Assembly: GCF_000423165.1 (NCBI RefSeq)
Contig: NZ_KE383983.1
Coordinates: 978,376-1,042,375 of the forward strand
Length of the DNA stretch: 64,000 bases
From: Pseudidiomarina sediminum DSM 21906
GTDB lineage: Bacteria > Pseudomonadota > Gammaproteobacteria > Enterobacterales > Alteromonadaceae
Reading direction: 5' to 3'
The notes below the pieces were generated by a model. The model made no database searches, was not told the origin of the DNA, and saw only the letters and a program-made list of their open reading frames with translations. Positions within the stretch are counted from its first letter, which is position 1; each line of letters begins with the position of its first letter. This document shows positions 1 through 64,000 of the stretch, one piece after another. The position numbers and the translations under genes were made by a program.

Positions 1-122
1 GGCTCGGGGTGCGCAGAACGCAACTTTACGGTCACTCTTTGGCCAAGTTTGGCCAAGTGCACGGCCATAAGACTGCCCAAGGCTCCTTGTCCAATCACCA
101 ACCATGGTGGTTGCGTTGTCAT
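1..122 (-). CDS. panE: 2-dehydropantoate 2-reductase, N-terminal fragment
   Basis: Partial gene whose 3' part lies beyond the left edge; only the first 40 codons are visible. The fragment reads MTTQPPWLVIGQGALGSL and onward, with a GxGxxG Rossmann motif (G-Q-G-A-L-G) right at the N-terminus. In the ketopantoate reductase family this loop binds NADPH, and the enzyme makes pantoate for coenzyme A synthesis. The ATG is preceded by TAGGAAA on the minus strand. The start lies 10 bases after the stop of the AmpG-like permease, so the two are probably cotranscribed. Other small Rossmann dehydrogenases could begin this way, but the motif position and sequence fit PanE best. Confidence 0.7.
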   Translation of the reverse strand, partial: MTTQPPWLVIGQGALGSLMAVHLAKLGQRVTVKLRSAHPE

Positions 123-132
123 GTGGCGTTTC

Positions 133-1470
133 CTAACTTTGCGTTGCTGCTGGGGCTTGAATACGATGCATCGCTTTGCGGAGCAAAAGCAATAAACATA
201 AGCCCGGTGTGACCATTAGCGCGGTGAGAATAAAGAACAGTGACCAGTCACCGTTGAGCCAGTCGACGACAAAGCCACTGTAGGATGACAATAGTGTACG
301 CCCCAGATTCCCGAGTGATGCTAATAAAGCGTATTGCGTGGCGGTAAAGGCGCGGTTACATAGCAGGCTGATGAAGGCGACAAAGGCGACCGTTGACCAA
401 GCACCGGTAAAACCATCAATAACGACTGCGGCGAGTAACAGGTTGGTATTTGGACCCACAGCAGCAATCCACGCGAACATTAAGTTACTCGCGGCCATGG
501 CGGTGCCACCAATAAAGAGGCCGCGCATGGTACCGAGACGGACATTTACCATACTGCCAATAATGGCGAAGATGATGGTGACCCACCACGTGACCATTTT
601 TGAATAAAAACCGATGTCATCGTTGGTAAAGCCAATTTCTTTGTAAAACACAATCGCCATACGGCCAAGAAATGCTTCGCCAATTTTGAACAAAAAGATA
701 AAGCTTAAGATGGCGAGTGCCAACTGCCAGCCGGCACGTTTAAAAAATTCAGCCACAGGATCGTACAGCGTTACCTTGAACCAATCCTGCCAGCGTTGGA
801 AAGGGGCGGTGTCAGCACGGTAGCGCTTCGACTCGCGCATGCACAACACGAACAGTAATTGCAGGGCAAGGAACAGCACCATCACTTGATAGACCGCTTG
901 CCAAGTCCAGGTGGTACCGTCAACGAGGAAAAATGGCACTGCGCCGAGACCGCTATAGCCGGTCCACCAACCCGCCGTGGCCATCGCCGCCCCAGCCGAT
1001 TGTAAGTGGCCTTCATGCTGACCAAAGGTTTCAATCCGAAAGGCGTCAATGGCGATGTCTTGCGTGGCTGATGCGATGGCGATCATCAATGCACTTACGG
1101 CCACCGCAAAGGTGTGCTCAGCGAGGTTGAGGCCGCTCATCGAGAAGGTCGCAGCGATGAGCACCACCAGGCAGAGGGCCAGCCAACTGCGGCGCTGACC
1201 GAGGCGTTGGTGTAAGACTGGCAACTTGACACGATCGACTAACGGCGACCAGAGTGCATTGACCGAGTAGGCGACAAACACCAAGCCAAATAAACCGATG
1301 TCACTGCGTGACACGCCAGCTTCTTGCAGCCAGGCTGACAGCATTGAGCTGATCAAAACCCACGGGAAGCCGCTCATAACACCGAACAGAAAAATCACCC
1401 AAACGCGTGGCTCGAGATACACACGAAAGTCTTTGTACCACGGCGTGGTTGTGCTCTGCTGTTCGGTCAT
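133..1470 (-). CDS. ampG: AmpG-like muropeptide permease (MFS)
   Basis: A 445-residue polytopic inner-membrane protein of the major facilitator superfamily, with about 12 hydrophobic segments. The N-terminal part (FLFGVMSGFPWVL, then SDIGLFGLVF and SVNALWSPLVDR) follows the AmpG pattern. AmpG imports anhydromuropeptides from the periplasm for cell-wall recycling, which in some bacteria links to beta-lactamase induction. It is somewhat shorter than E. coli AmpG (491 residues). The start ATG is preceded by AAGGG. It sits between a cyclophilin gene 12 bases upstream and panE 10 bases downstream, so all three are probably one transcript. The family call is firm; the exact substrate is inferred. 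Confidence 0.75.
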   Translation of the reverse strand: MTEQQSTTTPWYKDFRVYLEPRVWVIFLFGVMSGFPWVLISSMLSAWLQEAGVSRSDIGLFGLVFVAYSVNALWSPLVDRVKLPVLHQRLGQRRSWLALCLVVLIAATFSMSGLNLAEHTFAVAVSALMIAIASATQDIAIDAFRIETFGQHEGHLQSAGAAMATAGWWTGYSGLGAVPFFLVDGTTWTWQAVYQVMVLFLALQLLFVLCMRESKRYRADTAPFQRWQDWFKVTLYDPVAEFFKRAGWQLALAILSFIFLFKIGEAFLGRMAIVFYKEIGFTNDDIGFYSKMVTWWVTIIFAIIGSMVNVRLGTMRGLFIGGTAMAASNLMFAWIAAVGPNTNLLLAAVVIDGFTGAWSTVAFVAFISLLCNRAFTATQYALLASLGNLGRTLLSSYSGFVVDWLNGDWSLFFILTALMVTPGLCLLLLLRKAMHRIQAPAATQS

Positions 1471-1482
1471 GACGAACCCTTA

Positions 1483-2070
1483 TTATTGTTGTTGTGGCAG
1501 TACTTCAGCGCGAATAAGCACAGGTGGTTCTTGCGGGAAGTCGCGCCACCCCGTTTCTGTGTGATAGGGCAAAGATTCGACGCTTGCCAGTTGTTCAAGC
1601 ACGTCTTCGCCACTTACAACAACACCGAACACGGCGTAGCCCCAGCCACTCTCTGGATCAAGCGAGGTATTGTCGTCGAGATTAAAAAAGAATTGGCGTG
1701 TCGCGGTGTGCGGCGCGGTTTCACGTGCCATGGCGATGGTACCGTACTTGTTTTTTAGACCGTTACCCGACTCATTGGCGATGGGGGCGCCGGCTTTTTT
1801 CGGCACCAGCTCGTTATCGTAACCGCCACCTTGCAACACAAAGCCCGGCACCAGACGGTGAAAGATGGTGTTGTTATAACTGCCGATATCAACGTAGTGC
1901 AAAAAGTTTTCGACGGTTAAAGGGGCGCGATGGCGATTGAGCTCAATCACAATATCGCCCAACGAGGTTTCAAACTTCACCCGTGGAAATGGATTATCCG
2001 GTTGTACCTTAGCGCTTGCTGGCGCCAGAAGACCCAAACATAGGAGGCAGGCCGTAACGAACGTTTTCAT
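1483..2070 (-). CDS. Periplasmic peptidyl-prolyl cis-trans isomerase, cyclophilin type
   Basis: A 195-residue cyclophilin that catalyses proline cis-trans isomerisation during folding. Residues 1-20 form a signal peptide (MKTFVTACLLCLGLLAPASA), which places it in the periplasm like E. coli PpiA. The active-site region is recognisable: FHRLVPGFVLQGGG with the catalytic Arg, then RQFFFN and GWGYAVFG. Its length matches PpiA-type proteins (about 190). Gene order is cyclophilin, ampG-like, panE on the minus strand with very short gaps. It could equally be named ppiA, but I leave the symbol empty because paralogues are common. Confidence 0.85.
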   Translation of the reverse strand: MKTFVTACLLCLGLLAPASAKVQPDNPFPRVKFETSLGDIVIELNRHRAPLTVENFLHYVDIGSYNNTIFHRLVPGFVLQGGGYDNELVPKKAGAPIANESGNGLKNKYGTIAMARETAPHTATRQFFFNLDDNTSLDPESGWGYAVFGVVVSGEDVLEQLASVESLPYHTETGWRDFPQEPPVLIRAEVLPQQQ

Positions 2071-2101
2071 AATTCACCTTTTCTGCTTCGTAAGGACAAC
2101 A

Positions 2102-3253
2102 TTAAAGCGTGCAGCTTAACACCATAAACTTGGTATTGCTGGCGACGGTTTTAACGTTACGAAATAAACGCTTAAGAAAATGATAATACGGGAGATGACG
2201 GTTCGCGACCAGTCGCAATTCACCGCCATGGCGTAACACACGTTTCGCGTCTTGGAACATTTGTCGCGCAATATGTTCCGTGATCGCATGTTCTTGGTGA
2301 AACGGCGGATTGCACAACACGAGATCGACGCTGTTGTCGGCCTGCTGGGTGAGGCAGTCATCTACCACACAGCGATAGCCATCGCTCGGTGGAAGATTGG
2401 CTTCGACGTTGCGCGCACAGGACGCAACGGCAAGATAGGACTCATCGACCCAGGTCACCGCGCTTGCAGGCGAGTGCTTAGCATAGCAGAGACCCAACAC
2501 GCCATTGCCACAGCCCAAATCGATGACCTGTTCTGCTCCTGCCGCAGGTAAGTTGTCGAGCAAGAGGCGCGCACCAATATCAAGTTGATTTCGAGCAAAA
2601 ACGCCTGGCAAGTGATGCAGTGTTAAGCCTCGTTCAGGTACCTGCCAGGTGTTGGTTGACGCTACCTCCTCGGCGAGGTTTGGTGATAATTGGCCTTGCA
2701 GTATGCGGCATTTCCGTTGTATCAATGATACCGATACGTCAGTGCAATAGTTTTGAAATAATGCCCGGACGGCGGGAGTGAACAACTTACTTTTGGCGGC
2801 AACAATAATAGGCGTGCCGCTGGGCAGTTCAGCACTAAGCTTGGCTAATTGAAAAGCGAGTAAGCTTTGGCTTTTTGGCAGCTTCATCAAAACTAGGTCG
2901 CGGTCCGCCGGCAGGGTGTCTAAGCCCGCGAGCTGTTTCCCAGAGGTTGGCAAGTTATTGTGTTCGAGGTTATGTAACTGGGCCTGATGACTTACATAAG
3001 AGTCGGTGTAACTGCACCAAGATTGTGTGGCCACCGCAACTACTAGGGCGCCGAAACTGTCATTGACGAGTAACGGGTGTTGCGGCAGCTGCGTTTGTTG
3101 CAGTGTTGCGAGTTGCGCATGCAAGAGCTCGTCGGCAGCGTCCCAGGCTTGTAGTGGGTCGTTGCTACGCACAGGGTAGCGATGCAGTTGCCAGTTGCCA
3201 AGCGGACTACGGAGCATAGTGCTCGCAGGGGCTGGTGTTCGATGTTTTACCAT
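2102..3253 (-). CDS. rlmG: 23S rRNA (guanine-1835-N2)-methyltransferase
   Basis: A 383-residue SAM-dependent methyltransferase of the RlmG/RsmC type. It has a degenerate N-terminal methyltransferase-like domain (with NDSFGAL, cf. the E. coli RlmG region LNDAFGAL) and a catalytic C-terminal domain. The SAM-binding motif is VIDLGCGNGVLG and the catalytic NPPF motif is in VLCNPPFH. E. coli RlmG is 378 residues and methylates G1835 of 23S rRNA. The DPLQAWDAADE stretch near residue 31 also resembles RlmG rather than RsmC. It is divergent from the fabH-like gene. The ATG at 3253 is used; an internal ATG at 3217 is possible because no strong ribosome site is seen at either. Confidence 0.8.
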   Translation of the reverse strand: MVKHRTPAPASTMLRSPLGNWQLHRYPVRSNDPLQAWDAADELLHAQLATLQQTQLPQHPLLVNDSFGALVVAVATQSWCSYTDSYVSHQAQLHNLEHNNLPTSGKQLAGLDTLPADRDLVLMKLPKSQSLLAFQLAKLSAELPSGTPIIVAAKSKLFTPAVRALFQNYCTDVSVSLIQRKCRILQGQLSPNLAEEVASTNTWQVPERGLTLHHLPGVFARNQLDIGARLLLDNLPAAGAEQVIDLGCGNGVLGLCYAKHSPASAVTWVDESYLAVASCARNVEANLPPSDGYRCVVDDCLTQQADNSVDLVLCNPPFHQEHAITEHIARQMFQDAKRVLRHGGELRLVANRHLPYYHFLKRLFRNVKTVASNTKFMVLSCTL

Positions 3254-3267
3254 TGGTCGGACATTTC
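3251..3267. promoter_or_regulatory. Candidate FadR operator upstream of the fabH-like gene
   Basis: CATTGGTCGGACATTTC contains the nine-base core TGGTCGGAC of the FadR operator (palindromic consensus near AACTGGTCGGACCAGTT) and matches about 11 of 17 positions. It lies upstream of a TATGAT -10-like hexamer at 3286-3291, over the weak -35 region of the fabH-like gene, and covers the rlmG start codon. FadR is encoded at 42998-43708. The site is weak taken alone; it is noted because similar sites lie upstream of fadD and fadR. Confidence 0.35.
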
Positions 3268-3326
3268 TCTTGTTAACATTCGTGCTATGATAACGAAAAA
3301 CGGGTAGTGACTATAGGTTTTAGACA

Positions 3327-4418
3327 GTGAAAAAATACGCAGAGATCACGGGTTGGGGAAAATGTTTACCGCCAGCTGTCATGACAAATGACGACTTGGC
3401 TACTTTTTTAGAGACGTCAGATGAGTGGATTCGCACGCGCACGGGCATCGAAGAGCGTCGCGTAAGTGCTGTCGGCACGTCAAAGCTTGCTACGGTAGCT
3501 GGCCGCAACGCCTTGGCTGCAGCAGGCTTGGAGCCGACGGATATTGATCTGGTCCTGGTCGGTACCTGTACGCCAGATGAAATTATTCCAAATGTGGCGT
3601 CGGCGGTGCAGCGCGACCTAGGCGCGAAAAATGCTGCGGCGTTTGACCTCAACGCGGCCTGTAGTAGTTTTTTATATGGCATGCATTACGCCACTCAAGC
3701 CATTCGTACCGGTGCACACAAGAAGGTGTTGATCATTGGTGCGGAGCGTTTGACGCGCATTCTTGATTGGACCAAGCGTGAAAGTGCGGTGCTATTTGGT
3801 GATGGCGCTGGGGCTATGGTTCTCGAAGCATCTGATAACGAGTCAGGTTTATTGGCTTCGCACGTTAGTTGTGACGCTGATGCTCGTGACGTGCTCTCAC
3901 TTGAGTTTGGCATGAGCTTCGACCGTTTTGGCTTTGATGGCATTATGCCGTTTAATTTCGTAGGCCAAGAAATTTTCAAACGCGCCGTAAAAGGCATGAA
4001 CACCGCGGTTGAGAAAGTCTTTGAAGAAACGGGATTAACCACGGACGATATTGACTCGCTGATTCCACACCAAGCAAATAAGCGCCTGATCGATTATCTA
4101 GCAAAAATGTGCAAGGTGCCTGAAGAAAAAACCGTTATTAACATTCAGAAGTACGGTAACACCTCATCGGCAACCTTACCCATCGCATTTTGTGAAGCGG
4201 TCGAGCAGGGCATTGTGAAACCAGGCGATACGATTGTCTCGGCGGTGTTTGGTGGGGGCCTTACCTGTGGTGCAGGTATCATTAAGTGGGGACAGCGTGT
4301 CACGCCATTACGTCCTAATAATGAAACCTTACCTGACGACGGACAAACAGCATTGGATTTGATTGTACCTGTACATGAAAAAACCAAAGCGGCATGGGAA
4401 AAGCGTAACAATGACTGA
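3327..4418 (+). CDS. Beta-ketoacyl-ACP synthase III-like protein
   Basis: A 363-residue thiolase-fold condensing enzyme of the FabH class. The Cys-His-Asn triad is intact: Cys112 in AACSSF, His248 in PHQAN and Asn278 in YGNTSSA, spaced as in E. coli FabH. FabH-type enzymes start fatty-acid chains by condensing an acyl-CoA with malonyl-ACP. This copy is about 45 residues longer than housekeeping FabH (317), mostly a charged C-terminal extension after residue 322. It is not in a fab operon but overlaps an enoyl-CoA hydratase-family gene by 8 bases. It is therefore more likely an accessory KAS III with its own acyl specificity. Translation starts at GTG 3327; the first in-frame ATG is much further in. 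Confidence 0.8.
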   Translation: MKKYAEITGWGKCLPPAVMTNDDLATFLETSDEWIRTRTGIEERRVSAVGTSKLATVAGRNALAAAGLEPTDIDLVLVGTCTPDEIIPNVASAVQRDLGAKNAAAFDLNAACSSFLYGMHYATQAIRTGAHKKVLIIGAERLTRILDWTKRESAVLFGDGAGAMVLEASDNESGLLASHVSCDADARDVLSLEFGMSFDRFGFDGIMPFNFVGQEIFKRAVKGMNTAVEKVFEETGLTTDDIDSLIPHQANKRLIDYLAKMCKVPEEKTVINIQKYGNTSSATLPIAFCEAVEQGIVKPGDTIVSAVFGGGLTCGAGIIKWGQRVTPLRPNNETLPDDGQTALDLIVPVHEKTKAAWEKRNND

Positions 4419-5160
4419 TCTGATTCAGGTAGAACAGCGCGACGGCATCGTCTGGGTGACGATCAACCGTCCCGAAAAAAAGAACGCGCTCACGCAGCAA
4501 ATGTACACCGACTTAACGCAAGCGCTAGAGCATGCTGAACGTGACAGCTCCGTCGCCGCCGTGGTGTTACAAGGTGCCGATGAGAACTTTACCGCTGGTA
4601 ACGATTTGCATGATTTTTTAGCGATGGAAGAACTCGATGAGAGTGCGCCACCGTTTGAATTCCTGTTCACCTTAAGTCGTTTAACCGTACCTGTGATTGC
4701 TAGTGTTGATGGCGTTGCCATCGGTATAGGTACAACCATTTTGTTGCACTGTGACTTAGTGTTAGTCAGCGAGCGTGCCAAGTTGGCGTTACCTTTTATT
4801 CACTTGGGCTTGGTACCTGAGGCGGCGTCGAGCCAGTTGTTACCCTTATTATGTGGTCATCTGCGCGCGTCTGAGTTGCTGCTCTTGGGCGATACCATTG
4901 ATGCAACGAAAGCACTGAATTATGGCTTGGTGAATCAAGTGGTCGCACATGACGCGTTGGCGGAGCAAACAGCGGCGTTAGCGGCGGCCTTGGCGGCGAA
5001 GCCTGTGGTTGGTTTGCGGGCGACCAAACGCCTGTTGAAACAACCGACCGAAGCTGTCGCGGATCGTATTTCGCGCGAAGCAGCGATTTTTATTAAAGCG
5101 TTAAAATCAGATGCAGCGCGTGAAGCCATTGCGGAAACCTTGCACGGCAAACGACGTTAG
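4411..5160 (+). CDS. Enoyl-CoA hydratase/isomerase family protein (crotonase fold)
   Basis: A 249-residue crotonase-superfamily protein. The oxyanion-hole segments are visible: ENFTAGNDL near residue 65 and DGVAIGIGTT near residue 104, followed by the helix LALPFIHLGLVPEAASS with one candidate catalytic Glu. The second Glu of classical hydratases seems to be replaced by Gly/Thr residues, so isomerase or another crotonase chemistry is possible. The ATG at 4411 overlaps the stop of the fabH-like gene by 8 bases, which implies translational coupling. An upstream in-frame ATG at 4363 lies deep inside that gene and is less likely. The pair suggests acyl-CoA metabolism; the substrate is unknown. 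Confidence 0.8.
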   Translation: MTDLIQVEQRDGIVWVTINRPEKKNALTQQMYTDLTQALEHAERDSSVAAVVLQGADENFTAGNDLHDFLAMEELDESAPPFEFLFTLSRLTVPVIASVDGVAIGIGTTILLHCDLVLVSERAKLALPFIHLGLVPEAASSQLLPLLCGHLRASELLLLGDTIDATKALNYGLVNQVVAHDALAEQTAALAAALAAKPVVGLRATKRLLKQPTEAVADRISREAAIFIKALKSDAAREAIAETLHGKRR

Positions 5161-5194
5161 TTGCACAAATACTAAGCAAGCGCGCGCCTTACCC

Positions 5195-5223
5195 TTGCGA
5201 CCTTGGGTCGAATGATGGATAAT
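5195..5223 (+). promoter_or_regulatory. Sigma70 promoter of the SRP RNA gene
   Basis: A -35 hexamer TTGCGA (5195-5200) and a -10 hexamer GATAAT (5218-5223) are separated by exactly 17 bases. A GC-rich discriminator, GCGCGCC, follows. GC-rich discriminators are typical of stable-RNA promoters under growth-rate or stringent control. Transcription would begin near 5230, just before the SRP RNA. Confidence 0.7.
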
Positions 5224-5235
5224 GCGCGCCGTTAT

Positions 5236-5349
5236 GGTGGCCTTGTTGGTTCCCCCGCAACACGAACTGGCGAACCCGGTCAGGCCCGGAAGGGAGCAGC
5301 CGTAGTCAGGGATGTGGGTGCCGGGGTGTAGCTGGCAGGGCCGCCACCC
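5236..5349 (+). ncRNA. ffs: 4.5S RNA, bacterial small signal recognition particle RNA
   Basis: The segment folds as the small bacterial SRP RNA. The outer stem pairs GGTGGCC at the 5' end with the complementary GGCCGCCACC region at the 3' end, after a 5' GTTGGTTCCCCCGCAAC element. The conserved apical domain is present, with GGTCAGGCCCGGAAGG as the tetraloop side and AGCAGCC opposite. The 3' part GCCGGGGTGTAGCTGGCAG also matches the E. coli 4.5S pattern. This RNA binds Ffh and the receptor FtsY to target nascent membrane proteins. The length of about 114 nucleotides is as expected. Confidence 0.95.
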
Positions 5350-5357
5350 AAATTTAA

Positions 5358-5608
5358 GTTTGTTGGTTGTTGCTGGTTGCTTGCTGTTTGAAAAAAACAA
5401 CCGACACAAACTATCCATATCTTTCTTCTTTCTGTACCTCATCAATAAAAAACAAGCAACAAATTGGTACTTACCTTCTTTTGCTTTAGCTTGTATTGTA
5501 TCCCCCAAGAAATTTCCGAAACGAACCACAGCTGTTTCTTGTTTCTTGTTTTTTGTTTTTCTAGCAACAAACAACAAGCAACAAGCAACAAGCAACAAGC
5601 AACAAAAG
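5358..5608. repeat. Heptamer-repeat spacer with inverted arms
   Basis: Between the SRP RNA and the dioxygenase gene, four perfect AACAAGC heptamers (5573-5600) are flanked by degenerate copies (about 5564-5607). A T-rich tract with TTTCTTG/TTTTTTG units lies directly before them (5533-5560) and is partly complementary, giving an imperfect hairpin. A further complementary arm rich in GTTG and GCTTG lies at 5358-5388, so the 250-base block has loosely inverted ends like a small non-autonomous element. No coding potential is convincing. The origin (slipped-strand repeat or a decayed mobile element) is not decided by the sequence. Confidence 0.6.
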
Positions 5609-5616
5609 AGTATCCC

Positions 5617-6720
5617 ATGCCAAAAAATGCAGAAGCTGTTTACTACAGCGATTATCTGAAACTCGATCGCCTGCTCGATGCCCAGCAACCGCATAGCACT
5701 AAGTACGGTGCTGAAGCCCACGACGAAATGCTGTTTATTATTGTGCACCAAGTGTATGAGCTTTGGTTTAAACAAGTGCTGCACGAGCTGCGGGCCATTC
5801 ATCAAGACTTTAGTAAGCCGCAACTTGATGACAAAGCGCTCTACTTAGTGGCGCATCGATTACGTCGTGTGTTGACCATTCAAGATTTGATGAACGATCA
5901 GGTGGCGGTGATCGAAACCATGACGCCGCAGGAGTTTTTGGAGTTTCGTGATTACCTGGTTCCGGCCTCTGGTTTTCAAAGTATTCAATTTAAAGAGTTA
6001 GAAATCCGTCTTGGCTTGACGCGGGCAACGCGTATCGCCTTTGATCAGCAATCGTTCTACAACCGCTTGAATGATGAAGACCGAAACTATCTTGAGCAAC
6101 TTGAAGAGCAACCAACCTTATTTGACCGTGTTGATGCATGGCTGGCGCGGATGCCGTTACTGGAATTTAAACAGTTTAAGTTCTGGGATATGTATCAACA
6201 GGCGGTAAATGACGCACTTGACCACGATGAAACCATCATTCGTGAGAACGCGGTGGATGCACAGCAGCTCGAAACGGAATTGGCCGGTATTCAAACGAAC
6301 CGCGATAATTTTGCCGCACTGTTTGATGCTGAGCGTTATCAAAGTCTGCGTGAGGGTGGGGCAGTGAAATTGTCACAGCGGGCAATGTTAAGTGCGCTGT
6401 TTATCACTCAGTATCGCGAAGAACCAGCATTTAACTTGGCTTGGCAGGTGATTACATCGCTTGCTGAAATGGATGAGAAATTGACCATTTGGCGTTACAA
6501 ACATGCAATGATGGTACAACGTATGTTAGGGACGAAAATTGGTACCGGTGGCAGCTCTGGGCACGATTACCTACGTAGAACCACCGAACAAAACCGTGTT
6601 TTTAAAGACTTCTTTGCGATGTCGACCTACTTATTGCCGAAGTCGGCACTGCCAGCGCTGCCGGCAGAAGTCCGCGACGCGCTAGGCTTTTCCTTGGAAA
6701 TAACTCACCGCTCGGTGTAA
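5617..6720 (+). CDS. kynA: Tryptophan 2,3-dioxygenase
   Basis: A 367-residue heme dioxygenase that opens the indole ring of L-tryptophan to N-formylkynurenine. Diagnostic segments are HDEMLFIIVHQVYELWFKQ near residues 31-49, which carries the substrate-pocket aromatics and Arg/His neighbours, and GTGGSSGHDYL near residue 309, which binds the tryptophan ammonium and carboxylate. The heme-ligand His region lies in between. Length is nearer to animal TDO than to short bacterial forms. The ATG at 5617 is preceded by AAGAG. A longer reading frame from 5464 runs through repeat DNA and is rejected. No kynurenine-pathway partner is adjacent, so the product must be processed by enzymes coded elsewhere. 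Confidence 0.93.
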   Translation: MPKNAEAVYYSDYLKLDRLLDAQQPHSTKYGAEAHDEMLFIIVHQVYELWFKQVLHELRAIHQDFSKPQLDDKALYLVAHRLRRVLTIQDLMNDQVAVIETMTPQEFLEFRDYLVPASGFQSIQFKELEIRLGLTRATRIAFDQQSFYNRLNDEDRNYLEQLEEQPTLFDRVDAWLARMPLLEFKQFKFWDMYQQAVNDALDHDETIIRENAVDAQQLETELAGIQTNRDNFAALFDAERYQSLREGGAVKLSQRAMLSALFITQYREEPAFNLAWQVITSLAEMDEKLTIWRYKHAMMVQRMLGTKIGTGGSSGHDYLRRTTEQNRVFKDFFAMSTYLLPKSALPALPAEVRDALGFSLEITHRSV

Positions 6721-6975
6721 GGCTAGCATTTGTTGTTCAATCCGTGCCGCGAGCCACTGTTGATGCTGTGGGTTCGCGGTGCGATTGAGCTGGCGCAGAT
6801 TACTTTGCAACTCATCACAATAATCTTCTGGCGCGCTATGGCTAGTTTTAAAGAGTTGATCATCAAACCAGTCGTGAAATGCTTCTTCGCTAATACCTAA
6901 CCTCAAGATGCTCGCACGCATGGCCTCAATTTGGTCTTTTAAGCGTTGTAAAACAACCGGTTGAATAATTGCCAT
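6682..6975 (-). CDS. priC: Short PriC-like primosomal replication protein
   Basis: A 97-residue, mainly helical protein that aligns by eye with the N-terminal half of E. coli PriC. Here WFDDQLFKTS corresponds to RFDRHLFQTR, and PQHQQWLAARIEQQML corresponds to PQVAWLAEHLAAQLE, with conserved spacing. PriC helps reload DnaB helicase at stalled forks. E. coli PriC is 175 residues, so this is a short version lacking the C-terminal SSB- and DnaB-contacting half, or a family variant. Its 3' end overlaps the 3' end of the dioxygenase gene by 39 bases on the other strand. The family call comes from recalled sequence similarity and is moderate. Confidence 0.6.
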   Translation of the reverse strand: MAIIQPVVLQRLKDQIEAMRASILRLGISEEAFHDWFDDQLFKTSHSAPEDYCDELQSNLRQLNRTANPQHQQWLAARIEQQMLALHRAVSYFQGKA

Positions 6976-7352
6976 AGCGAAACCCGTAACGTTCTCTGAA
7001 AAATAAAGCGTTGCCGCGTAGCATACCTTACCTTGGTCCCGTCGCCTAGCTCCGGCACTACAAGCAAATTATTGCAACCTTATGACATCTTTCGAACATA
7101 AAATAACCGTTATTTTCAGGTTGTCTTAAGATGTGGGAAAAGTGAATTTTTATGCAGCGCAAAGCGCGGAATAATCTCATTTCGGTGGTTGACAGCCTTT
7201 GCTAGATCGTGGGAGTATTGAGCAGATTATTGCTCATAATAATATGAGTAATAGCTGCAAGTGTTGATTAAACTCTTTTCGTCACTCAAATAACTGGGAA
7301 GTTGACGGCGTAATGTTGTCAGCAGAAAGTTAAATCAAATTGGTTGGGAACT
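6976..7352. promoter_or_regulatory. 377-base intergenic control region of the TonB2-type operon
   Basis: This region separates the divergent priC-like gene and the TonB operon and holds two palindromes. AAAATAAC-C-GTTATTTT (7100-7116) is a perfect 8-1-8 inverted repeat with some likeness to the 7-1-7 Fur box. ATTGCTCATA-ATAA-TATGAGTAAT (7229-7252) is a 9-of-10 inverted repeat, extended by one further base pair. A TTGACA at 7189-7194 could be a -35 element, but the best -10 (AGTATT at 7214-7219) sits at 19-base spacing, so the promoter is uncertain. TonB operons are commonly iron-regulated; that regulation here is inferred. Confidence 0.45.
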
Positions 7353-8135
7353 ATGACCAAAGTAATCAATAAAAGCAAAGTTGCGGCGGCCTTGGTCGGT
7401 GCGCTAGCAATCGCAGGTAGCGCTACAGCTGCTGCACAATCAGTATCTTCGTTACAGAGCGAAGAAGCAAAGACACATCAAGCTGATGTACGTTCACAAG
7501 ACAAAATCAACTCGTTGTTCGAGCAGTCTCAAGAGCTGTTATACGAATACCGTGGGATTGTAGACGAATATGAACAATTAAAAGTTTACAACGATCACGT
7601 ACAACGTCTTGTTGATGGTCAGAACGAACAACTGGCTTCTCTACAGCGCCAGATCGACGGCATTGAAGGCACCAAGCAAGGTGTTGTTCCTTTGATGTAC
7701 AAAATGATCGACGCTTTGGAGCAGTTTGTTAAGCTGGATATGCCTATTCAACGTGACAACCGTCTTGCGCGTGTTGAGCGTCTTCGCGACGTAATGAGTA
7801 ACCCTAACGTTACTACTTCTGAGCAATTCCGTCAGATCACCGAAGCCTACCAAGCAGAGATGGACTACGGTTCAGCTTTGAATGCTTACGAAGGTAAGTT
7901 GCAGGTCGAAGGTGGAGAAATCTCTGTAGACTTCTTCCAAATCGGTCGCGCTGCTTTGTTAGCACAATCGCTTGATATGAAAAACGGTTGGATCTACAAC
8001 ACCACTACCGGTGAGTGGGAAGAGCTTGACGATTCATACATGGGTGCTTTGACTAAAGCTATCCGTATGGCGCGTAAGCAAACGGCCCCAGATCTTCTTA
8101 AATTGCCAGTATTCGCAGCGGAGCAAGCAGAATGA
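7353..8135 (+). CDS. DUF3450 family periplasmic coiled-coil protein of the TonB2 operon
   Basis: A 260-residue exported protein. Residues 1-30 form a signal peptide (basic start, then hydrophobic segment ending ATAAAQS). The mature part is largely helical with heptad-like runs (about residues 45-110, SLFEQSQELLYEYRG and onward), which suggests a coiled coil in the periplasm. DUF3450 proteins are regularly the first gene of TonB2-type clusters in marine gammaproteobacteria, and their precise role is unproven. The ATG at 7353 follows GGGAA; an in-frame TTG at 7344 is less likely. It overlaps ttpC by 4 bases (ATGA), which indicates coupling. Confidence 0.8.
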   Translation: MTKVINKSKVAAALVGALAIAGSATAAAQSVSSLQSEEAKTHQADVRSQDKINSLFEQSQELLYEYRGIVDEYEQLKVYNDHVQRLVDGQNEQLASLQRQIDGIEGTKQGVVPLMYKMIDALEQFVKLDMPIQRDNRLARVERLRDVMSNPNVTTSEQFRQITEAYQAEMDYGSALNAYEGKLQVEGGEISVDFFQIGRAALLAQSLDMKNGWIYNTTTGEWEELDDSYMGALTKAIRMARKQTAPDLLKLPVFAAEQAE

Positions 8136-9502
8136 ACAAACTAGTGAAATCTTTGCTGGTCGCTACAGCATTCTCTCTAACTGTTGGTGCAAGCTCTGCT
8201 TATGCGCAAGAGCAAGAAGTCAACGAAGCAAAATCACTTGAGCAATTGCTTGAGTTGGTAAAACAAAACCGTGCTGAATCACAACGCATCAATGCTCAAC
8301 GTGAAGCTGAGTTCACTGACGCGCGTGCTGATAAGCAAGCCTTGTTGAACCGCGCTAAAAAGCAACTTGCTGACGAAAAAGCTCGTGGCGAGCGTTTACA
8401 GACTGAATTCTCTGAAAACGAAATTGCCCTAGCAAACAAAGAAACCGAACTGAAAAACCAGTTAGGTACTTTGGGTGAAATCGTCGGTGTTGCACGTGGT
8501 GCAGCAAGCGACACTATCGGTCGTATCGCAACTTCAATCGTAAGTGCTCAATACCCTGGTCGTGAAGACGTCCTTGAGAGCATCGCTGAAGCGCGTGAAG
8601 TACCGACCATCAAAGAACTTGAAGAGCTTTGGTTAGCTTGGTTAACCGAAATGAAAGAATCAGGCAAAGTGGTTACTTTCAACTCTGAAGTTACTTTGTT
8701 AGATGGTTCATCTGAACAGCGTGACGTAACTCGTATCGGTGTTTTCAACTTGTTGTCTGACGGCGAATATTTCGTATATAACGACCAAGCTGAAGAAATC
8801 CAGCCGCTAGGTAAGCAACCTGAAGGTTACATCCTTTCAGCTGCTGAAAACTTCTTGGCTGCCGATTCAGGTTATGAAAGCGTGTTCCTTGACCCTGCAC
8901 GTGGTCAAATCTTGAACCTTGGTACTCAGAAAGCAACGCTTGAAGAACAGTATCACCAAGGTGGCACTGTAGGTTACGTTATCACCGTGGTTCTTATCCT
9001 CGGCGTACTTATCGCAATCTACAAAATCATCACTTTGGGTGCAGAGAACGCACGTATCCGTGCACAGCTTAAGAACACCGGTAAGCCTTCTGAGAAGAAT
9101 GCTTTGGGTCGTATCTTGAAGGTCTATCATGACAACAAGTCTGACGACACTGAAAACCTTGAGCTGAAACTTGACGAAGCGATTTTACGTGAAACGCCAC
9201 GTATCGATTCTGGTGTGAACATCATCAAGATTTTCGCAGCAATCGCGCCATTGCTTGGTCTACTTGGTACGGTAATCGGTATGATTGGTACCTTCCAATC
9301 AATCACCTTGTACGGTACTGGTGATCCTAAGATCATGGCAGGCGACATCTCAATGGCATTGGTAACTACTGCTATGGGTCTTATCGCTGCATTGCCGTTA
9401 ATTCTTATCCACGCAGTTGTGGCAGGTCGTGCTAAGAGCATCGTTCATACATTGGACGAGCAAGCAGCTGGCATCGTAGCCGCTCACGCGGAGAAGGAGT
9501 AA
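8132..9502 (+). CDS. ttpC: TtpC-like MotA/TolQ/ExbB proton-channel family protein
   Basis: A 456-residue protein: signal peptide (1-26, ending SSAYAQ), a long periplasmic coiled-coil region (about 30-270), a transmembrane helix at about 280-305, then a MotA/TolQ/ExbB domain (about 350-450) with IAPLLGLLGTVIGM and the Ala/Gly-rich last helices. In Vibrio TonB2 systems TtpC is a fourth essential inner-membrane component besides ExbB2, ExbD2 and TonB2. It overlaps the DUF3450 gene by 4 bases and precedes exbB by 4 bases, so it is part of the same complex. It was possibly built by fusing an ExbB paralogue to a periplasmic sensor or linker region. Confidence 0.85.
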   Translation: MNKLVKSLLVATAFSLTVGASSAYAQEQEVNEAKSLEQLLELVKQNRAESQRINAQREAEFTDARADKQALLNRAKKQLADEKARGERLQTEFSENEIALANKETELKNQLGTLGEIVGVARGAASDTIGRIATSIVSAQYPGREDVLESIAEAREVPTIKELEELWLAWLTEMKESGKVVTFNSEVTLLDGSSEQRDVTRIGVFNLLSDGEYFVYNDQAEEIQPLGKQPEGYILSAAENFLAADSGYESVFLDPARGQILNLGTQKATLEEQYHQGGTVGYVITVVLILGVLIAIYKIITLGAENARIRAQLKNTGKPSEKNALGRILKVYHDNKSDDTENLELKLDEAILRETPRIDSGVNIIKIFAAIAPLLGLLGTVIGMIGTFQSITLYGTGDPKIMAGDISMALVTTAMGLIAALPLILIHAVVAGRAKSIVHTLDEQAAGIVAAHAEKE

Positions 9503-9506
9503 TCCT

Positions 9507-10031
9507 ATGCTTTACCTGATGGAGCTTTGGGAATCTGTCAGGGATTTTTTGAGTACCGGTGGCGATGTTTTGTACTTCGTCATGGGAGCCCTCTTTCTCA
9601 TGTGGGTACTCATGATTGAGCGCTACTGGTTCCTTACTGGCGTGTTCCCGAAGATGAAAAAAGACATCATCGATCGTTGGAACGCGCGTGAGGACACCAC
9701 GTCTTGGTATGCTCATAAGATCCGTGAAGCATGGATTTCAGAAGCAGCTGATAAACTGAATGCACGTATTCTGTTGATCAAAACTGCGATTGCTATGTGT
9801 CCGTTAATCGGACTGCTCGGAACTGTAACCGGTATGATTGCAGTATTCGAAACCATGGCAACGCAGGGTACGGGTAACCCACGCCTTATGGCGGACGGTA
9901 TCTCGATGGCGACAATCCCAACAATGGCTGGGATGGTTGCTGCCTTGTCAGGCATGTTCTTCGCGACTCGCTTAGAAGCGAAAGTGAAGCGCGCAAAAGA
10001 CAAGTTGATCGATAGTTTGCCACATCATTAA
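9507..10031 (+). CDS. exbB: ExbB-like TonB-system energiser
   Basis: A 174-residue inner-membrane proton-channel subunit of the ExbB/TolQ family. The first helix is near residues 17-38 (DVLYFVMGALFLMWVL), and the paired C-terminal helices carry CPLIGLLGTVTGMIAVFETM and ATIPTMAGMVAALSG. ExbB pentamers surround an ExbD dimer and convert the proton gradient into motion of TonB. It is shorter than E. coli ExbB (244) and matches the compact ExbB2 type. It sits between ttpC and exbD with gaps of 4 and 12 bases. AAGGAG of the preceding gene end acts as its ribosome site. Confidence 0.9.
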   Translation: MLYLMELWESVRDFLSTGGDVLYFVMGALFLMWVLMIERYWFLTGVFPKMKKDIIDRWNAREDTTSWYAHKIREAWISEAADKLNARILLIKTAIAMCPLIGLLGTVTGMIAVFETMATQGTGNPRLMADGISMATIPTMAGMVAALSGMFFATRLEAKVKRAKDKLIDSLPHH

Positions 10032-10043
10032 GAGAGAAGAATT

Positions 10044-10445
10044 ATGGCACGTAAACGTTTTCGTGAAGAAGAAGATGCAGCGATCGACATGACGCCGATG
10101 CTTGACATCGTTTTCATCATGTTGATCTTCTTCATCGTAACGACCTCTTTCGTGAAAGAGGCAGGTATCGACGTGAACAAGCCAGAAGCAAGTCAAGCGC
10201 AGAAGAAACCTTCTGCCAACATCTTCATCGCTATTCGTGATAATGGCGAAGTGTGGATGGACAAGCGTATGGTTGATGTTGAGCGCGTTGGCGCGAACAT
10301 CGAGCGTCTTTTGGCTGAACAGCCAACCGATATCGTAGTGATTCAGGCAGACAAAGAAGCCAAACATGGTGTTGTCGTGAAAGTCATGGATCAAATCAAG
10401 GAAGCGGGTATTGACAAGATATCCATAGCCGCAGAGGACGATTAA
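10044..10445 (+). CDS. exbD: ExbD-like biopolymer transport protein
   Basis: A 133-residue bitopic inner-membrane protein. After a basic, acidic-rich N-terminus (ARKRFREEEDAAID) comes MTPMLDIVFIMLIFFIV, the single transmembrane helix carrying the proton-accepting Asp (Asp25 region) conserved in ExbD/TolR. The remaining ~85 residues form the small periplasmic domain, ending in DKISIAAEDD. It works with the ExbB and TtpC proteins coded upstream. AGAGAGAAG precedes the ATG, and tonB begins 1 base after its stop, which indicates tight cotranslation. Confidence 0.92.
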   Translation: MARKRFREEEDAAIDMTPMLDIVFIMLIFFIVTTSFVKEAGIDVNKPEASQAQKKPSANIFIAIRDNGEVWMDKRMVDVERVGANIERLLAEQPTDIVVIQADKEAKHGVVVKVMDQIKEAGIDKISIAAEDD

Positions 10446-10446
10446 T

Positions 10447-11058
10447 ATGGTGCGCTTTTTAGTATCATTACTATTAGGTGCTGCAGCTACGTTCCTCCTG
10501 TTCGCGTTCATGGCGTTCTTGATCAGCGGGGGAGACGGGCGTAATGCACCGCCTCCACCGTCGTCAATCATTGAGATTGTGACTCAGCCTCCGGAGTCGG
10601 ATGTGGATCAGCGTCGTCGTACGCCGCCGCCACCGCCGCCACCGCCGGCCCAGCCACCGGAAACGCCACCGAATGAGCCAGATACATCTGACGCAGACGG
10701 TATGAACCTAGATTTAGGTTTTGACGTGGACGTAGGTGGTGCGGACACTGGTTTTGATGCCAGTGGCGCGATGATGCGTGATGGTGATGCTGTACCTATC
10801 GTACGTATCAACCCGCGCTTCCCACCAGCGGCAGCACGTGATGGTATCGAAGGTTGGGTAATGCTTCGCTTTACCATTGATAAAACGGGTGGCGTGAAAG
10901 ATGTCGAAGTTATCGACTCAAATCCACGTCGCGTATTCGACCAAGAAGCACGTCGTGCACTCTTGCGCTGGAAATACAACCCGAAAGTGGTTGATGGCAA
11001 TCCGGTAGAGCAGCCAGGACAGACTGTTCAGCTCGACTTTACCTTGGATCAGGAGTAA
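10447..11058 (+). CDS. tonB: TonB2-type energy transducer
   Basis: A 203-residue TonB protein with one N-terminal membrane anchor (residues 4-26), a periplasmic Pro-rich spacer near residues 58-75 with eight Pro in a row, and a C-terminal TonB domain (about 115-203). The domain contains INPRFPPAAARDGIEGWV, then LRFTIDKTGGVKDVEV and the ALLRWKYNP segment typical of the fold that contacts TonB-box receptors. The spacer is short, as in TonB2 proteins. Downstream TPR and upstream TtpC, ExbB and ExbD genes complete the set. No TonB-dependent receptor is in the window, so its cargo (iron siderophore, heme or other) is unknown. Confidence 0.92.
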   Translation: MVRFLVSLLLGAAATFLLFAFMAFLISGGDGRNAPPPPSSIIEIVTQPPESDVDQRRRTPPPPPPPPAQPPETPPNEPDTSDADGMNLDLGFDVDVGGADTGFDASGAMMRDGDAVPIVRINPRFPPAAARDGIEGWVMLRFTIDKTGGVKDVEVIDSNPRRVFDQEARRALLRWKYNPKVVDGNPVEQPGQTVQLDFTLDQE

Positions 11059-12362
11059 TGATGATGATGCACAAAAAACTCTCAATGCTGATTAGCGCGA
11101 GTGTATTGTGTGGCGTTGTTGCGGTAGGTTCGCCTACCGCTATGGCGCAAGACATCAATTACAACTTGCCAAGTGCCGAGCAGGTACAGCAGCAGAAAGA
11201 TAGCCGCGGTAGTAAAGCTGTTTCTGAGCGTATTGGTCGCCGTATTATGGCCGCCTTCGACTTGTATACCGAAGAAGAAGACGTGAAAGGTGCAATCGCG
11301 ATTCTCGAAGATCTCGATCCGAGTGATTCGTTTGACCGCGCTTATGTCGATCGTTTTCTTGCAAACTTACTGACTGAAGATGAGCGTATTAATGACGCTC
11401 TCAAGCTAGCAAAACGTTCTGCAGATGCGAACGTACTTAGCTGGAATGACCAAGCTACGATTCTTCGTTTGTCGGCACAGTTAAGCCTTCAAGTTGAAGA
11501 TTATCGCGGTGCGCTTCAGTACTACGGTAAGTGGTTGCAATTCACTGGTGAAGCGAACCCAGATGTATTTTTGCGTATTGCCAACGCTTATTATGAGCTG
11601 AAGGAATATGACAAAGTCATCAAGCCAGCTGACCTTGCGATTGCAAACTACGAAGAGCCAAACAAAAACGCATATGTGATGAAAGTTGCCTCGTATTATG
11701 AGCGCAAAATGTATCAAGATGCGATTGATGTTTTGGAAGCCGGTCTTGAAGTATTACCTGGTGAAACCACATGGTGGAACCAATTGGGCATGATTTATAT
11801 GCTCGAAGAGGAGCTTGATAAAGCACTTCAAACCCTCGAAATTGCTTACTTAGCAGGCTATTTCGATAAGGAAAACCAGTTTAAAGCATTGGTACAACTG
11901 TATGCGAACAATGGTATTCCGTTTGATGCTGCTCGCCTGATGGTGAAGCACCTTGAGTCTGGTGATATCGAGAAGACGTCGCGCAACTATCGTAGCGCTG
12001 CATCTAACTTTGAAATGGCACGTGAGTATTCGCGTGCAGCTAAAATCTATGCTTTAGCTGCTGGCGTTGAAAGCGACAAAGATGATCGTGCTGATTTGTA
12101 TCGTAAGAAGGGAACTGCCCACTTACGTGCAGAAGAGTACGACGCTGCCACGGATGCGTATTTAAAAGCATTGGACGAAGGCTATGATGAGCCGGGTAGT
12201 ATTTACATGTCTTTGGCAGAAGCGTACTTCTACCAAAACAAGTTTAGCCAAGCGTTGAAATACGTAACTGAAGCGCAAAAATTCAATGATCAACGACGTA
12301 ATGCACGTAGCTGGGAATCTTACATTCGCAGCAAGGCGAGCAATCGCGGAGTTTCTTTGTAA
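11058..12362 (+). CDS. TPR-repeat protein of the TonB2 operon
   Basis: A 434-residue exported protein built of tetratricopeptide repeats after a signal peptide (about residues 1-31, ending PTAMAQD). Repeat-like helices are easily seen, for example DVFLRIANAYYELKEYDKVI, TTWWNQLGMIYMLEEELDKAL and GSIYMSLAEAYFYQNKFSQAL. Such proteins close TonB2-type operons and probably act in the periplasm as a scaffold. Four ATG codons run in tandem from 11058; AGGAG at 11051-11055 lies 2 bases before the first, so initiation at 11061 or 11064 is more likely. A strong terminator follows, marking the operon end. Confidence 0.85.
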   Translation: MMMMHKKLSMLISASVLCGVVAVGSPTAMAQDINYNLPSAEQVQQQKDSRGSKAVSERIGRRIMAAFDLYTEEEDVKGAIAILEDLDPSDSFDRAYVDRFLANLLTEDERINDALKLAKRSADANVLSWNDQATILRLSAQLSLQVEDYRGALQYYGKWLQFTGEANPDVFLRIANAYYELKEYDKVIKPADLAIANYEEPNKNAYVMKVASYYERKMYQDAIDVLEAGLEVLPGETTWWNQLGMIYMLEEELDKALQTLEIAYLAGYFDKENQFKALVQLYANNGIPFDAARLMVKHLESGDIEKTSRNYRSAASNFEMAREYSRAAKIYALAAGVESDKDDRADLYRKKGTAHLRAEEYDAATDAYLKALDEGYDEPGSIYMSLAEAYFYQNKFSQALKYVTEAQKFNDQRRNARSWESYIRSKASNRGVSL

Positions 12363-12390
12363 AAATTGCGTTTAACGTAAAAAAAGTTGT

Positions 12391-12423
12391 AAAGCCCCGC
12401 TATCAATGCGGGGCTTTTTTTTG
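12391..12423 (+). terminator. Rho-independent terminator of the TonB2 operon
   Basis: A 10-base-pair stem AAAGCCCCGC/GCGGGGCTTT (12391-12400 with 12409-12418) with an 8-base loop is followed by a run of T. It isolates the TonB2 operon from the hvfABC-type operon downstream. Confidence 0.9.
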
Positions 12424-12475
12424 TAAAAACGCTATAGTTAATGAATGTGTTTGACACAACAACGAGGAACTGAAC

Positions 12476-12910
12476 ATGAACAATGTGAAAAAAACCGTTA
12501 GCTTAACTGTAGGCGCGTTATTAGCGAGTGGCGTTGCTATGCAAGCTGCCGCCAATCCATTTAGCTATGCCGACCTAGGTTCTGGTTATCAGCAAGAGCA
12601 AAGCAAAGATCGTGAAGCCAAGTGTGGTGAAGGCAAGTGCGGTGAACACATGCACGGCGATAAAGTGAAAGAAAAGGCCAAAGAAGGCAAATGTGGCGAA
12701 GGCAAGTGCGGAGAGCACATGCACAGCGACAAGATGAAGGAAAAGGCGAAAGAAGGTAAGTGTGGCGAGGGCAAATGCGGTGAAGGCAAATGCGGCGAGT
12801 CGCACGGTGATAAAGTAAAAGCTGAAGCCAAAGCTAAAGCGAAAGAAAAAGCGAGCGAAGGTAAGTGTGGCGAAGGCAAATGTGGTGAAGGGAAGTGCGG
12901 CGGACAGTAG
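12476..12910 (+). CDS. hvfA: HvfA-type RiPP metallophore precursor with EGKCG repeats
   Basis: A 144-residue Cys-rich peptide. Residues 1-27 are a signal peptide, so the product is exported. The mature part has ten Cys (50, 55, 73, 78, 96, 101, 106, 131, 136, 141), nine in EGKCG and one in EAKCG, grouped 2, 2, 3 and 3. The first three spacers carry His (EHMHGDK, EHMHSDK, ESHGDK); a Lys/Ala/Glu-rich segment separates the last block. In the HvfA family of Haemophilus, EGKCG Cys residues are converted to oxazolone/thioamide pairs that bind Cu(I). The DUF692 and DUF2063 genes that perform this follow directly and overlap. GAGGAA lies before the ATG. The family is clear; copper binding here is inferred from the family. 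Confidence 0.88.
   Translation: MNNVKKTVSLTVGALLASGVAMQAAANPFSYADLGSGYQQEQSKDREAKCGEGKCGEHMHGDKVKEKAKEGKCGEGKCGEHMHSDKMKEKAKEGKCGEGKCGEGKCGESHGDKVKAEAKAKAKEKASEGKCGEGKCGEGKCGGQ
12624..12905 (+). repeat. Internal tandem repeats of hvfA
   Basis: The coding DNA repeats a 15-base GAAGGCAAATGTGGC-like unit nine or ten times in four clusters. Larger units are also repeated: EGKCGEGKCGEHMH followed by a Lys-rich helix occurs twice in tandem (about 12624-12747). Codon use differs among copies (TGT/TGC, GGC/GGT, AAG/AAA), so the repeats are old enough to have drifted while the peptide stayed constant. This indicates selection on the protein sequence. Confidence 0.85.
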
Positions 12911-13737
12911 GACTCGGACTGCGTCGTGAGTTTCTAACAGACGTCTTGGCAGCACCAGCGGAAGTTGGGTTTTGGGAACTTGCTCCTGAAAACTGGTTTC
13001 CGCGCGGTGCCAAAGCCTATCGCCAGTTAGATCAACTGCGCGAACAAACACCACTCACCAGTCATGGGCTCTCACTCTCTATTGGGAGCCCTGACCCTTT
13101 AGACATTGCCTTCGTGCGGCAAGTGAAAGCTTTCTTAGATCGCTTTGATATCGCGGTGTACAGTGAGCATTTGAGTTACTGCTCAGCCGGTGGACACTTG
13201 TATGATTTATTGCCCATGCCCTTTACCAAAGAAGCTGCAGACTATGTCGCCGAGCGAGTAAAGCTGGTGCAGGATATTATCGAGCGCCCGTTGGTATTAG
13301 AAAACGTCTCTTATTACGCCAGCTTTGCGACCGAATTAAGTGAGTTAGAGTTCATTTGTACGGTAGTAGAAGAAGCTGACTGTAAGCTCTTGCTCGACGT
13401 CAATAATGTGTTCGTGAATAGCGTCAACCATAACTACGACCCTTACGCGTTTATTGACGCTTTGCCGAGTGAGCGCATTGTATACGGCCATATTGCCGGA
13501 CATACTGAAGAAGCGCCTGACTTATTTGTCGATACTCACGGTGCCGACGTTAAGCCGCAGGTTTGGCAACTGCTAGAACATGCGTATCGTCGTCACGGTA
13601 TTTTTCCAACGGTTTTAGAGCGGGACTTTAATATCCCGCCACTCACAGACTTATTAAGTGAAATGGCGCATATTGACGATTCACAACAACGGGTTGAACG
13701 CTGCAGTGACGCAAGACTTCAAACAACTTCAGCATAA
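12895..13737 (+). CDS. hvfB: HvfB, DUF692 multinuclear non-heme iron oxidase (MNIO)
   Basis: A 280-residue TIM-barrel enzyme of the DUF692/MNIO family. Conserved metal-ligand segments are present: His57, SEHL (90-93), LENVSYY (Glu136), LLDVNNV (Asp168), GHIAGH (His199, His203), DTHG (Asp213, His215) and ERDFN (Glu242). MNIO enzymes hold two or three irons and oxidise Cys residues of precursor peptides; the HvfB branch installs oxazolone/thioamide groups. Translation starts at GTG 12895, overlapping the hvfA stop by 16 bases, with GAAGGGAAG as ribosome site. The overlap couples enzyme to substrate. The enzyme is expected to act on HvfA in the cytoplasm before export. Confidence 0.9.
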   Translation: MRRTVGLGLRREFLTDVLAAPAEVGFWELAPENWFPRGAKAYRQLDQLREQTPLTSHGLSLSIGSPDPLDIAFVRQVKAFLDRFDIAVYSEHLSYCSAGGHLYDLLPMPFTKEAADYVAERVKLVQDIIERPLVLENVSYYASFATELSELEFICTVVEEADCKLLLDVNNVFVNSVNHNYDPYAFIDALPSERIVYGHIAGHTEEAPDLFVDTHGADVKPQVWQLLEHAYRRHGIFPTVLERDFNIPPLTDLLSEMAHIDDSQQRVERCSDARLQTTSA

Positions 13738-14449
13738 ATTCGCCAATTGGCTCCGCGCCGCAGAAGCTGGCGACGATTTCCCCGCTATCGAGGCACGTCG
13801 TTTGGCGGTGTATCGGCGTTTGGTACACAACAATATCCGTCAGTTTCTCGATAACGGTTTCCCGGTACTGCGCAAGGTCCTTTCGGATCGCGAATGGCGT
13901 GCTCTCGTTGAGGGGTTTATCGCGCAACATCGGGCAGCCTCGCCATTATTTTCCGATATTGGCCAAGAGTTTGTCGATTACTTGGCGCAATTGGACTTGG
14001 CAACCACTGGCGTGCCGGTATGGACATTTGAGCTTGCCCATTACGAGCGACTTGAGGTTGACGTGCAATTCGCGAATCCACCTGATGTGTTAGCTGCGCA
14101 AACGCTGGAGGAGGCAACCCTATTACGCTTAAACCCAAGTGCGCGCATCGCTTGCTATCAGTACGCAGTGGCTGAAATTTCAGCCGAACACTTACCCACA
14201 GACCCAGAGCCGCAACCTTACTGTGTTGTGGTCTATCAGACCGCGCAAGGGCAGGTACGGTTTTTGCAACTTAACCCAATGACCGCCTTTGTCTTGGAGC
14301 TACTCCAACAACAACCGACCAGTTTAGTGCAACTGTGTGACACCTTAATGGCACAGTTGCCAGGTTATACCGCTGACCAATTAAAAACCGCCTTGACTCA
14401 ATTGCTTGAAGATTTTGCTGCGCGTGGTGTGTTGTCCACAACCGCGTAA
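13706..14449 (+). CDS. hvfC: HvfC, DUF2063 partner protein of the MNIO
   Basis: A protein of about 248 residues with the N-terminal DUF2063 helical domain (QLQHKFANWLR, then RRLAVYRRLVHNNIRQFLDNGFPVLR) and a C-terminal domain of mixed fold (about 160-248) resembling a winged-helix-like peptide-binding module. In MNIO systems this partner recognises the precursor peptide and is needed for enzyme activity. The start is uncertain: GTG at 13706 or TTG at 13694 are plausible, both inside the end of hvfB, with no strong ribosome site, so coupling with hvfB translation is likely. No DoxX-like hvfD gene follows, unlike some relatives. Confidence 0.85.
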   Translation: MTQDFKQLQHKFANWLRAAEAGDDFPAIEARRLAVYRRLVHNNIRQFLDNGFPVLRKVLSDREWRALVEGFIAQHRAASPLFSDIGQEFVDYLAQLDLATTGVPVWTFELAHYERLEVDVQFANPPDVLAAQTLEEATLLRLNPSARIACYQYAVAEISAEHLPTDPEPQPYCVVVYQTAQGQVRFLQLNPMTAFVLELLQQQPTSLVQLCDTLMAQLPGYTADQLKTALTQLLEDFAARGVLSTTA

Positions 14450-14502
14450 TCGAGTATGATCCGCCCCGCAAAATAATAGCTGCAGTTATGAGGACCTCCC
14501 AT

Positions 14503-14634
14503 ATGGCTAACAAAACCGAACGTTATTACGACTCATCGAGTAAACCTTGGATTGGCGTGCTTGCGGTATTAGTAGTAGTTGCCGTGCCATGTCTACCAGC
14601 GATTTTACAGTGGGCGAAACACCTTACGGCGTAA
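14503..14634 (+). CDS. Small membrane protein, 43 residues, function unknown
   Basis: A short gene starting at an ATG preceded by GAGGAC at 9-base spacing. The product has a polar N-terminus (about residues 1-14, with ERYYDSSSKP) and one hydrophobic helix (about residues 16-35, IGVLAVLVVVAVPCL), ending in a short basic tail. It therefore looks like a single-pass inner-membrane miniprotein. It lies 53 bases after hvfC and 27 bases before the response-regulator gene, on the same strand. I do not recognise the family. The ribosome site, the helix and the absence of any alternative gene here support it being real. It may belong to the hvf operon or to the following one. Confidence 0.6.
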   Translation: MANKTERYYDSSSKPWIGVLAVLVVVAVPCLPAILQWAKHLTA

Positions 14635-14661
14635 CCCCCACGTAACCAATTAAGGCAACCT

Positions 14662-15060
14662 ATGTCTCGCAAACTTTTGTTGGTTGAGGATAAACCAACG
14701 ACGCGTGCAGCATTACTTGAGATGCTCGCGCATACACCTTTTGTCGTTGATTGTGCCAATGATGGCCTTGAAGGGTTGAATAAAGCGAAGGCAGAACACT
14801 ACGACGTGGTTCTTGCCGATCATAAAATGCCTTTAATGGATGGCATTAACTTATTGCGGAATTTGCGAGCATTGGAAAGCTATGCGCAAACGCCGTTGTT
14901 GTTAATGTCGACCCAAGATCTCAAGCAAGTCGAAGAGAGCGCAACCCGTTCTGGAGCCGACTTGTGCTTACCTAAGCCGATTGATCAACAGCGTCTACTG
15001 GAGTTGTTGGCAGATCTCTGGCAAACCATGCAAACACCATTGCGCCCTGAGATTTCATGA
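14662..15060 (+). CDS. Single-domain response regulator (CheY-like receiver)
   Basis: A 132-residue receiver domain without an output domain. The phosphorylation site is Asp53 in VVLADHKMP, with the acidic pair near residues 10-11 (VEDKP), Ser83 and Lys105 in LPKP as the other conserved active-site residues. One of the usual acidic pocket residues appears replaced by Lys11, which is uncommon. No histidine kinase is adjacent, so its partner is unknown; chemotaxis, motility or a stress relay are possible. TAAGG precedes the ATG. Its stop overlaps the apt start by 4 bases (ATGA). Confidence 0.85.
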   Translation: MSRKLLLVEDKPTTRAALLEMLAHTPFVVDCANDGLEGLNKAKAEHYDVVLADHKMPLMDGINLLRNLRALESYAQTPLLLMSTQDLKQVEESATRSGADLCLPKPIDQQRLLELLADLWQTMQTPLRPEIS

Positions 15061-15581
15061 GCTTTGACATCAAAACACATATACGTGCGATTCACGATTA
15101 TCCGAAACCTGGTATCGTGTTTCGAGATATCACGCCGTTGCTTGCCGATGGCGTAGCTTTTCAGCAGACCATTATGCAACTTGCGGAGCGTTATCGTCCG
15201 TTACAACTCACACGCGTTGTTGGCATTGAAGCCCGCGGGTTTATTTTTGGTACCGCCTTAGCCTATGCGTTGGGCGTTGGTTTCGTCCCTTTGCGCAAGC
15301 CGGGTAAATTACCTGGCAGCACACTCGAACAACGTTATCAATTGGAGTATGGCGAAGATGCGCTGCAAATGCATGATGATGCGCTCACCGCTGATGACCG
15401 AGTGATCATTATTGACGATTTGCTTGCTACTGGTGGCACGGTATTAGCGGCGGTTGATCTCGTCAGACAAACGCAGGCAGAATTGCTCGAGTGCGCTTTT
15501 GTGATCAGTTTGACTGACTTGCCGGGGCCGTCACGACTGCAACGCGCCAAGATCCCGTACTATACCCTGTGCGAATTTTAG
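15057..15581 (+). CDS. apt: Adenine phosphoribosyltransferase
   Basis: A 174-residue purine-salvage enzyme that makes AMP from adenine and PRPP in the cytoplasm. The PRPP-binding motif VIIIDDLLATGGT is near residues 116-128. GIEARGFIFG and the flexible-loop region PLRKPGKLPG are also typical of Apt. Length is normal. The ATG overlaps the stop of the response-regulator gene by 4 bases. It precedes dnaX by 59 bases, the same order (apt-dnaX-ybaB-recR-htpG-adk) as in E. coli. Confidence 0.96.
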   Translation: MSFDIKTHIRAIHDYPKPGIVFRDITPLLADGVAFQQTIMQLAERYRPLQLTRVVGIEARGFIFGTALAYALGVGFVPLRKPGKLPGSTLEQRYQLEYGEDALQMHDDALTADDRVIIIDDLLATGGTVLAAVDLVRQTQAELLECAFVISLTDLPGPSRLQRAKIPYYTLCEF

Positions 15582-15640
15582 GGTAACGTAAGAATCTCGA
15601 TTTATCATCGCCGCAGCATGAGTTCAACAAGGAAGCTAGC

Positions 15641-17767
15641 ATGAGTTATCAGGTGCTCGCCCGTAAATGGCGCCCGCGTAAATTTGCCGAAGTTGTTGGT
15701 CAACAACACGTTCTGAAACCTTTGATGAACGCCTTGGCGACTGGCCGTCTCCACCATGCCTGGTTATTGACTGGCACCCGCGGGGTAGGTAAAACCACCA
15801 TTGCCCGCATTCTGGCGAAAAGCCTAAACTGCGAGAAAGGGATTACCGCTGATCCATGCGGCGAGTGCTCAGCCTGTGTTGCGATTGAACAAGGGCGTTT
15901 CGTCGACTTACTCGAAATTGATGCGGCATCACGAACCAAAGTCGAAGATACCCGTGAAGTGCTTGATAACGTGCAGTACAAACCAACGCACGGGCGCTAT
16001 AAAGTGTACTTAATCGATGAAGTGCACATGTTGTCTCGCCACAGTTTTAATGCCTTACTCAAAACATTGGAAGAGCCACCGGAACATGTGAAGTTCTTAT
16101 TGGCGACCACAGATCCGCAAAAGCTACCAATCACCGTGTTATCACGCTGCCTGCAGTTTAACCTGAAAGCAATGGAGCGCGCGGAAATTGCAACGCATCT
16201 TCAGTACGTGCTTGAACAAGAACAGATTCCTTTTGAAGAAGCGGCCTTGCCTGCGTTAGCGCGTGCCGCGCGCGGCAGTATGCGTGATGCATTGAGTTTG
16301 ACGGACCAGGCGATTGCACAAGGGGAGCAGCAAGTTACGATTGCTGGTGTGCAGCAAATGTTAGGTGCGGTGCCAAGCTTTGAATTGGCGACCTTGCTCG
16401 AGCATGTGTTAACTGGCGACGGTGCGGCACTCCTTGCGAGTTTAGCGCGCGTTGCTGGGCAAGTTCCTGACCTGAGTAGTTTACTCAGCGAAATGCAGAA
16501 TTACGTGCATCAATTGGCGTTGTATCAAGCGGTGCCTGAAGTTGCTGAGACCTTAAACCTCACTAGCGAAGATCAGCAACTCGCACAACAGCTTCCGGCA
16601 GAACTATTGCAAGTGTATTACGATATTTTGGTGCAAGGGCGTCGTGATCTTGATTATGCTGCGGATGTCCGTAGTGGCGTTGAAATGACCCTGTTGCGCT
16701 TGATGGCGTTTCGTCCACAGAAACTTACCTTGGTGGAACGCACGTCAGCGGATACGACGACAGTGACCAAAGTTGCAGCACCAGTTGCAGCACCTGAACC
16801 CGCTCCAGCAGAAACGGAAGCAGAAACAGAAGCCGCCGACTCAGGCGCTGCAGTAACGCCAGATGTCGCGGCTCCCGAAGACACAACTGCAGCTCGTCCT
16901 GACGTTGCACCCGCAGAGGTCACTGAAGAACAGCACTGGCGCAATGATGCGCCGCCAGAGGTTGCAACTGAAGACGTTCCTGCGCCGTCACCTGACCTAG
17001 ATCTTGCATCGCGTGAGCCAGCAGAAATGAGCGAGCCGGTACAACAGGAGCCTGTGGAGGCTCCCGCGGCGGCTGAGACGACGCAAGACACCTTAGCCTC
17101 GCTTTTGGAGACGCGAGCGGTACTTCAGCAAAAAATGCAGCAGGCGAACGAAACGCCGCGCACTGATGTATCACCGCCGCAAAAAAAAAATCCTGAAGCC
17201 ATAGCGCCGCAACAACCGCTTGAAACGACGGCATCAGAGGCTGTGGTTTGTGAGCCTGAGGTTGCGACTGAACCTGAGCCTGCGAGCACGTCAGCCGAGG
17301 TTAGGGAAGCGCCCGTAACTGCGCCCGACGTAACTGCCGCGATGGCTGCACCGACCATCAACCTTGAGATTCCAGCAGAAACGCGTAGCGCCGCCGAAAT
17401 TGATCGTTGGTCTGCGTGGATCGATAACCTTGCCATCGACGGCTTAGCTCGCCAACTGGCGCGCAATAGTGTGCTGGAAAAGAACGATGCAGGTTATGTC
17501 CTCTATGTGCGTGAAGCTTGGCAACATCTAATGAGTGATGGCGCAACCAGTGCGATTCGCGAAGCCTTGCAACAAGCGATGGCGTTAGAAATTGTTGATG
17601 TGGGCTTGAAAAATACGCCGCAGCCCACACCTTTTGAAATACAACAAGCCATTGACGCCCAACGATTGGCGCAGGCGAAGCAGCGCTTAGCGGAAGATCC
17701 ATTAGCGCTAGCGTTACAACAGCAATTTGGTGCTGAGCTTGATGATAGCTCGGTGCAACCGCTTTAA
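15641..17767 (+). CDS. dnaX: DNA polymerase III subunits tau and gamma
   Basis: The 708-residue tau subunit of the clamp loader. The AAA+ domain shows Walker A GTRGVGKTT (about 45-53), a zinc module with Cys64, Cys73, Cys76 and Cys79, and Walker B LIDEVHML. Domain III ends near residue 370. An Ala/Pro/Glu-rich linker spans about 375-580 and is longer than in E. coli (643 residues in all). The C-terminal domain that contacts polymerase alpha starts near ETRSAAEIDRW. An A10 tract falls at codons 514-517 in the linker; a -1 slip there stops two codons later and would make a gamma-like protein. GGAAG lies upstream of the ATG. Confidence 0.97.
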   Translation: MSYQVLARKWRPRKFAEVVGQQHVLKPLMNALATGRLHHAWLLTGTRGVGKTTIARILAKSLNCEKGITADPCGECSACVAIEQGRFVDLLEIDAASRTKVEDTREVLDNVQYKPTHGRYKVYLIDEVHMLSRHSFNALLKTLEEPPEHVKFLLATTDPQKLPITVLSRCLQFNLKAMERAEIATHLQYVLEQEQIPFEEAALPALARAARGSMRDALSLTDQAIAQGEQQVTIAGVQQMLGAVPSFELATLLEHVLTGDGAALLASLARVAGQVPDLSSLLSEMQNYVHQLALYQAVPEVAETLNLTSEDQQLAQQLPAELLQVYYDILVQGRRDLDYAADVRSGVEMTLLRLMAFRPQKLTLVERTSADTTTVTKVAAPVAAPEPAPAETEAETEAADSGAAVTPDVAAPEDTTAARPDVAPAEVTEEQHWRNDAPPEVATEDVPAPSPDLDLASREPAEMSEPVQQEPVEAPAAAETTQDTLASLLETRAVLQQKMQQANETPRTDVSPPQKKNPEAIAPQQPLETTASEAVVCEPEVATEPEPASTSAEVREAPVTAPDVTAAMAAPTINLEIPAETRSAAEIDRWSAWIDNLAIDGLARQLARNSVLEKNDAGYVLYVREAWQHLMSDGATSAIREALQQAMALEIVDVGLKNTPQPTPFEIQQAIDAQRLAQAKQRLAEDPLALALQQQFGAELDDSSVQPL
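17181..17196 (+). promoter_or_regulatory. Candidate slippery A10 tract for gamma-subunit production in dnaX
   Basis: Ten consecutive A (17181-17190) are read in frame 0 as CAA AAA AAA AAT. A -1 slip reads AAA TCC TGA and ends at 17196, giving a product of about 518 residues without the polymerase-binding C-terminus. A +1 slip also stops, at TAG 17202-17204. E. coli dnaX uses A AAA AAG with a stop one codon later, and Thermus dnaX uses transcript slippage on an A9 run. Either mechanism could act here; a nearby stimulatory hairpin is not evident. Confidence 0.6.
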
Positions 17768-17791
17768 TTGATTGATTACAACGAGGTCGTT

Positions 17792-18121
17792 ATGTTTAAA
17801 GGTGGATTGGGAAATATGATGAAGCAGGCGCAGCAAATGCAAGAGCGCATGCAAAAAGCCCAAGATGAAATCGCCCAGTTAGAAGTTACGGGTGAAGCAG
17901 GAGCTGGTATGGTGAAAGTGACCATGCTTGGCAATCACAACGTGCGTCGCGTGCATATCGATCCAAGTTTAATGGAAGACGACGATCAAGAAATGTTGGA
18001 AGACTTGATTGCTGCTGCAATCAATGATGCGGTACGTCGTGTCGAGCAAACCACGAAAGAGCGCATGGCGGAAGTGACTGGTGGAATGAATCTTCCGCCG
18101 GGCATGAAAATGCCGTTTTAA
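17792..18121 (+). CDS. ybaB: YbaB/EbfC family nucleoid-associated protein
   Basis: A 109-residue small DNA-binding protein. It starts [17 protein letters not shown], followed by a helical region and the [16 protein letters not shown] strand region typical of YbaB/EbfC dimers, and ends with the Pro/Met-rich tail LPPGMKMPF. It is usually found between dnaX and recR, as here. The ATG at 17792 follows GAGG and matches the family start; a TTG at 17768 would add 8 unrelated residues. It is thought to organise the nucleoid and affect gene expression. Confidence 0.95.
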
Positions 18122-18142
18122 GGTGAAGTGAGAGCAACGACC

Positions 18143-18751
18143 ATGCGCTTAAGCCCAGCCATCACAGAGTTGATCCGCGCACTGCGTATTTTGCCCGGGG
18201 TCGGGCCTAAGTCGGCACAGCGCATGGCGTTTCAGATTTTGGAGCGTCAGCGTGAAGGTGGCGCGGAATTGGCACACGCACTTACCACGGCCATTGAGAA
18301 AGTAGGGCATTGTGAGGTTTGTCGCACCCTAACTGAGCAGTCGGTGTGTGAGCTTTGTGCGGATGAACAGCGACGCGACTCTGGATTATTGTGCATTGTC
18401 GAAACCCCGGCAGATGTACTGGCGATTGAGCAAACGGGCCAGTTCCAAGGTTGCTACTTTGTCTTAATGGGGCATTTGTCACCACTCGATGGCATTGGTC
18501 CCGATGCCATCGGTTTAGACAAGCTTGCCGAGCGTCTGGCGAGCGAAGCTATCACAGAGATTATTTTAGCGACAAATCCCACCATCGAGGGGGAAGCCAC
18601 GGCCCATTATATTGCTGAAATTGCCCGTCAGCAGGGTATCGCCACCTCACGTATTGCCCACGGTGTACCTGTCGGCGGTGAACTCGAGTACGTCGACCAA
18701 GCAACCCTAGGTCATGCCTTTAGCGGTCGTAAACGCGTCGAATTGGATTGA
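18143..18751 (+). CDS. recR: Recombination mediator protein RecR
   Basis: A 202-residue protein that works with RecF and RecO to load RecA on gapped DNA. The N-terminal helix-hairpin-helix is [15 protein letters not shown] zinc finger with four Cys follows (CEVC near residue 57 and CELC about 15 residues on), then a Toprim domain with [13 protein letters not shown]. The ATG at 18143 gives the family start ([11 protein letters not shown]) and a length equal to E. coli RecR (201). An in-frame GTG at 18128 is an alternative with its own AAGG. It is cotranscribed with ybaB. Confidence 0.96.
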
Positions 18752-18759
18752 AATTAAGT

Positions 18760-18789
18760 CTTGAAATGACTTAGAACGTCCCCATCTTT
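18760..18789 (+). promoter_or_regulatory. Heat-shock (sigma32) promoter of htpG
   Basis: CTTGAAA (18760-18766) and CCCATCTTT (18781-18789) are separated by 14 bases and match the sigma32 consensus CTTGAAA-N13/14-CCCATnT almost exactly. The predicted start is about 30-40 bases before the htpG ATG. This fits the known heat induction of htpG. Confidence 0.85.
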
Positions 18790-18826
18790 GCCATAGTGTT
18801 ATCAACAAGCGTTAGGAGAGATCACT

Positions 18827-20728
18827 ATGGCGGAGACCCGTCAAGCTGAAACCCATGGTTTTCAAACTGAGGTGAAGCAGTTGCTTCATCTGATGATTCA
18901 TTCGCTCTATTCCAACAAGGAAATTTTCTTACGTGAGCTGGTATCCAATGCTTCGGATGCGGCGGATAAGTTGCGCTTTAAAGCGTTGAGCGACAGCGCT
19001 TTACTTGGCGACGACGCTGAGCTCTTTGTGCGTGTGAGCGCCGACAAAGACGCCGGAACGATTACCATCAGCGACAATGGTATTGGGATGACACGAGACG
19101 AAGTCATGACCAACTTAGGTACCATTGCGAAATCGGGTACCGCCGACTTCTTCAGTAAGCTTTCAGGCGACGAAGCCAAAGACAGCCGTTTGATCGGTCA
19201 GTTTGGCGTCGGTTTTTATTCGGCCTTTATTGTTGCCGACAGTGTTACCGTGCGCACACGCGCAGCTGGCGTAGCTGCCAACGAGGCGGTTGAATGGCAT
19301 TCAAAAGGCGAGGGCGAGTTTGACCTACGTGCCATTGAGAAAGCGCAGCGCGGCACCGACATCATTCTCCACGTTCGTGACGATGCGAAAGAGTTCGTCG
19401 ACGAGTTCCGTTTGCGTGGCATCATTACCAAGTATTCGGATCACTTGAGCATTCCAGTGCAAATGCCAGAGCGTGATGACGATGGCAAATTGACTGAGTG
19501 GCAAGCTGTGAACTCAGGTCAAGCGCTGTGGACCCGCGAAAAAAGCGACATTAGCGACGACGAATATAAAGAATTCTACAAAACGATTGCCCATGACTTT
19601 GAAGATCCTCTGTTGTGGAGTCACAACAAAGTGGAAGGGACGCAGGAATATACCAGCTTGTTGTACATTCCCAAGCGTGCGCCGTGGGACTTGTGGAACC
19701 GCGATCAGCAGCACGGCATTAAGTTGTATGTAAAACGCGTATTCATTATGGATGACGCGCAGCAATTAATGCCAAGTTATTTGCGCTTTGTGCGTGGTTT
19801 GATGGACTCGAATGACCTACCTCTGAACGTTTCACGTGAAATTTTGCAAGACAACAAAATTACCCGTGCAATGCGTAGCGGCAGCACCAAAAAAGTGTTG
19901 AGCTTGTTGAGTAAGTTGGCCAAAGACAAACCTGAAGACTATCAAGAGTTCTGGAATACCTTTGGTACTGTCTTGAAAGAAGGCCCGGCTGAGGACCATG
20001 CCAACCAAGAGAAAATCGCAAGCTTACTGCGTTTTGCCTCGACCCATGAAGACAATGCCGAAGCAACGGTGAGCTTAGATGCGTACATTGAACGCATGCC
20101 TGAGCAGCAGGACAAAATTTACTACATTGTTGCGGATAGCTATGAAGCTGCGCGTGACAACCCTGCGTTGGAGATTTTCCGCAAGAAAGGGGTTGAAGTA
20201 TTATTGCTGTCTGAGCGGATTGACGAGTGGTTGATGAGCCATCTCACCGAATACAAAGAAAAAGCATTCCAAAGTGTTACCCGTGGTGATCTCGATTTGG
20301 GTGACTTGGAAGATGATGCAGCGAAGCAGCAGCAAGAAGAACTGGAAAACGCCTTTAAGGATCAAGCTGAGCGTTTCAGCAACGCTTTGGGCGACAAGGT
20401 AAAATCAGTGCGAGCTACGCATCGTCTGACCAGTTCACCAGCGTGTATTGTCACCGATGATAATGACATGAGCACACAAATGGCAAAACTGATGGAAGCT
20501 GCGGGTCAAAAAGTGCCAGAAACCAAGTACATTTTTGAGATTAACCCGGAGCACGCGTTGGTGCAGCAGGTGGTTGCGCTTGAGGATGAAGACAAGTTTG
20601 CCGAGTGGGCGCAACTGTTGTTGGACCAAGCAACCTTAGCCGAACGGGGCAGCCTAAAAGACCCTGCGCAGTTTGTTGGACGTTTGAATCGTCTGATGAT
20701 GGAATTAACCAACGGTAAGTTGAGTTAG
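18827..20728 (+). CDS. htpG: Hsp90-family molecular chaperone HtpG
   Basis: A 633-residue bacterial Hsp90. The N-terminal GHKL ATPase domain shows [22 protein letters not shown] and [11 protein letters not shown], the ATP-lid and glycine motifs. The middle domain contains [11 protein letters not shown], including the catalytic-loop Arg. The C-terminal dimerisation region begins near residue 510. Length matches E. coli HtpG (624). It has its own sigma32 promoter, and AGGAGAG precedes the ATG. Confidence 0.98.
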
Positions 20729-20744
20729 TTTTAGCGTCGAAACA

Positions 20745-20802
20745 GCTTTACAAAATACTGAGCATTGTCGACCAAAGTTGGCAATGCTCGGACTTGTAAA
20801 GC
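20745..20802. other. Nested inverted repeat between htpG and adk
   Basis: Outer arms GCTTTACAA (20745-20753) and TTGTAAAGC (20794-20802) are perfectly complementary and enclose inner arms GAGCATTG (20760-20767) and CAATGCTC (20782-20789), also perfect. The RNA would fold into a 17-base-pair interrupted hairpin with a 14-base loop. There is no T-run, so it is not an ordinary terminator. It could be an mRNA-processing or stability element, or a palindromic repeat of the BIME type. Confidence 0.6.
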
Positions 20803-20873
20803 ACGCCGCTAGGGGGTAAAGTTCGACCTAATTACAACAACGCTAACCAGATACAATTAGGAAAGAGGTTTAG

Positions 20874-21518
<645 letters not shown>

Positions 21519-21543
21519 CCCTGGCGCGTTGCAGATGCTTTTC

Positions 21544-21571
21544 AAAAAACCCACCTTGCGTGGGTTTTTTT
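21544..21571 (+). terminator. Rho-independent terminator after adk
   Basis: The stem AAAAAACCCAC/GTGGGTTTTTT (21544-21554 with 21560-21570) has a 5-base loop and a T-run. The next gene starts 28 bases on with its own AAGGAG. Confidence 0.85.
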
Positions 21572-21598
21572 ATGCCGTCGACACTAAGGAGAATAATA

Positions 21599-22003
21599 AT
21601 GATGGTCGAACTACCTATTACACTGATGTATGCCGGTTTACTTGGCTTACTTTATTTTGTCTTATCGGTGGGCGTGATCCGCTTGCGTTGGCGCGACCGC
21701 GTTGGCATTGGGGCCGGTGATTCAAAAGATTTAAAAGTGGCCATTCGGGTGCATGCGAACTTTGCTGAGTACGTGCCCTTACAAGTACTGTTTCTCGCCT
21801 TGATGGAACTCAGTGGTGCCAGCACGCTCTTGTTGCATGCGCTCGGCGGTTTATTGTTTATTGCGCGTGTTTGTCATCCGATTGGCATGCACATGACCGT
21901 AGGGCCTTCACTGCCGCGTATGGTTGGGATGGGCGGTACCTTTATCGTGCTGTTGTTACAAGCAGGGTATTTGATTGGCTATGGAGTGATGGCACAGTTA
22001 TGA
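21599..22003 (+). CDS. MAPEG family membrane protein
   Basis: A 134-residue integral membrane protein with four hydrophobic helices (about 6-26, 55-72, 77-93 and 108-128). The segment RVHANFAEYVPLQVLF matches the MAPEG signature (membrane-associated proteins in eicosanoid and glutathione metabolism), close to the E. coli YecN group. These bacterial members are presumed glutathione-dependent, but their substrates are mostly unknown. AAGGAG lies 7 bases before the ATG at 21599, and an adjacent ATG at 21602 is equally placed. It overlaps the hydrolase gene by 4 bases. Confidence 0.85.
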   Translation: MMVELPITLMYAGLLGLLYFVLSVGVIRLRWRDRVGIGAGDSKDLKVAIRVHANFAEYVPLQVLFLALMELSGASTLLLHALGGLLFIARVCHPIGMHMTVGPSLPRMVGMGGTFIVLLLQAGYLIGYGVMAQL

Positions 22004-22812
22004 CGCAGGCATTACTCCAAGGTGTGCACCGTTTTGGCAACCCTGAAGGGGCCAAACTGGTGTTGTTGCACAGCTCACAAAGCAATACTGGTCAATGGCG
22101 CGCGCTGATTCAGGCACTACAGAACGACTTCGATTGTATTGGCGTGGATTTACTCGGCTACGGCAGTGCGCCGAAGGCAGATCTAGCCAAAGGCGAAGCC
22201 TTTCGTTTTGAAGACGAATTGACGCGTGTGGTTGAGGGCGTCAAAGGCCTTATCGGTACCCAACCGATCGCCTTAGTCGGCCATTCATATGGCGGTGCCT
22301 TGGCGTTAAAAATGGCCTTCGAACAGCACCTCGATGTACGTGCGTTGGCGATGTTTGAGCCGGTCGCATTTCATTTACTGGAGGCCGACGAACCGGCGCG
22401 TGTAGAAATTGAAGCAATTGCGGCGCAAATGCACCAACACGATGCGCTCGCTGCAACCACAGCCTTTGTTGATTATTGGAACTTCCCTGGCTTTTTCGCC
22501 GGGCTGCCGGCAAAAATGCAACAGTTGATGGCGTCGCAAGCGAGCAAAGTTGCGTTGGATTTTGCTGCTTTGATGGGCGAGCCGCACGCACCAAGTGCTT
22601 ATCAGCAGATGAACCTACCGGTATTGCTGTTGACCGGCAGTCACACACAACAAAGTGCGAAGCGCGTCGCAGTACAACTGTTACAAGTGCTGCCAAAGGT
22701 TGACCATCAGCAGTTGGATTGTGGTCACATGGGGCCATTGACGCATCCGCAGTTGGTGAATCCACTGCTGATCGCGTTCTTGCATCAGCACAAGGACGCA
22801 CTACGTGTCTGA
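22000..22812 (+). CDS. Alpha/beta-fold hydrolase
   Basis: A 270-residue cytoplasmic alpha/beta hydrolase. The nucleophile elbow is GHSYGG with Ser96. The oxyanion region is LLHSSQSNTGQW, and the catalytic His is probably in DCGHMGPLTHP near residue 247. The substrate is not evident. The ATG overlaps the MAPEG stop (ATGA), and the gene's end overlaps the start of the cysteine desulfurase by 8 bases, so three unlike genes are translationally coupled. An in-frame start at 21871 inside the MAPEG gene is rejected. Confidence 0.85.
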   Translation: MTQALLQGVHRFGNPEGAKLVLLHSSQSNTGQWRALIQALQNDFDCIGVDLLGYGSAPKADLAKGEAFRFEDELTRVVEGVKGLIGTQPIALVGHSYGGALALKMAFEQHLDVRALAMFEPVAFHLLEADEPARVEIEAIAAQMHQHDALAATTAFVDYWNFPGFFAGLPAKMQQLMASQASKVALDFAALMGEPHAPSAYQQMNLPVLLLTGSHTQQSAKRVAVQLLQVLPKVDHQQLDCGHMGPLTHPQLVNPLLIAFLHQHKDALRV

Positions 22813-24016
22813 TTTCCTTGCGCCGCGTGCTGAGTTTGCGTTGTTTCGTGAGCAACCGGAATTGGTTTACCTCGATAGTGCTGCGAGTTATCAAGTCCCC
22901 GATGCCGTGCTCCAGCGTTTTGTTAGCTACTACCAGCAGCAACATGCCAATGCCCATCGAGGGAGCTATCCGTTAGCGCAGCGTGCAACTGCACTGCTGG
23001 AGGGCGCCCGGACAGAAATTGCGGCGTGGATCGGCGCAGGCGCTGACGAGGTGGTGTTTACCTCTGGCGCAACGCAAAGCTTTAATATGTTGGCGCAGGG
23101 GTTGCAACTGGACTGGCAAGCCGGTGATGAGATTGTCCTCTCACGCGCTGAGCATCACGCCAACCTGTTGCCGTGGCAACGACTAGCAGAACAACATCAA
23201 CTGAAGTTACGTTGGCTCGATCTTGATCCGGTGCGCGGTACTTTGACCGACGCTTGGACCGATGTTATTGGCCCGCGTTGTAAACTTGTCGCGGTAACCC
23301 TCGCCAGCAATGTGACTGGCCAACGCTTACCGGTGCGTGCCATATGTCAACGCGCGCATGCCGTTGGCGCGGTGTGTGTCGTTGATGCTGCGCAAGCTGT
23401 GGCCAGCGTGGCAATTGACGTTGCCGCCCTGGAATGTGACGCGTTGACGTTCTCAGCCCATAAAATGTATGGCGTGACTGGCTGCGGTGTGTTGTACCTG
23501 CGTCAGTCATTGCAAGCACGTTTAGCGCCCACGCTACTTGGTGGCGGCATGGTTACTACGGTGACGAGCAGTACCAGTGAGTGGCAAACTAATCTCCATC
23601 GCTTCGAGGCCGGTACGCCAAACACGGCTGCGATAGTGACCTGCCAAGCAGCGATGCAATGGCTCGAGCAACAGCGTCAAGCTGGTTTAAAGGACTACTT
23701 GCAACAGCTGGCGCAGGAGCTGCGTCAACAACTGACCAAGCGTCCTTGGTTAACGCTACTGCCGCAAAGTGACGATGGGCTCGCGCTGGTAAGTTTTTAC
23801 AGCGAGGCGGTGCACGCGTTTGATTTAGCCACCTTTTTGGCGGAAGCAGGCATTGCTGTACGCGCCGGAAGTCATTGCGCGCAACCTTTATTACGTGATT
23901 GGGGCCATGAAGCGGTGGTCAGAGTGTCCTTCGCAGCCTATAATACCCGGCTTGATTCGATGCGCCTCTGTGAAGCGCTCGATGAAGCTTACCACTTGTT
24001 TGTCAATCCTGATTAA
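22805..24016 (+). CDS. csdA: CsdA/SufS-type cysteine desulfurase
   Basis: A 403-residue PLP enzyme of the class V aminotransferase fold that removes sulfur from cysteine for Fe-S cluster or other sulfur-transfer pathways. The PLP Lys is Lys220 in TFSAHKMYG, with EHHANLLPW and VVDAAQAV as PLP-contact segments. The persulfide Cys is Cys358 in RAGSHCAQP, the group II (CsdA/SufS) pattern. It starts at GTG 22805, overlapping the hydrolase gene. No SufE/CsdE partner is adjacent, so its acceptor must be encoded elsewhere. Confidence 0.87.
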   Translation: MSDFLAPRAEFALFREQPELVYLDSAASYQVPDAVLQRFVSYYQQQHANAHRGSYPLAQRATALLEGARTEIAAWIGAGADEVVFTSGATQSFNMLAQGLQLDWQAGDEIVLSRAEHHANLLPWQRLAEQHQLKLRWLDLDPVRGTLTDAWTDVIGPRCKLVAVTLASNVTGQRLPVRAICQRAHAVGAVCVVDAAQAVASVAIDVAALECDALTFSAHKMYGVTGCGVLYLRQSLQARLAPTLLGGGMVTTVTSSTSEWQTNLHRFEAGTPNTAAIVTCQAAMQWLEQQRQAGLKDYLQQLAQELRQQLTKRPWLTLLPQSDDGLALVSFYSEAVHAFDLATFLAEAGIAVRAGSHCAQPLLRDWGHEAVVRVSFAAYNTRLDSMRLCEALDEAYHLFVNPD

Positions 24017-24028
24017 GAGACGTTCTGG

Positions 24029-25456
24029 ATGAACCGCACGAAGTCCATGCCACACCCCGATCATTGGTGGGGTGAATCGAAAAAATTATTCCGTTTAACT
24101 GGGCCTATTTTGATCGCGCAGTTAACGCAAATGTTGATGAACGTTGTCGATACGGTCATGGCCGGTCGTATCAGTGCGACCGACTTGGCAGCAGTATCTG
24201 TGGGCGGCAGTATTTGGTTTCCCTCAACGCTATTAGTGTTTGGTATTAGCCTGGCCTTAGCGCCAGTTATTTCGCACTTTGATGGTGCCAATAAGCGCAA
24301 TAAAGTCGCCAATATCACCCAACAAGGCTTTTATGCTGCAGCCTTCGGGAGTCTGCTGTGTTTGGCTGTGATTCTTTGTGCGCCACTCATTCTGAACGCT
24401 ATGGACGTTGAAGATGCGTTTCGTACCATCACTTTAGACTATTTAAGCTACCTGATTTGGGCAATTCCAGCGCTGGTGCTGTACATGGTGTTGCGTAACT
24501 TCTGTGAAGGCTTATCGCACACGGTGCCATCGTTGGTGATCGGGGTGTTAGGTCTGTTGGTTAACATTCCAGCCAACTACATCTTGATCAACGGTAAATT
24601 CGGAGCTCCTGCGCTTGGCGGTGCCGGTTGTGGCTTGGCTACAGCGATTGTGTTGTGGGTGATGGCGTTGGGGATGTTGGTGTACGTGATGTGGACCAAA
24701 CGCTTTAAAACCATCGGTTTGTTTAACAAGTGGTTTAAACCTGATTGGGACGATATTTGGTACATTATTCGTATCGGTTTTCCGATTGCCACTGCGATTT
24801 TCTTTGAAGTGAGTTTGTTTGCCGCAGCTGCCTTGGTCATTGCTCCGCTTGGCGCCACTGTGGTTGCCAGTCATCAGATAGCACTGAATATATCCTCGTT
24901 GGTGTACATGGTGCCGTTGAGTTTGTCGATGGCAGTAACGCTACGGGTTGGCTTCGCACTAGGCGCGGGCAATCCAGCGAATGCGATGTTAAGTCACAAA
25001 TTAGCGACCATTTATGGCATGACCTTTGCCGCCGTCAATGGCTTGATTATGTGGCTCGGTGGCGCTTGGTTGGCGAGCTTGTACACCAACGATCAGGTGG
25101 TGATTCAAGTGTCTGCAACCTTAATGGGCTTGGCTGCCATTTTCACCCTGTCGGACACCTTCCAGGCGGTAGCAATGGGAACCTTACGTGGATATAAAGA
25201 TACGAAAGTGGTGATGTTGATCACCTTTGTTTCGTATTGGCCATTTGGTTTAACTGCCGGTATTTTGTTGTCACGTACCGATTACCTCGGTCCGCAGATG
25301 GGTGCCGCAGGGATGTGGGTCGGTTTTATTATCGGTCTAACGATTGCAGCAGTGTTGCTGACCTGGCGCTTACGCAAGGTCAGCCGCGATTACGATAAAA
25401 ATCTGCTGCAACAGCTCAACGACGACGCTGATGCAACACAGCCAGCACGTCCGTAA
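24029..25456 (+). CDS. MATE family multidrug efflux transporter (NorM-like)
   Basis: A 475-residue membrane protein with 12 predicted helices in two six-helix halves. The family segments GPILIAQLTQMLMNVVDTVMAGR at the N-terminus and the pseudo-repeat IGFPIATAIFFEVSLFAAAAL in the second half are clear; only short parts are quoted by position (residues 19-41 and 246-267). MATE pumps export cationic drugs using Na+ or H+. It follows csdA by 12 bases. Its 3' end overlaps hisIE by 41 bases tail to tail. Confidence 0.92.
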   Translation: MNRTKSMPHPDHWWGESKKLFRLTGPILIAQLTQMLMNVVDTVMAGRISATDLAAVSVGGSIWFPSTLLVFGISLALAPVISHFDGANKRNKVANITQQGFYAAAFGSLLCLAVILCAPLILNAMDVEDAFRTITLDYLSYLIWAIPALVLYMVLRNFCEGLSHTVPSLVIGVLGLLVNIPANYILINGKFGAPALGGAGCGLATAIVLWVMALGMLVYVMWTKRFKTIGLFNKWFKPDWDDIWYIIRIGFPIATAIFFEVSLFAAAALVIAPLGATVVASHQIALNISSLVYMVPLSLSMAVTLRVGFALGAGNPANAMLSHKLATIYGMTFAAVNGLIMWLGGAWLASLYTNDQVVIQVSATLMGLAAIFTLSDTFQAVAMGTLRGYKDTKVVMLITFVSYWPFGLTAGILLSRTDYLGPQMGAAGMWVGFIIGLTIAAVLLTWRLRKVSRDYDKNLLQQLNDDADATQPARP

Positions 25457-26057
25457 GTTCCAGTTGTTCACTGTGCAGTAAGACCAGCAAGTGATACAGC
25501 AAATCTGCACTTTCATTTAACAGTTCTTCGCGGTCGCCAGTGGCGGCCGCGAGCGCAACTTCAACACCTTCCTCACCGACCTTTTGAGCGACGCGTTTGC
25601 TGCCTTCGGCAAGCAGCCGTTCAGTATAACTACCGCTCTGTGCATCTGGCTGCCGTTGTTGAATGACGCGCATCAGATGTTGTAATAAGGGTTGTTCGGC
25701 AAACTGGTTATCATTCTGGTTACCACTCTGGTTATCACTAAAGCAGCTCTCAGTGCCGAGATGACAGGTGGGGCCTTGGGGTAGGGCAACTACCAGCAGG
25801 CTATCCGCATCGCAATCGGTATGTACTGCCTGCAACGCAAGGTAGTGGCCGGACTGTTCTCCTTTGCACCAAAGTCGCTGTTTACTGCGGCTATAGAAGG
25901 TGACACGACCTGAAGCTAAGGTTTGTTGCAACGCCTCTGGGTTCATGTAGCCCTGCATCAGTACTGTGCCAGAATAGGGGTGTTGCACAATCGCAGGCAG
26001 CAGTTGTTGTTGCTTGGCAAAGTCGAGTTGGTTGATGGTCTCGAGCGTGACTTGCAT
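25416..26057 (-). CDS. hisI: Bifunctional phosphoribosyl-AMP cyclohydrolase / phosphoribosyl-ATP pyrophosphatase
   Basis: A 213-residue HisIE fusion for steps 2 and 3 of histidine synthesis. The HisI domain (about 1-115) has VLMQGYMNPEAL, HTDCDADSLL and PTCHLG, which carry the zinc and magnesium ligands. The HisE domain (about 118-213) contains RVAQKVGEEGVEVALAA and ELLNESADLLYHL. A short Gln/Asn-rich linker with NQSGNQNDNQ separates them. It is the last gene of the his operon, one base overlapping hisF, and its end overlaps the MATE gene. Confidence 0.96.
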   Translation of the reverse strand: MQVTLETINQLDFAKQQQLLPAIVQHPYSGTVLMQGYMNPEALQQTLASGRVTFYSRSKQRLWCKGEQSGHYLALQAVHTDCDADSLLVVALPQGPTCHLGTESCFSDNQSGNQNDNQFAEQPLLQHLMRVIQQRQPDAQSGSYTERLLAEGSKRVAQKVGEEGVEVALAAATGDREELLNESADLLYHLLVLLHSEQLELTDVLAVLHQRRR

Positions 26058-26848
26058 TAACCTTTTCCTCCATCGGTGTAGCGTACCGGAATCGCCGCTG
26101 CGGCAAGTGTCGCTTTTACTTCAGCGACGGTAAGAACATTTTTGTGAAATACCGAGGCAGCCAGCGCGCCGTCAACGTTCGCTTGGGCAAAAACATCAAC
26201 GAAATGCTGGGCACTGCCAGCACCACCAGACGCAATCAGCGGCACCGGACAAGCGGCGCGAATGGTTGCCAGTTGATCGATGTCATAACCATCACGAACG
26301 CCATCTTGATTCATACAGTTTAGGACGATTTCACCGGCGCCTCGGGCGACCACTTCGTTGACCCAATCGAGGGTCTGCCAGCGTGTCGCTTGAGTTTTAC
26401 GCTCATCGCCGGTGAATTGATAGACTGAATAGCGGCCGCTGTCAGCATCATAAAAGCTATCAATGCCAATCACCACACATTGCTGGCCGAACTCTTCCAC
26501 CAGTTGGTTGATGAGGTCTGGGTTACGCAGGGCGGGTGAGTTGATGGAAATTTTGTCGGCGCCCATGGCGAGCATCTCACGCGCTTGTGCGATAGAGCTG
26601 ATACCACCGGCGACGGTAAACGGAATATCAATTACTCGAGCGATCCGCTCCACCCAAGACTTGTCCACCACACGGGCATCAGATGATGCAGTAATATCAT
26701 AAAACACCAGCTCGTCCGCGCCTGCTTGCGCATAGCGCTCGGCCAAAGGCTCGATGGCGCCAATAATCTCATGGTTACGGAATTGCACGCCTTTGACGAC
26801 TTGGCCATCACGAACATCTAGGCAGGGGATAATGCGTTTTGCCAGCAT
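26057..26848 (-). CDS. hisF: Imidazole glycerol phosphate synthase, cyclase subunit
   Basis: A 263-residue (beta/alpha)8 barrel that uses ammonia from HisH to make imidazole-glycerol phosphate and AICAR. The N-terminus [15 protein letters not shown] carries catalytic Asp11, and the second catalytic Asp is in [11 protein letters not shown] near residue 131. Phosphate sites VAGGISS and ASGGAGS are conserved. It overlaps hisA by 31 bases and hisIE by 1 base. Confidence 0.97.
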
Positions 26849-27567
26849 GTCATTGCCTCCTCAAGGGTGAATTGTTGGGTTAATAGAGCCTTACCAAGAA
26901 TCGCACTGGCACAGCCAATGGCCCGCAACTGGCGTAAGTCGTCTAAGCAAGCAGCGCCGCCAGAGGCCTGCACGTGCAGCTGTGGGTAGCGTTGTTGCAG
27001 CATTTGATAGAGGGCACTATTGTAGCCGCTAAGCATGCCGTCTTTGGCGATATCGGTACACAAGACATGCCGCAAACCGTCCGGTAAAAAACGCTCTATG
27101 GCGTCGGTTAAGGTCAGGTCTGAGGTTTGTTGCCAGCCGTGCGTGGCAACATACGCGGTGCCATCATCGGCAATACTCACATCTAACGATAAGACAATAG
27201 CCTCACTGCCAAATTCATTTAGCCACGCACTGACGAGTTCAGGTTGTTGGACGGCGAGAGAGCCAATCACGACGCGTTTGACGCCGCAATCAAACAATTG
27301 CTCTAGGTCAGCACGCGTGCGTAGGCCACCGCCCACTTGCAGTTGCATAGGTAATGCTTCGGCTAAGCGTGTGATACTCGTAAGTTGCCGCTGCGCCGGA
27401 TCACGTGCGCCATCAAGGTCGACCACGTGCAACCAGGTTGCTCCAGCCTTAGCGTAAGCTTGGGCAATAGGTAACGGGTCGCTGGCAAAGGTGGTTTGTC
27501 GGCTAAAATCACCTTGTTGCAGACGCACAACCTCACCACCGATTAAATCAAGTGCTGGAATTAACAT
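26818..27567 (-). CDS. hisA: Phosphoribosylformimino-AICAR isomerase
   Basis: A 249-residue (beta/alpha)8 barrel homologous to HisF that carries out the Amadori rearrangement of Pro[19 protein letters not shown] holds the catalytic Asp7, with VGGGLRT and ASGGAA as phosphate-binding turns. Length is as in E. coli (245). It overlaps hisH by 20 bases and hisF by 31 bases. Confidence 0.97.
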
Positions 27568-28156
27568 CGTTAAGCTCCAAAAAGTTCTTCAAAATTTGTG
27601 CACCGACAGCGCCTGAGCGCTCTGGGTGAAATTGCGCACCAAAGAAGTTGCGATAACCAATCATGGCTGAGAAAGCTTGCCCGTAGTCACTACTGGCGAG
27701 CGTTACCGGGCTGATGGGCACGGCATAGCTGTGCACAAAGTAACAATAGGTGGGCGTTGGTAAGTGCTGCAGCAGCGGGTGCGTTTGTTCAGCTGTGATG
27801 GTGTTCCAGCCCATATGCGGCAGTGGCAGACCAGCGTTGCTAAGCGCCTTGGTTTGCGTTGGGATCACGCCAAGACAAGCAACCTCGCCTTCACTGGAAA
27901 ACTCGGTGAGCAGCTGCATCCCTAAACAAATGCCCAGTACCGGTTGTGTGAGCTGTTGCAGCGTGGTGACTAAGTCGCGTGCCTGAAGTTCACGCATGGC
28001 GGCGGCAGCGGTTCCCACGCCGGGTAAAATGACCCGTTCAGCGCCGCGAATTGTTGCCGCATCAGCACTAACGAGAGGGCTTACCCCTAAGCGTTCAAGG
28101 GCGAACCGCACCGACGTGAGGTTGGCGCATTGGGTATCAACAATAACGACACTCAT
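27548..28156 (-). CDS. hisH: Imidazole glycerol phosphate synthase, glutaminase subunit
   Basis: A 202-residue class I glutamine amidotransferase that supplies ammonia to HisF. The nucleophile is Cys77 in GICLGMQLL, and the His/Glu pair is in AQFHPERSG near residue 185. LPGVGTA forms the oxyanion region. It overlaps hisB by 4 bases and hisA by 20 bases. Confidence 0.97.
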
Positions 28157-29229
28157 GCCAGCATCCCCTTACTTGAAGGCAAGCTACTATCGTTGGTGCG
28201 CGCAACCGCTTGGCGCAAGGCGCGGCCAAACACTTTAAAGAGGCTTTCGACTTGGTGGTGACTGTTGCCCTCGGTGGTGGAGAGGTGTAGTGACACCGCC
28301 ATCGCATCACTGAGCGAACGGAAAAAGTGACCGACCATCTCAGTGGCGAGGCCGCCGACCTGATCGCGGCTAAAAGGGGCGTCGAATTTTAAATAGGGGC
28401 GCCCCGATAAATCAATCAGACACTCAGCTCGGCACTCATCCATCGGTAGGGCAAAGCCAAAGCGGCCAATGCCGCGTTTACTACCAAGGGCTTGGCGTAG
28501 CGCTTGACCGAGTGCCAGTGCAGTGTCTTCCACGGTGTGGTGCTCATCAATGTGCAAGTCACCTTGGACCGAGACCTTTAGCGCAATGCCAGCGTGTGTT
28601 GCGATTTGATCCAGCATGTGGTCAAAAAAGCCAATGCCGGTGCTGATTTGCGCAGGCGCTTGCTGATCGAGGTCAAGCTCAATTCGAATTTGCGTTTCGT
28701 TGGTATCGCGGGCTACCGTGGCAACCCGTGGACGATCGAGGAGTTGGTGCTGAATCGCTTGCCAATTTAAGCGCTCACGGTCGTACTTTAATCCGCCAAT
28801 GCCCATGTTGTCTGCCAGTTGTAGGTCGGTGTCACGGTCACCAATTACCCAAGACTTGGCAAAATCGATGCGCCCTTGTTGCAGATAGTCTTTAACCAAG
28901 CCAAGGTTGGGCTTGCGGCAACTACAGTTTTGTTCAGCAAAATGCGGGCAAATCAAGACGTCATCAAAGGTAATTCCCTGTGAGCTAAAGACTGCCATCA
29001 TCAATGCGTGCGGCGCATCAAAGTCGGCTTGGGGAAAGCTTTCGGTACCTAAACCATCTTGATTGGAGACCATGACTAAACGGTAGCCTGCGGCTTGCAA
29101 TGCGAGCAGGGCCGGAATGACGCCGGGCTCAAACACCAATTTGTCGATACTATCCAATTGCTTATCAATGGCGGGCTCTTCCACCAAGGTGCCGTCACGG
29201 TCAATAAAAAGGATCGGTTGTGCACTCAT
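28153..29229 (-). CDS. hisB: Bifunctional histidinol-phosphatase / imidazoleglycerol-phosphate dehydratase
   Basis: A 358-residue fusion. Residues 1-165 form a HAD phosphatase with [12 protein letters not shown] (Asp10 nucleophile, Asp12), [11 protein letters not shown] and zinc ligands around [15 protein letters not shown]. Residues 170-358 form the dehydratase with [15 protein letters not shown] and [14 protein letters not shown], the manganese-binding His motifs. This two-domain form is typical of enteric and related gammaproteobacteria. It lies between hisC and hisH with 4-base overlaps. Confidence 0.97.
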
Positions 29230-30320
29230 GCCGGTAAAACCTCCAATAAACGAGTGATGTCATCGGCGCTGCCGATACTGATGCGAATACATTGTGGTAG
29301 CCCAGGCTGGCTCGATTGATCGCGGATCAAAACGCCCTGTTGTTGACAGCGTTGCACTAAGCTTTGGGCATCGGCCACGTTGACCAACACAAAGTTTGTG
29401 GTGCTGGGCCAAATTTTCTTGACCCACGCGCGCTGTTGGAGGGCTGCGATCAAACGCTCACGTTGTTCAGCGATACGCTGTAACTGTTGTTGCATCACCA
29501 TAATAGCCTCACAGCTTAACCCGTGGGTGGCTTCGCTAATGGTCGGTGACGGCAATGGATACGGTGCAATGACTTTACTGAGCACGGCAATGATTTCTGG
29601 CGCGGCAATTGCAAAGCCACAGCGTAGGCCGGCACGCCCAAAAGCTTTCGAGAGGGTGCGCAACACGACCAGTTGCGGATAACGCGCGAGCAGGGCAGCA
29701 CTATCAAATTGCGGGTGATTACTGTCGACAAATTCAATATAAGCTTGGTCTAGAATCACCAAAGCCTCGTTGCCCACAGCGTCAAGCAAACGTTCAAGCG
29801 CACGTGTCTTGACCATGTTGCCGAGTGGGTTGGAGGGGCTGCAGATAAATATCAATTTGATCTTCGCTTGCGTGCGATCTAAACAGCGCGTGATCATTGC
29901 CTCGGTGGCCAACTGTAAGCTGCCATCTTCCGCTGCTTGTAATGGACAATCCACCACCTGAGCACCATGGGTTGCTGCGCTAATGGCATACATACCATAG
30001 GTTGGTGTGGTGATCATTACGGCATCTTGGCCTGGCTCACAGAAGCTCCGGATCAATAACTCGATGGCTTCGTCACTACCACGACAACTGAGGATCTGTT
30101 CGCGTGTTACCCCGGCATAGTCCGCATAGGCTTGGTTCAACGCGGTATTTTGAAAGTCGGGATAACGAAACCATTGTTCTTGCGTGCTCGCCGCTGGTGT
30201 TGTGGGCGCTTCGTTGGCATTCAGCCAAACCGTTCCTCCGCTGGCACTGCGCCGCGCAGAAACATAGGGCTTCACTGTGGCTAAGTGTTGGCGCTGAAGG
30301 CGCTCGACAAAAGCACTCAT
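29226..30320 (-). CDS. hisC: Histidinol-phosphate aminotransferase
   Basis: A 364-residue PLP aminotransferase of fold type I. The PLP Lys is Lys225 in [17 protein letters not shown] near residue 33, SPSNPLG and the Asp-Gln-Ala-Tyr motif DQAYIEF are conserved contacts. It converts imidazole-acetol phosphate to histidinol phosphate. It overlaps hisD and hisB by 4 bases each. Confidence 0.96.
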
Positions 30321-31642
30321 GAGGACTCCTCCAAACGGATCGTGACTGCGCGGGCGTGCGCATCTAAACCTTCCAGTGTTGCCAGTTGGGTAATGGCTGG
30401 AGCGAGTTGCTGTAAGCCAGAACGCGTGACCTTTTGACTGGTGTAACGTCGGTAAAAATCGAGCAAGCCTAAGCTGCCATAAGTTGCCGCCATGCCATAT
30501 GTGGGTAACACATGGTTGGTACCGGTGGCATAATCACCACCAGCTTCAGGTGTGTAAGGACCGATAAACAGTGAGCCGGCAAGGGTAAGTTGCTCAGCAA
30601 GCTGGTCGGCCTGCTCGGTTTGAACCGACAAATGCTCTGGCGCGTAGGCTTGGCTAATTGCCACCGCTTGTTGCAAACTTTCAACTTCAATCAAGGCACT
30701 GTTGGCCAGCGCTTGACGGGCGATATCAGCGCGTGGGAGTTGCTCTAATTGCAGCTCGATTTGGGCACGCACTCGGGCGATAAAGCTGGCCTCGGTGGCG
30801 AGTAACAACACTTGTGAGTCAGCGCCATGTTCTGCCTGCGACAACAAATCAGCGGCGACAAAGGCTGGGTTTGCTTGTGCATCGGCAATCACTAACAATT
30901 CCGAAGGGCCTGCGGGCATATCAATGGCGGCACCGTTAGGGTCTTGCGCGACCGCTTGTTTGGCTGCGGTGACAAAGCTATTGCCCGGGCCAAAAATTTT
31001 CCGCACCGGCGCAATGCTGTCCGTGCCATAGGCAAGTGCCGCGATGGCTTGGGCACCACCACAACGATACACCTCGGTAATACCACAGAGTTGCGCAGCA
31101 TAGAGCAAGGCCGGCGCGAGCTCGCCATTGGTATCGGGAGGACTAACCAACACGACCCGGTTACAGCCGGCCAATTGCGCCGGTACACCGAGCATTAACG
31201 CGGTCGAAGGCAGGACCGCCGTGCCGCCCGGAATATAGAGGCCAACTGCATCAAGTGCGGCATAGCGCAGTTCACAGGTGACCCCCGGCACGGTGGTTAC
31301 TTGCAGGTTCTGCGGTTGTTGCGCTTGGTGAAACGCACGAATAGTGTCGTAGGCTTGGGCAATGGCTGCTTTGCTGGTGTCATCCAAGGTGGCAACGCGT
31401 GCGGCAATGGCGGTACTGTCGTAGCGCAAGTCATCCAGCTGCGGACAATCAAACTGCCGCGTGTAAGCGAGTACCGCAGCATCACCTTGCTGGCGCACCT
31501 TGGTAAGAATGTCAGCGACGATAGCTTGCACATCGTTTTGTACGACCTGAGCTGGGCGTTGCAATAGCGCCATTTGCTCTGCCGTGGTCAATTGCGACCA
31601 GTTAAAGGTTCGTTGTTGTAAATCAAGGGCGGGTACTGGCAT
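30317..31642 (-). CDS. hisD: Histidinol dehydrogenase
   Basis: A 441-residue zinc enzyme that oxidises histidinol to histidine in two NAD-dependent steps. Signature regions are VGLYIPGGTA, IFGPGNSFVTAAK, DMPAGPSELLV and the catalytic APEHLSVQ with Glu and His. GGDYATGTNHVLPT near the C-terminus carries zinc ligands. Length is as expected (434 in E. coli). It lies 5 bases after hisG. Confidence 0.97.
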   Translation of the reverse strand: MPVPALDLQQRTFNWSQLTTAEQMALLQRPAQVVQNDVQAIVADILTKVRQQGDAAVLAYTRQFDCPQLDDLRYDSTAIAARVATLDDTSKAAIAQAYDTIRAFHQAQQPQNLQVTTVPGVTCELRYAALDAVGLYIPGGTAVLPSTALMLGVPAQLAGCNRVVLVSPPDTNGELAPALLYAAQLCGITEVYRCGGAQAIAALAYGTDSIAPVRKIFGPGNSFVTAAKQAVAQDPNGAAIDMPAGPSELLVIADAQANPAFVAADLLSQAEHGADSQVLLLATEASFIARVRAQIELQLEQLPRADIARQALANSALIEVESLQQAVAISQAYAPEHLSVQTEQADQLAEQLTLAGSLFIGPYTPEAGGDYATGTNHVLPTYGMAATYGSLGLLDFYRRYTSQKVTRSGLQQLAPAITQLATLEGLDAHARAVTIRLEESS

Positions 31643-31647
31643 TTGCG

Positions 31648-32556
31648 TTACCCCATCATCTTTTCAATAGGGAGCACGAGGATTGAGCTACAGCCGATGG
31701 CCTTGAGCTCTTCCATAGTTTCCCAAAACAAGGTTTCGGTGCTGACTGCGTGTACGGCAACCATTTGTTCGTTGTGACTGAGCGGCAAAATGGTCGGGTC
31801 CTCGGCACCTGGGAGTAGGGTAGCGACTTGCTGCAGTGCGGCTTTAGGCGCGTGCAACATGATGTATTTGCTCTCTTTTGCCAGCTGGACACCATCTAAG
31901 CGAGGAAGCAGTTGGTCCACCAAGGCTTGCTTGGCAGGTGAAAGTGCTTCAGGACGCTGAATCAATTGCGCTTGGCTGGTAAAAATGACGTCTTTTTCTT
32001 GTAAGCCATTGGCTTCGAGGGTGGCCCCGGTTGAAACCAGATCACAGATGGCATCAGCTAAGCCAGCGCGCGGCGCGACTTCAACACTACCGGTAAGAAC
32101 CGCAGTACTAGCTTGAATACCTTGTTGCTTCAAATAGTTTTGCAATAAATACGGATAGGTGGTGGCAATACGCTTGCCATTGAGGTCAGTTAAGCACTGG
32201 TAGCTGTCTTCTTTTGGTACGGCTATCGACAGGCGGCATTGACCGAACTCTAACGGGCGCAAGGCTTTGTAGTCAGCATTAATGCCGGTAGCAACACGCT
32301 CAAGGCGTGTTTCTTCGAGGACGTTTTCGCCAACAAAGCCAAGATCAACCACGCCGTCCATCACTAAGCCAGGAATGTCGTCGTCGCGCACGCGCAGCAA
32401 ATCAATCGGTTGGTTTTGGCTATGCGCCAGTAAGCGCGCTTCGTGCAAGTTGAATTTAATTCCACAAGCCTTGAGCAACTTAATCGATTGCTCACTGAGG
32501 CGTCCTGACTTTTGTACCGCAATAGTTAAACGTTGATTCTGGGTCGCTGCGACCAT
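31648..32556 (-). CDS. hisG: ATP phosphoribosyltransferase, long form
   Basis: A 302-residue HisG of the long, HisZ-independent type. It has catalytic domains I and II ([13 protein letters not shown] at the start, [14 protein letters not shown] near residue 177) plus the C-terminal regulatory domain (about 225-302) that binds histidine for feedback inhibition. It is the first committed enzyme of the pathway. TAGGAG precedes the ATG. It is controlled by the upstream leader attenuator. Confidence 0.97.
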
Positions 32557-32572
32557 AATGCTAAACTCCTAT

Positions 32573-32605
32573 AAAAAAACCCCGACAGGTTGCCCTTCGG
32601 GGTTT
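32573..32605 (-). terminator. Attenuator terminator of the his operon
   Basis: Read on the minus strand, AAACCCCG (32605-32598) pairs with CGGGGTTT (32584-32577) and is followed by a T-run, just before hisG. The alternative pairing GGTTGCCTTC (about 32625-32616) with GAAGGGCAACC (about 32597-32587) would destroy the 5' arm and act as antiterminator. A third stem TTAGCC/GGCTAG lies further upstream. This is the classical amino-acid attenuation arrangement. Confidence 0.88.
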
Positions 32606-32658
32606 AGTAGTGATGAAGGCAACCACTCACGTGCTAGCCCTCTGCGTATGCAACGCGG

Positions 32659-32706
32659 CTAACAGTTCTTATTTGAGTGATGATGGTGCCAAGTTGTATA
32701 ACGCAT
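32659..32706 (-). CDS. hisL: his operon leader peptide
   Basis: A 15-residue leader peptide, MRYTTWHHHHSNKNC, preceded by AAGGA. Four consecutive His codons (CAC CAT CAT CAC) make ribosome movement depend on charged histidyl-tRNA. The stop overlaps the first stem of the attenuator region. When His-tRNA is scarce the ribosome stalls on these codons, the antiterminator forms and the his operon is read. E. coli HisL has seven His codons in a row; four here is a shorter sensor. Confidence 0.92.
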   Translation of the reverse strand: MRYTTWHHHHSNKNC

Positions 32707-32735
32707 GATTGTTCCTTTTGGATAATGTGATAACG

Positions 32736-32764
32736 ATTGTATTTCTTGAGAAATAGCATTTCAA
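32736..32764 (-). promoter_or_regulatory. Sigma70 promoter of the his operon
   Basis: On the minus strand, TTGAAA (32764-32759) and TACAAT (32741-32736) are separated by exactly 17 bases. The promoter sits about 30 bases before the hisL start codon, so transcripts include the complete leader. The gap 32557-32910 is accounted for by this promoter, the leader and the upstream region of yoaA. Confidence 0.8.
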
Positions 32765-32910
32765 GCCTTAATTTTGTTCGCTTCTAGATTTGTTGTATGG
32801 CAAGTTGTATAGTTTTAGTGGTGGCGTTCGGCGTTGAATCAACCGTGGCTATTCGAGCATGAATACGCTAATCTAGCGGCCATTGCCTCGCCTCAATCAT
32901 TACGTAGCCG

Positions 32911-34842
32911 ATGACTCGAATTGCTGATTACTTTCAACCTGATAGCGTACTTGCTGATGCCTTGCCCGGATTTTCGCCGCGTCCAGCGCAAACCGAAATG
33001 GCAACGGCAATCGCCACCACGCTAAAGAAAAAGCAGCAGCTCGTTGTCGAAGCCGAAACTGGTACGGGCAAAACCTATGCCTACCTAGTTCCGATCTTGA
33101 AAGGGTCGGGACATGCGATGATTTCCACGGGTACAAAAGCCTTACAAGAACAGCTCTTTCACCGTGACTTACCGGCGCTGCGCGATGCTATTGCCCCAGA
33201 AAAACAAGTGAGCTTGCTCAAAGGGCGCAGTAACTATTTGTGCTTGCATCGTTTAGCCCAAAGCCAAGCACAAGCGACGGAGTTCACCAAGCTGGTACAG
33301 AAGCAGCTGGTCGAAGTGAAGCGCTGGTCCATCCACACTGAAGACGGCGATGTTGGCGGTTTAAGCTCGCTCCCGGAAGATGCTGAGGTGCTGCCTCACG
33401 TAACTAGCACGGTGGACAACTGTTTAGGTCGTGACTGTCCAGATTATGAAAAATGTCACCTAGTGCTGGCGCGTAAGCGGGCGCTTGAAGCGGATATTGT
33501 GGTGGTGAACCATCATTTGTTTTTCGCTGATATGGCACTTAAAGATGTGGGCTTTGGGGAGCTTATCCCACACGCTGATGCTTTGGTGTTTGATGAGGCG
33601 CACCAATTACCTGACATTGCCAGCCAATATTTTGGTGAGGCGTTGGGTAGTCGCCAGTTGACCGAAATGGCGCACGATGCCAAAGCCATTTACCTAACTG
33701 AACTAAAAGACTTACGCCAGCTCGATAAAGCTGCAGATAAACTCATCGGCAGTTTACGTGACTGGCGTTTGGCGTTTCCTATTGATCCGCAGCGCGGCAA
33801 CTGGCGACAGTTTGCTGAAGCCGAAAGCGTGCAAGAGGCGGCGCAACAACTTACCGAGAGTTTGACGTTTTTTCGCGATGTTGCGAAAACCGCGCTCGGG
33901 CGTAGCCAAGACCTCGACACCTTGTACGAGCGTTGCGTGCAATTCATCCATATCTGGAATCTGCTGCAGGATACCCAGCGCACCGGATATAGTTTCTGGT
34001 ATGAAACCACACCACGGCATGTGGTGTTGCACCAGACGCCGCTCCAAGTTGCCGATAAATTTGGCCGTTACGTGCGTGATTCCGATGCGGCTTGGGTGTT
34101 TACTTCCGCGACCTTGGCCATTGGGGAAGATTTTGGTCATTTTACCCGTTTGCTGGGGTTAGATGATGCGCAAACCTTATGTTTACCAAGTCCGTTTGAG
34201 TTTGCCAAGCAAGGTCTGTTGTGTGTGCCGCGCTTCTTACCGCAACCGCAGCAGCGCGAAATGTTGCCAGAGCTGGTGCAGATTGCCACCAAAGTATTGG
34301 ATGCAAATCGTAACGGTGGCACCTTCTTATTGTTCACTAGTCATCGTATGTTGCAATTGGTTGCGAGACAGCTGGAAGCCTTAACGAATCGTCCGCTATT
34401 TATTCAAGGCAGCATGAACAAACGTGAACTGTTACGTGATTTTATTCATGCCGGGAATGGAGTATTGCTGGGTACCTCATCATTTTGGGAAGGCGTGGAT
34501 GTGCGTGGCTCAGCGTTGACCTGCGTGATTATTGATAAGCTGCCATTTGCGGCGCCAGATGATCCGCTGTTGCAGGCGCGTATCGAAGATTGTCGGATGC
34601 GTGGAGCGGAAGCTTTCACTCAGGTACAATTACCACCGGCGGTCATCGCCTTAAAACAAGGGGCAGGTCGTCTGATCCGCGACCGTCATGATAAAGGTGT
34701 GCTGATTGTTTGCGATCAACGCCTTGTCAGTAAACCTTATGGCCAGCAGTTTCTCGCCAGTTTGCCGCCGTTACGGCGCACCCGAGATTTGCAGCAAGCC
34801 TTAGACTTTTTGAATGAATTAACTGGAGATACCTCTGCATGA
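32911..34842 (+). CDS. yoaA: DinG-family ATP-dependent DNA helicase YoaA
   Basis: A 643-residue superfamily 2 XPD-like helicase. Walker A is AETGTGKT (48-55) and motif II is VFDEAHQLPD (DEAH). Four Cys at 111, 171, 176 and 182 form the Fe-S cluster site typical of DinG/YoaA/XPD. C-terminal motifs include GTSSFWEGVDV and QGAGRLIRD. In E. coli, YoaA works with the HolC (chi) subunit in repair of replication-blocking damage. It overlaps tsaB by 4 bases, as the same pair neighbours in E. coli. Confidence 0.93.
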   Translation: MTRIADYFQPDSVLADALPGFSPRPAQTEMATAIATTLKKKQQLVVEAETGTGKTYAYLVPILKGSGHAMISTGTKALQEQLFHRDLPALRDAIAPEKQVSLLKGRSNYLCLHRLAQSQAQATEFTKLVQKQLVEVKRWSIHTEDGDVGGLSSLPEDAEVLPHVTSTVDNCLGRDCPDYEKCHLVLARKRALEADIVVVNHHLFFADMALKDVGFGELIPHADALVFDEAHQLPDIASQYFGEALGSRQLTEMAHDAKAIYLTELKDLRQLDKAADKLIGSLRDWRLAFPIDPQRGNWRQFAEAESVQEAAQQLTESLTFFRDVAKTALGRSQDLDTLYERCVQFIHIWNLLQDTQRTGYSFWYETTPRHVVLHQTPLQVADKFGRYVRDSDAAWVFTSATLAIGEDFGHFTRLLGLDDAQTLCLPSPFEFAKQGLLCVPRFLPQPQQREMLPELVQIATKVLDANRNGGTFLLFTSHRMLQLVARQLEALTNRPLFIQGSMNKRELLRDFIHAGNGVLLGTSSFWEGVDVRGSALTCVIIDKLPFAAPDDPLLQARIEDCRMRGAEAFTQVQLPPAVIALKQGAGRLIRDRHDKGVLIVCDQRLVSKPYGQQFLASLPPLRRTRDLQQALDFLNELTGDTSA

Positions 34843-35528
34843 CCGCTGTATTGTTAGCCATTGATACTGCTACCGAGCAATGTTCTGTTGCCTTACAAGT
34901 GGGCGAGGTAACGTACCAGCGTGCCGCCATCACGCCGCGTGAGCACTCGCAGCGCGTGCTCGGCTTTGTGGAAGAAGTGCTGGCAGAGGCTAAACTTAGT
35001 CTTGCAGATGTCGATGGCATCGTTTGCGGCTATGGTCCAGGAAGTTTTACCGGTGTGCGCATTGGTGTGGCGATTTGCCAAGGGTTAGCTTTCAGTCACA
35101 CTTTGCCGGTCTATCCCGTCTCTACATTAGCGGCGTTAGCACAGCAAGCAGTGCGTAAACTTAATGCAAAAACTGTTGTCAGTGCTATAGATGCGCGTAT
35201 GAATGAGGTCTATGTGGCTGGTTTTGTCGTCCAAGATGGCAGCGTACAAACGGTAACAGAACCTCAGATGGCAGCGCTAAAAGACCTCACGCAACAGCCG
35301 TGGTGGCCACACGCAGATGCTGTGGTTGGCGTTGGCACTGGTTGGCAGGCGTATGCGGAACAGCTTGATCCACAGGGTCTGGTGCAAATTTCTGCAGACG
35401 TCACCTTACCACTTGCTGAAGATATGCTAACCCTCGCTGCTAAAGTGACGCCGGTTGCTGCGGAGCAACTTGAGCCGCTTTATGTTCGCAATGAAGTTAC
35501 ATGGCAAAAACTGCCGGGTCGTGAATAG
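34839..35528 (+). CDS. tsaB: tRNA threonylcarbamoyladenosine biosynthesis protein TsaB
   Basis: A 229-residue ASKHA-fold protein (YeaZ). The N-terminal LAIDTATEQCSVAL and the GYGPGSFTGVRIG segment are diagnostic. TsaB dimerises with TsaD and, with TsaE and TsaC, makes t6A37 on ANN-decoding tRNAs; it is essential in most bacteria. The ATG overlaps the yoaA stop. TsaD is not in the window. Confidence 0.96.
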   Translation: MTAVLLAIDTATEQCSVALQVGEVTYQRAAITPREHSQRVLGFVEEVLAEAKLSLADVDGIVCGYGPGSFTGVRIGVAICQGLAFSHTLPVYPVSTLAALAQQAVRKLNAKTVVSAIDARMNEVYVAGFVVQDGSVQTVTEPQMAALKDLTQQPWWPHADAVVGVGTGWQAYAEQLDPQGLVQISADVTLPLAEDMLTLAAKVTPVAAEQLEPLYVRNEVTWQKLPGRE

Positions 35529-35560
35529 CGTTCGTCGGCGTAAATCAAGGAGTACAGAGT

Positions 35561-36121
35561 ATGATGAAGTATTGGCTTACCACGATTGTGGCGTTAACCT
35601 TGAGTGCTTGTTCGGCCGTACCAGATGAACTTGCCGTTGCCGAAAACACACCATTGGTGAAGTATTCCACGGCGTTACAGAATGCCGACCAAGTTGAAGG
35701 GCAAACTGCGCGTTGGGGCGGGGTCATTGCCGAGGTGCGTAACAGTGAGCAAGGCACGTTAATCGAAGTGGTGAATTACGACCTTAACTCCTATGGACGC
35801 CCGGTGCTTTCTGACACCAGCGACGGTCGCTTCCGTGCCTACTTGGATGGTTTCATCGACCCAATGGTGTACAAAAAAGGGCGTAGTGTTACCTTCACAG
35901 GGATCATCGGCGCACCGGTAGAAGACAAAATTGATGAGTACACGTACCTGTTCCCGACCTTGAATGTTACTGGTAAGTACTTGTGGAAAGAAATCGATGA
36001 GCGTCGTGCTGAAGTGGATTACAGCTCGCTTTGGTACCGTCATTATTGGTATTCTCCGGGCTACCGTGTGTACTACCCAGTACCCGTGCAAACCAAGCCG
36101 GCACCAGCGAAAGACAATTAA
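35561..36121 (+). CDS. Slp family outer-membrane lipoprotein
   Basis: A 186-residue lipoprotein with signal peptide and lipobox LSAC (Cys17 region), followed by the Slp domain with RWGGVIAEVRNS, GRFRAYLDGFIDP and the GKYLWKE region. The E. coli YeaY lipoprotein occupies the same position next to tsaB. The C-terminus is Tyr/Pro-rich (YRHYWYSPGYRVYYP). Slp proteins are stationary-phase or stress lipoproteins of unknown biochemical role. AAGGAG precedes the ATG. Confidence 0.88.
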   Translation: MMKYWLTTIVALTLSACSAVPDELAVAENTPLVKYSTALQNADQVEGQTARWGGVIAEVRNSEQGTLIEVVNYDLNSYGRPVLSDTSDGRFRAYLDGFIDPMVYKKGRSVTFTGIIGAPVEDKIDEYTYLFPTLNVTGKYLWKEIDERRAEVDYSSLWYRHYWYSPGYRVYYPVPVQTKPAPAKDN

Positions 36122-37030
36122 ATGACATCGCATAGCTACCTACAGGCTCAGCAAGTTGCTGAGCCTGTTTCGTTTCAGTTGAACTGGGGCGCGTTGGCAG
36201 GCCTGCGGTGGGGAAATCCGCAAGGGCAGGTGATCCTCGCCTTACACGGTTGGCTTGATAACGCCCACAGCTTTTTACCTATCGCCCAGCATTTTATCGA
36301 TTCCGAATTGCAGTCGACCCATCAATTGGTGGCGCTGGATTGGGCGGGGCATGGTCATTCTGATCACCGGCCAACGGGCAATTACTACCCATTTTTGGAC
36401 TACGTTTATGACATGGTGCAATTGTGTGAACAGCAGCAATGGTCCAAGGTGAGTGTGCTGGCCCACTCGATGGGTGGGTTTGTGGCTAACCTTTGGGCGG
36501 GCATTGAGCCAGAGCGGATCGAAAGGTTACTTGCGATTGAGGCTTTTGGCTTATTAACCAGCCCAGAAAGCGCGGTGTTAGACGATATTCGGCAAGGGTT
36601 TCGCAGCCGTTTGCGGCAGCAAGGCAAACGTCGACCTCATTATACGGATCTCAACAGTGCGGTGCTGGCGCGCGAGCAAGCCGGCGATTTTTCAACTGCC
36701 ATTGCAGCATTACTGGTGGAGCGTGGCATCGAACAACTCGCCCCGAATGACTTCCGTTTCCGTGCCGATGGCCAGCTACGTTGTCGCTCGGTGATGCGCA
36801 TGAGTCCGCAGCAAATCGCGACGATTTTACAGGCCATTCGTTGTCCTTATACACTACTTATTGGCAGTCAAGGTCATCGTCAACGCCTCGAGCAAGCGCT
36901 GAGCACTTGGCGAACTGCTGTACCGCAGTTACAAGTGATGGATATCGCCGGTGGTCATCATGCCCATATGGAGTCTCCAGATGCGGCGTGGCGCCAGTTT
37001 TGTGCGCTATTGGCGACCGAAAACGGCTAG
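36122..37030 (+). CDS. Alpha/beta-fold hydrolase
   Basis: A 302-residue alpha/beta hydrolase. The core shows LALHGWLDNAHSF (oxyanion region), DWAGHGHSDH and the nucleophile elbow AHSMGGF; the catalytic His is likely in IAGGHHAHMESP near residue 278. The cap region from about 150 to 220 is helical. It begins on the base after the slp stop and precedes fadD by 40 bases. It is not part of the E. coli order, so it is an insertion into that block. The fadD context suggests an ester or acyl-thioester substrate, but this is inference. Confidence 0.85.
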   Translation: MTSHSYLQAQQVAEPVSFQLNWGALAGLRWGNPQGQVILALHGWLDNAHSFLPIAQHFIDSELQSTHQLVALDWAGHGHSDHRPTGNYYPFLDYVYDMVQLCEQQQWSKVSVLAHSMGGFVANLWAGIEPERIERLLAIEAFGLLTSPESAVLDDIRQGFRSRLRQQGKRRPHYTDLNSAVLAREQAGDFSTAIAALLVERGIEQLAPNDFRFRADGQLRCRSVMRMSPQQIATILQAIRCPYTLLIGSQGHRQRLEQALSTWRTAVPQLQVMDIAGGHHAHMESPDAAWRQFCALLATENG

Positions 37031-37034
37031 TGTA

Positions 37035-37051
37035 AACAGGTCGGATGTGCG
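37035..37051. promoter_or_regulatory. Candidate FadR half-site upstream of fadD
   Basis: AACAGGTCGGATGTGCG carries the GGTCGGA core of the FadR palindrome and about 11 of 17 consensus positions, 20 bases before the fadD ATG. E. coli fadD is repressed by FadR. The right half of the palindrome is poor, so the site is weak by sequence. Confidence 0.3.
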
Positions 37052-37070
37052 ATGATTAGCGAAAACTAAA

Positions 37071-38777
37071 ATGAGCCAGGAGCATCTACGCGTGAATAAA
37101 ATTTGGTTACAACGCTATCCAGCAGGGGTCCCAGAAACGATTGACCCAAATCATTTTGCCTCATTGGTCGACATTCTCGAGCACAGTGTCGAAACTTACG
37201 GTGACCGTATTGCCTATGTGAATATGGATCACGAGATGTCCTTCAATGAGTTGGACCAAGCCTCGAAAAAATTTGCTGCCTATTTGCAGCAACAAGGTCT
37301 TAAAAAAGGCGATGCCATCGCCGTAATGATGCCAAACTTATTACAGTATCCAGTGGCGTTGTTTGGTATTTTGCGCGCCGGCATGGTGGTGGTGAATGTT
37401 AACCCGCTGTATACCCCGCGTGAGTTAAAACACCAGCTCAGCGATGCCCAAGTGAAAGGTATTGTGATCCTCGAAAATTTTGCGCACACGCTTGAAAAAG
37501 TTGTCAAAGATATTGATGTTCCGCATATTATTTTGACCGCTATTGGCGACTTGCTACCTGCGCCGAAGCGCTGGTTGGTGAACGCTGTGGTGCGCCATGT
37601 GAAGCGTATGGTGCCGAGTTATCGTTTACCAACGGCGAAACGTTTTCGTGATGTCGTCAGTCAAGGCGATGCCAGCACCTATCAACGTCCCGAACTTACC
37701 GGCGATGATCTCGCATTTCTGCAGTACACTGGCGGAACCACCGGTCTTGCCAAAGGTGCCATGTTGTCGCATCGCAATATGGTGGCGAACTTGGAACAAG
37801 TTTCTGCCATCGTCGCACCGCTGGTCAATGATGGTGAAGAGACCATTATCACCGCGCTCCCGCTGTATCATATCTTTGCGCTGACAGCGAACTGCTTAAC
37901 CTTTATGAAGCATGGTGGTAAGAATATTCTGATCACCAACCCACGCGATATGCCTGGCTTTGTAAAAGAACTTGGCAAGTATCCATTTTCGATTATTTGT
38001 GGCGTCAATACCTTGTTCAATGGTTTGCTCAATACCGATGGCTTTAAAGATCTTGATTTCTCCAATCTGAAAATTGCATTGGGTGGTGGCATGGCCGTAC
38101 AACGCTCTGTGGCGGAGCATTGGGAGCGTGTGACCAAGTCACGCTTGCTTGAAGGTTATGGCCTGACCGAGTGCTCGCCAGTGGTTACCGTAAACCCAAC
38201 CGATATTGAACATTACAACGGCACCATTGGTGTACCGCTACCTTCGACTGAAGTACGTATTGTTGATCCTGACAGTGGCGAAGAAGTGCCACAAGGTGAA
38301 GTCGGCGAACTGCAAGTGCGAGGCCCACAAGTTATGTTGGGCTATTTAAACCGTCCTGATGAAACCGCCAAGGTAATGCAAGACGACTGGTTCTTAACCG
38401 GTGATATCGGTTTAATGGACGAGAACGGCTTCTTTAAGATCGTTGATCGTAAGAAAGACATGATTTTGGTGTCAGGCTTTAATGTTTATCCGAATGAAAT
38501 TGAAGATGTAATGGTTGACCATCCGAAAGTGCTGGAAGCTGCTGCGATTGGCGTACCGCACGATTCATCGGGTGAAGCCGTGAAAGTCTTTATTGTGCGT
38601 AAGGACAAGTCATTGACTGAGCGTGAATTGATTGGGTTTGCGCGAGAAAATATGACCGGCTATAAAGTGCCGAAATTTGTCGAATTCCGTGATGAATTAC
38701 CAAAATCAAACGTGGGTAAAATTTTACGTCGCGAATTACGTGATGAAGAAGAAGCTAAATCAGGTAGTACTAAGTGA
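37071..38777 (+). CDS. fadD: Long-chain fatty-acid--CoA ligase
   Basis: A 568-residue ANL-superfamily acyl-CoA synthetase. The AMP-binding P-loop is [13 protein letters not shown] near residue 220, followed by [24 protein letters not shown] and the hinge and A10 region [18 protein letters not shown]. It activates imported long-chain fatty acids at the inner membrane for beta-oxidation or lipid synthesis. Length is close to E. coli FadD (561). It is followed by rnd with a 4-base overlap, the same neighbour as in E. coli. Confidence 0.96.
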
Positions 38778-39922
38778 TCCCATACCAAATGATTACCGAC
38801 GCTCAGGCGCTTGCTCAGTTTTGTGAGCAAGCCCGCCAAGCCTCGTTTCTTGCCGTAGATACAGAATTTGTCCGCACCCGTACTTACTTTGCCAAACTCG
38901 GTTTGGTGCAAGTACAAGCCGGAGATGCCACGGTGTTGATTGACCCTGTCGCGTTGAGTGATAAAACTCAGGGCGACCCCCTACAGCCGCTTTGGGATGT
39001 ATTTGCGGATCATGATAAAACCTTAGTGATTCATGCCGGTGGTGAAGATTACGAAATCTTACACCAACACATGGGCTGTTTGCCGACGGCCATTTTTGAC
39101 ACGCAAATAGCTGCTGCGATGCTCGGCGAGGGTGAGGCCATGGGGTACGCCGCCTTAGTGCAGCAGCAGCTAGAAGTTGAGATTGATAAATCGCAGTCGC
39201 GCACGGATTGGATGAAACGTCCGTTAGACCAGGAGCAGCTTGATTATGCGGCTGCCGATGTATTTTATCTGAACCAAATTTATCCACGCTTGCTGGCACA
39301 GGCCGAGCAAAGCGGGAAGCTTGATCTGATCCTCGCAGAAAGTGCATGGCAAGCGGAAAAACGTGCACAGACGATTCCGCCGGAGTGGTTGTTTTTGCAT
39401 TTTGGCAATGCTTGGCAGTGCAATCCTGAACAGTTAAGCGTGTTGCGAGAGTTACTTGCATGGCGCTACGAGCGTGCTCGTACGGCTGATATCCCGCTAG
39501 GATTTGTCGCTAAAGAACATGTGCTGTTGGAAATTGCGCGACGGATGCCGAAGAGCAAAGGGCAACTGCACGGTATTAAAGAATTGTCATCGGTGACGGT
39601 GCGTTACGCTGGCGACGCGATGTTGGCCGCGATTCAGCGTGGTCAGGAGCAGGGGCCGTTAGAGGTACCTTTGCAACGTTTAACCGACATGCCCGGCTAT
39701 AAAGTCGCATTTAATGCAGTGAAAAAGTGCGCGCAGGAGCTGGCTGATGAATTAGCGATTCCAGTCGCTATGGTCGCCTCACGTCGTCAAATCAATGACG
39801 TCCTGCACTGGTGCTGGCAAATTCCACCGCATGCGCAAGCCCAATTACCGCTGCCTGACTTGTTCGCAAGCTGGCGAGGCGCTAAGCTGAAAAACACTAT
39901 TGAAGCCATCGTAAAGAAGTAG
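38774..39922 (+). CDS. rnd: Ribonuclease D
   Basis: A 382-residue 3'-5' exoribonuclease for tRNA maturation. The DEDDy catalytic motifs are visible: [13 protein letters not shown] (Exo I), [12 protein letters not shown] (Exo II) and [11 protein letters not shown] (Exo III). One HRDC domain starts near residue 215 ([14 protein letters not shown]). Translation starts at GTG 38774 overlapping the fadD stop; an ATG at 38789 is an alternative. Length matches E. coli RNase D (375). Confidence 0.95.
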
Positions 39923-39929
39923 GTTAGCT

Positions 39930-40193
39930 ATGTTGTGTGCAGTTTTTCGTAGTCCGAAACGAGCGGACACCTATTTGTATATGGCACATCCTGCCGACTT
40001 CTCCATTCTTCCTGAAGTACTCGCCACTAGCTTTGGTCGTCCGATCCCTGTGATGACCTTTGCACTGACACCTGAGCGCAAGTTGGCGCAACTAAGTGTG
40101 GCAGAATTGCAGGAACATTTGGACGATCCAGGTTTCTACTTACAGATACCACCACCGCCGGAAAATTTGTTAAAAAAGGAGTTGGCAAAATGA
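39930..40193 (+). CDS. ycgL: YcgL domain-containing protein
   Basis: An 87-residue cytoplasmic protein of the YcgL family (DUF709). The family start MLCAVFRSPKRADTYLY and the PVMTFALTPERKLA strand are present. E. coli YcgL has been linked to cell-division or envelope regions, but the mechanism is not settled. It begins a tight cluster ycgL, mltB-like, ycgM, ycgN with 4-8 base overlaps. Confidence 0.93.
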   Translation: MLCAVFRSPKRADTYLYMAHPADFSILPEVLATSFGRPIPVMTFALTPERKLAQLSVAELQEHLDDPGFYLQIPPPPENLLKKELAK

Positions 40194-41176
40194 AGAAATT
40201 CGCCGCAATGGTACTGAGTTTAGGGGCGCTCTACTTGGCGCCAAATACGACCTATGCCGCTGATGAAGCAGGCTTTGCTGACTACGTAAAGGCGATTAAA
40301 GCAGAAGCGCTGGAGAAGGGCTATACCGAAGCGACCCTTGAGCAAGCCTTTGCGGAAGCAAAGTTTTACCAGCGTTCGGTTAAAGCTGATAAAAACCAGC
40401 CGGAGTTTAAATTAACCCTCGATACCTATTTGCCACGCGCAGTACCGGAATGGAAAGCCAAACAAGCTGTCGAAAAGTACAATGAACACAAAGACTTGCT
40501 CGAAGAAGTTGGTGCAAAATACGGTGTGCAGCCACGTTTCATTGTCGCGTTATGGGGTATTGAAACCAACTTCGGTTCGTACACGGGCGGTTTTGATGTG
40601 GTGTCAGCATTAACCACCATGGCCTATGAAGGCCGCCGCGAAGAGTTCTTCAAAGATCAATTGTGGCAAGCGCTCACCATCATTCAGGAAGGCCACATTG
40701 ATGTGGCACAAATGAAAGGTTCGTGGGCCGGTGCCATGGGTCAAACGCAGTTTATGCCAAGTTCATTTATGGCGTATGCAGTTGATTATGACGGTGATGG
40801 CCGGAAAGATATTTGGAACTCAATGGGCGATGTTTTTGCTTCGGCAGCGAATTACTTGAAAAACGCGGGCTGGAAAGACGATGTGACCTGGGGCCGCCAA
40901 GTACAACTACCTGAAGGCTTTGATGAATCTTTAGCAAGTTTGAAAACTAAGAAGACTCTCGCCGAATGGCAGGCGTTAGGTGTGCGTCGGATGGACGGTA
41001 GTGCGTTGCCACAACGCGATGATATTCAAGCGTCAGTAGTTATCCCCGATGACAAAAACGGTCGTGTCTATCTTGCGTACGCGAACTATGACGCTTTGAT
41101 GCGTTGGAACCGTTCCCACTACTTTGTTGCGGCGGTCGGTTATTTATCTGACCGGATCCGATTTCCACGTCAATGA
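40190..41176 (+). CDS. Lytic murein transglycosylase, MltB family
   Basis: A 328-residue exported lytic transglycosylase (signal peptide 1-23, ending TTYAADE; no lipobox Cys). The catalytic Glu lies in ALWGIETNFGSYTG near residue 123. SWAGAMGQTQFMPSSF and YDGDGRKDIWNSMGDVFASAANYL are MltB-family segments. It cleaves the MurNAc-GlcNAc bond, forming anhydro ends, and feeds the recycling route served by AmpG (1.3 kb gene). It overlaps ycgL and ycgM by 4 bases. In E. coli this gene is not between ycgL and ycgM. Confidence 0.93.
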   Translation: MKKFAAMVLSLGALYLAPNTTYAADEAGFADYVKAIKAEALEKGYTEATLEQAFAEAKFYQRSVKADKNQPEFKLTLDTYLPRAVPEWKAKQAVEKYNEHKDLLEEVGAKYGVQPRFIVALWGIETNFGSYTGGFDVVSALTTMAYEGRREEFFKDQLWQALTIIQEGHIDVAQMKGSWAGAMGQTQFMPSSFMAYAVDYDGDGRKDIWNSMGDVFASAANYLKNAGWKDDVTWGRQVQLPEGFDESLASLKTKKTLAEWQALGVRRMDGSALPQRDDIQASVVIPDDKNGRVYLAYANYDALMRWNRSHYFVAAVGYLSDRIRFPRQ

Positions 41177-41814
41177 TGCCGCGTCCTTCTAAAATTGTCT
41201 GCGTGGGTCGCAATTATGCGGCGCACGCAGCTGAATTGAATAACCCCATTCCCAGTGAACCCTTGCTGTTCATTAAGCCCGCCAGCAGTCTTGCCTATTT
41301 TCCTGAGGTTATTATTCCGACCCAGTGGGGCGAATGTCATCACGAACTAGAAATAGCCGTGCAGGTGAATCGCCGTTTGCAACGCGTTGATGCTACAACC
41401 GCGGCGGCGGCAGTGGCGCAGGCGACCTTAGCACTCGACTTGACCCTGCGTGACGTACAAAGCCAGCTTAAACAACAAGGGTACCCGTGGGAGCGCGCCA
41501 AAGCCTTTGACGGGGCGTGTGTATTGGCGCCATGGGTTACCGTGACAACCCTTGATGAGGTGCAACAGAGCCGTTTTCAGCTGAGTTGTGACGGGGTGCT
41601 GCGGCAGCAGGGCGATGGACGCCAGATGTTGACGCCGATAGCGGCCCTTATCGCTGAAATTAGCCAAGTGTTTACGCTGGAGCCGGGCGATGTTGTGTTG
41701 ACGGGAACACCTGCGGGTGTCGGGCCATTGCAGGTCGGTGAGCAGTTGTGTTGTGAGTGGCAACTGGGGGAAGCGTCCTATCAATGGCAGGCCAAGGTAA
41801 CCGGGCATGACTGA
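41173..41814 (+). CDS. ycgM: Fumarylacetoacetate hydrolase family protein (YcgM-like)
   Basis: A 213-residue FAH-domain protein. KIVCVGRNYAAHAAEL and LLFIKPASSL open the domain, and the metal-binding acidic residues are in WGECHHELEIAVQ. The end LTGTPAGVGPLQVG is also typical. Relatives hydrolyse acylpyruvates or decarboxylate oxaloacetate. It lies between the mltB-like gene and ycgN with overlaps of 4 and 8 bases. Confidence 0.92.
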   Translation: MMPRPSKIVCVGRNYAAHAAELNNPIPSEPLLFIKPASSLAYFPEVIIPTQWGECHHELEIAVQVNRRLQRVDATTAAAAVAQATLALDLTLRDVQSQLKQQGYPWERAKAFDGACVLAPWVTVTTLDEVQQSRFQLSCDGVLRQQGDGRQMLTPIAALIAEISQVFTLEPGDVVLTGTPAGVGPLQVGEQLCCEWQLGEASYQWQAKVTGHD

Positions 41815-42268
41815 GTTAGGGTTTTGGCAGCGCAAAGACTTCACGGAGATGACCCATGAGGAATGGGAGTCACTGTGCGATGGGTGTGGGAAGTGTTGCC
41901 TACATAAGCTTATCGATGAAGACGATGTGACGGAAACCTTGCACTACACTGACGTGACCTGTGCGTTATTGGATGGTAGCACTGGCTTGTGTTCGAACTA
42001 CGCCAATCGTAAACAGTTTGTGCCCGATTGTGTGGTGATCACGCCGGCGAACGTGCATGAACTAAGTTATATGCCGCCGTCGTGCGCGTATCGCCGCTTG
42101 GCGGAAGGGCGCGACTTGCCCAGTTGGCACCCATTGCGGCATAACGGCAGTCGTGAACCTATGCAGGCAGCGGGCATGAGCGCTGCGCAGCGGGTGATAA
42201 ACGAAAACGAGGTCCATGAGGACCTCGAATTACGTATTGTGACCTGGCCGTTAAAGGACGTCGATTAA
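41807..42268 (+). CDS. ycgN: YcgN family cysteine-cluster protein
   Basis: A 153-residue protein of the UPF0260/YkgJ-like zinc- or iron-binding cysteine cluster family. The clustered Cys are in LCDGCGKCCLHK near residues 25-36, VTCALLDGSTGLCSNY and VPDCV. Function is unknown. It follows ycgM in E. coli too. It overlaps ycgM by 8 bases and meets dsbB tail to tail 5 bases downstream. Confidence 0.93.
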   Translation: MTELGFWQRKDFTEMTHEEWESLCDGCGKCCLHKLIDEDDVTETLHYTDVTCALLDGSTGLCSNYANRKQFVPDCVVITPANVHELSYMPPSCAYRRLAEGRDLPSWHPLRHNGSREPMQAAGMSAAQRVINENEVHEDLELRIVTWPLKDVD

Positions 42269-42273
42269 GCCGA

Positions 42274-42792
42274 TTAAATACGACGAACGAGGAGCAAGCG
42301 TAACACTAGGACGACGACACCAACCACACCATAGCTGGCAAAAATGATCTGCATCCACTGCGGCATACTTAACCCAGCAAATTCCCAACTGATATCGCCA
42401 CACATGCCTGTCGCATTGAATAAGCTAGGAAACCAGTCGTGTAGTGGCATCCAGTCTGGGAAGTTTGGAAAAGCGTCACACACCGCGAAGAAGGCGTTGG
42501 CGGATTGCTGTGTGCTAACGTGCTCATTGGCAATAAAGAGCCCCCAAATCGCTGCTGTTAACCAGCCGGCAAAACCGAGCAGGCGGGCCAAAGCGATCTT
42601 TGGTGCCAGTAACGGAACTAAGGCGGCAAGTCCGATGCCTAAAATGGCAACACGTTGATAAATACACTTTACACAAGGTTTGAGCTCCATTTGGTACTGC
42701 ATATAGAGCGCGACAAAAAATAGCCCGAATGCGGTAAGGGCAAGGAGCAACCATGCTCCGCGGCGTTCGGGTAGTTCAGCGAGGTAGCGCAT
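42274..42792 (-). CDS. dsbB: Disulfide bond formation protein B
   Basis: A 172-residue four-helix inner-membrane protein that re-oxidises DsbA and passes electrons to quinone. The first redox pair is CVKC (Cys40, Cys43) and the second is Cys105 and Cys131. The quinone-site Arg is likely in the CIYQR segment. It is divergent from fadR, as nhaB-dsbB-fadR are neighbours in E. coli. Confidence 0.96.
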   Translation of the reverse strand: MRYLAELPERRGAWLLLALTAFGLFFVALYMQYQMELKPCVKCIYQRVAILGIGLAALVPLLAPKIALARLLGFAGWLTAAIWGLFIANEHVSTQQSANAFFAVCDAFPNFPDWMPLHDWFPSLFNATGMCGDISWEFAGLSMPQWMQIIFASYGVVGVVVLVLRLLLVRRI

Positions 42793-42894
42793 AAGGTTTA
42801 TCTCTTATTGTTGTAGCTGCGTCGAAAAAGTGCAGACAAAAATAACCAAGCTGCGATAAGAAGTCGAATCATTTCTGAAATGCAAGTGCGACAA

Positions 42895-42911
42895 AACTTG
42901 TCCGACCATTA
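42895..42911. promoter_or_regulatory. Candidate FadR operator upstream of fadR
   Basis: AACTTGTCCGACCATTA matches the FadR palindrome (AACTGGTCCGACCAGTT) at 14 of 17 positions and lies 87 bases before the fadR start, between dsbB and fadR. This suggests autoregulation. It is the best of three such sites in the window. Confidence 0.55.
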
Positions 42912-42997
42912 CAAAGGCTGGTAAAATCAGCGGTCGATTAATAATAATGAATACGTAACCTGCGGTGGGTTTACGACGTAACAACATAGGCCAGTTC

Positions 42998-43708
42998 ATG
43001 ATCATCAAGGCACAAAGCCCAGCGGGCTTTGCAGAAGAATATATTGTGAAGTCCATTTGGAACGGACATTTTGCGCCTGGCACAATTTTGCCAGCTGAAC
43101 GCGAATTGTCAGAACTGATTGGTGTAACGCGTACAACGTTACGTGAAGTCTTGCAGCGTCTTGCGCGTGACGGCTGGCTTACGATTCAGCATGGCAAACC
43201 AACACGGGTGAATAACTTCTGGGAGACGTCGGGCTTAAACATTCTCGAAACGCTAGCGCGTCTGGATGAGGATGGCATGCCTGAGTTGGTTGATCAGCTC
43301 CTCTCGGCCCGCACTAACATCAGTGCTATTTATATACGTGCAGCGGTACGTAACGCCCCTGAGCGTGTGAAAGAGTTGCTTGCGCAAGCCCGTGAGCTGG
43401 AAGATAAAGCCGAAGTGTTTAGCGAGTTCGATTACCGTTTGAACCACGATTTAGCGATGGCTTCGGGCAATCCTATTTACGTCTTGGTGTTGAACGGCTT
43501 TAAAGGCTTGTATTCACGTATTGGTACCTTCTATTTCTCACAGCCGGATGCACGCGAATTGGCGCGAAAATATTATGCTGATCTCAGCGCTGTTGCGGAT
43601 AAAGAGAAAGCGGACAAGGCTGTGTTGCTGGTTCGTGACTACGGTTATGCCTCAGGTCGTATTTGGCATGGATTGCGTGGCGACATCCCTGCAAACCTGG
43701 TTGAGTAA
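42998..43708 (+). CDS. fadR: Fatty-acid metabolism transcriptional regulator FadR
   Basis: A 236-residue GntR-family regulator. The N-terminal winged helix has [31 protein letters not shown], given here as residues 31-61. The C-terminal acyl-CoA-binding FadR domain includes [16 protein letters not shown] and YYADLSAV. In E. coli it represses fad genes and activates fabA and fabB; acyl-CoA releases it. The ATG at 42998 gives the family N-terminus; the GTG at 42965 is rejected. A strong terminator follows. Confidence 0.96.
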
Positions 43709-43726
43709 TGCACTTAACAGTATTTC

Positions 43727-43755
43727 AAAAAGCCCCTCACACGAGGGGCTTTTTT
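43727..43755 (+). terminator. Rho-independent terminator after fadR
   Basis: The perfect stem AAAAAGCCCCTC/GAGGGGCTTTTT (43727-43738 with 43743-43754) has a 4-base loop ACAC. Confidence 0.92.
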
Positions 43756-43868
43756 GTATCAACGCTATGAATATTCGTTGATTTTACATTAACGAATGTT
43801 GAAAAAAGGCACTAATTCCCGTAATTTAACGCACCTTCCCCCTAAGTACATATATGGAAATAGACGTT

Positions 43869-44273
43869 ATGTTAAAAAAAGCATCAGTTGCGGCGGTCGT
43901 TGTCGCGTCTTCAGTATTAGCTGGTTGTGGTTCAACACCACCGATTCAAGCACAAGAGAAAACCATTGTGCATGAAGGTAAAACCTTCGTTTTTGGTGGT
44001 CAGTACGATAAGAAACGCAATGAATTGCAATTGACCGTAAATGGCGACGCGATCATGAAGGGTAAATTCCCTCCATACACGCCGACGCAAAACTTGAATG
44101 CCAAGTATCAAGAAACGGATATTTCAAGCCATTGTTATTTCGGTTCAGTATTGGGCAACCAAGGTGGCGTATTTGGCGCAGTAGCTGGCGTGATTCAGTC
44201 AGCGAAAAAGAGCACTGGCGACAAGTGTGAAATGAAGATTGAAGGTCAAGTGGTCGAGACCTTGTACTTCTAG
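43869..44273 (+). CDS. Putative lipoprotein, unknown function
   Basis: A 134-residue protein with a lipoprotein signal (residues 1-19) and lipobox LAGC. The mature part has two further Cys (in SSHCYFG and GDKCEMK), probably a disulfide, and a Gly-rich stretch GNQGGVFGAVAG between them. I do not recognise the family. The ATG at 43869 begins the typical signal (MLKKASVAAV); the ATG at 43854 would add five acidic residues. It is a single gene with a shared terminator, so it appears monocistronic. Confidence 0.75.
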   Translation: MLKKASVAAVVVASSVLAGCGSTPPIQAQEKTIVHEGKTFVFGGQYDKKRNELQLTVNGDAIMKGKFPPYTPTQNLNAKYQETDISSHCYFGSVLGNQGGVFGAVAGVIQSAKKSTGDKCEMKIEGQVVETLYF

Positions 44274-44293
44274 TCTGTGTGTTTACCAGACAC

Positions 44294-44324
44294 AAAAAAG
44301 CCGACGCATGCGTCGGCTTTTTGT
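44294..44324. terminator. Bidirectional terminator between the lipoprotein gene and sodB
   Basis: The symmetrical stem AAAAAAGCCGACGCATGCGTCGGCTTTTT serves both converging genes, 20 bases after the lipoprotein stop and 15 bases after the sodB stop. Only its arms are quoted by pairing: AAAAAGCCGACG with CGTCGGCTTTTT. Confidence 0.9.
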
Positions 44325-44338
44325 TGTTTACTGCAAAC

Positions 44339-44920
44339 TTAAGCGAAGTTTTTCGCTACGAAGTCCCAGTTCACCAAGTTCCAGAATGCGCCCAAGTAGT
44401 TAGGACGAGCATTGCGGTAATCGATGTAGTACGCGTGCTCCCAAACGTCAACGGTCAAGATTGGCGTTACTGATTCGTCAGTTAATGGGGTTTCAGCGTT
44501 GCTGGTGTTCACGATTGCAACTGAACCGTCAGCTTTTTTCACTAACCAAGTCCAGCCAGAACCGAAGTTGCCAGCTGCTTGCGCGTTAAATTCTTCTTTG
44601 AATTTATCGAAAGAACCGAACGCAGCGTTGATTGCATCAGCCAAAGCGCCGGTAGGTTCACCGCCACCATTTGGGCTCAAGCAGTGCCAGTAGAACGTGT
44701 GGTTCCATACTTGCGCAGCGTTGTTAAAGACACCGCCAGAAGAGGTTTTGATGATCTCTTCAAGCGATTTGTTTTCCATATCGGTGCCTTTCACAGCATC
44801 ATTCAATTTGGTCACGTAGGTCGCGTGGTGCTTGCCATAGTGATACTCAATTGTTTCAGCAGAAATGTGTGGCTCTAGTGCATTCTTTTCATAAGGTAAT
44901 GCTGGTAGTTCAAATGCCAT
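44339..44920 (-). CDS. sodB: Superoxide dismutase, iron type
   Basis: A 193-residue cytoplasmic Fe-SOD. Metal ligands lie in [11 protein letters not shown] (His27 region), NHTFYWHCL (His74 region) and [13 protein letters not shown] (Asp and His near 157-161). The [11 protein letters not shown] and GGGEPTG segments favour iron over manganese. It converts superoxide to peroxide and oxygen, next to grxD and a peroxiredoxin gene. It is divergent from grxD with a 243-base control region. Confidence 0.96.
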
Positions 44921-44958
44921 TTCGACTCTCCATTCCTCGTTATGGGTGAATTTTTTGA

Positions 44959-44989
44959 AATCGTTGTCATTTTACCATTGAAAACGATT
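44959..44989. promoter_or_regulatory. Inverted repeat in the sodB-grxD control region
   Basis: AATCGTT (44959-44965) and AACGATT (44983-44989) form a perfect 7-base inverted repeat with a 17-base spacer, 38-69 bases before the sodB ATG. It may be an operator or part of the sodB leader. I cannot match it to Fur, NsrR or IscR sites. Nothing else stands out in 44921-45163. Confidence 0.3.
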
Positions 44990-45163
44990 CTTGCAGACTC
45001 AATATCTTAAAGTTGAGACAGAAATGCTGATTTCAAGGGTAATCGGCAACTATTTTTATTACCAAGCGCAAAGTGTTTTGGTGGTCTAGTGTACTGCATT
45101 TGCGTTCGCGGATGTGTTAAACTCCACGGCCATTAACGCTTATGTCGATGTGAGGATAACAGC

Positions 45164-45502
45164 ATGGAAACTGTAGACAAAATCAAACAACAGATCAGCG
45201 ATAACCCGGTTCTGTTGTACATGAAAGGTTCACCGAAGCTACCGAGTTGTGGTTTCTCTGCGCAAGCTGCTCAAGCCTTAATGAGCTGTGGCCAAGCTTT
45301 TGCGTACGTTGATATTCTACAGAATCCTGATATTCGTGCAGAATTGCCAAACTACGCTGATTGGCCGACCTTCCCGCAATTGTGGGTTGAAGGTGAGTTG
45401 ATTGGTGGTTGTGACATCATTATCGAGATGTTCCAAAAGGGCGAACTGCAAGAATTAATTAACGAAGTGGCAGAGCGTCATCCTGAACCTTCAGAAGACT
45501 AA
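45164..45502 (+). CDS. grxD: Monothiol glutaredoxin, Grx4 family
   Basis: A 112-residue monothiol glutaredoxin. The active site is PSCGFSAQ (CGFS motif near residue 29) with the KGSPKLP lead-in; WPTFPQLWV and GGCDIIIEM are glutathione-contact segments. Grx4 binds a [2Fe-2S] cluster with glutathione and delivers Fe-S clusters, and it pairs with BolA proteins. It is near sodB as in E. coli. Confidence 0.96.
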   Translation: METVDKIKQQISDNPVLLYMKGSPKLPSCGFSAQAAQALMSCGQAFAYVDILQNPDIRAELPNYADWPTFPQLWVEGELIGGCDIIIEMFQKGELQELINEVAERHPEPSED

Positions 45503-45543
45503 GTTTTTTCTTTCACTCTAAACACAATGAATGGAGAGTTAAC

Positions 45544-46149
45544 ATGGGTGTATTAGTAGGCCGTAAAGCTCCTAATTTCACTGCAGCAGCAGTATTAGGT
45601 TCTGGCGAGATTGTTGAAGATTTTAACTTGCACGCGCATATCAAAGGTAAGAAAGCGGTTGTTTTCTTCTATCCGCTCGACTTCACTTTCGTGTGCCCAT
45701 CTGAGTTGATCGCTTTCGATCACCGCTTGGCTGAGTTCCAAAAGCGCGGCGTAGAAGTGATTGGTGTTTCTATCGACTCACAATTCACGCACAACGCATG
45801 GCGTAACACCGACGTTAAAGACGGCGGTATCGGTGAAGTGAAATATCCATTGGTTGCTGACGTGAAGCACACCATTTGTAAGTCTTACGACGTTGAGCAC
45901 CCAGAAGCTGGCGTTGCGTTCCGTGCATCATTCTTGATCGACGAAGAAGGCACTGTACGTCACCAGATCGTGAACGACTTACCATTAGGTCGTAACATCG
46001 ACGAAATGATTCGTTTGGTTGACGCATTGAATTTCCACCAAGAGCACGGCGACGTATGTCCTGCGGGCTGGAAAGAAGGTGACGAAGGTATGAAAGCTGA
46101 CGCGAAAGGCGTTGCTGATTACCTTTCTAAGAACTCTGACAAGCTGTAA
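45544..46149 (+). CDS. Typical 2-Cys peroxiredoxin
   Basis: A 201-residue AhpC/Prx1-type peroxidase. The peroxidatic Cys is Cys51 in FTFVCPSE, and the resolving Cys is Cys172 in GDVCPAGW. VSIDSQFTHNAW and the GVAFRASFLID segment are typical. It reduces hydrogen peroxide and organic peroxides in the cytoplasm using a thioredoxin- or AhpF-like reductant. No ahpF is adjacent. GGAGAG precedes the ATG, 41 bases after grxD. It makes a coherent oxidative-stress group with sodB and grxD. Confidence 0.95.
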   Translation: MGVLVGRKAPNFTAAAVLGSGEIVEDFNLHAHIKGKKAVVFFYPLDFTFVCPSELIAFDHRLAEFQKRGVEVIGVSIDSQFTHNAWRNTDVKDGGIGEVKYPLVADVKHTICKSYDVEHPEAGVAFRASFLIDEEGTVRHQIVNDLPLGRNIDEMIRLVDALNFHQEHGDVCPAGWKEGDEGMKADAKGVADYLSKNSDKL

Positions 46150-46167
46150 GCTGCCGTCAAAGTTAGC

Positions 46168-46197
46168 AAAAAGCCGCTCATTGAGCGGCTTTTTTTG
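46168..46197. terminator. Terminator after the peroxiredoxin gene
   Basis: AAAAAGCCGCTCA pairs with TGAGCGGCTTTTT, followed by more T. It also lies just before the 3' end of the minus-strand protease gene and may work in both directions. Confidence 0.9.
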
Positions 46198-46198
46198 T

Positions 46199-47479
46199 TT
46201 ATGGCGTCAGCTTAGGTTCGAGCTTTAAGTCGGCACAATGGCGGGCGTGGGCGCGTTGCCAACAGATTTGCAGTCGCTCGTGCTGCTCGGAACGGAACAA
46301 TGCGCGAAGGCTATCAAAGTTGCTAGGTTTGATGTGCTTGCCATTGATGCGCGTCAATACATCGCCACGGCGCAGACTAAAGCCTTGAGCCTGAGTGGCT
46401 GGATCGATATTCAGCACATAAGCACCGCGCGGGTGTGGCAATAATTGAATGCCAGAACGGTCGGCCCGGAGTGGATGCGTAGCGTTCTGATTCGGCTGCA
46501 ACCAGAGGTTGCCGCCACTGAAGTCATAGACTTGATTGAATTTTCGTAGCACTTGGTTGCCAAGACTACCATCGACATTTGGTGCTGCGGCTTTGCCGTG
46601 ACTGGCATAGTAGGTCGGAACCTGCTGTAACGTCGTCTCACCGAGTTGCACTTGTGGTAAAAGTCCCAGGGCGCGTTGGCTATCGCCATTGACGCCGGTG
46701 ATCGAGCGTTGGTAGCTGGCGCTTGGCCGCGGGTATTGCGACCCATGCAGACTCATGGTGGCATTTGAACCTGTATCGAGTAACAGGCGTGCTGGTTTGT
46801 TGCCAGCTGTGGTGGTCACTGTGGTGGTCAGATAGGGCGCATTGCGTACGACATCTAACGGAAGCTGTTGCCAGTTGCCGTTGCTGAAATGCTGACGCTG
46901 GTCCGCAGTGTTCTGATGAAAGGTGAGTTGCATTGCATCATAGTCGATTTCCACCAAACAGCAGTTAAACGCATCGGCTCCGAGAATGCCGTCAAAATAA
47001 CTGGTTGCTCGCGAAGCAAAGGGTTGTGCGGTAAGCGGTAAGTAAATGGCAGTAACCTCATTCAGCTGCAAATCACCAATGCCTAAGCGGGTATTAGGTA
47101 ACCAGTAGGCCAAAGCTTTGGCGCCATCACCGACCCCTGAAAGGTGGACCGGATCACCGGATGTCAATGGCATCCACTGGGTGTTAATGGTCTCGGCAAT
47201 AAAAGAGGTACTGGCGCCGGAGTCGAGCAAAAAGGTTAAAGGGGCACCACCATTGACCGTAACATCCAACAAGATGTGGTTGTTGAGTAAGGTGAACGGC
47301 ACACTGACCGCGTTTTGCTGTGGCGCCCAAATGGCCTCGGCAAGCGGAGGCAGTGGCGCCAACTCAACTTGCGTTGGGGCGACGTTAGAGCTTTGGGGTG
47401 CAGAAGTGCTTTGACAGCCAGGTAGCGTGAGTAGGCCTAAACTAAGCAAGGCGCAGGTGAACAAAGAGGTCCGTGTCAT
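46199..47479 (-). CDS. Retropepsin-like aspartyl protease lipoprotein with PDZ domain
   Basis: A 426-residue lipoprotein (signal 1-21, lipobox LPGC). Two pepsin-like catalytic motifs are visible: FLLDSGASTSF near residue 87 and LLLDTGSNATM near residue 235, each followed by a hydrophobic-Gly segment (FDGILGADAF and VDGSLGNQVL). So it carries two retropepsin-type lobes in one chain. A PDZ domain (about 345-415, QGFSLRRGDVLTRINGK) closes it. Substrate unknown; periplasmic or outer-membrane location is expected. The ATG at 47479 begins the lipoprotein signal; upstream in-frame ATG codons extend into the divergent gene's promoter. Confidence 0.8.
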   Translation of the reverse strand: MTRTSLFTCALLSLGLLTLPGCQSTSAPQSSNVAPTQVELAPLPPLAEAIWAPQQNAVSVPFTLLNNHILLDVTVNGGAPLTFLLDSGASTSFIAETINTQWMPLTSGDPVHLSGVGDGAKALAYWLPNTRLGIGDLQLNEVTAIYLPLTAQPFASRATSYFDGILGADAFNCCLVEIDYDAMQLTFHQNTADQRQHFSNGNWQQLPLDVVRNAPYLTTTVTTTAGNKPARLLLDTGSNATMSLHGSQYPRPSASYQRSITGVNGDSQRALGLLPQVQLGETTLQQVPTYYASHGKAAAPNVDGSLGNQVLRKFNQVYDFSGGNLWLQPNQNATHPLRADRSGIQLLPHPRGAYVLNIDPATQAQGFSLRRGDVLTRINGKHIKPSNFDSLRALFRSEQHERLQICWQRAHARHCADLKLEPKLTP

Positions 47480-47560
47480 GCTGTGAATCCCTCCAAAGAG
47501 TTGAATGCCACTATGATACATCATATAAAAAGGTAGCTCACGGCAGAAAAGGGTCAAGCG

Positions 47561-48877
47561 ATGCACTTCCGAAAACACTTTCCCGCAGCACATCGACCGC
47601 GTGGCAAAAGCTTAGGCGTACCCGAGTTAATTGCAATCGCGCTTGGCGGCATGGTCGGCGGCGGTATCTTCACTATCCTCGGCATCTCAGTGGCGCTGGT
47701 AGGGGCATACACCCCGCTAGTGATTATCTTTGGCGGTCTACTTGCAGCATTAGCGGCTTACTCGTACATCAAGCTCGGGGTTTATTATAAAGATGAGGGC
47801 GCAACCTATTCCTTTTTTAAACGAACCTTTCCTAGGTCGCCGTTTGCCGCCTCGCTGATTGGTTGGTGGGTGATTTTTGGCTACATCAGCACCATGGCGC
47901 TGTACGCCTATACCTTTGCGTCCTATGCACTTAGTGGTTTTGCGTTGGCCGATAGTGACTGGATGCGCAAGCTGGTTGCAGGGGGAATACTTTTGCTCTT
48001 TATGCTAATCAATATTTGGAGCGTTAAGGGTATGGGCAAACTGGAAGACCTGATGGTGTATACCAAGTTGGTGATTCTGGTAGTGATTTCCTTCGTGCTG
48101 ATCAATAACAGTTCAACCACGCTGCCAACATTATTGCATGAGCAGCAAAATGTAAGTTTATTTACCGTGCTAATGGTCGCCTCGCTCACTTTTGTGGCGT
48201 ATGAAGGGTTTCAGTTGGTGATCAATGCCGTGAATGAAATGGCAACGCCTGAGACCAACATTCCTAAAGCGGTGTACTCGGCTATTTTTCTTGCAGTGCT
48301 TATTTATGTGGTGATTGCGATTGGCGCGATAGTTGCAATTCCATTTGCCGACATCATTGCGAACAAAGAATACGCGCTTGCAGCCGGCGCCGGCAACGTT
48401 TTGGGACATTGGGGGTCGGAGTTGGTGATTGCCGGAGCTTTATTAGCAACGAGCAGCGCGATCAGTGGCACCGTGTTCGGAGCCTCGCGACAAATGGCGG
48501 TGATCGCGGCCGATGGCTATCTTCCGAAGCTATTGGCGCAACGGGTCGAACATACTCCCATTTACGCCATCATCGCGATGACTTTGGCAGCGTTTGGTTT
48601 GATTTTATTAGGTAGCTTAGAGGTGATTTTAGAGTTTGGTAGTGTGACCTTTTTATTGGTGTCGCTATTGATGGCCTACGCTAATTTGCGGATTCATAAA
48701 CAAACGCAGTCCTCGCTTGCGTTGACGTTGTTGGCGGTGGCGGGGCTGCTCGTTGGAACGCTACTGATTCTTTACTATGAGTGGAAGCATCAACCCGAGC
48801 AGCTCCTCTTTATTCTAGGGTTATACCTTGCGCTTACCCTCGGAGCTTTTGGTTATGCCAAGCGACAACCGCGTTAA
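47561..48877 (+). CDS. APC superfamily amino-acid permease
   Basis: A 438-residue membrane transporter with about 12 helices. The first helix carries GVPELIAIALGGMVGGGIFTILG-type substrate-binding glycines (residues 19-40), followed by INIWSVKGMGKLEDLM and SAISGTVFGASRQM typical of the amino-acid/polyamine/organocation family. The specific substrate is unclear. It is divergent from the retropepsin-like gene with an 81-base gap. Confidence 0.88.
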   Translation: MHFRKHFPAAHRPRGKSLGVPELIAIALGGMVGGGIFTILGISVALVGAYTPLVIIFGGLLAALAAYSYIKLGVYYKDEGATYSFFKRTFPRSPFAASLIGWWVIFGYISTMALYAYTFASYALSGFALADSDWMRKLVAGGILLLFMLINIWSVKGMGKLEDLMVYTKLVILVVISFVLINNSSTTLPTLLHEQQNVSLFTVLMVASLTFVAYEGFQLVINAVNEMATPETNIPKAVYSAIFLAVLIYVVIAIGAIVAIPFADIIANKEYALAAGAGNVLGHWGSELVIAGALLATSSAISGTVFGASRQMAVIAADGYLPKLLAQRVEHTPIYAIIAMTLAAFGLILLGSLEVILEFGSVTFLLVSLLMAYANLRIHKQTQSSLALTLLAVAGLLVGTLLILYYEWKHQPEQLLFILGLYLALTLGAFGYAKRQPR

Positions 48878-48951
48878 AGTGCATTGTGCACTCGGGTCAT
48901 AAGCGTTATCCTACACGCAATTGATACATTTTATTAACATGGGTTGCAGTA

Positions 48952-49266
48952 ATGAAAACAAGTGTGTGGGTCGTTGCATTGAGCGCTTTGATGCTGTCGT
49001 CGGCAGCATATGGATGTTCATTTCGGGTGAAAGGTGGTGATCTTGTTCGTTGCGGTATGAGCAAAATAGAAGTGATGGATAAAATCGGTCGGCCAGATAT
49101 GCGGAATACCGAATCGGTCGGCGTGAACACGGGGTATAGACGTGGTGGTCGTAGCTCTGAAACATGGTCGTATGTCACGCGTGGTGATATTGGTGGTAAG
49201 TACTACGTGACTGTGTATTTTTCTGGCGATAAAGTTGTCGATATTAAATCGAAGCAGGTTCGCTAA
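48952..49266 (+). CDS. DUF2845 domain-containing exported protein
   Basis: A 104-residue exported protein with a signal peptide (1-20, ending SAAYG). Two conserved Cys follow (GCSFRV and VRCGMSK). The segment GMSKIEVMDKIGRPD and the later TWSY and KVVDIK resemble DUF2845/SmpA-like small envelope folds, in which a G-x(n)-E-V-x(n)-G-x-P motif recurs. The function is unknown. It is monocistronic. Confidence 0.75.
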   Translation: MKTSVWVVALSALMLSSAAYGCSFRVKGGDLVRCGMSKIEVMDKIGRPDMRNTESVGVNTGYRRGGRSSETWSYVTRGDIGGKYYVTVYFSGDKVVDIKSKQVR

Positions 49267-49444
49267 CTATAGATAGGAAGCACTATTTTTTTGGGTTGTC
49301 CTAGTTTCCCTTAGTAATAAAAATGGAAACATAATGGATAACTCCCAAAATACTTGTTCAATTTTCGGTTGCTGCATCGCTTGGGTTTTGCGTACGCTTA
49401 GGACATCAGTGAAGATTGTTTGCGTCATGCACTAAGAGGTAGCT

Positions 49445-50569
49445 ATGCGGATCACCGATATTGCAGTACAACAACGTTTCTACCAAGCGCTCCTCGAGCG
49501 CGATGTAAGCTATGTGGGTAGTTTTTTTGTCGGTGTCAAAACCACCTCGGTGTTTTGCATTGCGACCTGTCGTGCGCGTAAACCTAAGTTCGAAAATATT
49601 GAATTTTTTACTGAGGTGAGAGATGTGCTTGCTGCAGGCTATCGGCCTTGTAAAGTCTGTCGTCCGACAGAACATGCACATGAACCGCCCACGGAAGTAT
49701 TACAGGCGTTAGCGTTGGTGCGGCAAACCCCCAAAGCCAAAGTATCGGATACTTTCTTACGCGAACAGGGCATAGCACCCGAAAAAATTCGCCGATGGTT
49801 TAACGCGAACTATGGCATGACCTTTCAAGCCTACCAGCGCATGCTACGTATCAATACTGCCTTTGAAGAACTACAACATGGTAAAACGATGACAGATACC
49901 GCATTAGATAATGGCTATGACTCGCTAAGTGGTTTTGCCTATACCTATAAAAAGTGCCTTGGTAAAACGCCACAGCAACATTCGTCGACGCAAGTGATCC
50001 GCCTGAGCCGAATCACAACGCCGCTCGGCCCCATGTTTCTTGCTGCAACGGATGAGGGGCTATGCTTGTTGGAGTTTGTCGACCGGCGCATGCTGGAAAC
50101 TGAATTTGAAGATCTCCAACGCCGTCTACAAGCGCCGATTATTGTGGCTGAGAACCGTTGGATTACGCAAGCCAAGCGCGAGCTTGCGGAGTATTTTGCG
50201 GGTCAGCGCACAGATTTTGAAGTGCCGCTTGATACGCCTGGTACAGCGTTTCAACAACGGGTATGGCAGGTGTTGCAGGAGATCCCTTTTGCTGAATTAC
50301 GAAGCTATCAACAGCAAGCTGAAGCCTTGGGTAACCCTAAAGCTGTGCGCGCGGTGGCGGGTGCCAATGGAATGAATCGCGTCGCGATTATCATCCCATG
50401 CCACCGCGTGATTGGTAAAAATGGTCAGCTAACCGGGTATGGTGGCGGTTTAGAGCGCAAGCGTTGGCTTATTGAGCATGAGCAGCGCGTGCTTCAGACC
50501 AAACAGCAAACTCATTTCCGCTTGGTTCCAGAAAATGGAAGCGACAGCCTCCCGGAAACTCAAAAATAG
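49445..50569 (+). CDS. ada: Ada: methylphosphotriester / O6-methylguanine-DNA methyltransferase and regulator
   Basis: A 374-residue Ada protein. The N-terminal zinc domain has Cys38, Cys42, Cys69 and Cys72 in the same positions as in E. coli Ada, with Cys38 as the phosphotriester acceptor. An AraC-type helix-turn-helix follows (about 85-170). The C-terminal methyltransferase domain has Cys319 in IIPCHRVIG and the substrate segment GYGGGLERKRWL. Methylated Ada activates alkylation-response genes. No alkB is adjacent. AGAGG lies before the ATG. Its last 101 bases overlap the VOC gene on the other strand. Confidence 0.95.
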   Translation: MRITDIAVQQRFYQALLERDVSYVGSFFVGVKTTSVFCIATCRARKPKFENIEFFTEVRDVLAAGYRPCKVCRPTEHAHEPPTEVLQALALVRQTPKAKVSDTFLREQGIAPEKIRRWFNANYGMTFQAYQRMLRINTAFEELQHGKTMTDTALDNGYDSLSGFAYTYKKCLGKTPQQHSSTQVIRLSRITTPLGPMFLAATDEGLCLLEFVDRRMLETEFEDLQRRLQAPIIVAENRWITQAKRELAEYFAGQRTDFEVPLDTPGTAFQQRVWQVLQEIPFAELRSYQQQAEALGNPKAVRAVAGANGMNRVAIIIPCHRVIGKNGQLTGYGGGLERKRWLIEHEQRVLQTKQQTHFRLVPENGSDSLPETQK

Positions 50570-50840
50570 GCTGCGTGATTTTACCGCCATGTGCCTCTAT
50601 CTTGTGATATGTAGCGTCAATATCGGCGCTATAAAACACTAAAAGCGCGCCACCGGTCGCCGTTTGGCTGCACTGTTCACCGCGATAAAAGCCACCATCA
50701 AGCCCTTGATTTGCAAAGGCGGTGTAGTCCTCTCCATAATCCACAAACTGCCAATCGAAGACAGCCGTAAAAAAGGCTTTGGTCGCTGCTAAGTCATAGG
50801 CGGAAAACTCGACATAATTTAGTTTTTCGTGGTTTGGCAT
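50469..50840 (-). CDS. VOC family protein (glyoxalase/bleomycin-resistance fold)
   Basis: A 123-residue single VOC domain. The N-terminal beta-alpha unit is LNYVEFSAYDLAATKAFFTAVFDW, shown here by position 6-29. A second unit carries VFYSADIDATYHKIEAHGGKI, with a final FLEPSGNEFAVW that contributes a metal-ligand Glu. The substrate is unknown. Its 3' third overlaps the 3' end of ada by 101 bases, which is unusually long for two real genes, but both proteins keep family-typical C-termini. Confidence 0.85.
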   Translation of the reverse strand: MPNHEKLNYVEFSAYDLAATKAFFTAVFDWQFVDYGEDYTAFANQGLDGGFYRGEQCSQTATGGALLVFYSADIDATYHKIEAHGGKITQPIFEFPGGCRFHFLEPSGNEFAVWSEARAAHAQ

Positions 50841-50984
50841 GGCGTTCTCAACGGTTGATAAACCTAAACTCAGGTTAGTTGACTTCCTACACTAACTCAA
50901 CAAAGCGCGGCAATAAGGCAGGGCAACAGTTTTGGGGATGTACTGCGTACCCTAAATGTCGTGGTATCGTGAAGGGCTGATCAA

Positions 50985-51404
50985 CTACGTACGGTTCCAG
51001 AGCGCGCCTTTAAATTTTTGCATGAAGGCGAGCTCCTCAAGCACTTCAGATGGAACACATTGGTCGTGCAGTATGACTTCTGGCGATTTACGGGCATAAA
51101 CGAAATAACGTTTGCCGTTTGCCATTCCGGCTTTAAATAAGGCGGCATTTTTACGCCCGGAGCCACTGCCACCATGCAAGCCATTGCGATGTTCGCGATA
51201 ACGTTGTTTGAGCGTATTGCCTGCTTTGCCAACATAGACAATGGTGAAATCATCGCTACCAACTTCCACCCAGAGGTAAACAAAACCACAACCTGACAAT
51301 GGTTGTGTGTCGATAAACTGGAAGCGGTCTGCGCTCAGAACAATTTCCGCGGCACTTTGAAATTGATAGTGCCGCATGAGCTTAGTGAAGGTTGTAGAGT
51401 TCAT
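50985..51404 (-). CDS. GIY-YIG nuclease family protein
   Basis: A 140-residue protein. The GIY-YIG core is modified to GFVYLWV and IVYVGKAG, followed by KQRYREHRNGL with the catalytic Arg region and a later Glu (VLEELAFMQ). The fold is that of the UvrC N-terminal nuclease or homing-type nucleases. The spacing between the two motifs is longer than average (about 10 extra residues). The ATG at 51404 is chosen; a TTG at 51434 is possible. No DNA-binding domain is visible. It stands alone. Confidence 0.75.
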   Translation of the reverse strand: MNSTTFTKLMRHYQFQSAAEIVLSADRFQFIDTQPLSGCGFVYLWVEVGSDDFTIVYVGKAGNTLKQRYREHRNGLHGGSGSGRKNAALFKAGMANGKRYFVYARKSPEVILHDQCVPSEVLEELAFMQKFKGALWNRT

Positions 51405-51535
51405 GACGTTAGAGTCGTTTGCGATATCCAACAACGGTCAAGATCACACAGGCCGCGATAAAAAAAGTTCGATGTAAATCATAAGCCGTCATTTTAAGAG
51501 TTAAATAATGAGGCTTATGTTACATAAAGTTAACC

Positions 51536-51919
51536 TTAATTGACAACTTCAATTGTGACGGGAATGACGCCGTCATTGAGGTTACCAATGGCGCTGAAAC
51601 CGGTGCGCGAGAGATCAATGATACGCCCACGGATGAAGGGGCCACGGTCATTAATGCGCACCACGACACTTTTACCGTTTTCAGGGTTCGTGACTTTTAC
51701 TTTCGTGCCGAAGGGCAGTTCACGGTGAGCGGCAGTAAGTTTTCCTTGGTCAAAACGTTCACCATTGGCGGTGGTGCGTGATTGATACTTCATGGCGTAG
51801 AAGGACGCCTTGCCGGACTGTTTGTAACCGACAAGTTCGCTCGGGTTATCCGATGGCAGACTCGAGCAACCACTGAGTACGAGCAGTGCCAAGGTCAGGC
51901 CAAAAAGGTTTTTTATCAT
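51536..51919 (-). CDS. RlpA-like septal-ring lytic transglycosylase, short form
   Basis: A 127-residue lipoprotein (lipobox LSGC) with a double-psi beta-barrel domain: GKASFYAMKYQSRTTANGERF, positions 37-57, then RELPFGTKVKV and the catalytic Asp region INDRGPFIRGRIIDLS. E. coli RlpA has an additional SPOR domain that binds denuded glycan; it is absent here, so septal targeting would need another cue. It lies between the GIY-YIG gene and the DUF2339 gene. Confidence 0.9.
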   Translation of the reverse strand: MIKNLFGLTLALLVLSGCSSLPSDNPSELVGYKQSGKASFYAMKYQSRTTANGERFDQGKLTAAHRELPFGTKVKVTNPENGKSVVVRINDRGPFIRGRIIDLSRTGFSAIGNLNDGVIPVTIEVVN

Positions 51920-52109
51920 GTTTGCTTAAATCTCGCCGATTGCCCTAAATCGAAAGAGTCTAGCGAAGCAATGTTTGTAACGCGACAGTACTTGCTCAGT
52001 ATTTACTTAGGTTTTTCAGTTAACATTTTGATTACCTTGCGGGGCGTTTCTTTTTAACGCACACTAACCACTTACGGCGGTATTAGTGATTTGGAATAGG
52101 GCCCAAGGT

Positions 52110-54758
52110 ATGGAAGCCATCTTATTTTTGTTGAATGTATTTTTACTCTGGGGCGTTATTGTTGCGTTGAAGGACCGCCGGCGTTTGCGCGAGCTGATGG
52201 AGAAATTCAATCGTTTGGAGGTGGCGTTTCATCGGCAGCGTGGTCAGCTAGAAAAGCTGATCCATCAGTTGGACGGCGCAGCAGACAAGAAGGAGGATGA
52301 TCCGCAGGTACAGCAGCCCGATCTGCAACCCGAAACGCCTCAAGATGCAATAATTGCGAGCCCAGCAACGGAAAAAACTGCGCCATCCGCGTCGAATGAT
52401 CCTTGGACACAATTGCAGGCCAAGCAACCCGCAACGCCGGCAAATACCGACCGTTTCACCTTCAATTTTGAGCGCTTGTTAAAAGGTAATGGACTGTTCT
52501 GGCTTGGCGCACTAGTGCTAGCTATTGGTGGCATCTTGTTAGCGAATTACGCCATCGAGGCAGGGTTGTTGTCACCTGTGATACGCGTCACTTTAGGCGC
52601 CTTATTCGGTGTGGCTTTAGTCGCTGGGGCAGAAGTCGTGCACCGCTTTAAAGCTAAGCTCAACGTGCAAACGCCCTATATTTCTGCTGCGCTTGCCAGT
52701 GGCGGGATCGTCACCTGTTTCGCCATGACCCTCGTCGCTTTTGACTATTATCAGTTTATTGACGTACACGTAGCGTTCTTCGTATTGGCGGTGATTGCCT
52801 TGTCGGCAATCTCTTTGGCGCTGCGTTTTGGACCTGTCTTGGCGGGCATAGGTATTATCGGTGCCTATCTGGTACCCGTCCTTGCAGAGACCAACTCTAC
52901 CAATGTAATGGCACTGCTGTTATACGTGGGCTTTGTGTCGCTTTCGGCTATTTGGGTTGCGGACTATGTAAAACAAAAATGGCTCTGGTGGCTGAGTTTT
53001 AGTGGTCATTTTTTATGGTTCATGGCGGCGGTTGCATTCGGTAACGAAGACTATTTCTTGAGCATTTTGCTGTTCGCGCTAGTGACACTCTACTTGTACG
53101 TGTTTGCTGGCGTGCTGGGTTGGAAACTCAACCAACAAATGACCTCAGCCTTACCGCTAAAACAACTCCTGATGCCACGTAAAGAGCAAGTTGTGGTAGT
53201 TCTGACCTTACTCTTGGTCGCGCTTGCTTTGGTCATTACCGCCGGCGAAATGCGTGTAGCCTATACCTGTCTTGTGTTGGCCGCAGTAGCGATGGCCGTG
53301 GCGTATCGCCATAGCGCCTTTGATAGCTGGCCATTTTTAGTGTTGGCCTTTGTGCTGTTTGTGATCCACCTCATGCGGCGGTCATTCGACTACAACGACA
53401 TTCTGTTCCCGTTTGAAGGGAAGTATTTGTTAGTACAAGTCGCTGTTGTGGTAATGATGGGCTTTAGCGTGTTGATGCTTAAGCGCTTTCAAGACCGTCC
53501 TGCTTATTTGCTGCTGTTAGTCGTTACGCCATTGAGTTTGTACGGTGTGAGCTATGCCACATCAGCGTCAGCGGCGGCACAATTCTTGTACCCATTATGG
53601 GCGTTCGAGGTGCTTATCATTGCCGCAATCGCTGCCTATGCCGCCATAAAAACCAGGTTGAACCAGCGCCAAGTTGCTTATTTGGTGCTGAGTAATGCCA
53701 TGGTCACGCTCTGTTTGACCATGTTACTGTCAGAGAGCGTTTTAACTTTGGCGCTTGCTGCGCAAGTTGCGTCGATGAGCTACCTTAGCCGCACCTATGA
53801 GGTGCGCATTCCCGATTGGATTTACAAAGTGGCGCTGTTGCTGGTGGTCACGCGCCTAACCTTTGCGCCTTGGTTGCCGAGCTATGCCGACGAGCTGCTG
53901 CTTGGCGTGCATTGGACGCTGGTAGTGTATCCACTGGTACTGGCGATGCTTTGGTTTGCCATTAAACATAATCCGTCGCAGTCGCTGCAGGCTTGGTTTA
54001 CCGGCGTTATGATCCATGTGGTGGCGCTACTGGTGACCACTGAAACCAGTTATTTACTGACCGGTGACTATCCGCATTTTGATCACTTGTCGTATCACGA
54101 AAGCGTGTTGCTATCGCTCAACTGGCTGATTCTAGCCGGAGTGTATCTGTGGCGGATGCGTTTGACCCAATCGCTACGCAAGTTGTACGAAATTGCCGGC
54201 GTGTTGCTGTTCATCGGCGCGGGCGTATTGCAGCTTGATGTGAGTCTGTTCCGAAACCCATTTCTTACTTCGCAAGAGGTAGGGGCGGGGCTATTGAATT
54301 GGACCATCATTCAGTGGTTGTTACCGTGCGTGGTGCTGTACGCGTTGATCCGCTTGAAGTTGCTCGCCGTGACCATGCATCGCTTTATTTATGCAGTGAT
54401 AGCACTCTTTGGTTTCTTGTTTGTGAACGCCCAAATTCGCAACCTGTTTAACGAAGGAGCGTTACTTTGGTCGAGTCCTATGGCACAAGCCGAACTTTAT
54501 ACCTACTCCATCGTCTGGCTGGTGCTGTCAACCGTGACCATATTCCTTGGCCAACGCTGGGCCCATAAACCGCTACTTAATGCCGGTTTCATTGGGCTGG
54601 CGCTGGTCATTTTGAAAGCCTTTGGTATTGATATGGCCAACCTTGAAGGGCTGCTGCGTGCCTTATCCTTTATCGGTTTAGGCTTGTGCCTTGTTGGTAT
54701 CGGCTGGTTGTTCCAACGCATCCAGCCGAAAACTCAGTCGCCGCAGACTGCACCTTAA
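52110..54758 (+). CDS. DUF2339 family large membrane protein
   Basis: An 882-residue membrane protein. After an N-terminal helix (about 3-18) comes a charged coiled-coil (about 25-65), a Pro/Gln/Ala-rich linker (about 65-115), and then more than twenty hydrophobic helices to the C-terminus. DUF2339 begins near FERLLKGNGLFWLGALVLAIGG (positions 121-142). Such proteins are widespread in proteobacteria with no established function; a link to envelope processes has been suggested only by context. AAGG precedes the ATG at 52110, and a GTG at 52086 is an alternative. Confidence 0.85.
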   Translation: MEAILFLLNVFLLWGVIVALKDRRRLRELMEKFNRLEVAFHRQRGQLEKLIHQLDGAADKKEDDPQVQQPDLQPETPQDAIIASPATEKTAPSASNDPWTQLQAKQPATPANTDRFTFNFERLLKGNGLFWLGALVLAIGGILLANYAIEAGLLSPVIRVTLGALFGVALVAGAEVVHRFKAKLNVQTPYISAALASGGIVTCFAMTLVAFDYYQFIDVHVAFFVLAVIALSAISLALRFGPVLAGIGIIGAYLVPVLAETNSTNVMALLLYVGFVSLSAIWVADYVKQKWLWWLSFSGHFLWFMAAVAFGNEDYFLSILLFALVTLYLYVFAGVLGWKLNQQMTSALPLKQLLMPRKEQVVVVLTLLLVALALVITAGEMRVAYTCLVLAAVAMAVAYRHSAFDSWPFLVLAFVLFVIHLMRRSFDYNDILFPFEGKYLLVQVAVVVMMGFSVLMLKRFQDRPAYLLLLVVTPLSLYGVSYATSASAAAQFLYPLWAFEVLIIAAIAAYAAIKTRLNQRQVAYLVLSNAMVTLCLTMLLSESVLTLALAAQVASMSYLSRTYEVRIPDWIYKVALLLVVTRLTFAPWLPSYADELLLGVHWTLVVYPLVLAMLWFAIKHNPSQSLQAWFTGVMIHVVALLVTTETSYLLTGDYPHFDHLSYHESVLLSLNWLILAGVYLWRMRLTQSLRKLYEIAGVLLFIGAGVLQLDVSLFRNPFLTSQEVGAGLLNWTIIQWLLPCVVLYALIRLKLLAVTMHRFIYAVIALFGFLFVNAQIRNLFNEGALLWSSPMAQAELYTYSIVWLVLSTVTIFLGQRWAHKPLLNAGFIGLALVILKAFGIDMANLEGLLRALSFIGLGLCLVGIGWLFQRIQPKTQSPQTAP

Positions 54759-54782
54759 GTATGAGTTGTTATGTTAGTTCTT

Positions 54783-55667
54783 CTAGGGGCTAGTGTCGTA
54801 CAGTGCCTGTTTGATGCGGGTAATGACGGTGTGATAGCGATTGGGGAGTACTTTTTGTTGGTGTGAGCAAAGGTAGAGTTGTTGCTCGATCGGATTCGCA
54901 AGATGGTGCGCGCGAATACGGCAAGGTTCTGAAAAAGCGCTGACAGCATAGGCCGGTAGAACAGTAAAGCCCAATCCCATGCTCACCGGTTGAAGCAGTA
55001 AGGCAATTTGATTGGAAAAGCCATTTTTTCTAAATTGCGCGCTGTGCTGAAACTCTGGATAGTTCGCGCTGAGTAGCGCATCCGCGTAATGTTGCCCATC
55101 GGGGTGATCAATAAAGCCTAAGTCGAGCAGCGTCTGCCAAGTTGGCGTTGTGATTGCGGCCGGCGTCACAAGCAACAGCGCTTCGCTGGCAATTGCTTCA
55201 TAATGAATCTCAGCAAGACGGGGTTTGGCCGACATCAGGGCCAGCTCTGCATGCGCATCAGTCAAGGCTTGTTCGATAGCGCTGTTCGGCGCAAAGCGGT
55301 AGTCTAAATGAAGCTTCGGATACTGCTGTTGTAGCGCGAGTAGTTGCGGATAGAGTCGTAAACCTACGCTGCCCGGTGACAGCATGCGGATGCAGCCAGC
55401 ATCACTTGGATCATCAGTGACAAGGTAATTTAAATTACTCAGAGATGTAAGGATGCGCTGGCCCTCGTGGTACAAGCGCTGCCCGGCTTCAGTCAGGGTA
55501 AATTTTGGGCGCTCCCGTTGTAACAGCTGTGTTTCGAGTTGCTCCTCTAGCTTCTGAATATGCTGGCTGACTCCTGATTGAGTCATGTGTAACGCTTCCG
55601 CGGTACGAGTAAAGTGTTTAATTTCCGCCAGTGTACAAAAGGTCCGTAACCAAAGCGTGTTGATCAT
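54783..55667 (-). CDS. LysR family transcriptional regulator
   Basis: A 294-residue LysR protein. The winged helix-turn-helix is at residues 1-60 (HFTRTAEALHMTQSGVSQHIQKLEEQL by position 18-44), and the effector-binding domain spans about 90-290. It is divergent from the VOC gene at 55780, which is its most likely target. A 11-base inverted repeat lies between them. Ligand unknown. Confidence 0.92.
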   Translation of the reverse strand: MINTLWLRTFCTLAEIKHFTRTAEALHMTQSGVSQHIQKLEEQLETQLLQRERPKFTLTEAGQRLYHEGQRILTSLSNLNYLVTDDPSDAGCIRMLSPGSVGLRLYPQLLALQQQYPKLHLDYRFAPNSAIEQALTDAHAELALMSAKPRLAEIHYEAIASEALLLVTPAAITTPTWQTLLDLGFIDHPDGQHYADALLSANYPEFQHSAQFRKNGFSNQIALLLQPVSMGLGFTVLPAYAVSAFSEPCRIRAHHLANPIEQQLYLCSHQQKVLPNRYHTVITRIKQALYDTSP

Positions 55668-55686
55668 CTTGAAGCTCGTTTATTAT

Positions 55687-55720
55687 AAATAATGATTGAT
55701 TAAATAATAAATCATTATTT
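55687..55720. promoter_or_regulatory. Candidate LysR operator, 11-base inverted repeat
   Basis: AAATAATGATT (55687-55697) and AATCATTATTT (55710-55720) are perfectly complementary and separated by 12 bases. The repeat lies 20 bases before the lysR start and 60 bases before the VOC start, fitting a divergent LysR target. AT-rich DNA around it may also hold both promoters. Confidence 0.55.
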
Positions 55721-55779
55721 TTAATAATCAAAGGTGGCGGTTAGGCTAGCGCACATTCGTTCAGTAAGAGGAATTTGCT

Positions 55780-56280
55780 ATGTCAGCTGTTTACCCACGT
55801 AATTTTTCCCATATCGGTATTTCAGTACCCGATTTAGAACAAGCCGTTGCGTTTTACACCCAAGTGTTAGGGTGGTACTTGATCATGGAGCCGACCGAAA
55901 TTGTTGAAGACGATAGCGCCATTGGAGAAATGTGCACTGATGTGTTTGGCGCGGGTTGGCAACGGTTTCGTATTGCTCATTTAGCCACTGGCGATCGGAT
56001 TGGCGTTGAATTGTTCCAGTTCGAGCAGCAAGAGAACCCAGACAATAATTTTGAATATTGGAAAACCGGCATTTTCCATTTTTGTGTGCAAGATCCCAAC
56101 GTGGAAGAACTTGCCGAGCGTATTGTTGCCGCAGGCGGGAAAAAGCGGATGGAAAAACCGCGTTATTACTATCCCGGCGAAAAGCCGTATCGAATGATTT
56201 ATATGGAAGACCCGTTCGGCAATATCTTAGAGATTTACAGCCACAGCTATGAGCTGATTTACAGCGCTGGCGCTTATTAA
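55780..56280 (+). CDS. VOC family dioxygenase/lyase-like protein
   Basis: A 166-residue VOC protein. FSHIGISVPDLEQAVAFY starts the first module, and the second has GIFHFCVQDPNVEELAERI; His10, Glu (in GVELFQF) and the terminal NILEIYSHSYE provide a metal-binding set. Longer loops than glyoxalase I (YYYPGEKPYR) suggest another substrate. It is divergent from a LysR gene, which suggests inducible control by a small molecule. A terminator follows. Confidence 0.88.
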   Translation: MSAVYPRNFSHIGISVPDLEQAVAFYTQVLGWYLIMEPTEIVEDDSAIGEMCTDVFGAGWQRFRIAHLATGDRIGVELFQFEQQENPDNNFEYWKTGIFHFCVQDPNVEELAERIVAAGGKKRMEKPRYYYPGEKPYRMIYMEDPFGNILEIYSHSYELIYSAGAY

Positions 56281-56288
56281 GAGAGCCC

Positions 56289-56319
56289 AATGAAGCCGCG
56301 CTCACGCGGCTTCATTTTT
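56289..56319. terminator. Terminator after the VOC gene
   Basis: AATGAAGCCGCG (56289-56300) pairs with CGCGGCTTCATT (56305-56316), with loop CTCA and following T residues. It separates the converging VOC and methyltransferase genes and may serve both. Confidence 0.88.
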
Positions 56320-56333
56320 ATCTTTGAAAACAG

Positions 56334-57074
56334 TTAATCTTTGCGACGCAGGATGAAGAACTGGTAGCCGAATTCACCTAAGTGGCGTTCGTAGATTGTG
56401 ATTTCTTTTGCAATGTCTTTGACCGCCTGTGAACTTGGACGGGTGGCCGCAAGTTCTGCGCTGCGTGCTTTTAACGGCGCGTAATAATCGTGCCAACCTT
56501 GCTCACTAAGAGGAAAGGTAGCTATGACTTGATAGCCTGCTTGCTCAACTTGCGCGAGGCGGGTTGCCAAGGGCGCCATGTCGGGGTAATTCTGTTGCCA
56601 AAATGCCACCGCTGCTTGGCTAGGCTCATCGGTAAGCCAAACCAAATCGTTGAACACGAGATAGCCTTCAGGTTTGAGCAAGCGTCGCCACGCCGTCAGT
56701 GCTTGGGTCACCCCCATCACATAAATAGATGCTTCGCACCAAAGGGTGTCGAATGAGGCATCGGCCAAGTTTAGCGCCTGCATATCCATGTCTAGCGCGA
56801 GAATGCGTTTGGCAAGGTCGTGTTGTTGCACACTCTCAGTAAGCTTGGCAAGCGCTGAGGGTTCATTATCAACGGCGGTGATCTGCGCTTGTGTGGCACG
56901 CGCCAAAGTGAGGGTAGCGACGCCTTTGCCACAGCCAAGTTCCAATAAGTGTTGCGGTGGTGTGGGTAACAAACCTAACGCGTGCAAGGTGTCGGCTTCA
57001 CTACCAGGTCCCCAGCGCTCAACAGCACCGAATATTTCAAAAAAATCTTGCATGTATTGGTCGTGTTCGTTCAT
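56334..57074 (-). CDS. SAM-dependent methyltransferase
   Basis: A 246-residue class I methyltransferase. Motif I is LLELGCGKGVATLTLA near residue 43, motif II is ITAVDNEPSAL, and motif III is the LDMDMQALN region. The C-terminal part contains GWHDYYAPL. The substrate is not evident from sequence. It is a single gene between the VOC terminator and an unrecognised gene. It is expected in the cytoplasm. Confidence 0.85.
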   Translation of the reverse strand: MNEHDQYMQDFFEIFGAVERWGPGSEADTLHALGLLPTPPQHLLELGCGKGVATLTLARATQAQITAVDNEPSALAKLTESVQQHDLAKRILALDMDMQALNLADASFDTLWCEASIYVMGVTQALTAWRRLLKPEGYLVFNDLVWLTDEPSQAAVAFWQQNYPDMAPLATRLAQVEQAGYQVIATFPLSEQGWHDYYAPLKARSAELAATRPSSQAVKDIAKEITIYERHLGEFGYQFFILRRKD

Positions 57075-57103
57075 GTTACTTCTACCATTTTGTTTTAGGT
57101 GAG

Positions 57104-57832
57104 TTAGTTAGCTAGAAGCTCTCCAATACGTTCACCAAAAGCTTGTATTGCGATATTGCGAACGAGTCCCCAGCGTCCAGACATAAATGGAATAACTATG
57201 ACCAAAGTTCCATCTTTGTTACGTAACCAATAAAGAGTACGTTGTTCGATTTCTTCGGCGGTAAAGTTATCCTCAGGTTCACAGAAAGCTTTTTTAAATT
57301 TATCTACGTATGTTTTCCCGGCACAAACAATTAGCTCCGGTCGATGCTTTTGTGAGAGCTGCCGCAGCATGTTAAATCTATTTTCCTCACACCATTGTGC
57401 GTAGTCTCTTTTAGTATCAAAGCCCGTGAGAACACCAAATTCGTTTTTCCAAAGTGAAGCACTCGTATTGCGAAAGCTGATTGGATAAAGATTTGTTTTA
57501 AAGTAGCCTGTAGCTCCGGAAGTAAACGGCTTTTCATTGGTGGCAAACGACCTAAAATCATGGACGATACCACCGTTTATTGCACTAAAAAGCTTCATTT
57601 TTTGTCTGTTGTAATGAAACTTGAGATTATATTCAGTATTACAGTAGCCTTTAGGTGGATGCGTGACATCAGAGCGAAGAGCCTCTCTTAAGTCAGCAAC
57701 GGTGTGTCCGCCCCCCCATTCGATACCACACACCCAACGAGAGGGGCGGTGGGAGAAACCGAGATCACCTCCATCGGCACCGCCGAAACCGAGCGCCCAT
57801 TTTTTGAAATCTTTGGTTGGTGCACGACTCAT
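57104..57832 (-). CDS. Uncharacterised 242-residue protein, possible UDG-like fold
   Basis: A 242-residue soluble protein with no signal peptide. Notable segments are WALGFGGADGGDLG and VCGIEWGGGH near the N-terminus, NLYPISFRN in the middle, and PELIVCAGKTYVDKF and IPFMSGRWGLVRN near the end. The order GIEWGG, NLYPI, ICAGK and a late PF-S-R loosely resembles uracil-DNA-glycosylase-superfamily proteins (motif 1 GxxPG, later HPS-x-R), but key residues differ, so this is a weak idea. DNA around it is AT-richer than the flanks. The gene is probably an acquired accessory gene. I do not recognise the family with confidence. Confidence 0.6.
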   Translation of the reverse strand: MSRAPTKDFKKWALGFGGADGGDLGFSHRPSRWVCGIEWGGGHTVADLREALRSDVTHPPKGYCNTEYNLKFHYNRQKMKLFSAINGGIVHDFRSFATNEKPFTSGATGYFKTNLYPISFRNTSASLWKNEFGVLTGFDTKRDYAQWCEENRFNMLRQLSQKHRPELIVCAGKTYVDKFKKAFCEPEDNFTAEEIEQRTLYWLRNKDGTLVIVIPFMSGRWGLVRNIAIQAFGERIGELLAN

Positions 57833-57902
57833 GTTGTTCCTTATGCTTTTAGGGGGCCGAATTTTGATTTTATATGTGCCTGAATATTAATTATCGATAC
57901 TC

Positions 57903-58517
57903 TTATTCCGAGCTGCTCAAGCATTTCTTCAAAGCTTCCGTTTTTGCATTAATGAGGTTGACAAGTAACATCGGCTGGGCTTCCGGCCACGCTCCGACTT
58001 TTACGAAACCGCTATTGGGGGAATAACCAGTATCAACTTGTGCTGCTTGAATATTGCTATAGCTTAGAACTGTTTGCCCGTCGATTGGCTCGAGGATAAG
58101 TTTGAATCGGTATATTTTTTCAATTGTGGCGATGCCAAAAACAAAGCTACCCTTTACTAACCCTTGACCAATTGTGGCATGTTCATCATTAAAAAGTAAT
58201 ACGCTATCTCCCTGAATATCTGTAGATGAATCTATTGAATACAAACGTCCAGTGTAAGGACCAACAAAAGTGTTGGAGGAATCTTTTAACGTTATACCGT
58301 GATTATCAACATGCAGAATCAAGCATTTAGCACTTAAGGAAGGTGAATACTCTATGTTGTGTCGATAGTTGATGCTATCTATGTATTTGATGTTTTTGTG
58401 ATCACCTTGAGTGAGAATCACATTTGCCGGAATTCTATTATCTATTTTTGTGTAATCAACAGAAGCACAAGAAATTAATGCTAGTGAAACAGTTAGAGTT
58501 AACAGCGAACGCTTCAT
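57903..58517 (-). CDS. Putative lipoprotein, unknown function
   Basis: A 204-residue protein with a lipoprotein signal and lipobox LISC (Cys17 region). The mature part is rich in Ser, Asp and Ile and appears to be mostly beta structure. One internal Cys (SAKCLIL) and one near the C-terminus (LKKCLSS) are present. The family is not recognised. The ATG at 58517 follows GAGAG; an upstream GTG at 58523 adds two residues. Like its neighbour it lies in AT-richer DNA. Confidence 0.7.
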   Translation of the reverse strand: MKRSLLTLTVSLALISCASVDYTKIDNRIPANVILTQGDHKNIKYIDSINYRHNIEYSPSLSAKCLILHVDNHGITLKDSSNTFVGPYTGRLYSIDSSTDIQGDSVLLFNDEHATIGQGLVKGSFVFGIATIEKIYRFKLILEPIDGQTVLSYSNIQAAQVDTGYSPNSGFVKVGAWPEAQPMLLVNLINAKTEALKKCLSSSE

Positions 58518-58722
58518 GATCACTCTCTCTTTGTGTGTATATTGTTTTTTTAATGTAACTCTTTAGAGGGTTGGTTTCTAGCTAGACCTGAAAAGCGTTT
58601 TAATACCTAGTTTTATCCGCTACTGAAGTCGTCGAAGTTCTAGTGTTATGAAATAAACTGCGGTGAGCGCTGCAATAAGGTAGAATGGGCGTCCTTATTC
58701 TTAAAGAGTTGCTTATTACTAC

Positions 58723-60039
58723 ATGACTTTTGCTGAACTCGGACTTTGTCCTGACATTCTCGCCGCTTTGACCCGCCAAGGGTATACCGAACCTACTCCT
58801 ATTCAAGCCCAAGCAATTCCTGCCGTACTGGCGGGCAATGACGTGATGGCCGCAGCACAAACAGGCACAGGTAAAACTGCGGGCTTTACCTTGCCGATTT
58901 TAGAAATGCTCAAAGATGGCGAGCGGGCGAAATCCAATACCGCACGTGTGCTTATTTTGACACCGACACGTGAGCTGGCAGCGCAGGTGGGTGACAGCGT
59001 CATGACCTACGGCTCAGGCTTACCAATGAACTACGCGGTGGTGTTTGGTGGCGTAAAAATCAATCCGCAGATGATGAAGCTGCGCAAAGGCGTGGATATT
59101 TTAGTGGCAACGCCAGGGCGTTTGTTGGACTTGTATCAGCAAAATGCCGTGCGTTTCCCGAACCTAGAAATGTTAGTGCTGGATGAAGCCGATCGCATGC
59201 TCGATATGGGCTTTATCCATGACATCCGCAAAATCATTAAGTTATTGCCAGCTAAGCGACAAACCTTGATGTTCTCGGCGACCTTCTCAGATGAGATCCG
59301 TAGCCTTGCCAAAACCTTGGTTAATAACCCGGTTGAGATCTCGGTCGCACCGCCAAATACCACGGCAGAGCGTATTGAGCAGACCCTTTACGCGGCCAAC
59401 AAGAACGACAAGCCGCGCATGTTGATGCAATTGCTACGCAACTTGAATTTGCCGCAAGTGATTGTGTTCTCGAAAACCAAGCATGGCGCGAATCGTTTGG
59501 TGAAACAGCTGGATGGCGATGGCTTTTTAGCTGCAGCCATTCACGGCAACAAAAGCCAAGGTGCGCGTACCAAAGCGTTAGCAGACTTTAAATCGGGCCA
59601 GGTGCAAGTGCTGGTGGCAACAGATATTGCCGCGCGTGGGATTGATATAGAGAAGCTTCCTTACGTGATCAACTACGATCTACCGCAAGTCGCGGAAGAT
59701 TATGTTCACCGTATTGGCCGAACCGGTCGTGCAGGACAAGTCGGGCATGCCATTTCTTTGGTGATGGACGAAGAGTTTAAGTTGTTGAAAGCGATTGAGA
59801 AGTTGATCGGTCAACCTATTGAGCGGTGTCAGCTTGAAGGCTTTCCTGAAGTTGAACTGAACGGGCGCACCCCAGTTCCGAAGAAGCCAGCGCGTCAGCC
59901 ACGCAAAAGTCGTGGTGGTGACAACAAGCCTGCCGCAGGCGCGAAGCGCGGCGGTCAGAAGTCTGGTGAGGGGCATAAGCCTGCGGGTGGGCAGAAACGC
60001 CGGAGCAAGCCGAAGCCGGCTGGGCGAAAGCCGCAGTAA
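58723..60039 (+). CDS. rhlE: DEAD-box ATP-dependent RNA helicase RhlE
   Basis: A 438-residue DEAD-box helicase. Q motif [14 protein letters not shown], Walker [10 protein letters not shown], motif Ib TPGR, DEAD in [13 protein letters not shown] in LMFSATF and motif [12 protein letters not shown] are all present. The C-terminus (about 385-438) is a Lys/Arg/Gly-rich tail that binds RNA. It fits RhlE of gammaproteobacteria in length and in the GYTEPTPIQ start. Its role is in rRNA maturation and mRNA turnover. A terminator follows. Confidence 0.93.
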
Positions 60040-60054
60040 CAGTCTTATCCAAAG

Positions 60055-60086
60055 AAAAGGGACGCTAGGTTAGCGTCCCTTTTTTG
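60055..60086. terminator. Terminator after rhlE
   Basis: AAAAGGGACGCTA (60055-60067) pairs with TAGCGTCCCTTTT (60071-60083), with a 3-base loop GGT and following T residues. It separates the converging rhlE and nuclease genes. Confidence 0.9.
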
Positions 60087-60102
60087 TTTGTAACCTATTT
60101 AG

Positions 60103-60843
60103 TTAGTTACAAATACGCTGCTGCAGCGCCCGGATACTGTCGCGCGCGCTCGCTTCAAACGGATAGACAAGCATTACCCTTAGATACCGCGTAACGTATT
60201 GGCAATGGAACTGCGTGTTGGGTGGCAGCCATGATTCAGGGCCTTGTGCACCTTTACTGCGGTTGAGTGAGGCAGTGACCGCAAACAAGTTACGTTCGTC
60301 ATTGGCAAACTGGCGGCGCTGTTGCGCTGTCCAGGCTTGTGCACCGTGCTCCCACGCCCAAGCTAGCGGTACCAAGTGATCAACGTCGATGTTTGTGCTG
60401 TCGTAGAGAATGTCACCTGAGTACGGGTCGTTCCAGCGTCCACGAAGCACACGGCAACCGTCGTCTGACAGGGTAATCGTCCCCGTCGATAGCTTTTGGA
60501 GCAATTCATGACGGGTATTTAAACAGTCGCCGTCATCATCCACCCAATGCGTAAAAGCATTTCTTGAATAGTCACTGGCTGACGAAGTGTCGCTGTGCTG
60601 CTGTCCTTTCGGTAGTTTCCCGCCCGCGGCGAGGCATGCTTTAAGCGACGGGTAAGGGGTAAAATTTTTCGTCCGAGCGTAATAGGAGCTCGAACTGTCG
60701 TGACAGATGTTGCTGGCCGTCATTTTCACGGTCTCGGCCAAGGTTGTGCTCGAAAACAGCAATGCAACAGAGGGGAGCAAGGTAAATGCTGAGATGACGA
60801 GCAAGGAACGAAGCGTTTTCGCTGAAGGATTGATACTGCGCAT
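60103..60843 (-). CDS. Secreted HNH (DUF1524-type) nuclease
   Basis: A 246-residue exported protein (signal peptide about 1-36, ending TLAET). The core is the DUF1524-like HNH motif IDVDHLVPLAWAWEHGA near residues 150-166, followed by FANDERNLFAVTASLNRSKG, containing the Asn and His/Lys residues of a beta-beta-alpha metal site. Six Cys may give disulfides. Related secreted nucleases degrade extracellular DNA for nutrients or act against competitors. An excalibur-type domain is not seen. It is monocistronic, convergent with rhlE. Confidence 0.85.
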   Translation of the reverse strand: MRSINPSAKTLRSLLVISAFTLLPSVALLFSSTTLAETVKMTASNICHDSSSSYYARTKNFTPYPSLKACLAAGGKLPKGQQHSDTSSASDYSRNAFTHWVDDDGDCLNTRHELLQKLSTGTITLSDDGCRVLRGRWNDPYSGDILYDSTNIDVDHLVPLAWAWEHGAQAWTAQQRRQFANDERNLFAVTASLNRSKGAQGPESWLPPNTQFHCQYVTRYLRVMLVYPFEASARDSIRALQQRICN

Positions 60844-61016
60844 GTCTTCTTTTTAGCTGAGATATTTGATGGCGACAGTGTAAGACATTTCGCATGTTAA
60901 AAGTACCTTTGCAATGTTAGAGGTTTAACATTGATAAAACATTTGTTATGTTTGGTTGTGTTTTTATTTCTTAACGTCAGTCCTGTTCGGACGTTCAATT
61001 CGTACAAGGAAGGTTT

Positions 61017-61493
61017 ATGAAACTGTTAGTGGCTATTTCAATGGGCATCTTTCTCGTTGGTTGTGGCGCAACCAATAAGGACAGAGTACAGCCTCCAATT
61101 GATGTGCAGGTGACCAACGCGACCGCCGAGAATTCGCCACTGGCGGCGTTAAATCGTTTTCCGCCACGTTATCCACGGCAACAAGCAAAGGTCTTCGGAG
61201 AAGGCTGTGCCACGGTTGAATACGTGGTTTCGCAAGATCACCAAATTTCCGAGATTAAAGTGGTCAGCGCGAGCCATTATGACTTTGGCGCTGCGGCCGA
61301 AAAAGTCATTCCAAAGTGGGATTGGCAAAGCTTGCCGGTGGGGACATTGGAGACCCCAATCAAGCTGCAGACCCGATTTGAGTATTGCATAGACGATGGC
61401 AGCGGCCGTTGCGCAATGCCGAGATTAGTCGCTAAGACCCAGTGCAGTGGTAGCGATGTTGTTGCCTCGGTGGGTGTCGTTACTAAAGCGTAG
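61017..61493 (+). CDS. Lipoprotein with a TonB C-terminal-like domain
   Basis: A 158-residue lipoprotein (lipobox LVGC, Cys16 region). The mature part contains FPPRYPRQQAKVFGEGCATVEYVV near residues 48-71, the motif usual for TonB C-terminal domains (YPxxA and Gly-x-hydrophobic), and KVIPKWDWQSLP, corresponding to the A-x-x-W-x-[FY] segment. It lacks the membrane helix and Pro-rich spacer of TonB, so it cannot be an ordinary energy transducer. Four Cys in the C-terminal part suggest disulfides. AAGGAAGG precedes the ATG. Confidence 0.75.
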   Translation: MKLLVAISMGIFLVGCGATNKDRVQPPIDVQVTNATAENSPLAALNRFPPRYPRQQAKVFGEGCATVEYVVSQDHQISEIKVVSASHYDFGAAAEKVIPKWDWQSLPVGTLETPIKLQTRFEYCIDDGSGRCAMPRLVAKTQCSGSDVVASVGVVTKA

Positions 61494-61499
61494 TTGTTT

Positions 61500-61572
61500 A
61501 TGTCAAGTGTGCTTGACATGAAACCGGTGACAAACTAACCTTACACAAAGTCAAGTAAGCTTTACTTTGTGT
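61500..61572. promoter_or_regulatory. Two inverted repeats upstream of the membrane protein/XRE pair
   Basis: ATGTCAAG-TGTG-CTTGACAT (61500-61519) is a perfect 8-base inverted repeat with a 4-base centre. ACACAAAGT (61543-61551) and ACTTTGTGT (61564-61572) form a second perfect 9-base repeat spaced by 12 bases. Both lie directly before the two-gene operon, whose second gene encodes an XRE repressor. Either could be the repressor's operator. Confidence 0.55.
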
Positions 61573-61581
61573 GAGGAGAGT

Positions 61582-61995
61582 ATGATGAGTACAGAAACAA
61601 CGTTAGCAGAGCGCAATAAGCGTACCACCCGCAGCCTTTTTATTTGGACCTCGGGCTGGGTTTTGTCATTGGCGCTGGTCGCATTCGGCCCTAAGTTTTT
61701 GTGGGATTTTGCGGAAACCTATACGCTTATCGCAATCGCAGTAAATCTGTTTTTCGGCTACAAAATGATCCTAGCCAACAAGCGTCATTTGGACGGTTGT
61801 GATGAGTTGCAGCGGCGGATTCATTTCAATGCGATGGCGATTTCATTGGGCGTGAGTATGGTGTTTGGTGCCCTATACGGTTTACTGGAAGCGGTAAGAT
61901 TATTAAGCGAGACACCGAATCCAGCCAATATCCTTTTTGTGATGGGGATCAGTTACATGGTGAGTATTTTCATTGGATTTAGGAAGTACCAATGA
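61582..61995 (+). CDS. Small membrane protein cotranscribed with an XRE regulator
   Basis: A 137-residue protein with four predicted hydrophobic helices (about 22-42, 48-66, 85-108 and 116-133). A polar loop with RHLDGCDELQRRIHFNAMA joins the second and third. The family is known from many genomes as a DUF-type membrane partner of small XRE regulators, but its function is unproven. GGAGAG precedes the ATG at 61582; ATG 61585 is an alternative. It overlaps the regulator gene by 4 bases. Confidence 0.75.
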   Translation: MMSTETTLAERNKRTTRSLFIWTSGWVLSLALVAFGPKFLWDFAETYTLIAIAVNLFFGYKMILANKRHLDGCDELQRRIHFNAMAISLGVSMVFGALYGLLEAVRLLSETPNPANILFVMGISYMVSIFIGFRKYQ

Positions 61996-62192
61996 AGAAT
62001 CGTTTAAAAGTCTTACGTGCAGAGCGCAACTGGACGCAAGCTGACCTTGCCTTAGCCTTAGACGTGAGTCGCCAAACCATCAATGCGATTGAAACAGGTA
62101 AATTCGATCCGAGTTTACCTTTGGCCTTTAAAGCCGCTCGGGTGTTTCAATTACGCATTGAGGACATCTTCGACGACGAAGAAGGTGCATAA
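61992..62192 (+). CDS. Small XRE-family transcriptional regulator (YozG-like)
   Basis: A 66-residue protein that is nearly all helix-turn-helix: LKVLRAERNWTQADLALALDVSRQTINAIETGKFDP given here as positions 5-40. The IEDIFDDEE ending matches the YozG-type group. Such short regulators lack an effector domain and often autoregulate their operon. It overlaps the membrane gene (ATGA), so the two products are likely made together and the membrane protein may control the regulator. Confidence 0.9.
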   Translation: MKNRLKVLRAERNWTQADLALALDVSRQTINAIETGKFDPSLPLAFKAARVFQLRIEDIFDDEEGA

Positions 62193-62275
62193 CGCTTGTT
62201 GCTGCATCCGCAGCATGATTCGAGATGATAGTTGGCTTGACCACCTTCAGTTGTTCAAAGGTTTAAAGGGAAGTT

Positions 62276-63328
62276 ATGCAAACCAAGTTCATTGCTCTGT
62301 TTACGTTGTTCTTTTCCAGTGCTGCTTTTTCTGAAACGGCAATAGTTTGTCAGGATTGCAGTACTGAGTCAGCGGCAGAATCTTTCGCAAAATCACAAGC
62401 GAACAGTTTACAGTGCTCAGAAAAACCTGGCGCCGATAGGGTGTGCCAGTCTGAAAGCAAGGTCGTTACCTTTGTTGATTATGGTTCAGGACAGGCGTAT
62501 CAATACAAGGTATTTCACGAGCGCAGTTATCCATGGGAGGTTCACGTTGAGAGAATTCCGCTCTCGGCCACCCGCGAAGAATCTTTCAGCTTATTGATGG
62601 AGTTTGTCAAAGATTCAAACAGCGCGATAGAAGAAGCGTCGACCGACTTCAATCAACTCTTAAACAAGGCGCATATGAGCACAGTGAGTGCGAATACTTC
62701 GTCAGGCTCTGGTGGCATTTGCCCAGAAAATACGGCATTGAAAGTACTTACAGATCCCAACACTTTGGATGCCATTAAAACTGAAGCTTCAATTGCTATT
62801 GGAAAACAGCTTCTCAGTACAAATAATCAGCTGAATTTTAATCCGGTTAAAATTAACAACAGCTATACCTTAAGTTTCGGCGGACTAAGTAGTTCTACTG
62901 CAGTAGATGGCGACATAACAACTCCAGTTTACATCGTTACTTTTGACGAGTCAGAGCGATCTAGTTGGAGGAAAGACTTCTTAGCTTACTACGTCGACAT
63001 TCTTGCCTTTGATGCGGAACTGCTTCCGGTGATGCGCTTTACTCTTTTGGAAGAGTCACGAGTTGCTGGCTATCAATTAAAAAATTTGCGAGGTGGCGAC
63101 GGCGTTGGCTCCCTGTCAATTGATAATGCGTGTGTAAAGCAGGCATTCGAAGATGCGGTAAATAACCAAGTTTTAACTCCTAGTACCAGTGACGCCGCTG
63201 GCTCTGTGGGCGACGGCGTACCAGCTTTATCGGGTTCAGGTTGGTCTTTCCCTACCACCAGTGGCTGCGGAACCTACACCTTTGAGCAAGGAGGGCTTTC
63301 CTCCTACACATTTAGAGTTTGTAATTAA
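62276..63328 (+). CDS. Uncharacterised exported protein
   Basis: A 350-residue exported protein with a signal peptide (1-19, ending AAFSE). Cys-containing N-terminal motif IVCQDCSTESAAESFAK, a central alpha-helical region (about 95-135), a Ser/Thr-rich linker around 137-148 and 310-330, and conserved-looking Cys near 149, 286, 332 and 350. The C-terminus ends in a Cys-Asn pair with SGCGTYTFEQGG before it. I do not recognise the family. AAGGGAAG precedes the ATG. Base use is slightly more AT-rich than housekeeping neighbours. Confidence 0.7.
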   Translation: MQTKFIALFTLFFSSAAFSETAIVCQDCSTESAAESFAKSQANSLQCSEKPGADRVCQSESKVVTFVDYGSGQAYQYKVFHERSYPWEVHVERIPLSATREESFSLLMEFVKDSNSAIEEASTDFNQLLNKAHMSTVSANTSSGSGGICPENTALKVLTDPNTLDAIKTEASIAIGKQLLSTNNQLNFNPVKINNSYTLSFGGLSSSTAVDGDITTPVYIVTFDESERSSWRKDFLAYYVDILAFDAELLPVMRFTLLEESRVAGYQLKNLRGGDGVGSLSIDNACVKQAFEDAVNNQVLTPSTSDAAGSVGDGVPALSGSGWSFPTTSGCGTYTFEQGGLSSYTFRVCN

Positions 63329-63601
63329 GGCTATAAGTGCGCATACATTGGCGTTCATTCTTGGGCGCAATGCTCCGGTCGAGGAGCTGAGTGTACTGGT
63401 TATTTGAAGACGGTCTTAGATATTAAATGTCTGCTTTGCGCGAACAGCGGACGGTGGAATAAATTAATGGTGTGACGTACCTTACCTTTTAAGTACTGTG
63501 TTATGTATACGAAGCGAACCTCCCAAACGAAGCTAGTGAAAGCTTAGTGAATTAGTGGCGATTCATAAATTCAGCGTTAAATAACCATCGGAATCAGAGC
63601 C

Positions 63602-64000
63602 ATGGTCGAAAGTGAATTCGAATATATAGAGTTCTTGGTCCAAGGTGGCTTGCAAAATAACAGTGCGTATAGCTACGGTCGATACCTGGAAGCAGTTTCA
63701 AGGCATCTTGATATCAATCTAAACAGATCTACGGTAGCTTCTGATCGTCAAGTTAGAGAAATACTAGCTCGCCTTTCAGAGACAAACTTAGCTGAGCGTT
63801 ATAAGAACAACTGTGGCACAGCACTAAGAGCGTATTTGCGTTTTCTTGGTCAAGAGCAATCGGAATTTCGTTACCCTGAGGAAATTTCAAATCCCGGAAA
63901 TTTCGTCGAAGGGGCTATAAAGCAAATAACTGTTAATTCCTACGAACGAGATCGTAAAGCACGAAATAAAGCGATTGAAATACATGGTTTAAATTGTTTC
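63602..64000 (+). CDS. HNH endonuclease with SAM-like N-terminal domain, partial
   Basis: Open to the right edge; 133 codons are visible. Residues 5-80 form a helical domain resembling the phage-integrase SAM-like N-terminal fold (AYSYGRYLEAVSRHL, then RYKNNCGTALRAYLRFL). At the edge, VNSYERDRKARNKAIEIHGLNCF is the start of the HNH motif seen in many McrA-like nucleases, in which ..C..C follows; shown here as positions 111-133. The full gene is probably a restriction-type or defence nuclease. The ATG at 63602 has a weak ribosome site. The upstream 273 bases (63329-63601) show no gene I can support. Confidence 0.7.
   Translation, partial: MVESEFEYIEFLVQGGLQNNSAYSYGRYLEAVSRHLDINLNRSTVASDRQVREILARLSETNLAERYKNNCGTALRAYLRFLGQEQSEFRYPEEISNPGNFVEGAIKQITVNSYERDRKARNKAIEIHGLNCF

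Follow-up and report, generated by a model that had tools for sequence, protein, structure and literature searches.

A putative EGKCG metallophore cluster of the copper-binding thiooxazole family in the marine genus Pseudidiomarina

A 64,000-nucleotide stretch of the 2.6 Mb genome of Pseudidiomarina sediminum DSM 21906 (hereafter the window) encodes a cysteine-repeat peptide followed by two genes for putative maturation proteins, and this locus raises the question of what is made from the peptide and which metal the product serves. The evidence presented here, which covers the genes present, the families they belong to, active-site residues, conservation and location, points very probably to a three-gene captophorin (oxazolin/Buf_EGKCG) cluster whose product would be a Sec-exported thiooxazole peptide that binds copper in the periplasm. 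The cluster is thus a well-supported further member of a published family (Buf_EGKCG/oxazolin, also called captophorin); no paper on it in Pseudidiomarina was found among the literature matches listed.

Precursor and maturation genes

The first gene (12476-12910, plus strand, as are all features described below) encodes a peptide of 144 amino acids with ten cysteines, all within motifs, one EAKCG (residues 47-51) and nine EGKCG. A Sec-type signal peptide is clear by eye at residues 1-26 (12476-12553), with cleavage after AAA also judged by eye, and is followed by the stretch NPFSYADLGSGYQ (12554-12592). The motifs form blocks of 2, 2, 3 and 3: EAKCG EGKCG in block 1 (12614-12643), EGKCG twice in block 2 (12683-12712), and EGKCG three times in each of blocks 3 (12752-12796) and 4 (12857-12901). 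Between them lie three spacers (EHMHGDKVKEKAK, EHMHSDKMKEKAK and ESHGDKVKAEAKAKAKEKAS), the first two with EHMH (12644-12682 and 12713-12751) and the third with ESH (12797-12856). Translation of the open reading frame confirmed the peptide that the original prediction had described, with its motif numbers and blocks. The precursor scored 60.2 bits against NF050137, the NCBIfam repeat model of HvfA-family metallophores (cut-off 19.5), and missed the strict HvfA equivalog model NF050188 (52.7 bits versus a cut-off of 95); judged by its sequence, it is an HvfA-family relative outside NCBI's strict sense of HvfA. An AlphaFold2 model of the mature precursor (11 rows) had a mean pLDDT of 41.6 and gave no usable fold.

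The second gene (12895-13737) encodes an MNIO maturase of the HvfB/FonB type. It scored 409.1 bits against NF003818 ("HvfB family MNIO-type RiPP peptide maturase"; cut-off 360) and 343 bits against PF05114, and its nearest solved structure is 3BWW (242 bits). The third gene (13706-14449) encodes the DUF2063/RRE partner HvfC, of the PME1 type, with 249.7 bits against NF050145 (cut-off 142), Pfam matches to PF09836, PF22106 and PF05402, and a 72-bit match to 3DEE. Both structures come from clusters of this kind according to PMC13097082, which names 3BWW as an MNIO and 3DEE as a PME1. The frame of hvfC closes at 14449 and is also open from GTG 13658, its listed start; GTG 13706 is probably the real start, because the 3DEE match begins at residue 6 from there. 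None of the three frames is interrupted in the window. A DUF692 MNIO and a DUF2063 partner had been proposed to follow the precursor with a 16-base overlap, and both the overlap (12895-12910) and the two family assignments were found as proposed. With family models over their cut-offs and the same gene order in relatives, the assignments of precursor, HvfB and HvfC are beyond chance.

Placement of the MNIO and conservation of the locus

We aligned 106 MNIO sequences: 23 from the genus (window included), 9 from other named genomes, 53 from the order level, 20 of the bufferin type, and 3BWW. The order-level rows came from loci with EGKCG precursors. Duplicates and sequences shorter than 225 aa were left out of the alignment. 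A search of 59 genomes supplied the loci behind the 20 bufferin-type rows, with L151 below the BufB cut-off and L150 just on it. An Arg-Arg and an Asp-Phe pair of the MNIO have been tied to Lys-Cys substrates (PMC13097082), and the window MNIO carries both, R10 and R11 in an LRR stretch, and D244 and F245, with the Phe directly after the catalytic Asp. The second Arg is present in 23/23 genus rows, 53/53 order-level rows, 8 of the 9 other rows and 3BWW, and in 0/20 bufferin-type rows. The Phe has the same distribution outside the bufferin type (23/23, 53/53, 8/9 and 3BWW) and occurs in none of the 15 out of 20 bufferin-type rows visible at that position, where the five commonest residues per column were tallied. 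HvfB needs N175, D242 and H244 for activity (PMC13419390); their equivalents in the window MNIO, mapped through 3BWW, are N170, D213 and H215, and every one of the 85 rows from the genus, the order level and the other genomes keeps them.

In the tree, 85 rows including those of the window and 3BWW grouped together at 100/98, and the 20 bufferin-type rows stood apart at 95/77, the second value falling short of the 80 that the program sets as its mark. Several branches are long (L073, L070, L141 and others), L073 lies outside both sides, and the program cautions that long branches may be joined falsely. BufB membership of the window MNIO was rejected on its score (279.8 bits versus a cut-off of 310), its residues and its position on the opposite side of the tree. 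The MNIO thus groups with 3BWW and EGKCG-linked enzymes and not with bufferin maturases, so that it does not fall outside the HvfB branch. Taken together, the family models, the MNIO residues and the tree bear out an hvfABC-type operon. One genus MNIO match (L023, G005:C1:1343612-1344433) has one TAA inside it and a long branch, and is possibly a decaying copy.

An MNIO match was found in 23 of the 26 genus genomes. The order tonB, TPR, precursor, hvfB, hvfC, response regulator and apt is shared by nine named Pseudidiomarina loci (L054-L060, L063 and L072); in L062 this order is kept but the precursor is missing, and L061 is a short contig. In the window, hvfC is followed by a 43-aa open reading frame, a response regulator and a gene that we take to be apt, with no DoxX-like gene in the operon. 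An apt-like gene likewise follows hvfC in the Alteromonadaceae loci L064 and L065. Three genus genomes of 2.1-2.2 Mb (G009, G010 and G023; loci L152, L153 and L156) have no hvfABC between the TPR gene and the 43-aa frame: TPR gene, 43-aa frame, response regulator and apt are consecutive in G009 and G010, with no MNIO or partner match between them, and TPR gene, 43-aa frame and response regulator are consecutive in G023, where no apt was found. Loss of hvfABC in these three genomes is the simpler reading, because the Alteromonadaceae share the apt side.

The 43-aa frame (14503-14634) has a hydrophobic middle and no Pfam or NCBIfam match, and tblastn found it in 5 of 10 long genus loci. It was rejected as a fourth operon member, since a relative sits between the TPR gene and the response regulator where hvfABC is absent. 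Ahead of the operon, a scan placed a terminator-like hairpin after the upstream TPR gene (12391-12417); the scan gave 2 sites versus a shuffle mean of 3.5 and so is no evidence by itself, and the GC arms of the hairpin are conserved across an alignment of 9 stretches that includes the window. A -10-like element, GCTATAGTT (12431-12439), whose GCTATA is invariant in 9/9 aligned stretches (window included), may belong to the operon promoter. A sigma-70 scan of 12300-14700 gave no site upstream of the precursor, with 3 hits versus a shuffle mean of 2.4. No copper-responsive site was recognised upstream by the sigma-70 scan and the alignment, and we claim no copper or iron box.

Repeats, spacers and the gene overlap in relatives

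We compared 21 genus precursors with 65 others. Among the 23 genus loci with an MNIO, the precursor is cut by the contig end in L010 and L014 and none adjoins in L015, which leaves 20 linked precursors, to which the unlinked L042 was added. The others comprise 58 order-level loci (57 genomes, G084 twice) and 7 further loci; the order-level loci came from 80 genomes with a match among 295 searched. A PF-x-L-x-GY-type stretch (NPFxxxxLxxGYQ-like) after the signal peptide, to which NPFSYADLGSGYQ corresponds in the window, is present in 21/21 genus and 56/65 other precursors (77/86). It is missing in L111, L123, L130 and six f8 (H. somni-like) precursors with MNIOs that cluster beside 3BWW of H. 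somni. HvfBC prefers HvfA bearing its signal sequence (PMC13419390), and the NPF stretch may add to recognition of the precursor here.

Counted as KCG or RCG, the genus precursors hold 6 to 10 motifs, with ten in 7 of 21. The 65 others hold 4 to 16, with at least 10 in 37, in a sample that leans to strong EGKCG repeats because the order-level loci were taken from the best listed matches. The Buf_EGKCG/oxazolin family is described as about 2,000 proteins of 31-506 aa with up to 58 Cys (PMC12452194). Ten sites are therefore not unusual in the family. The original prediction had foreseen a high-capacity, modular peptide if all ten Cys are modified, with more sites than HvfA; ten sites in blocks of 2, 2, 3 and 3 are indeed present, but the claim was overstated, given such site numbers in the family and a 2, 3, 2 grouping in fontiphorin.

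Histidines make up 5 of the 46 spacer residues in the window, and the EHMH and ESH motifs had been suggested as additional His/Met copper ligands. The motifs are real, but the ligand role found little support, since spacer His varies between species. It is decidedly unlikely that the His-Met spacers supply extra copper ligands and so create mixed thiooxazole/imidazole sites unlike those of plain EGKCG peptides. What speaks for such ligands is that spacer His occurs in 19/21 genus versus 12/65 other precursors (5.5% versus 1.3% of spacer residues) and HxH in 5/21 versus 1/65 (4/20 in the genus without the window), and that genus HxH is commoner than in shuffled spacers (6 versus 1.7 on average; p 0.004 when HxH are counted and 0.011 when precursors are, or 0.039 and 0.031 without the window), in a shuffle that ignores the relatedness of the species and counts few events. 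In addition, CAC ATG CAC is identical between repeat units 1 and 2 of the window (23 codons), which differ by 8 silent and 3 meaning-changing substitutions; selection keeping the repeat unit is plausible, and a sample of this size says little on His alone. Against this, a single event probably explains EHAH in three closely related species, and the two EHMH belong to copies of the same unit; the window alone gives p 0.34 for presence and 0.04 for count, and HxH in the 65 others is at chance level (p 0.75). EHMH and HMH occur in 0/85 other precursors (20 genus and 65 others), relatives carry HxH at other places, 16 of the 20 remaining genus precursors lack it, and L020 and L042 are without His. 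No report of spacer His as ligands was found among the literature matches listed, and PMC12452194 gave no hit for "histidine". With a survey and shuffle signal that is weak and bound to one clade, conserved spacer ligands were not accepted; the likeliest role of the spacers is that of charged, flexible linkers. In the EGKCG precursor of a proteobacterial MAG (L066:843-1238), the spacers are Asp-rich (EDKDKDGEDKDG) and might bind calcium.

The overlap of precursor and MNIO is a small new detail of the genus. As Lys-Cys is encoded by AAR-TGY, each motif holds a GTG or ATG one step out of frame, and the window MNIO is open from the GTG at 12895, inside the last Lys-Cys codons of block 4 (12895-12901). 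A candidate MNIO start lies at this place in 18 of the 21 genus loci in which both genes adjoin, five of which (L013, L014, L017, L021 and L022) have further start candidates upstream; in the remaining three (L003, L006 and L007), the MNIO has an ATG just past the precursor stop. Only 2 of 60 other loci with both genes (L097 and L117) have any start candidate before the stop, each with later alternatives. The first residues of the genus MNIOs are thus probably overprinted on the last repeat of their substrate, an arrangement that suggests translational coupling.

Predicted product, related systems and rival readings

The modification expected by the original prediction, an oxazolone/thioamide pair at each Cys, is outdated. 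The authors of PMC13419390 report that they and others have reassigned oxazolin to 5-thiooxazole. For fontiphorin, oxazolin and gonophorin, this group was demonstrated by HMBC after alkylation of the peptides (PMC13097082). Both structures correspond to -4 Da, so that a mass test alone cannot separate them. Modification, recognition, export and copper binding in Pseudidiomarina may follow those of the studied relatives. The precursor would be made with its signal peptide on; HvfC would help to bind its N-terminal part, comprising the signal peptide and possibly the NPFxxxxLxxGYQ stretch; the MNIO, which depends on iron, would oxidise up to ten Lys-Cys-Gly sites to 5-thiooxazoles, with four hydrogens lost at each; and the modified peptide would be exported by Sec and bind periplasmic copper, thereby buffering an excess.

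Among known systems, fontiphorin (FonABC, Fontimonas thermophila) shares with the window a minimal three-gene cluster, a PME1 partner, an MNIO with Arg-Arg and Asp-Phe, and sites in small groups (2, 3, 2), the first of which is EAKCGEGKCG; compared by site number and grouping, FonA has seven sites versus ten in the window (PMC13097082). Oxazolin (HvfABC, nontypeable Haemophilus influenzae) is like the window in its EGKCG repeats, MNIO and RRE partner, and probably in its Sec signal, whereas it has six sites as three AEGKCGEGKCG and its operon includes the DoxX-like HvfX (PMC13419390). The wider Buf_EGKCG/oxazolin family likewise combines repeated EGKCG with MNIO and DUF2063 neighbours, and its Sec signal probably has a counterpart in the window; the first repeat units of the window are 23 residues long versus 17 in the type modelled as a beta-helix (PMC12452194). 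The bulbicupramide precursor MmrA also comes from a marine genus, Microbulbifer, with a conserved N-terminal leader and a varying number of EGKCG cysteines (five to eight, the one studied having three cassettes of two), and its product is copper-chelating (PMC12538549). The bufferins Buf1 and Buf2 (DUF2282 and 6/12-Cys; PMC12452194) share the MNIO and DUF2063 partner, and probably the Sec signal and copper, but their precursors belong to other families, and the window MNIO is separated from theirs by cut-off and tree.

Several points weigh against the preferred reading: the missed strict HvfA model, the lack of a DoxX gene beside hvfC, unlike in hvf, and the negative outcome for copper-responsive sites in the upstream sigma-70 scan and alignment; the fon cluster is likewise described without a DoxX gene (PMC13097082). 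Copper protection is itself unsettled in relatives, as PMC12538549 is reluctant to credit the Microbulbifer cluster with it. A product that handles zinc, gold, iron or oxidative stress instead of copper is nevertheless unlikely. It would fit one genome (G015), in which the precursor gene stops 5 bases short of a Cation_efflux/ZT_dimer gene that runs in the same direction (L042:557-1911, G015:C5, about 30 kb). No other EGKCG precursor was matched in this genome, and hvfBC sits without a precursor at the usual locus (L062/L157), near the opposite end of the contig. For the wider family, operons induced by gold and links to further metals are also named (PMC12452194). However, the cation-efflux neighbour occurs in that genome only, the precursor lies between the TPR gene and hvfB in nine named genus loci, and the studied relatives bind copper, as reported for fontiphorin and gonophorin (PMC13097082). 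It is very unlikely that a branch of Pseudidiomarina has gained HxH pairs (EHMH, EHAH, EHEH) in its linkers and with them a two-chemistry metallophore, in which a single exported chain would bind Cu(I) at soft thiooxazole sites and Cu(II) or zinc at paired imidazoles; the cation-efflux neighbour in one species would be a further hint of a wider metal range.

That the cluster has decayed, leaving plain Cys/Lys-rich repeats on which the enzymes no longer act, is extremely improbable. The stop inside the G005 match would agree with decay, as would the 3 of 26 genus genomes with no MNIO match, which show that the system is dispensable. In the window, however, the three frames are open, the catalytic residues looked at are kept, and most of the differences between the two repeat units are silent (8 to 3).

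The preferred reading, a cluster for an exported thiooxazole peptide that binds copper, adds a well-conserved EGKCG metallophore member from a marine genus, with its expected chemistry corrected to 5-thiooxazole. Since site number and spacers vary between close species and the enzymes, the NPF...GY stretch and the location are fixed, the genus offers a natural series for relating copper binding to site number and linkers.
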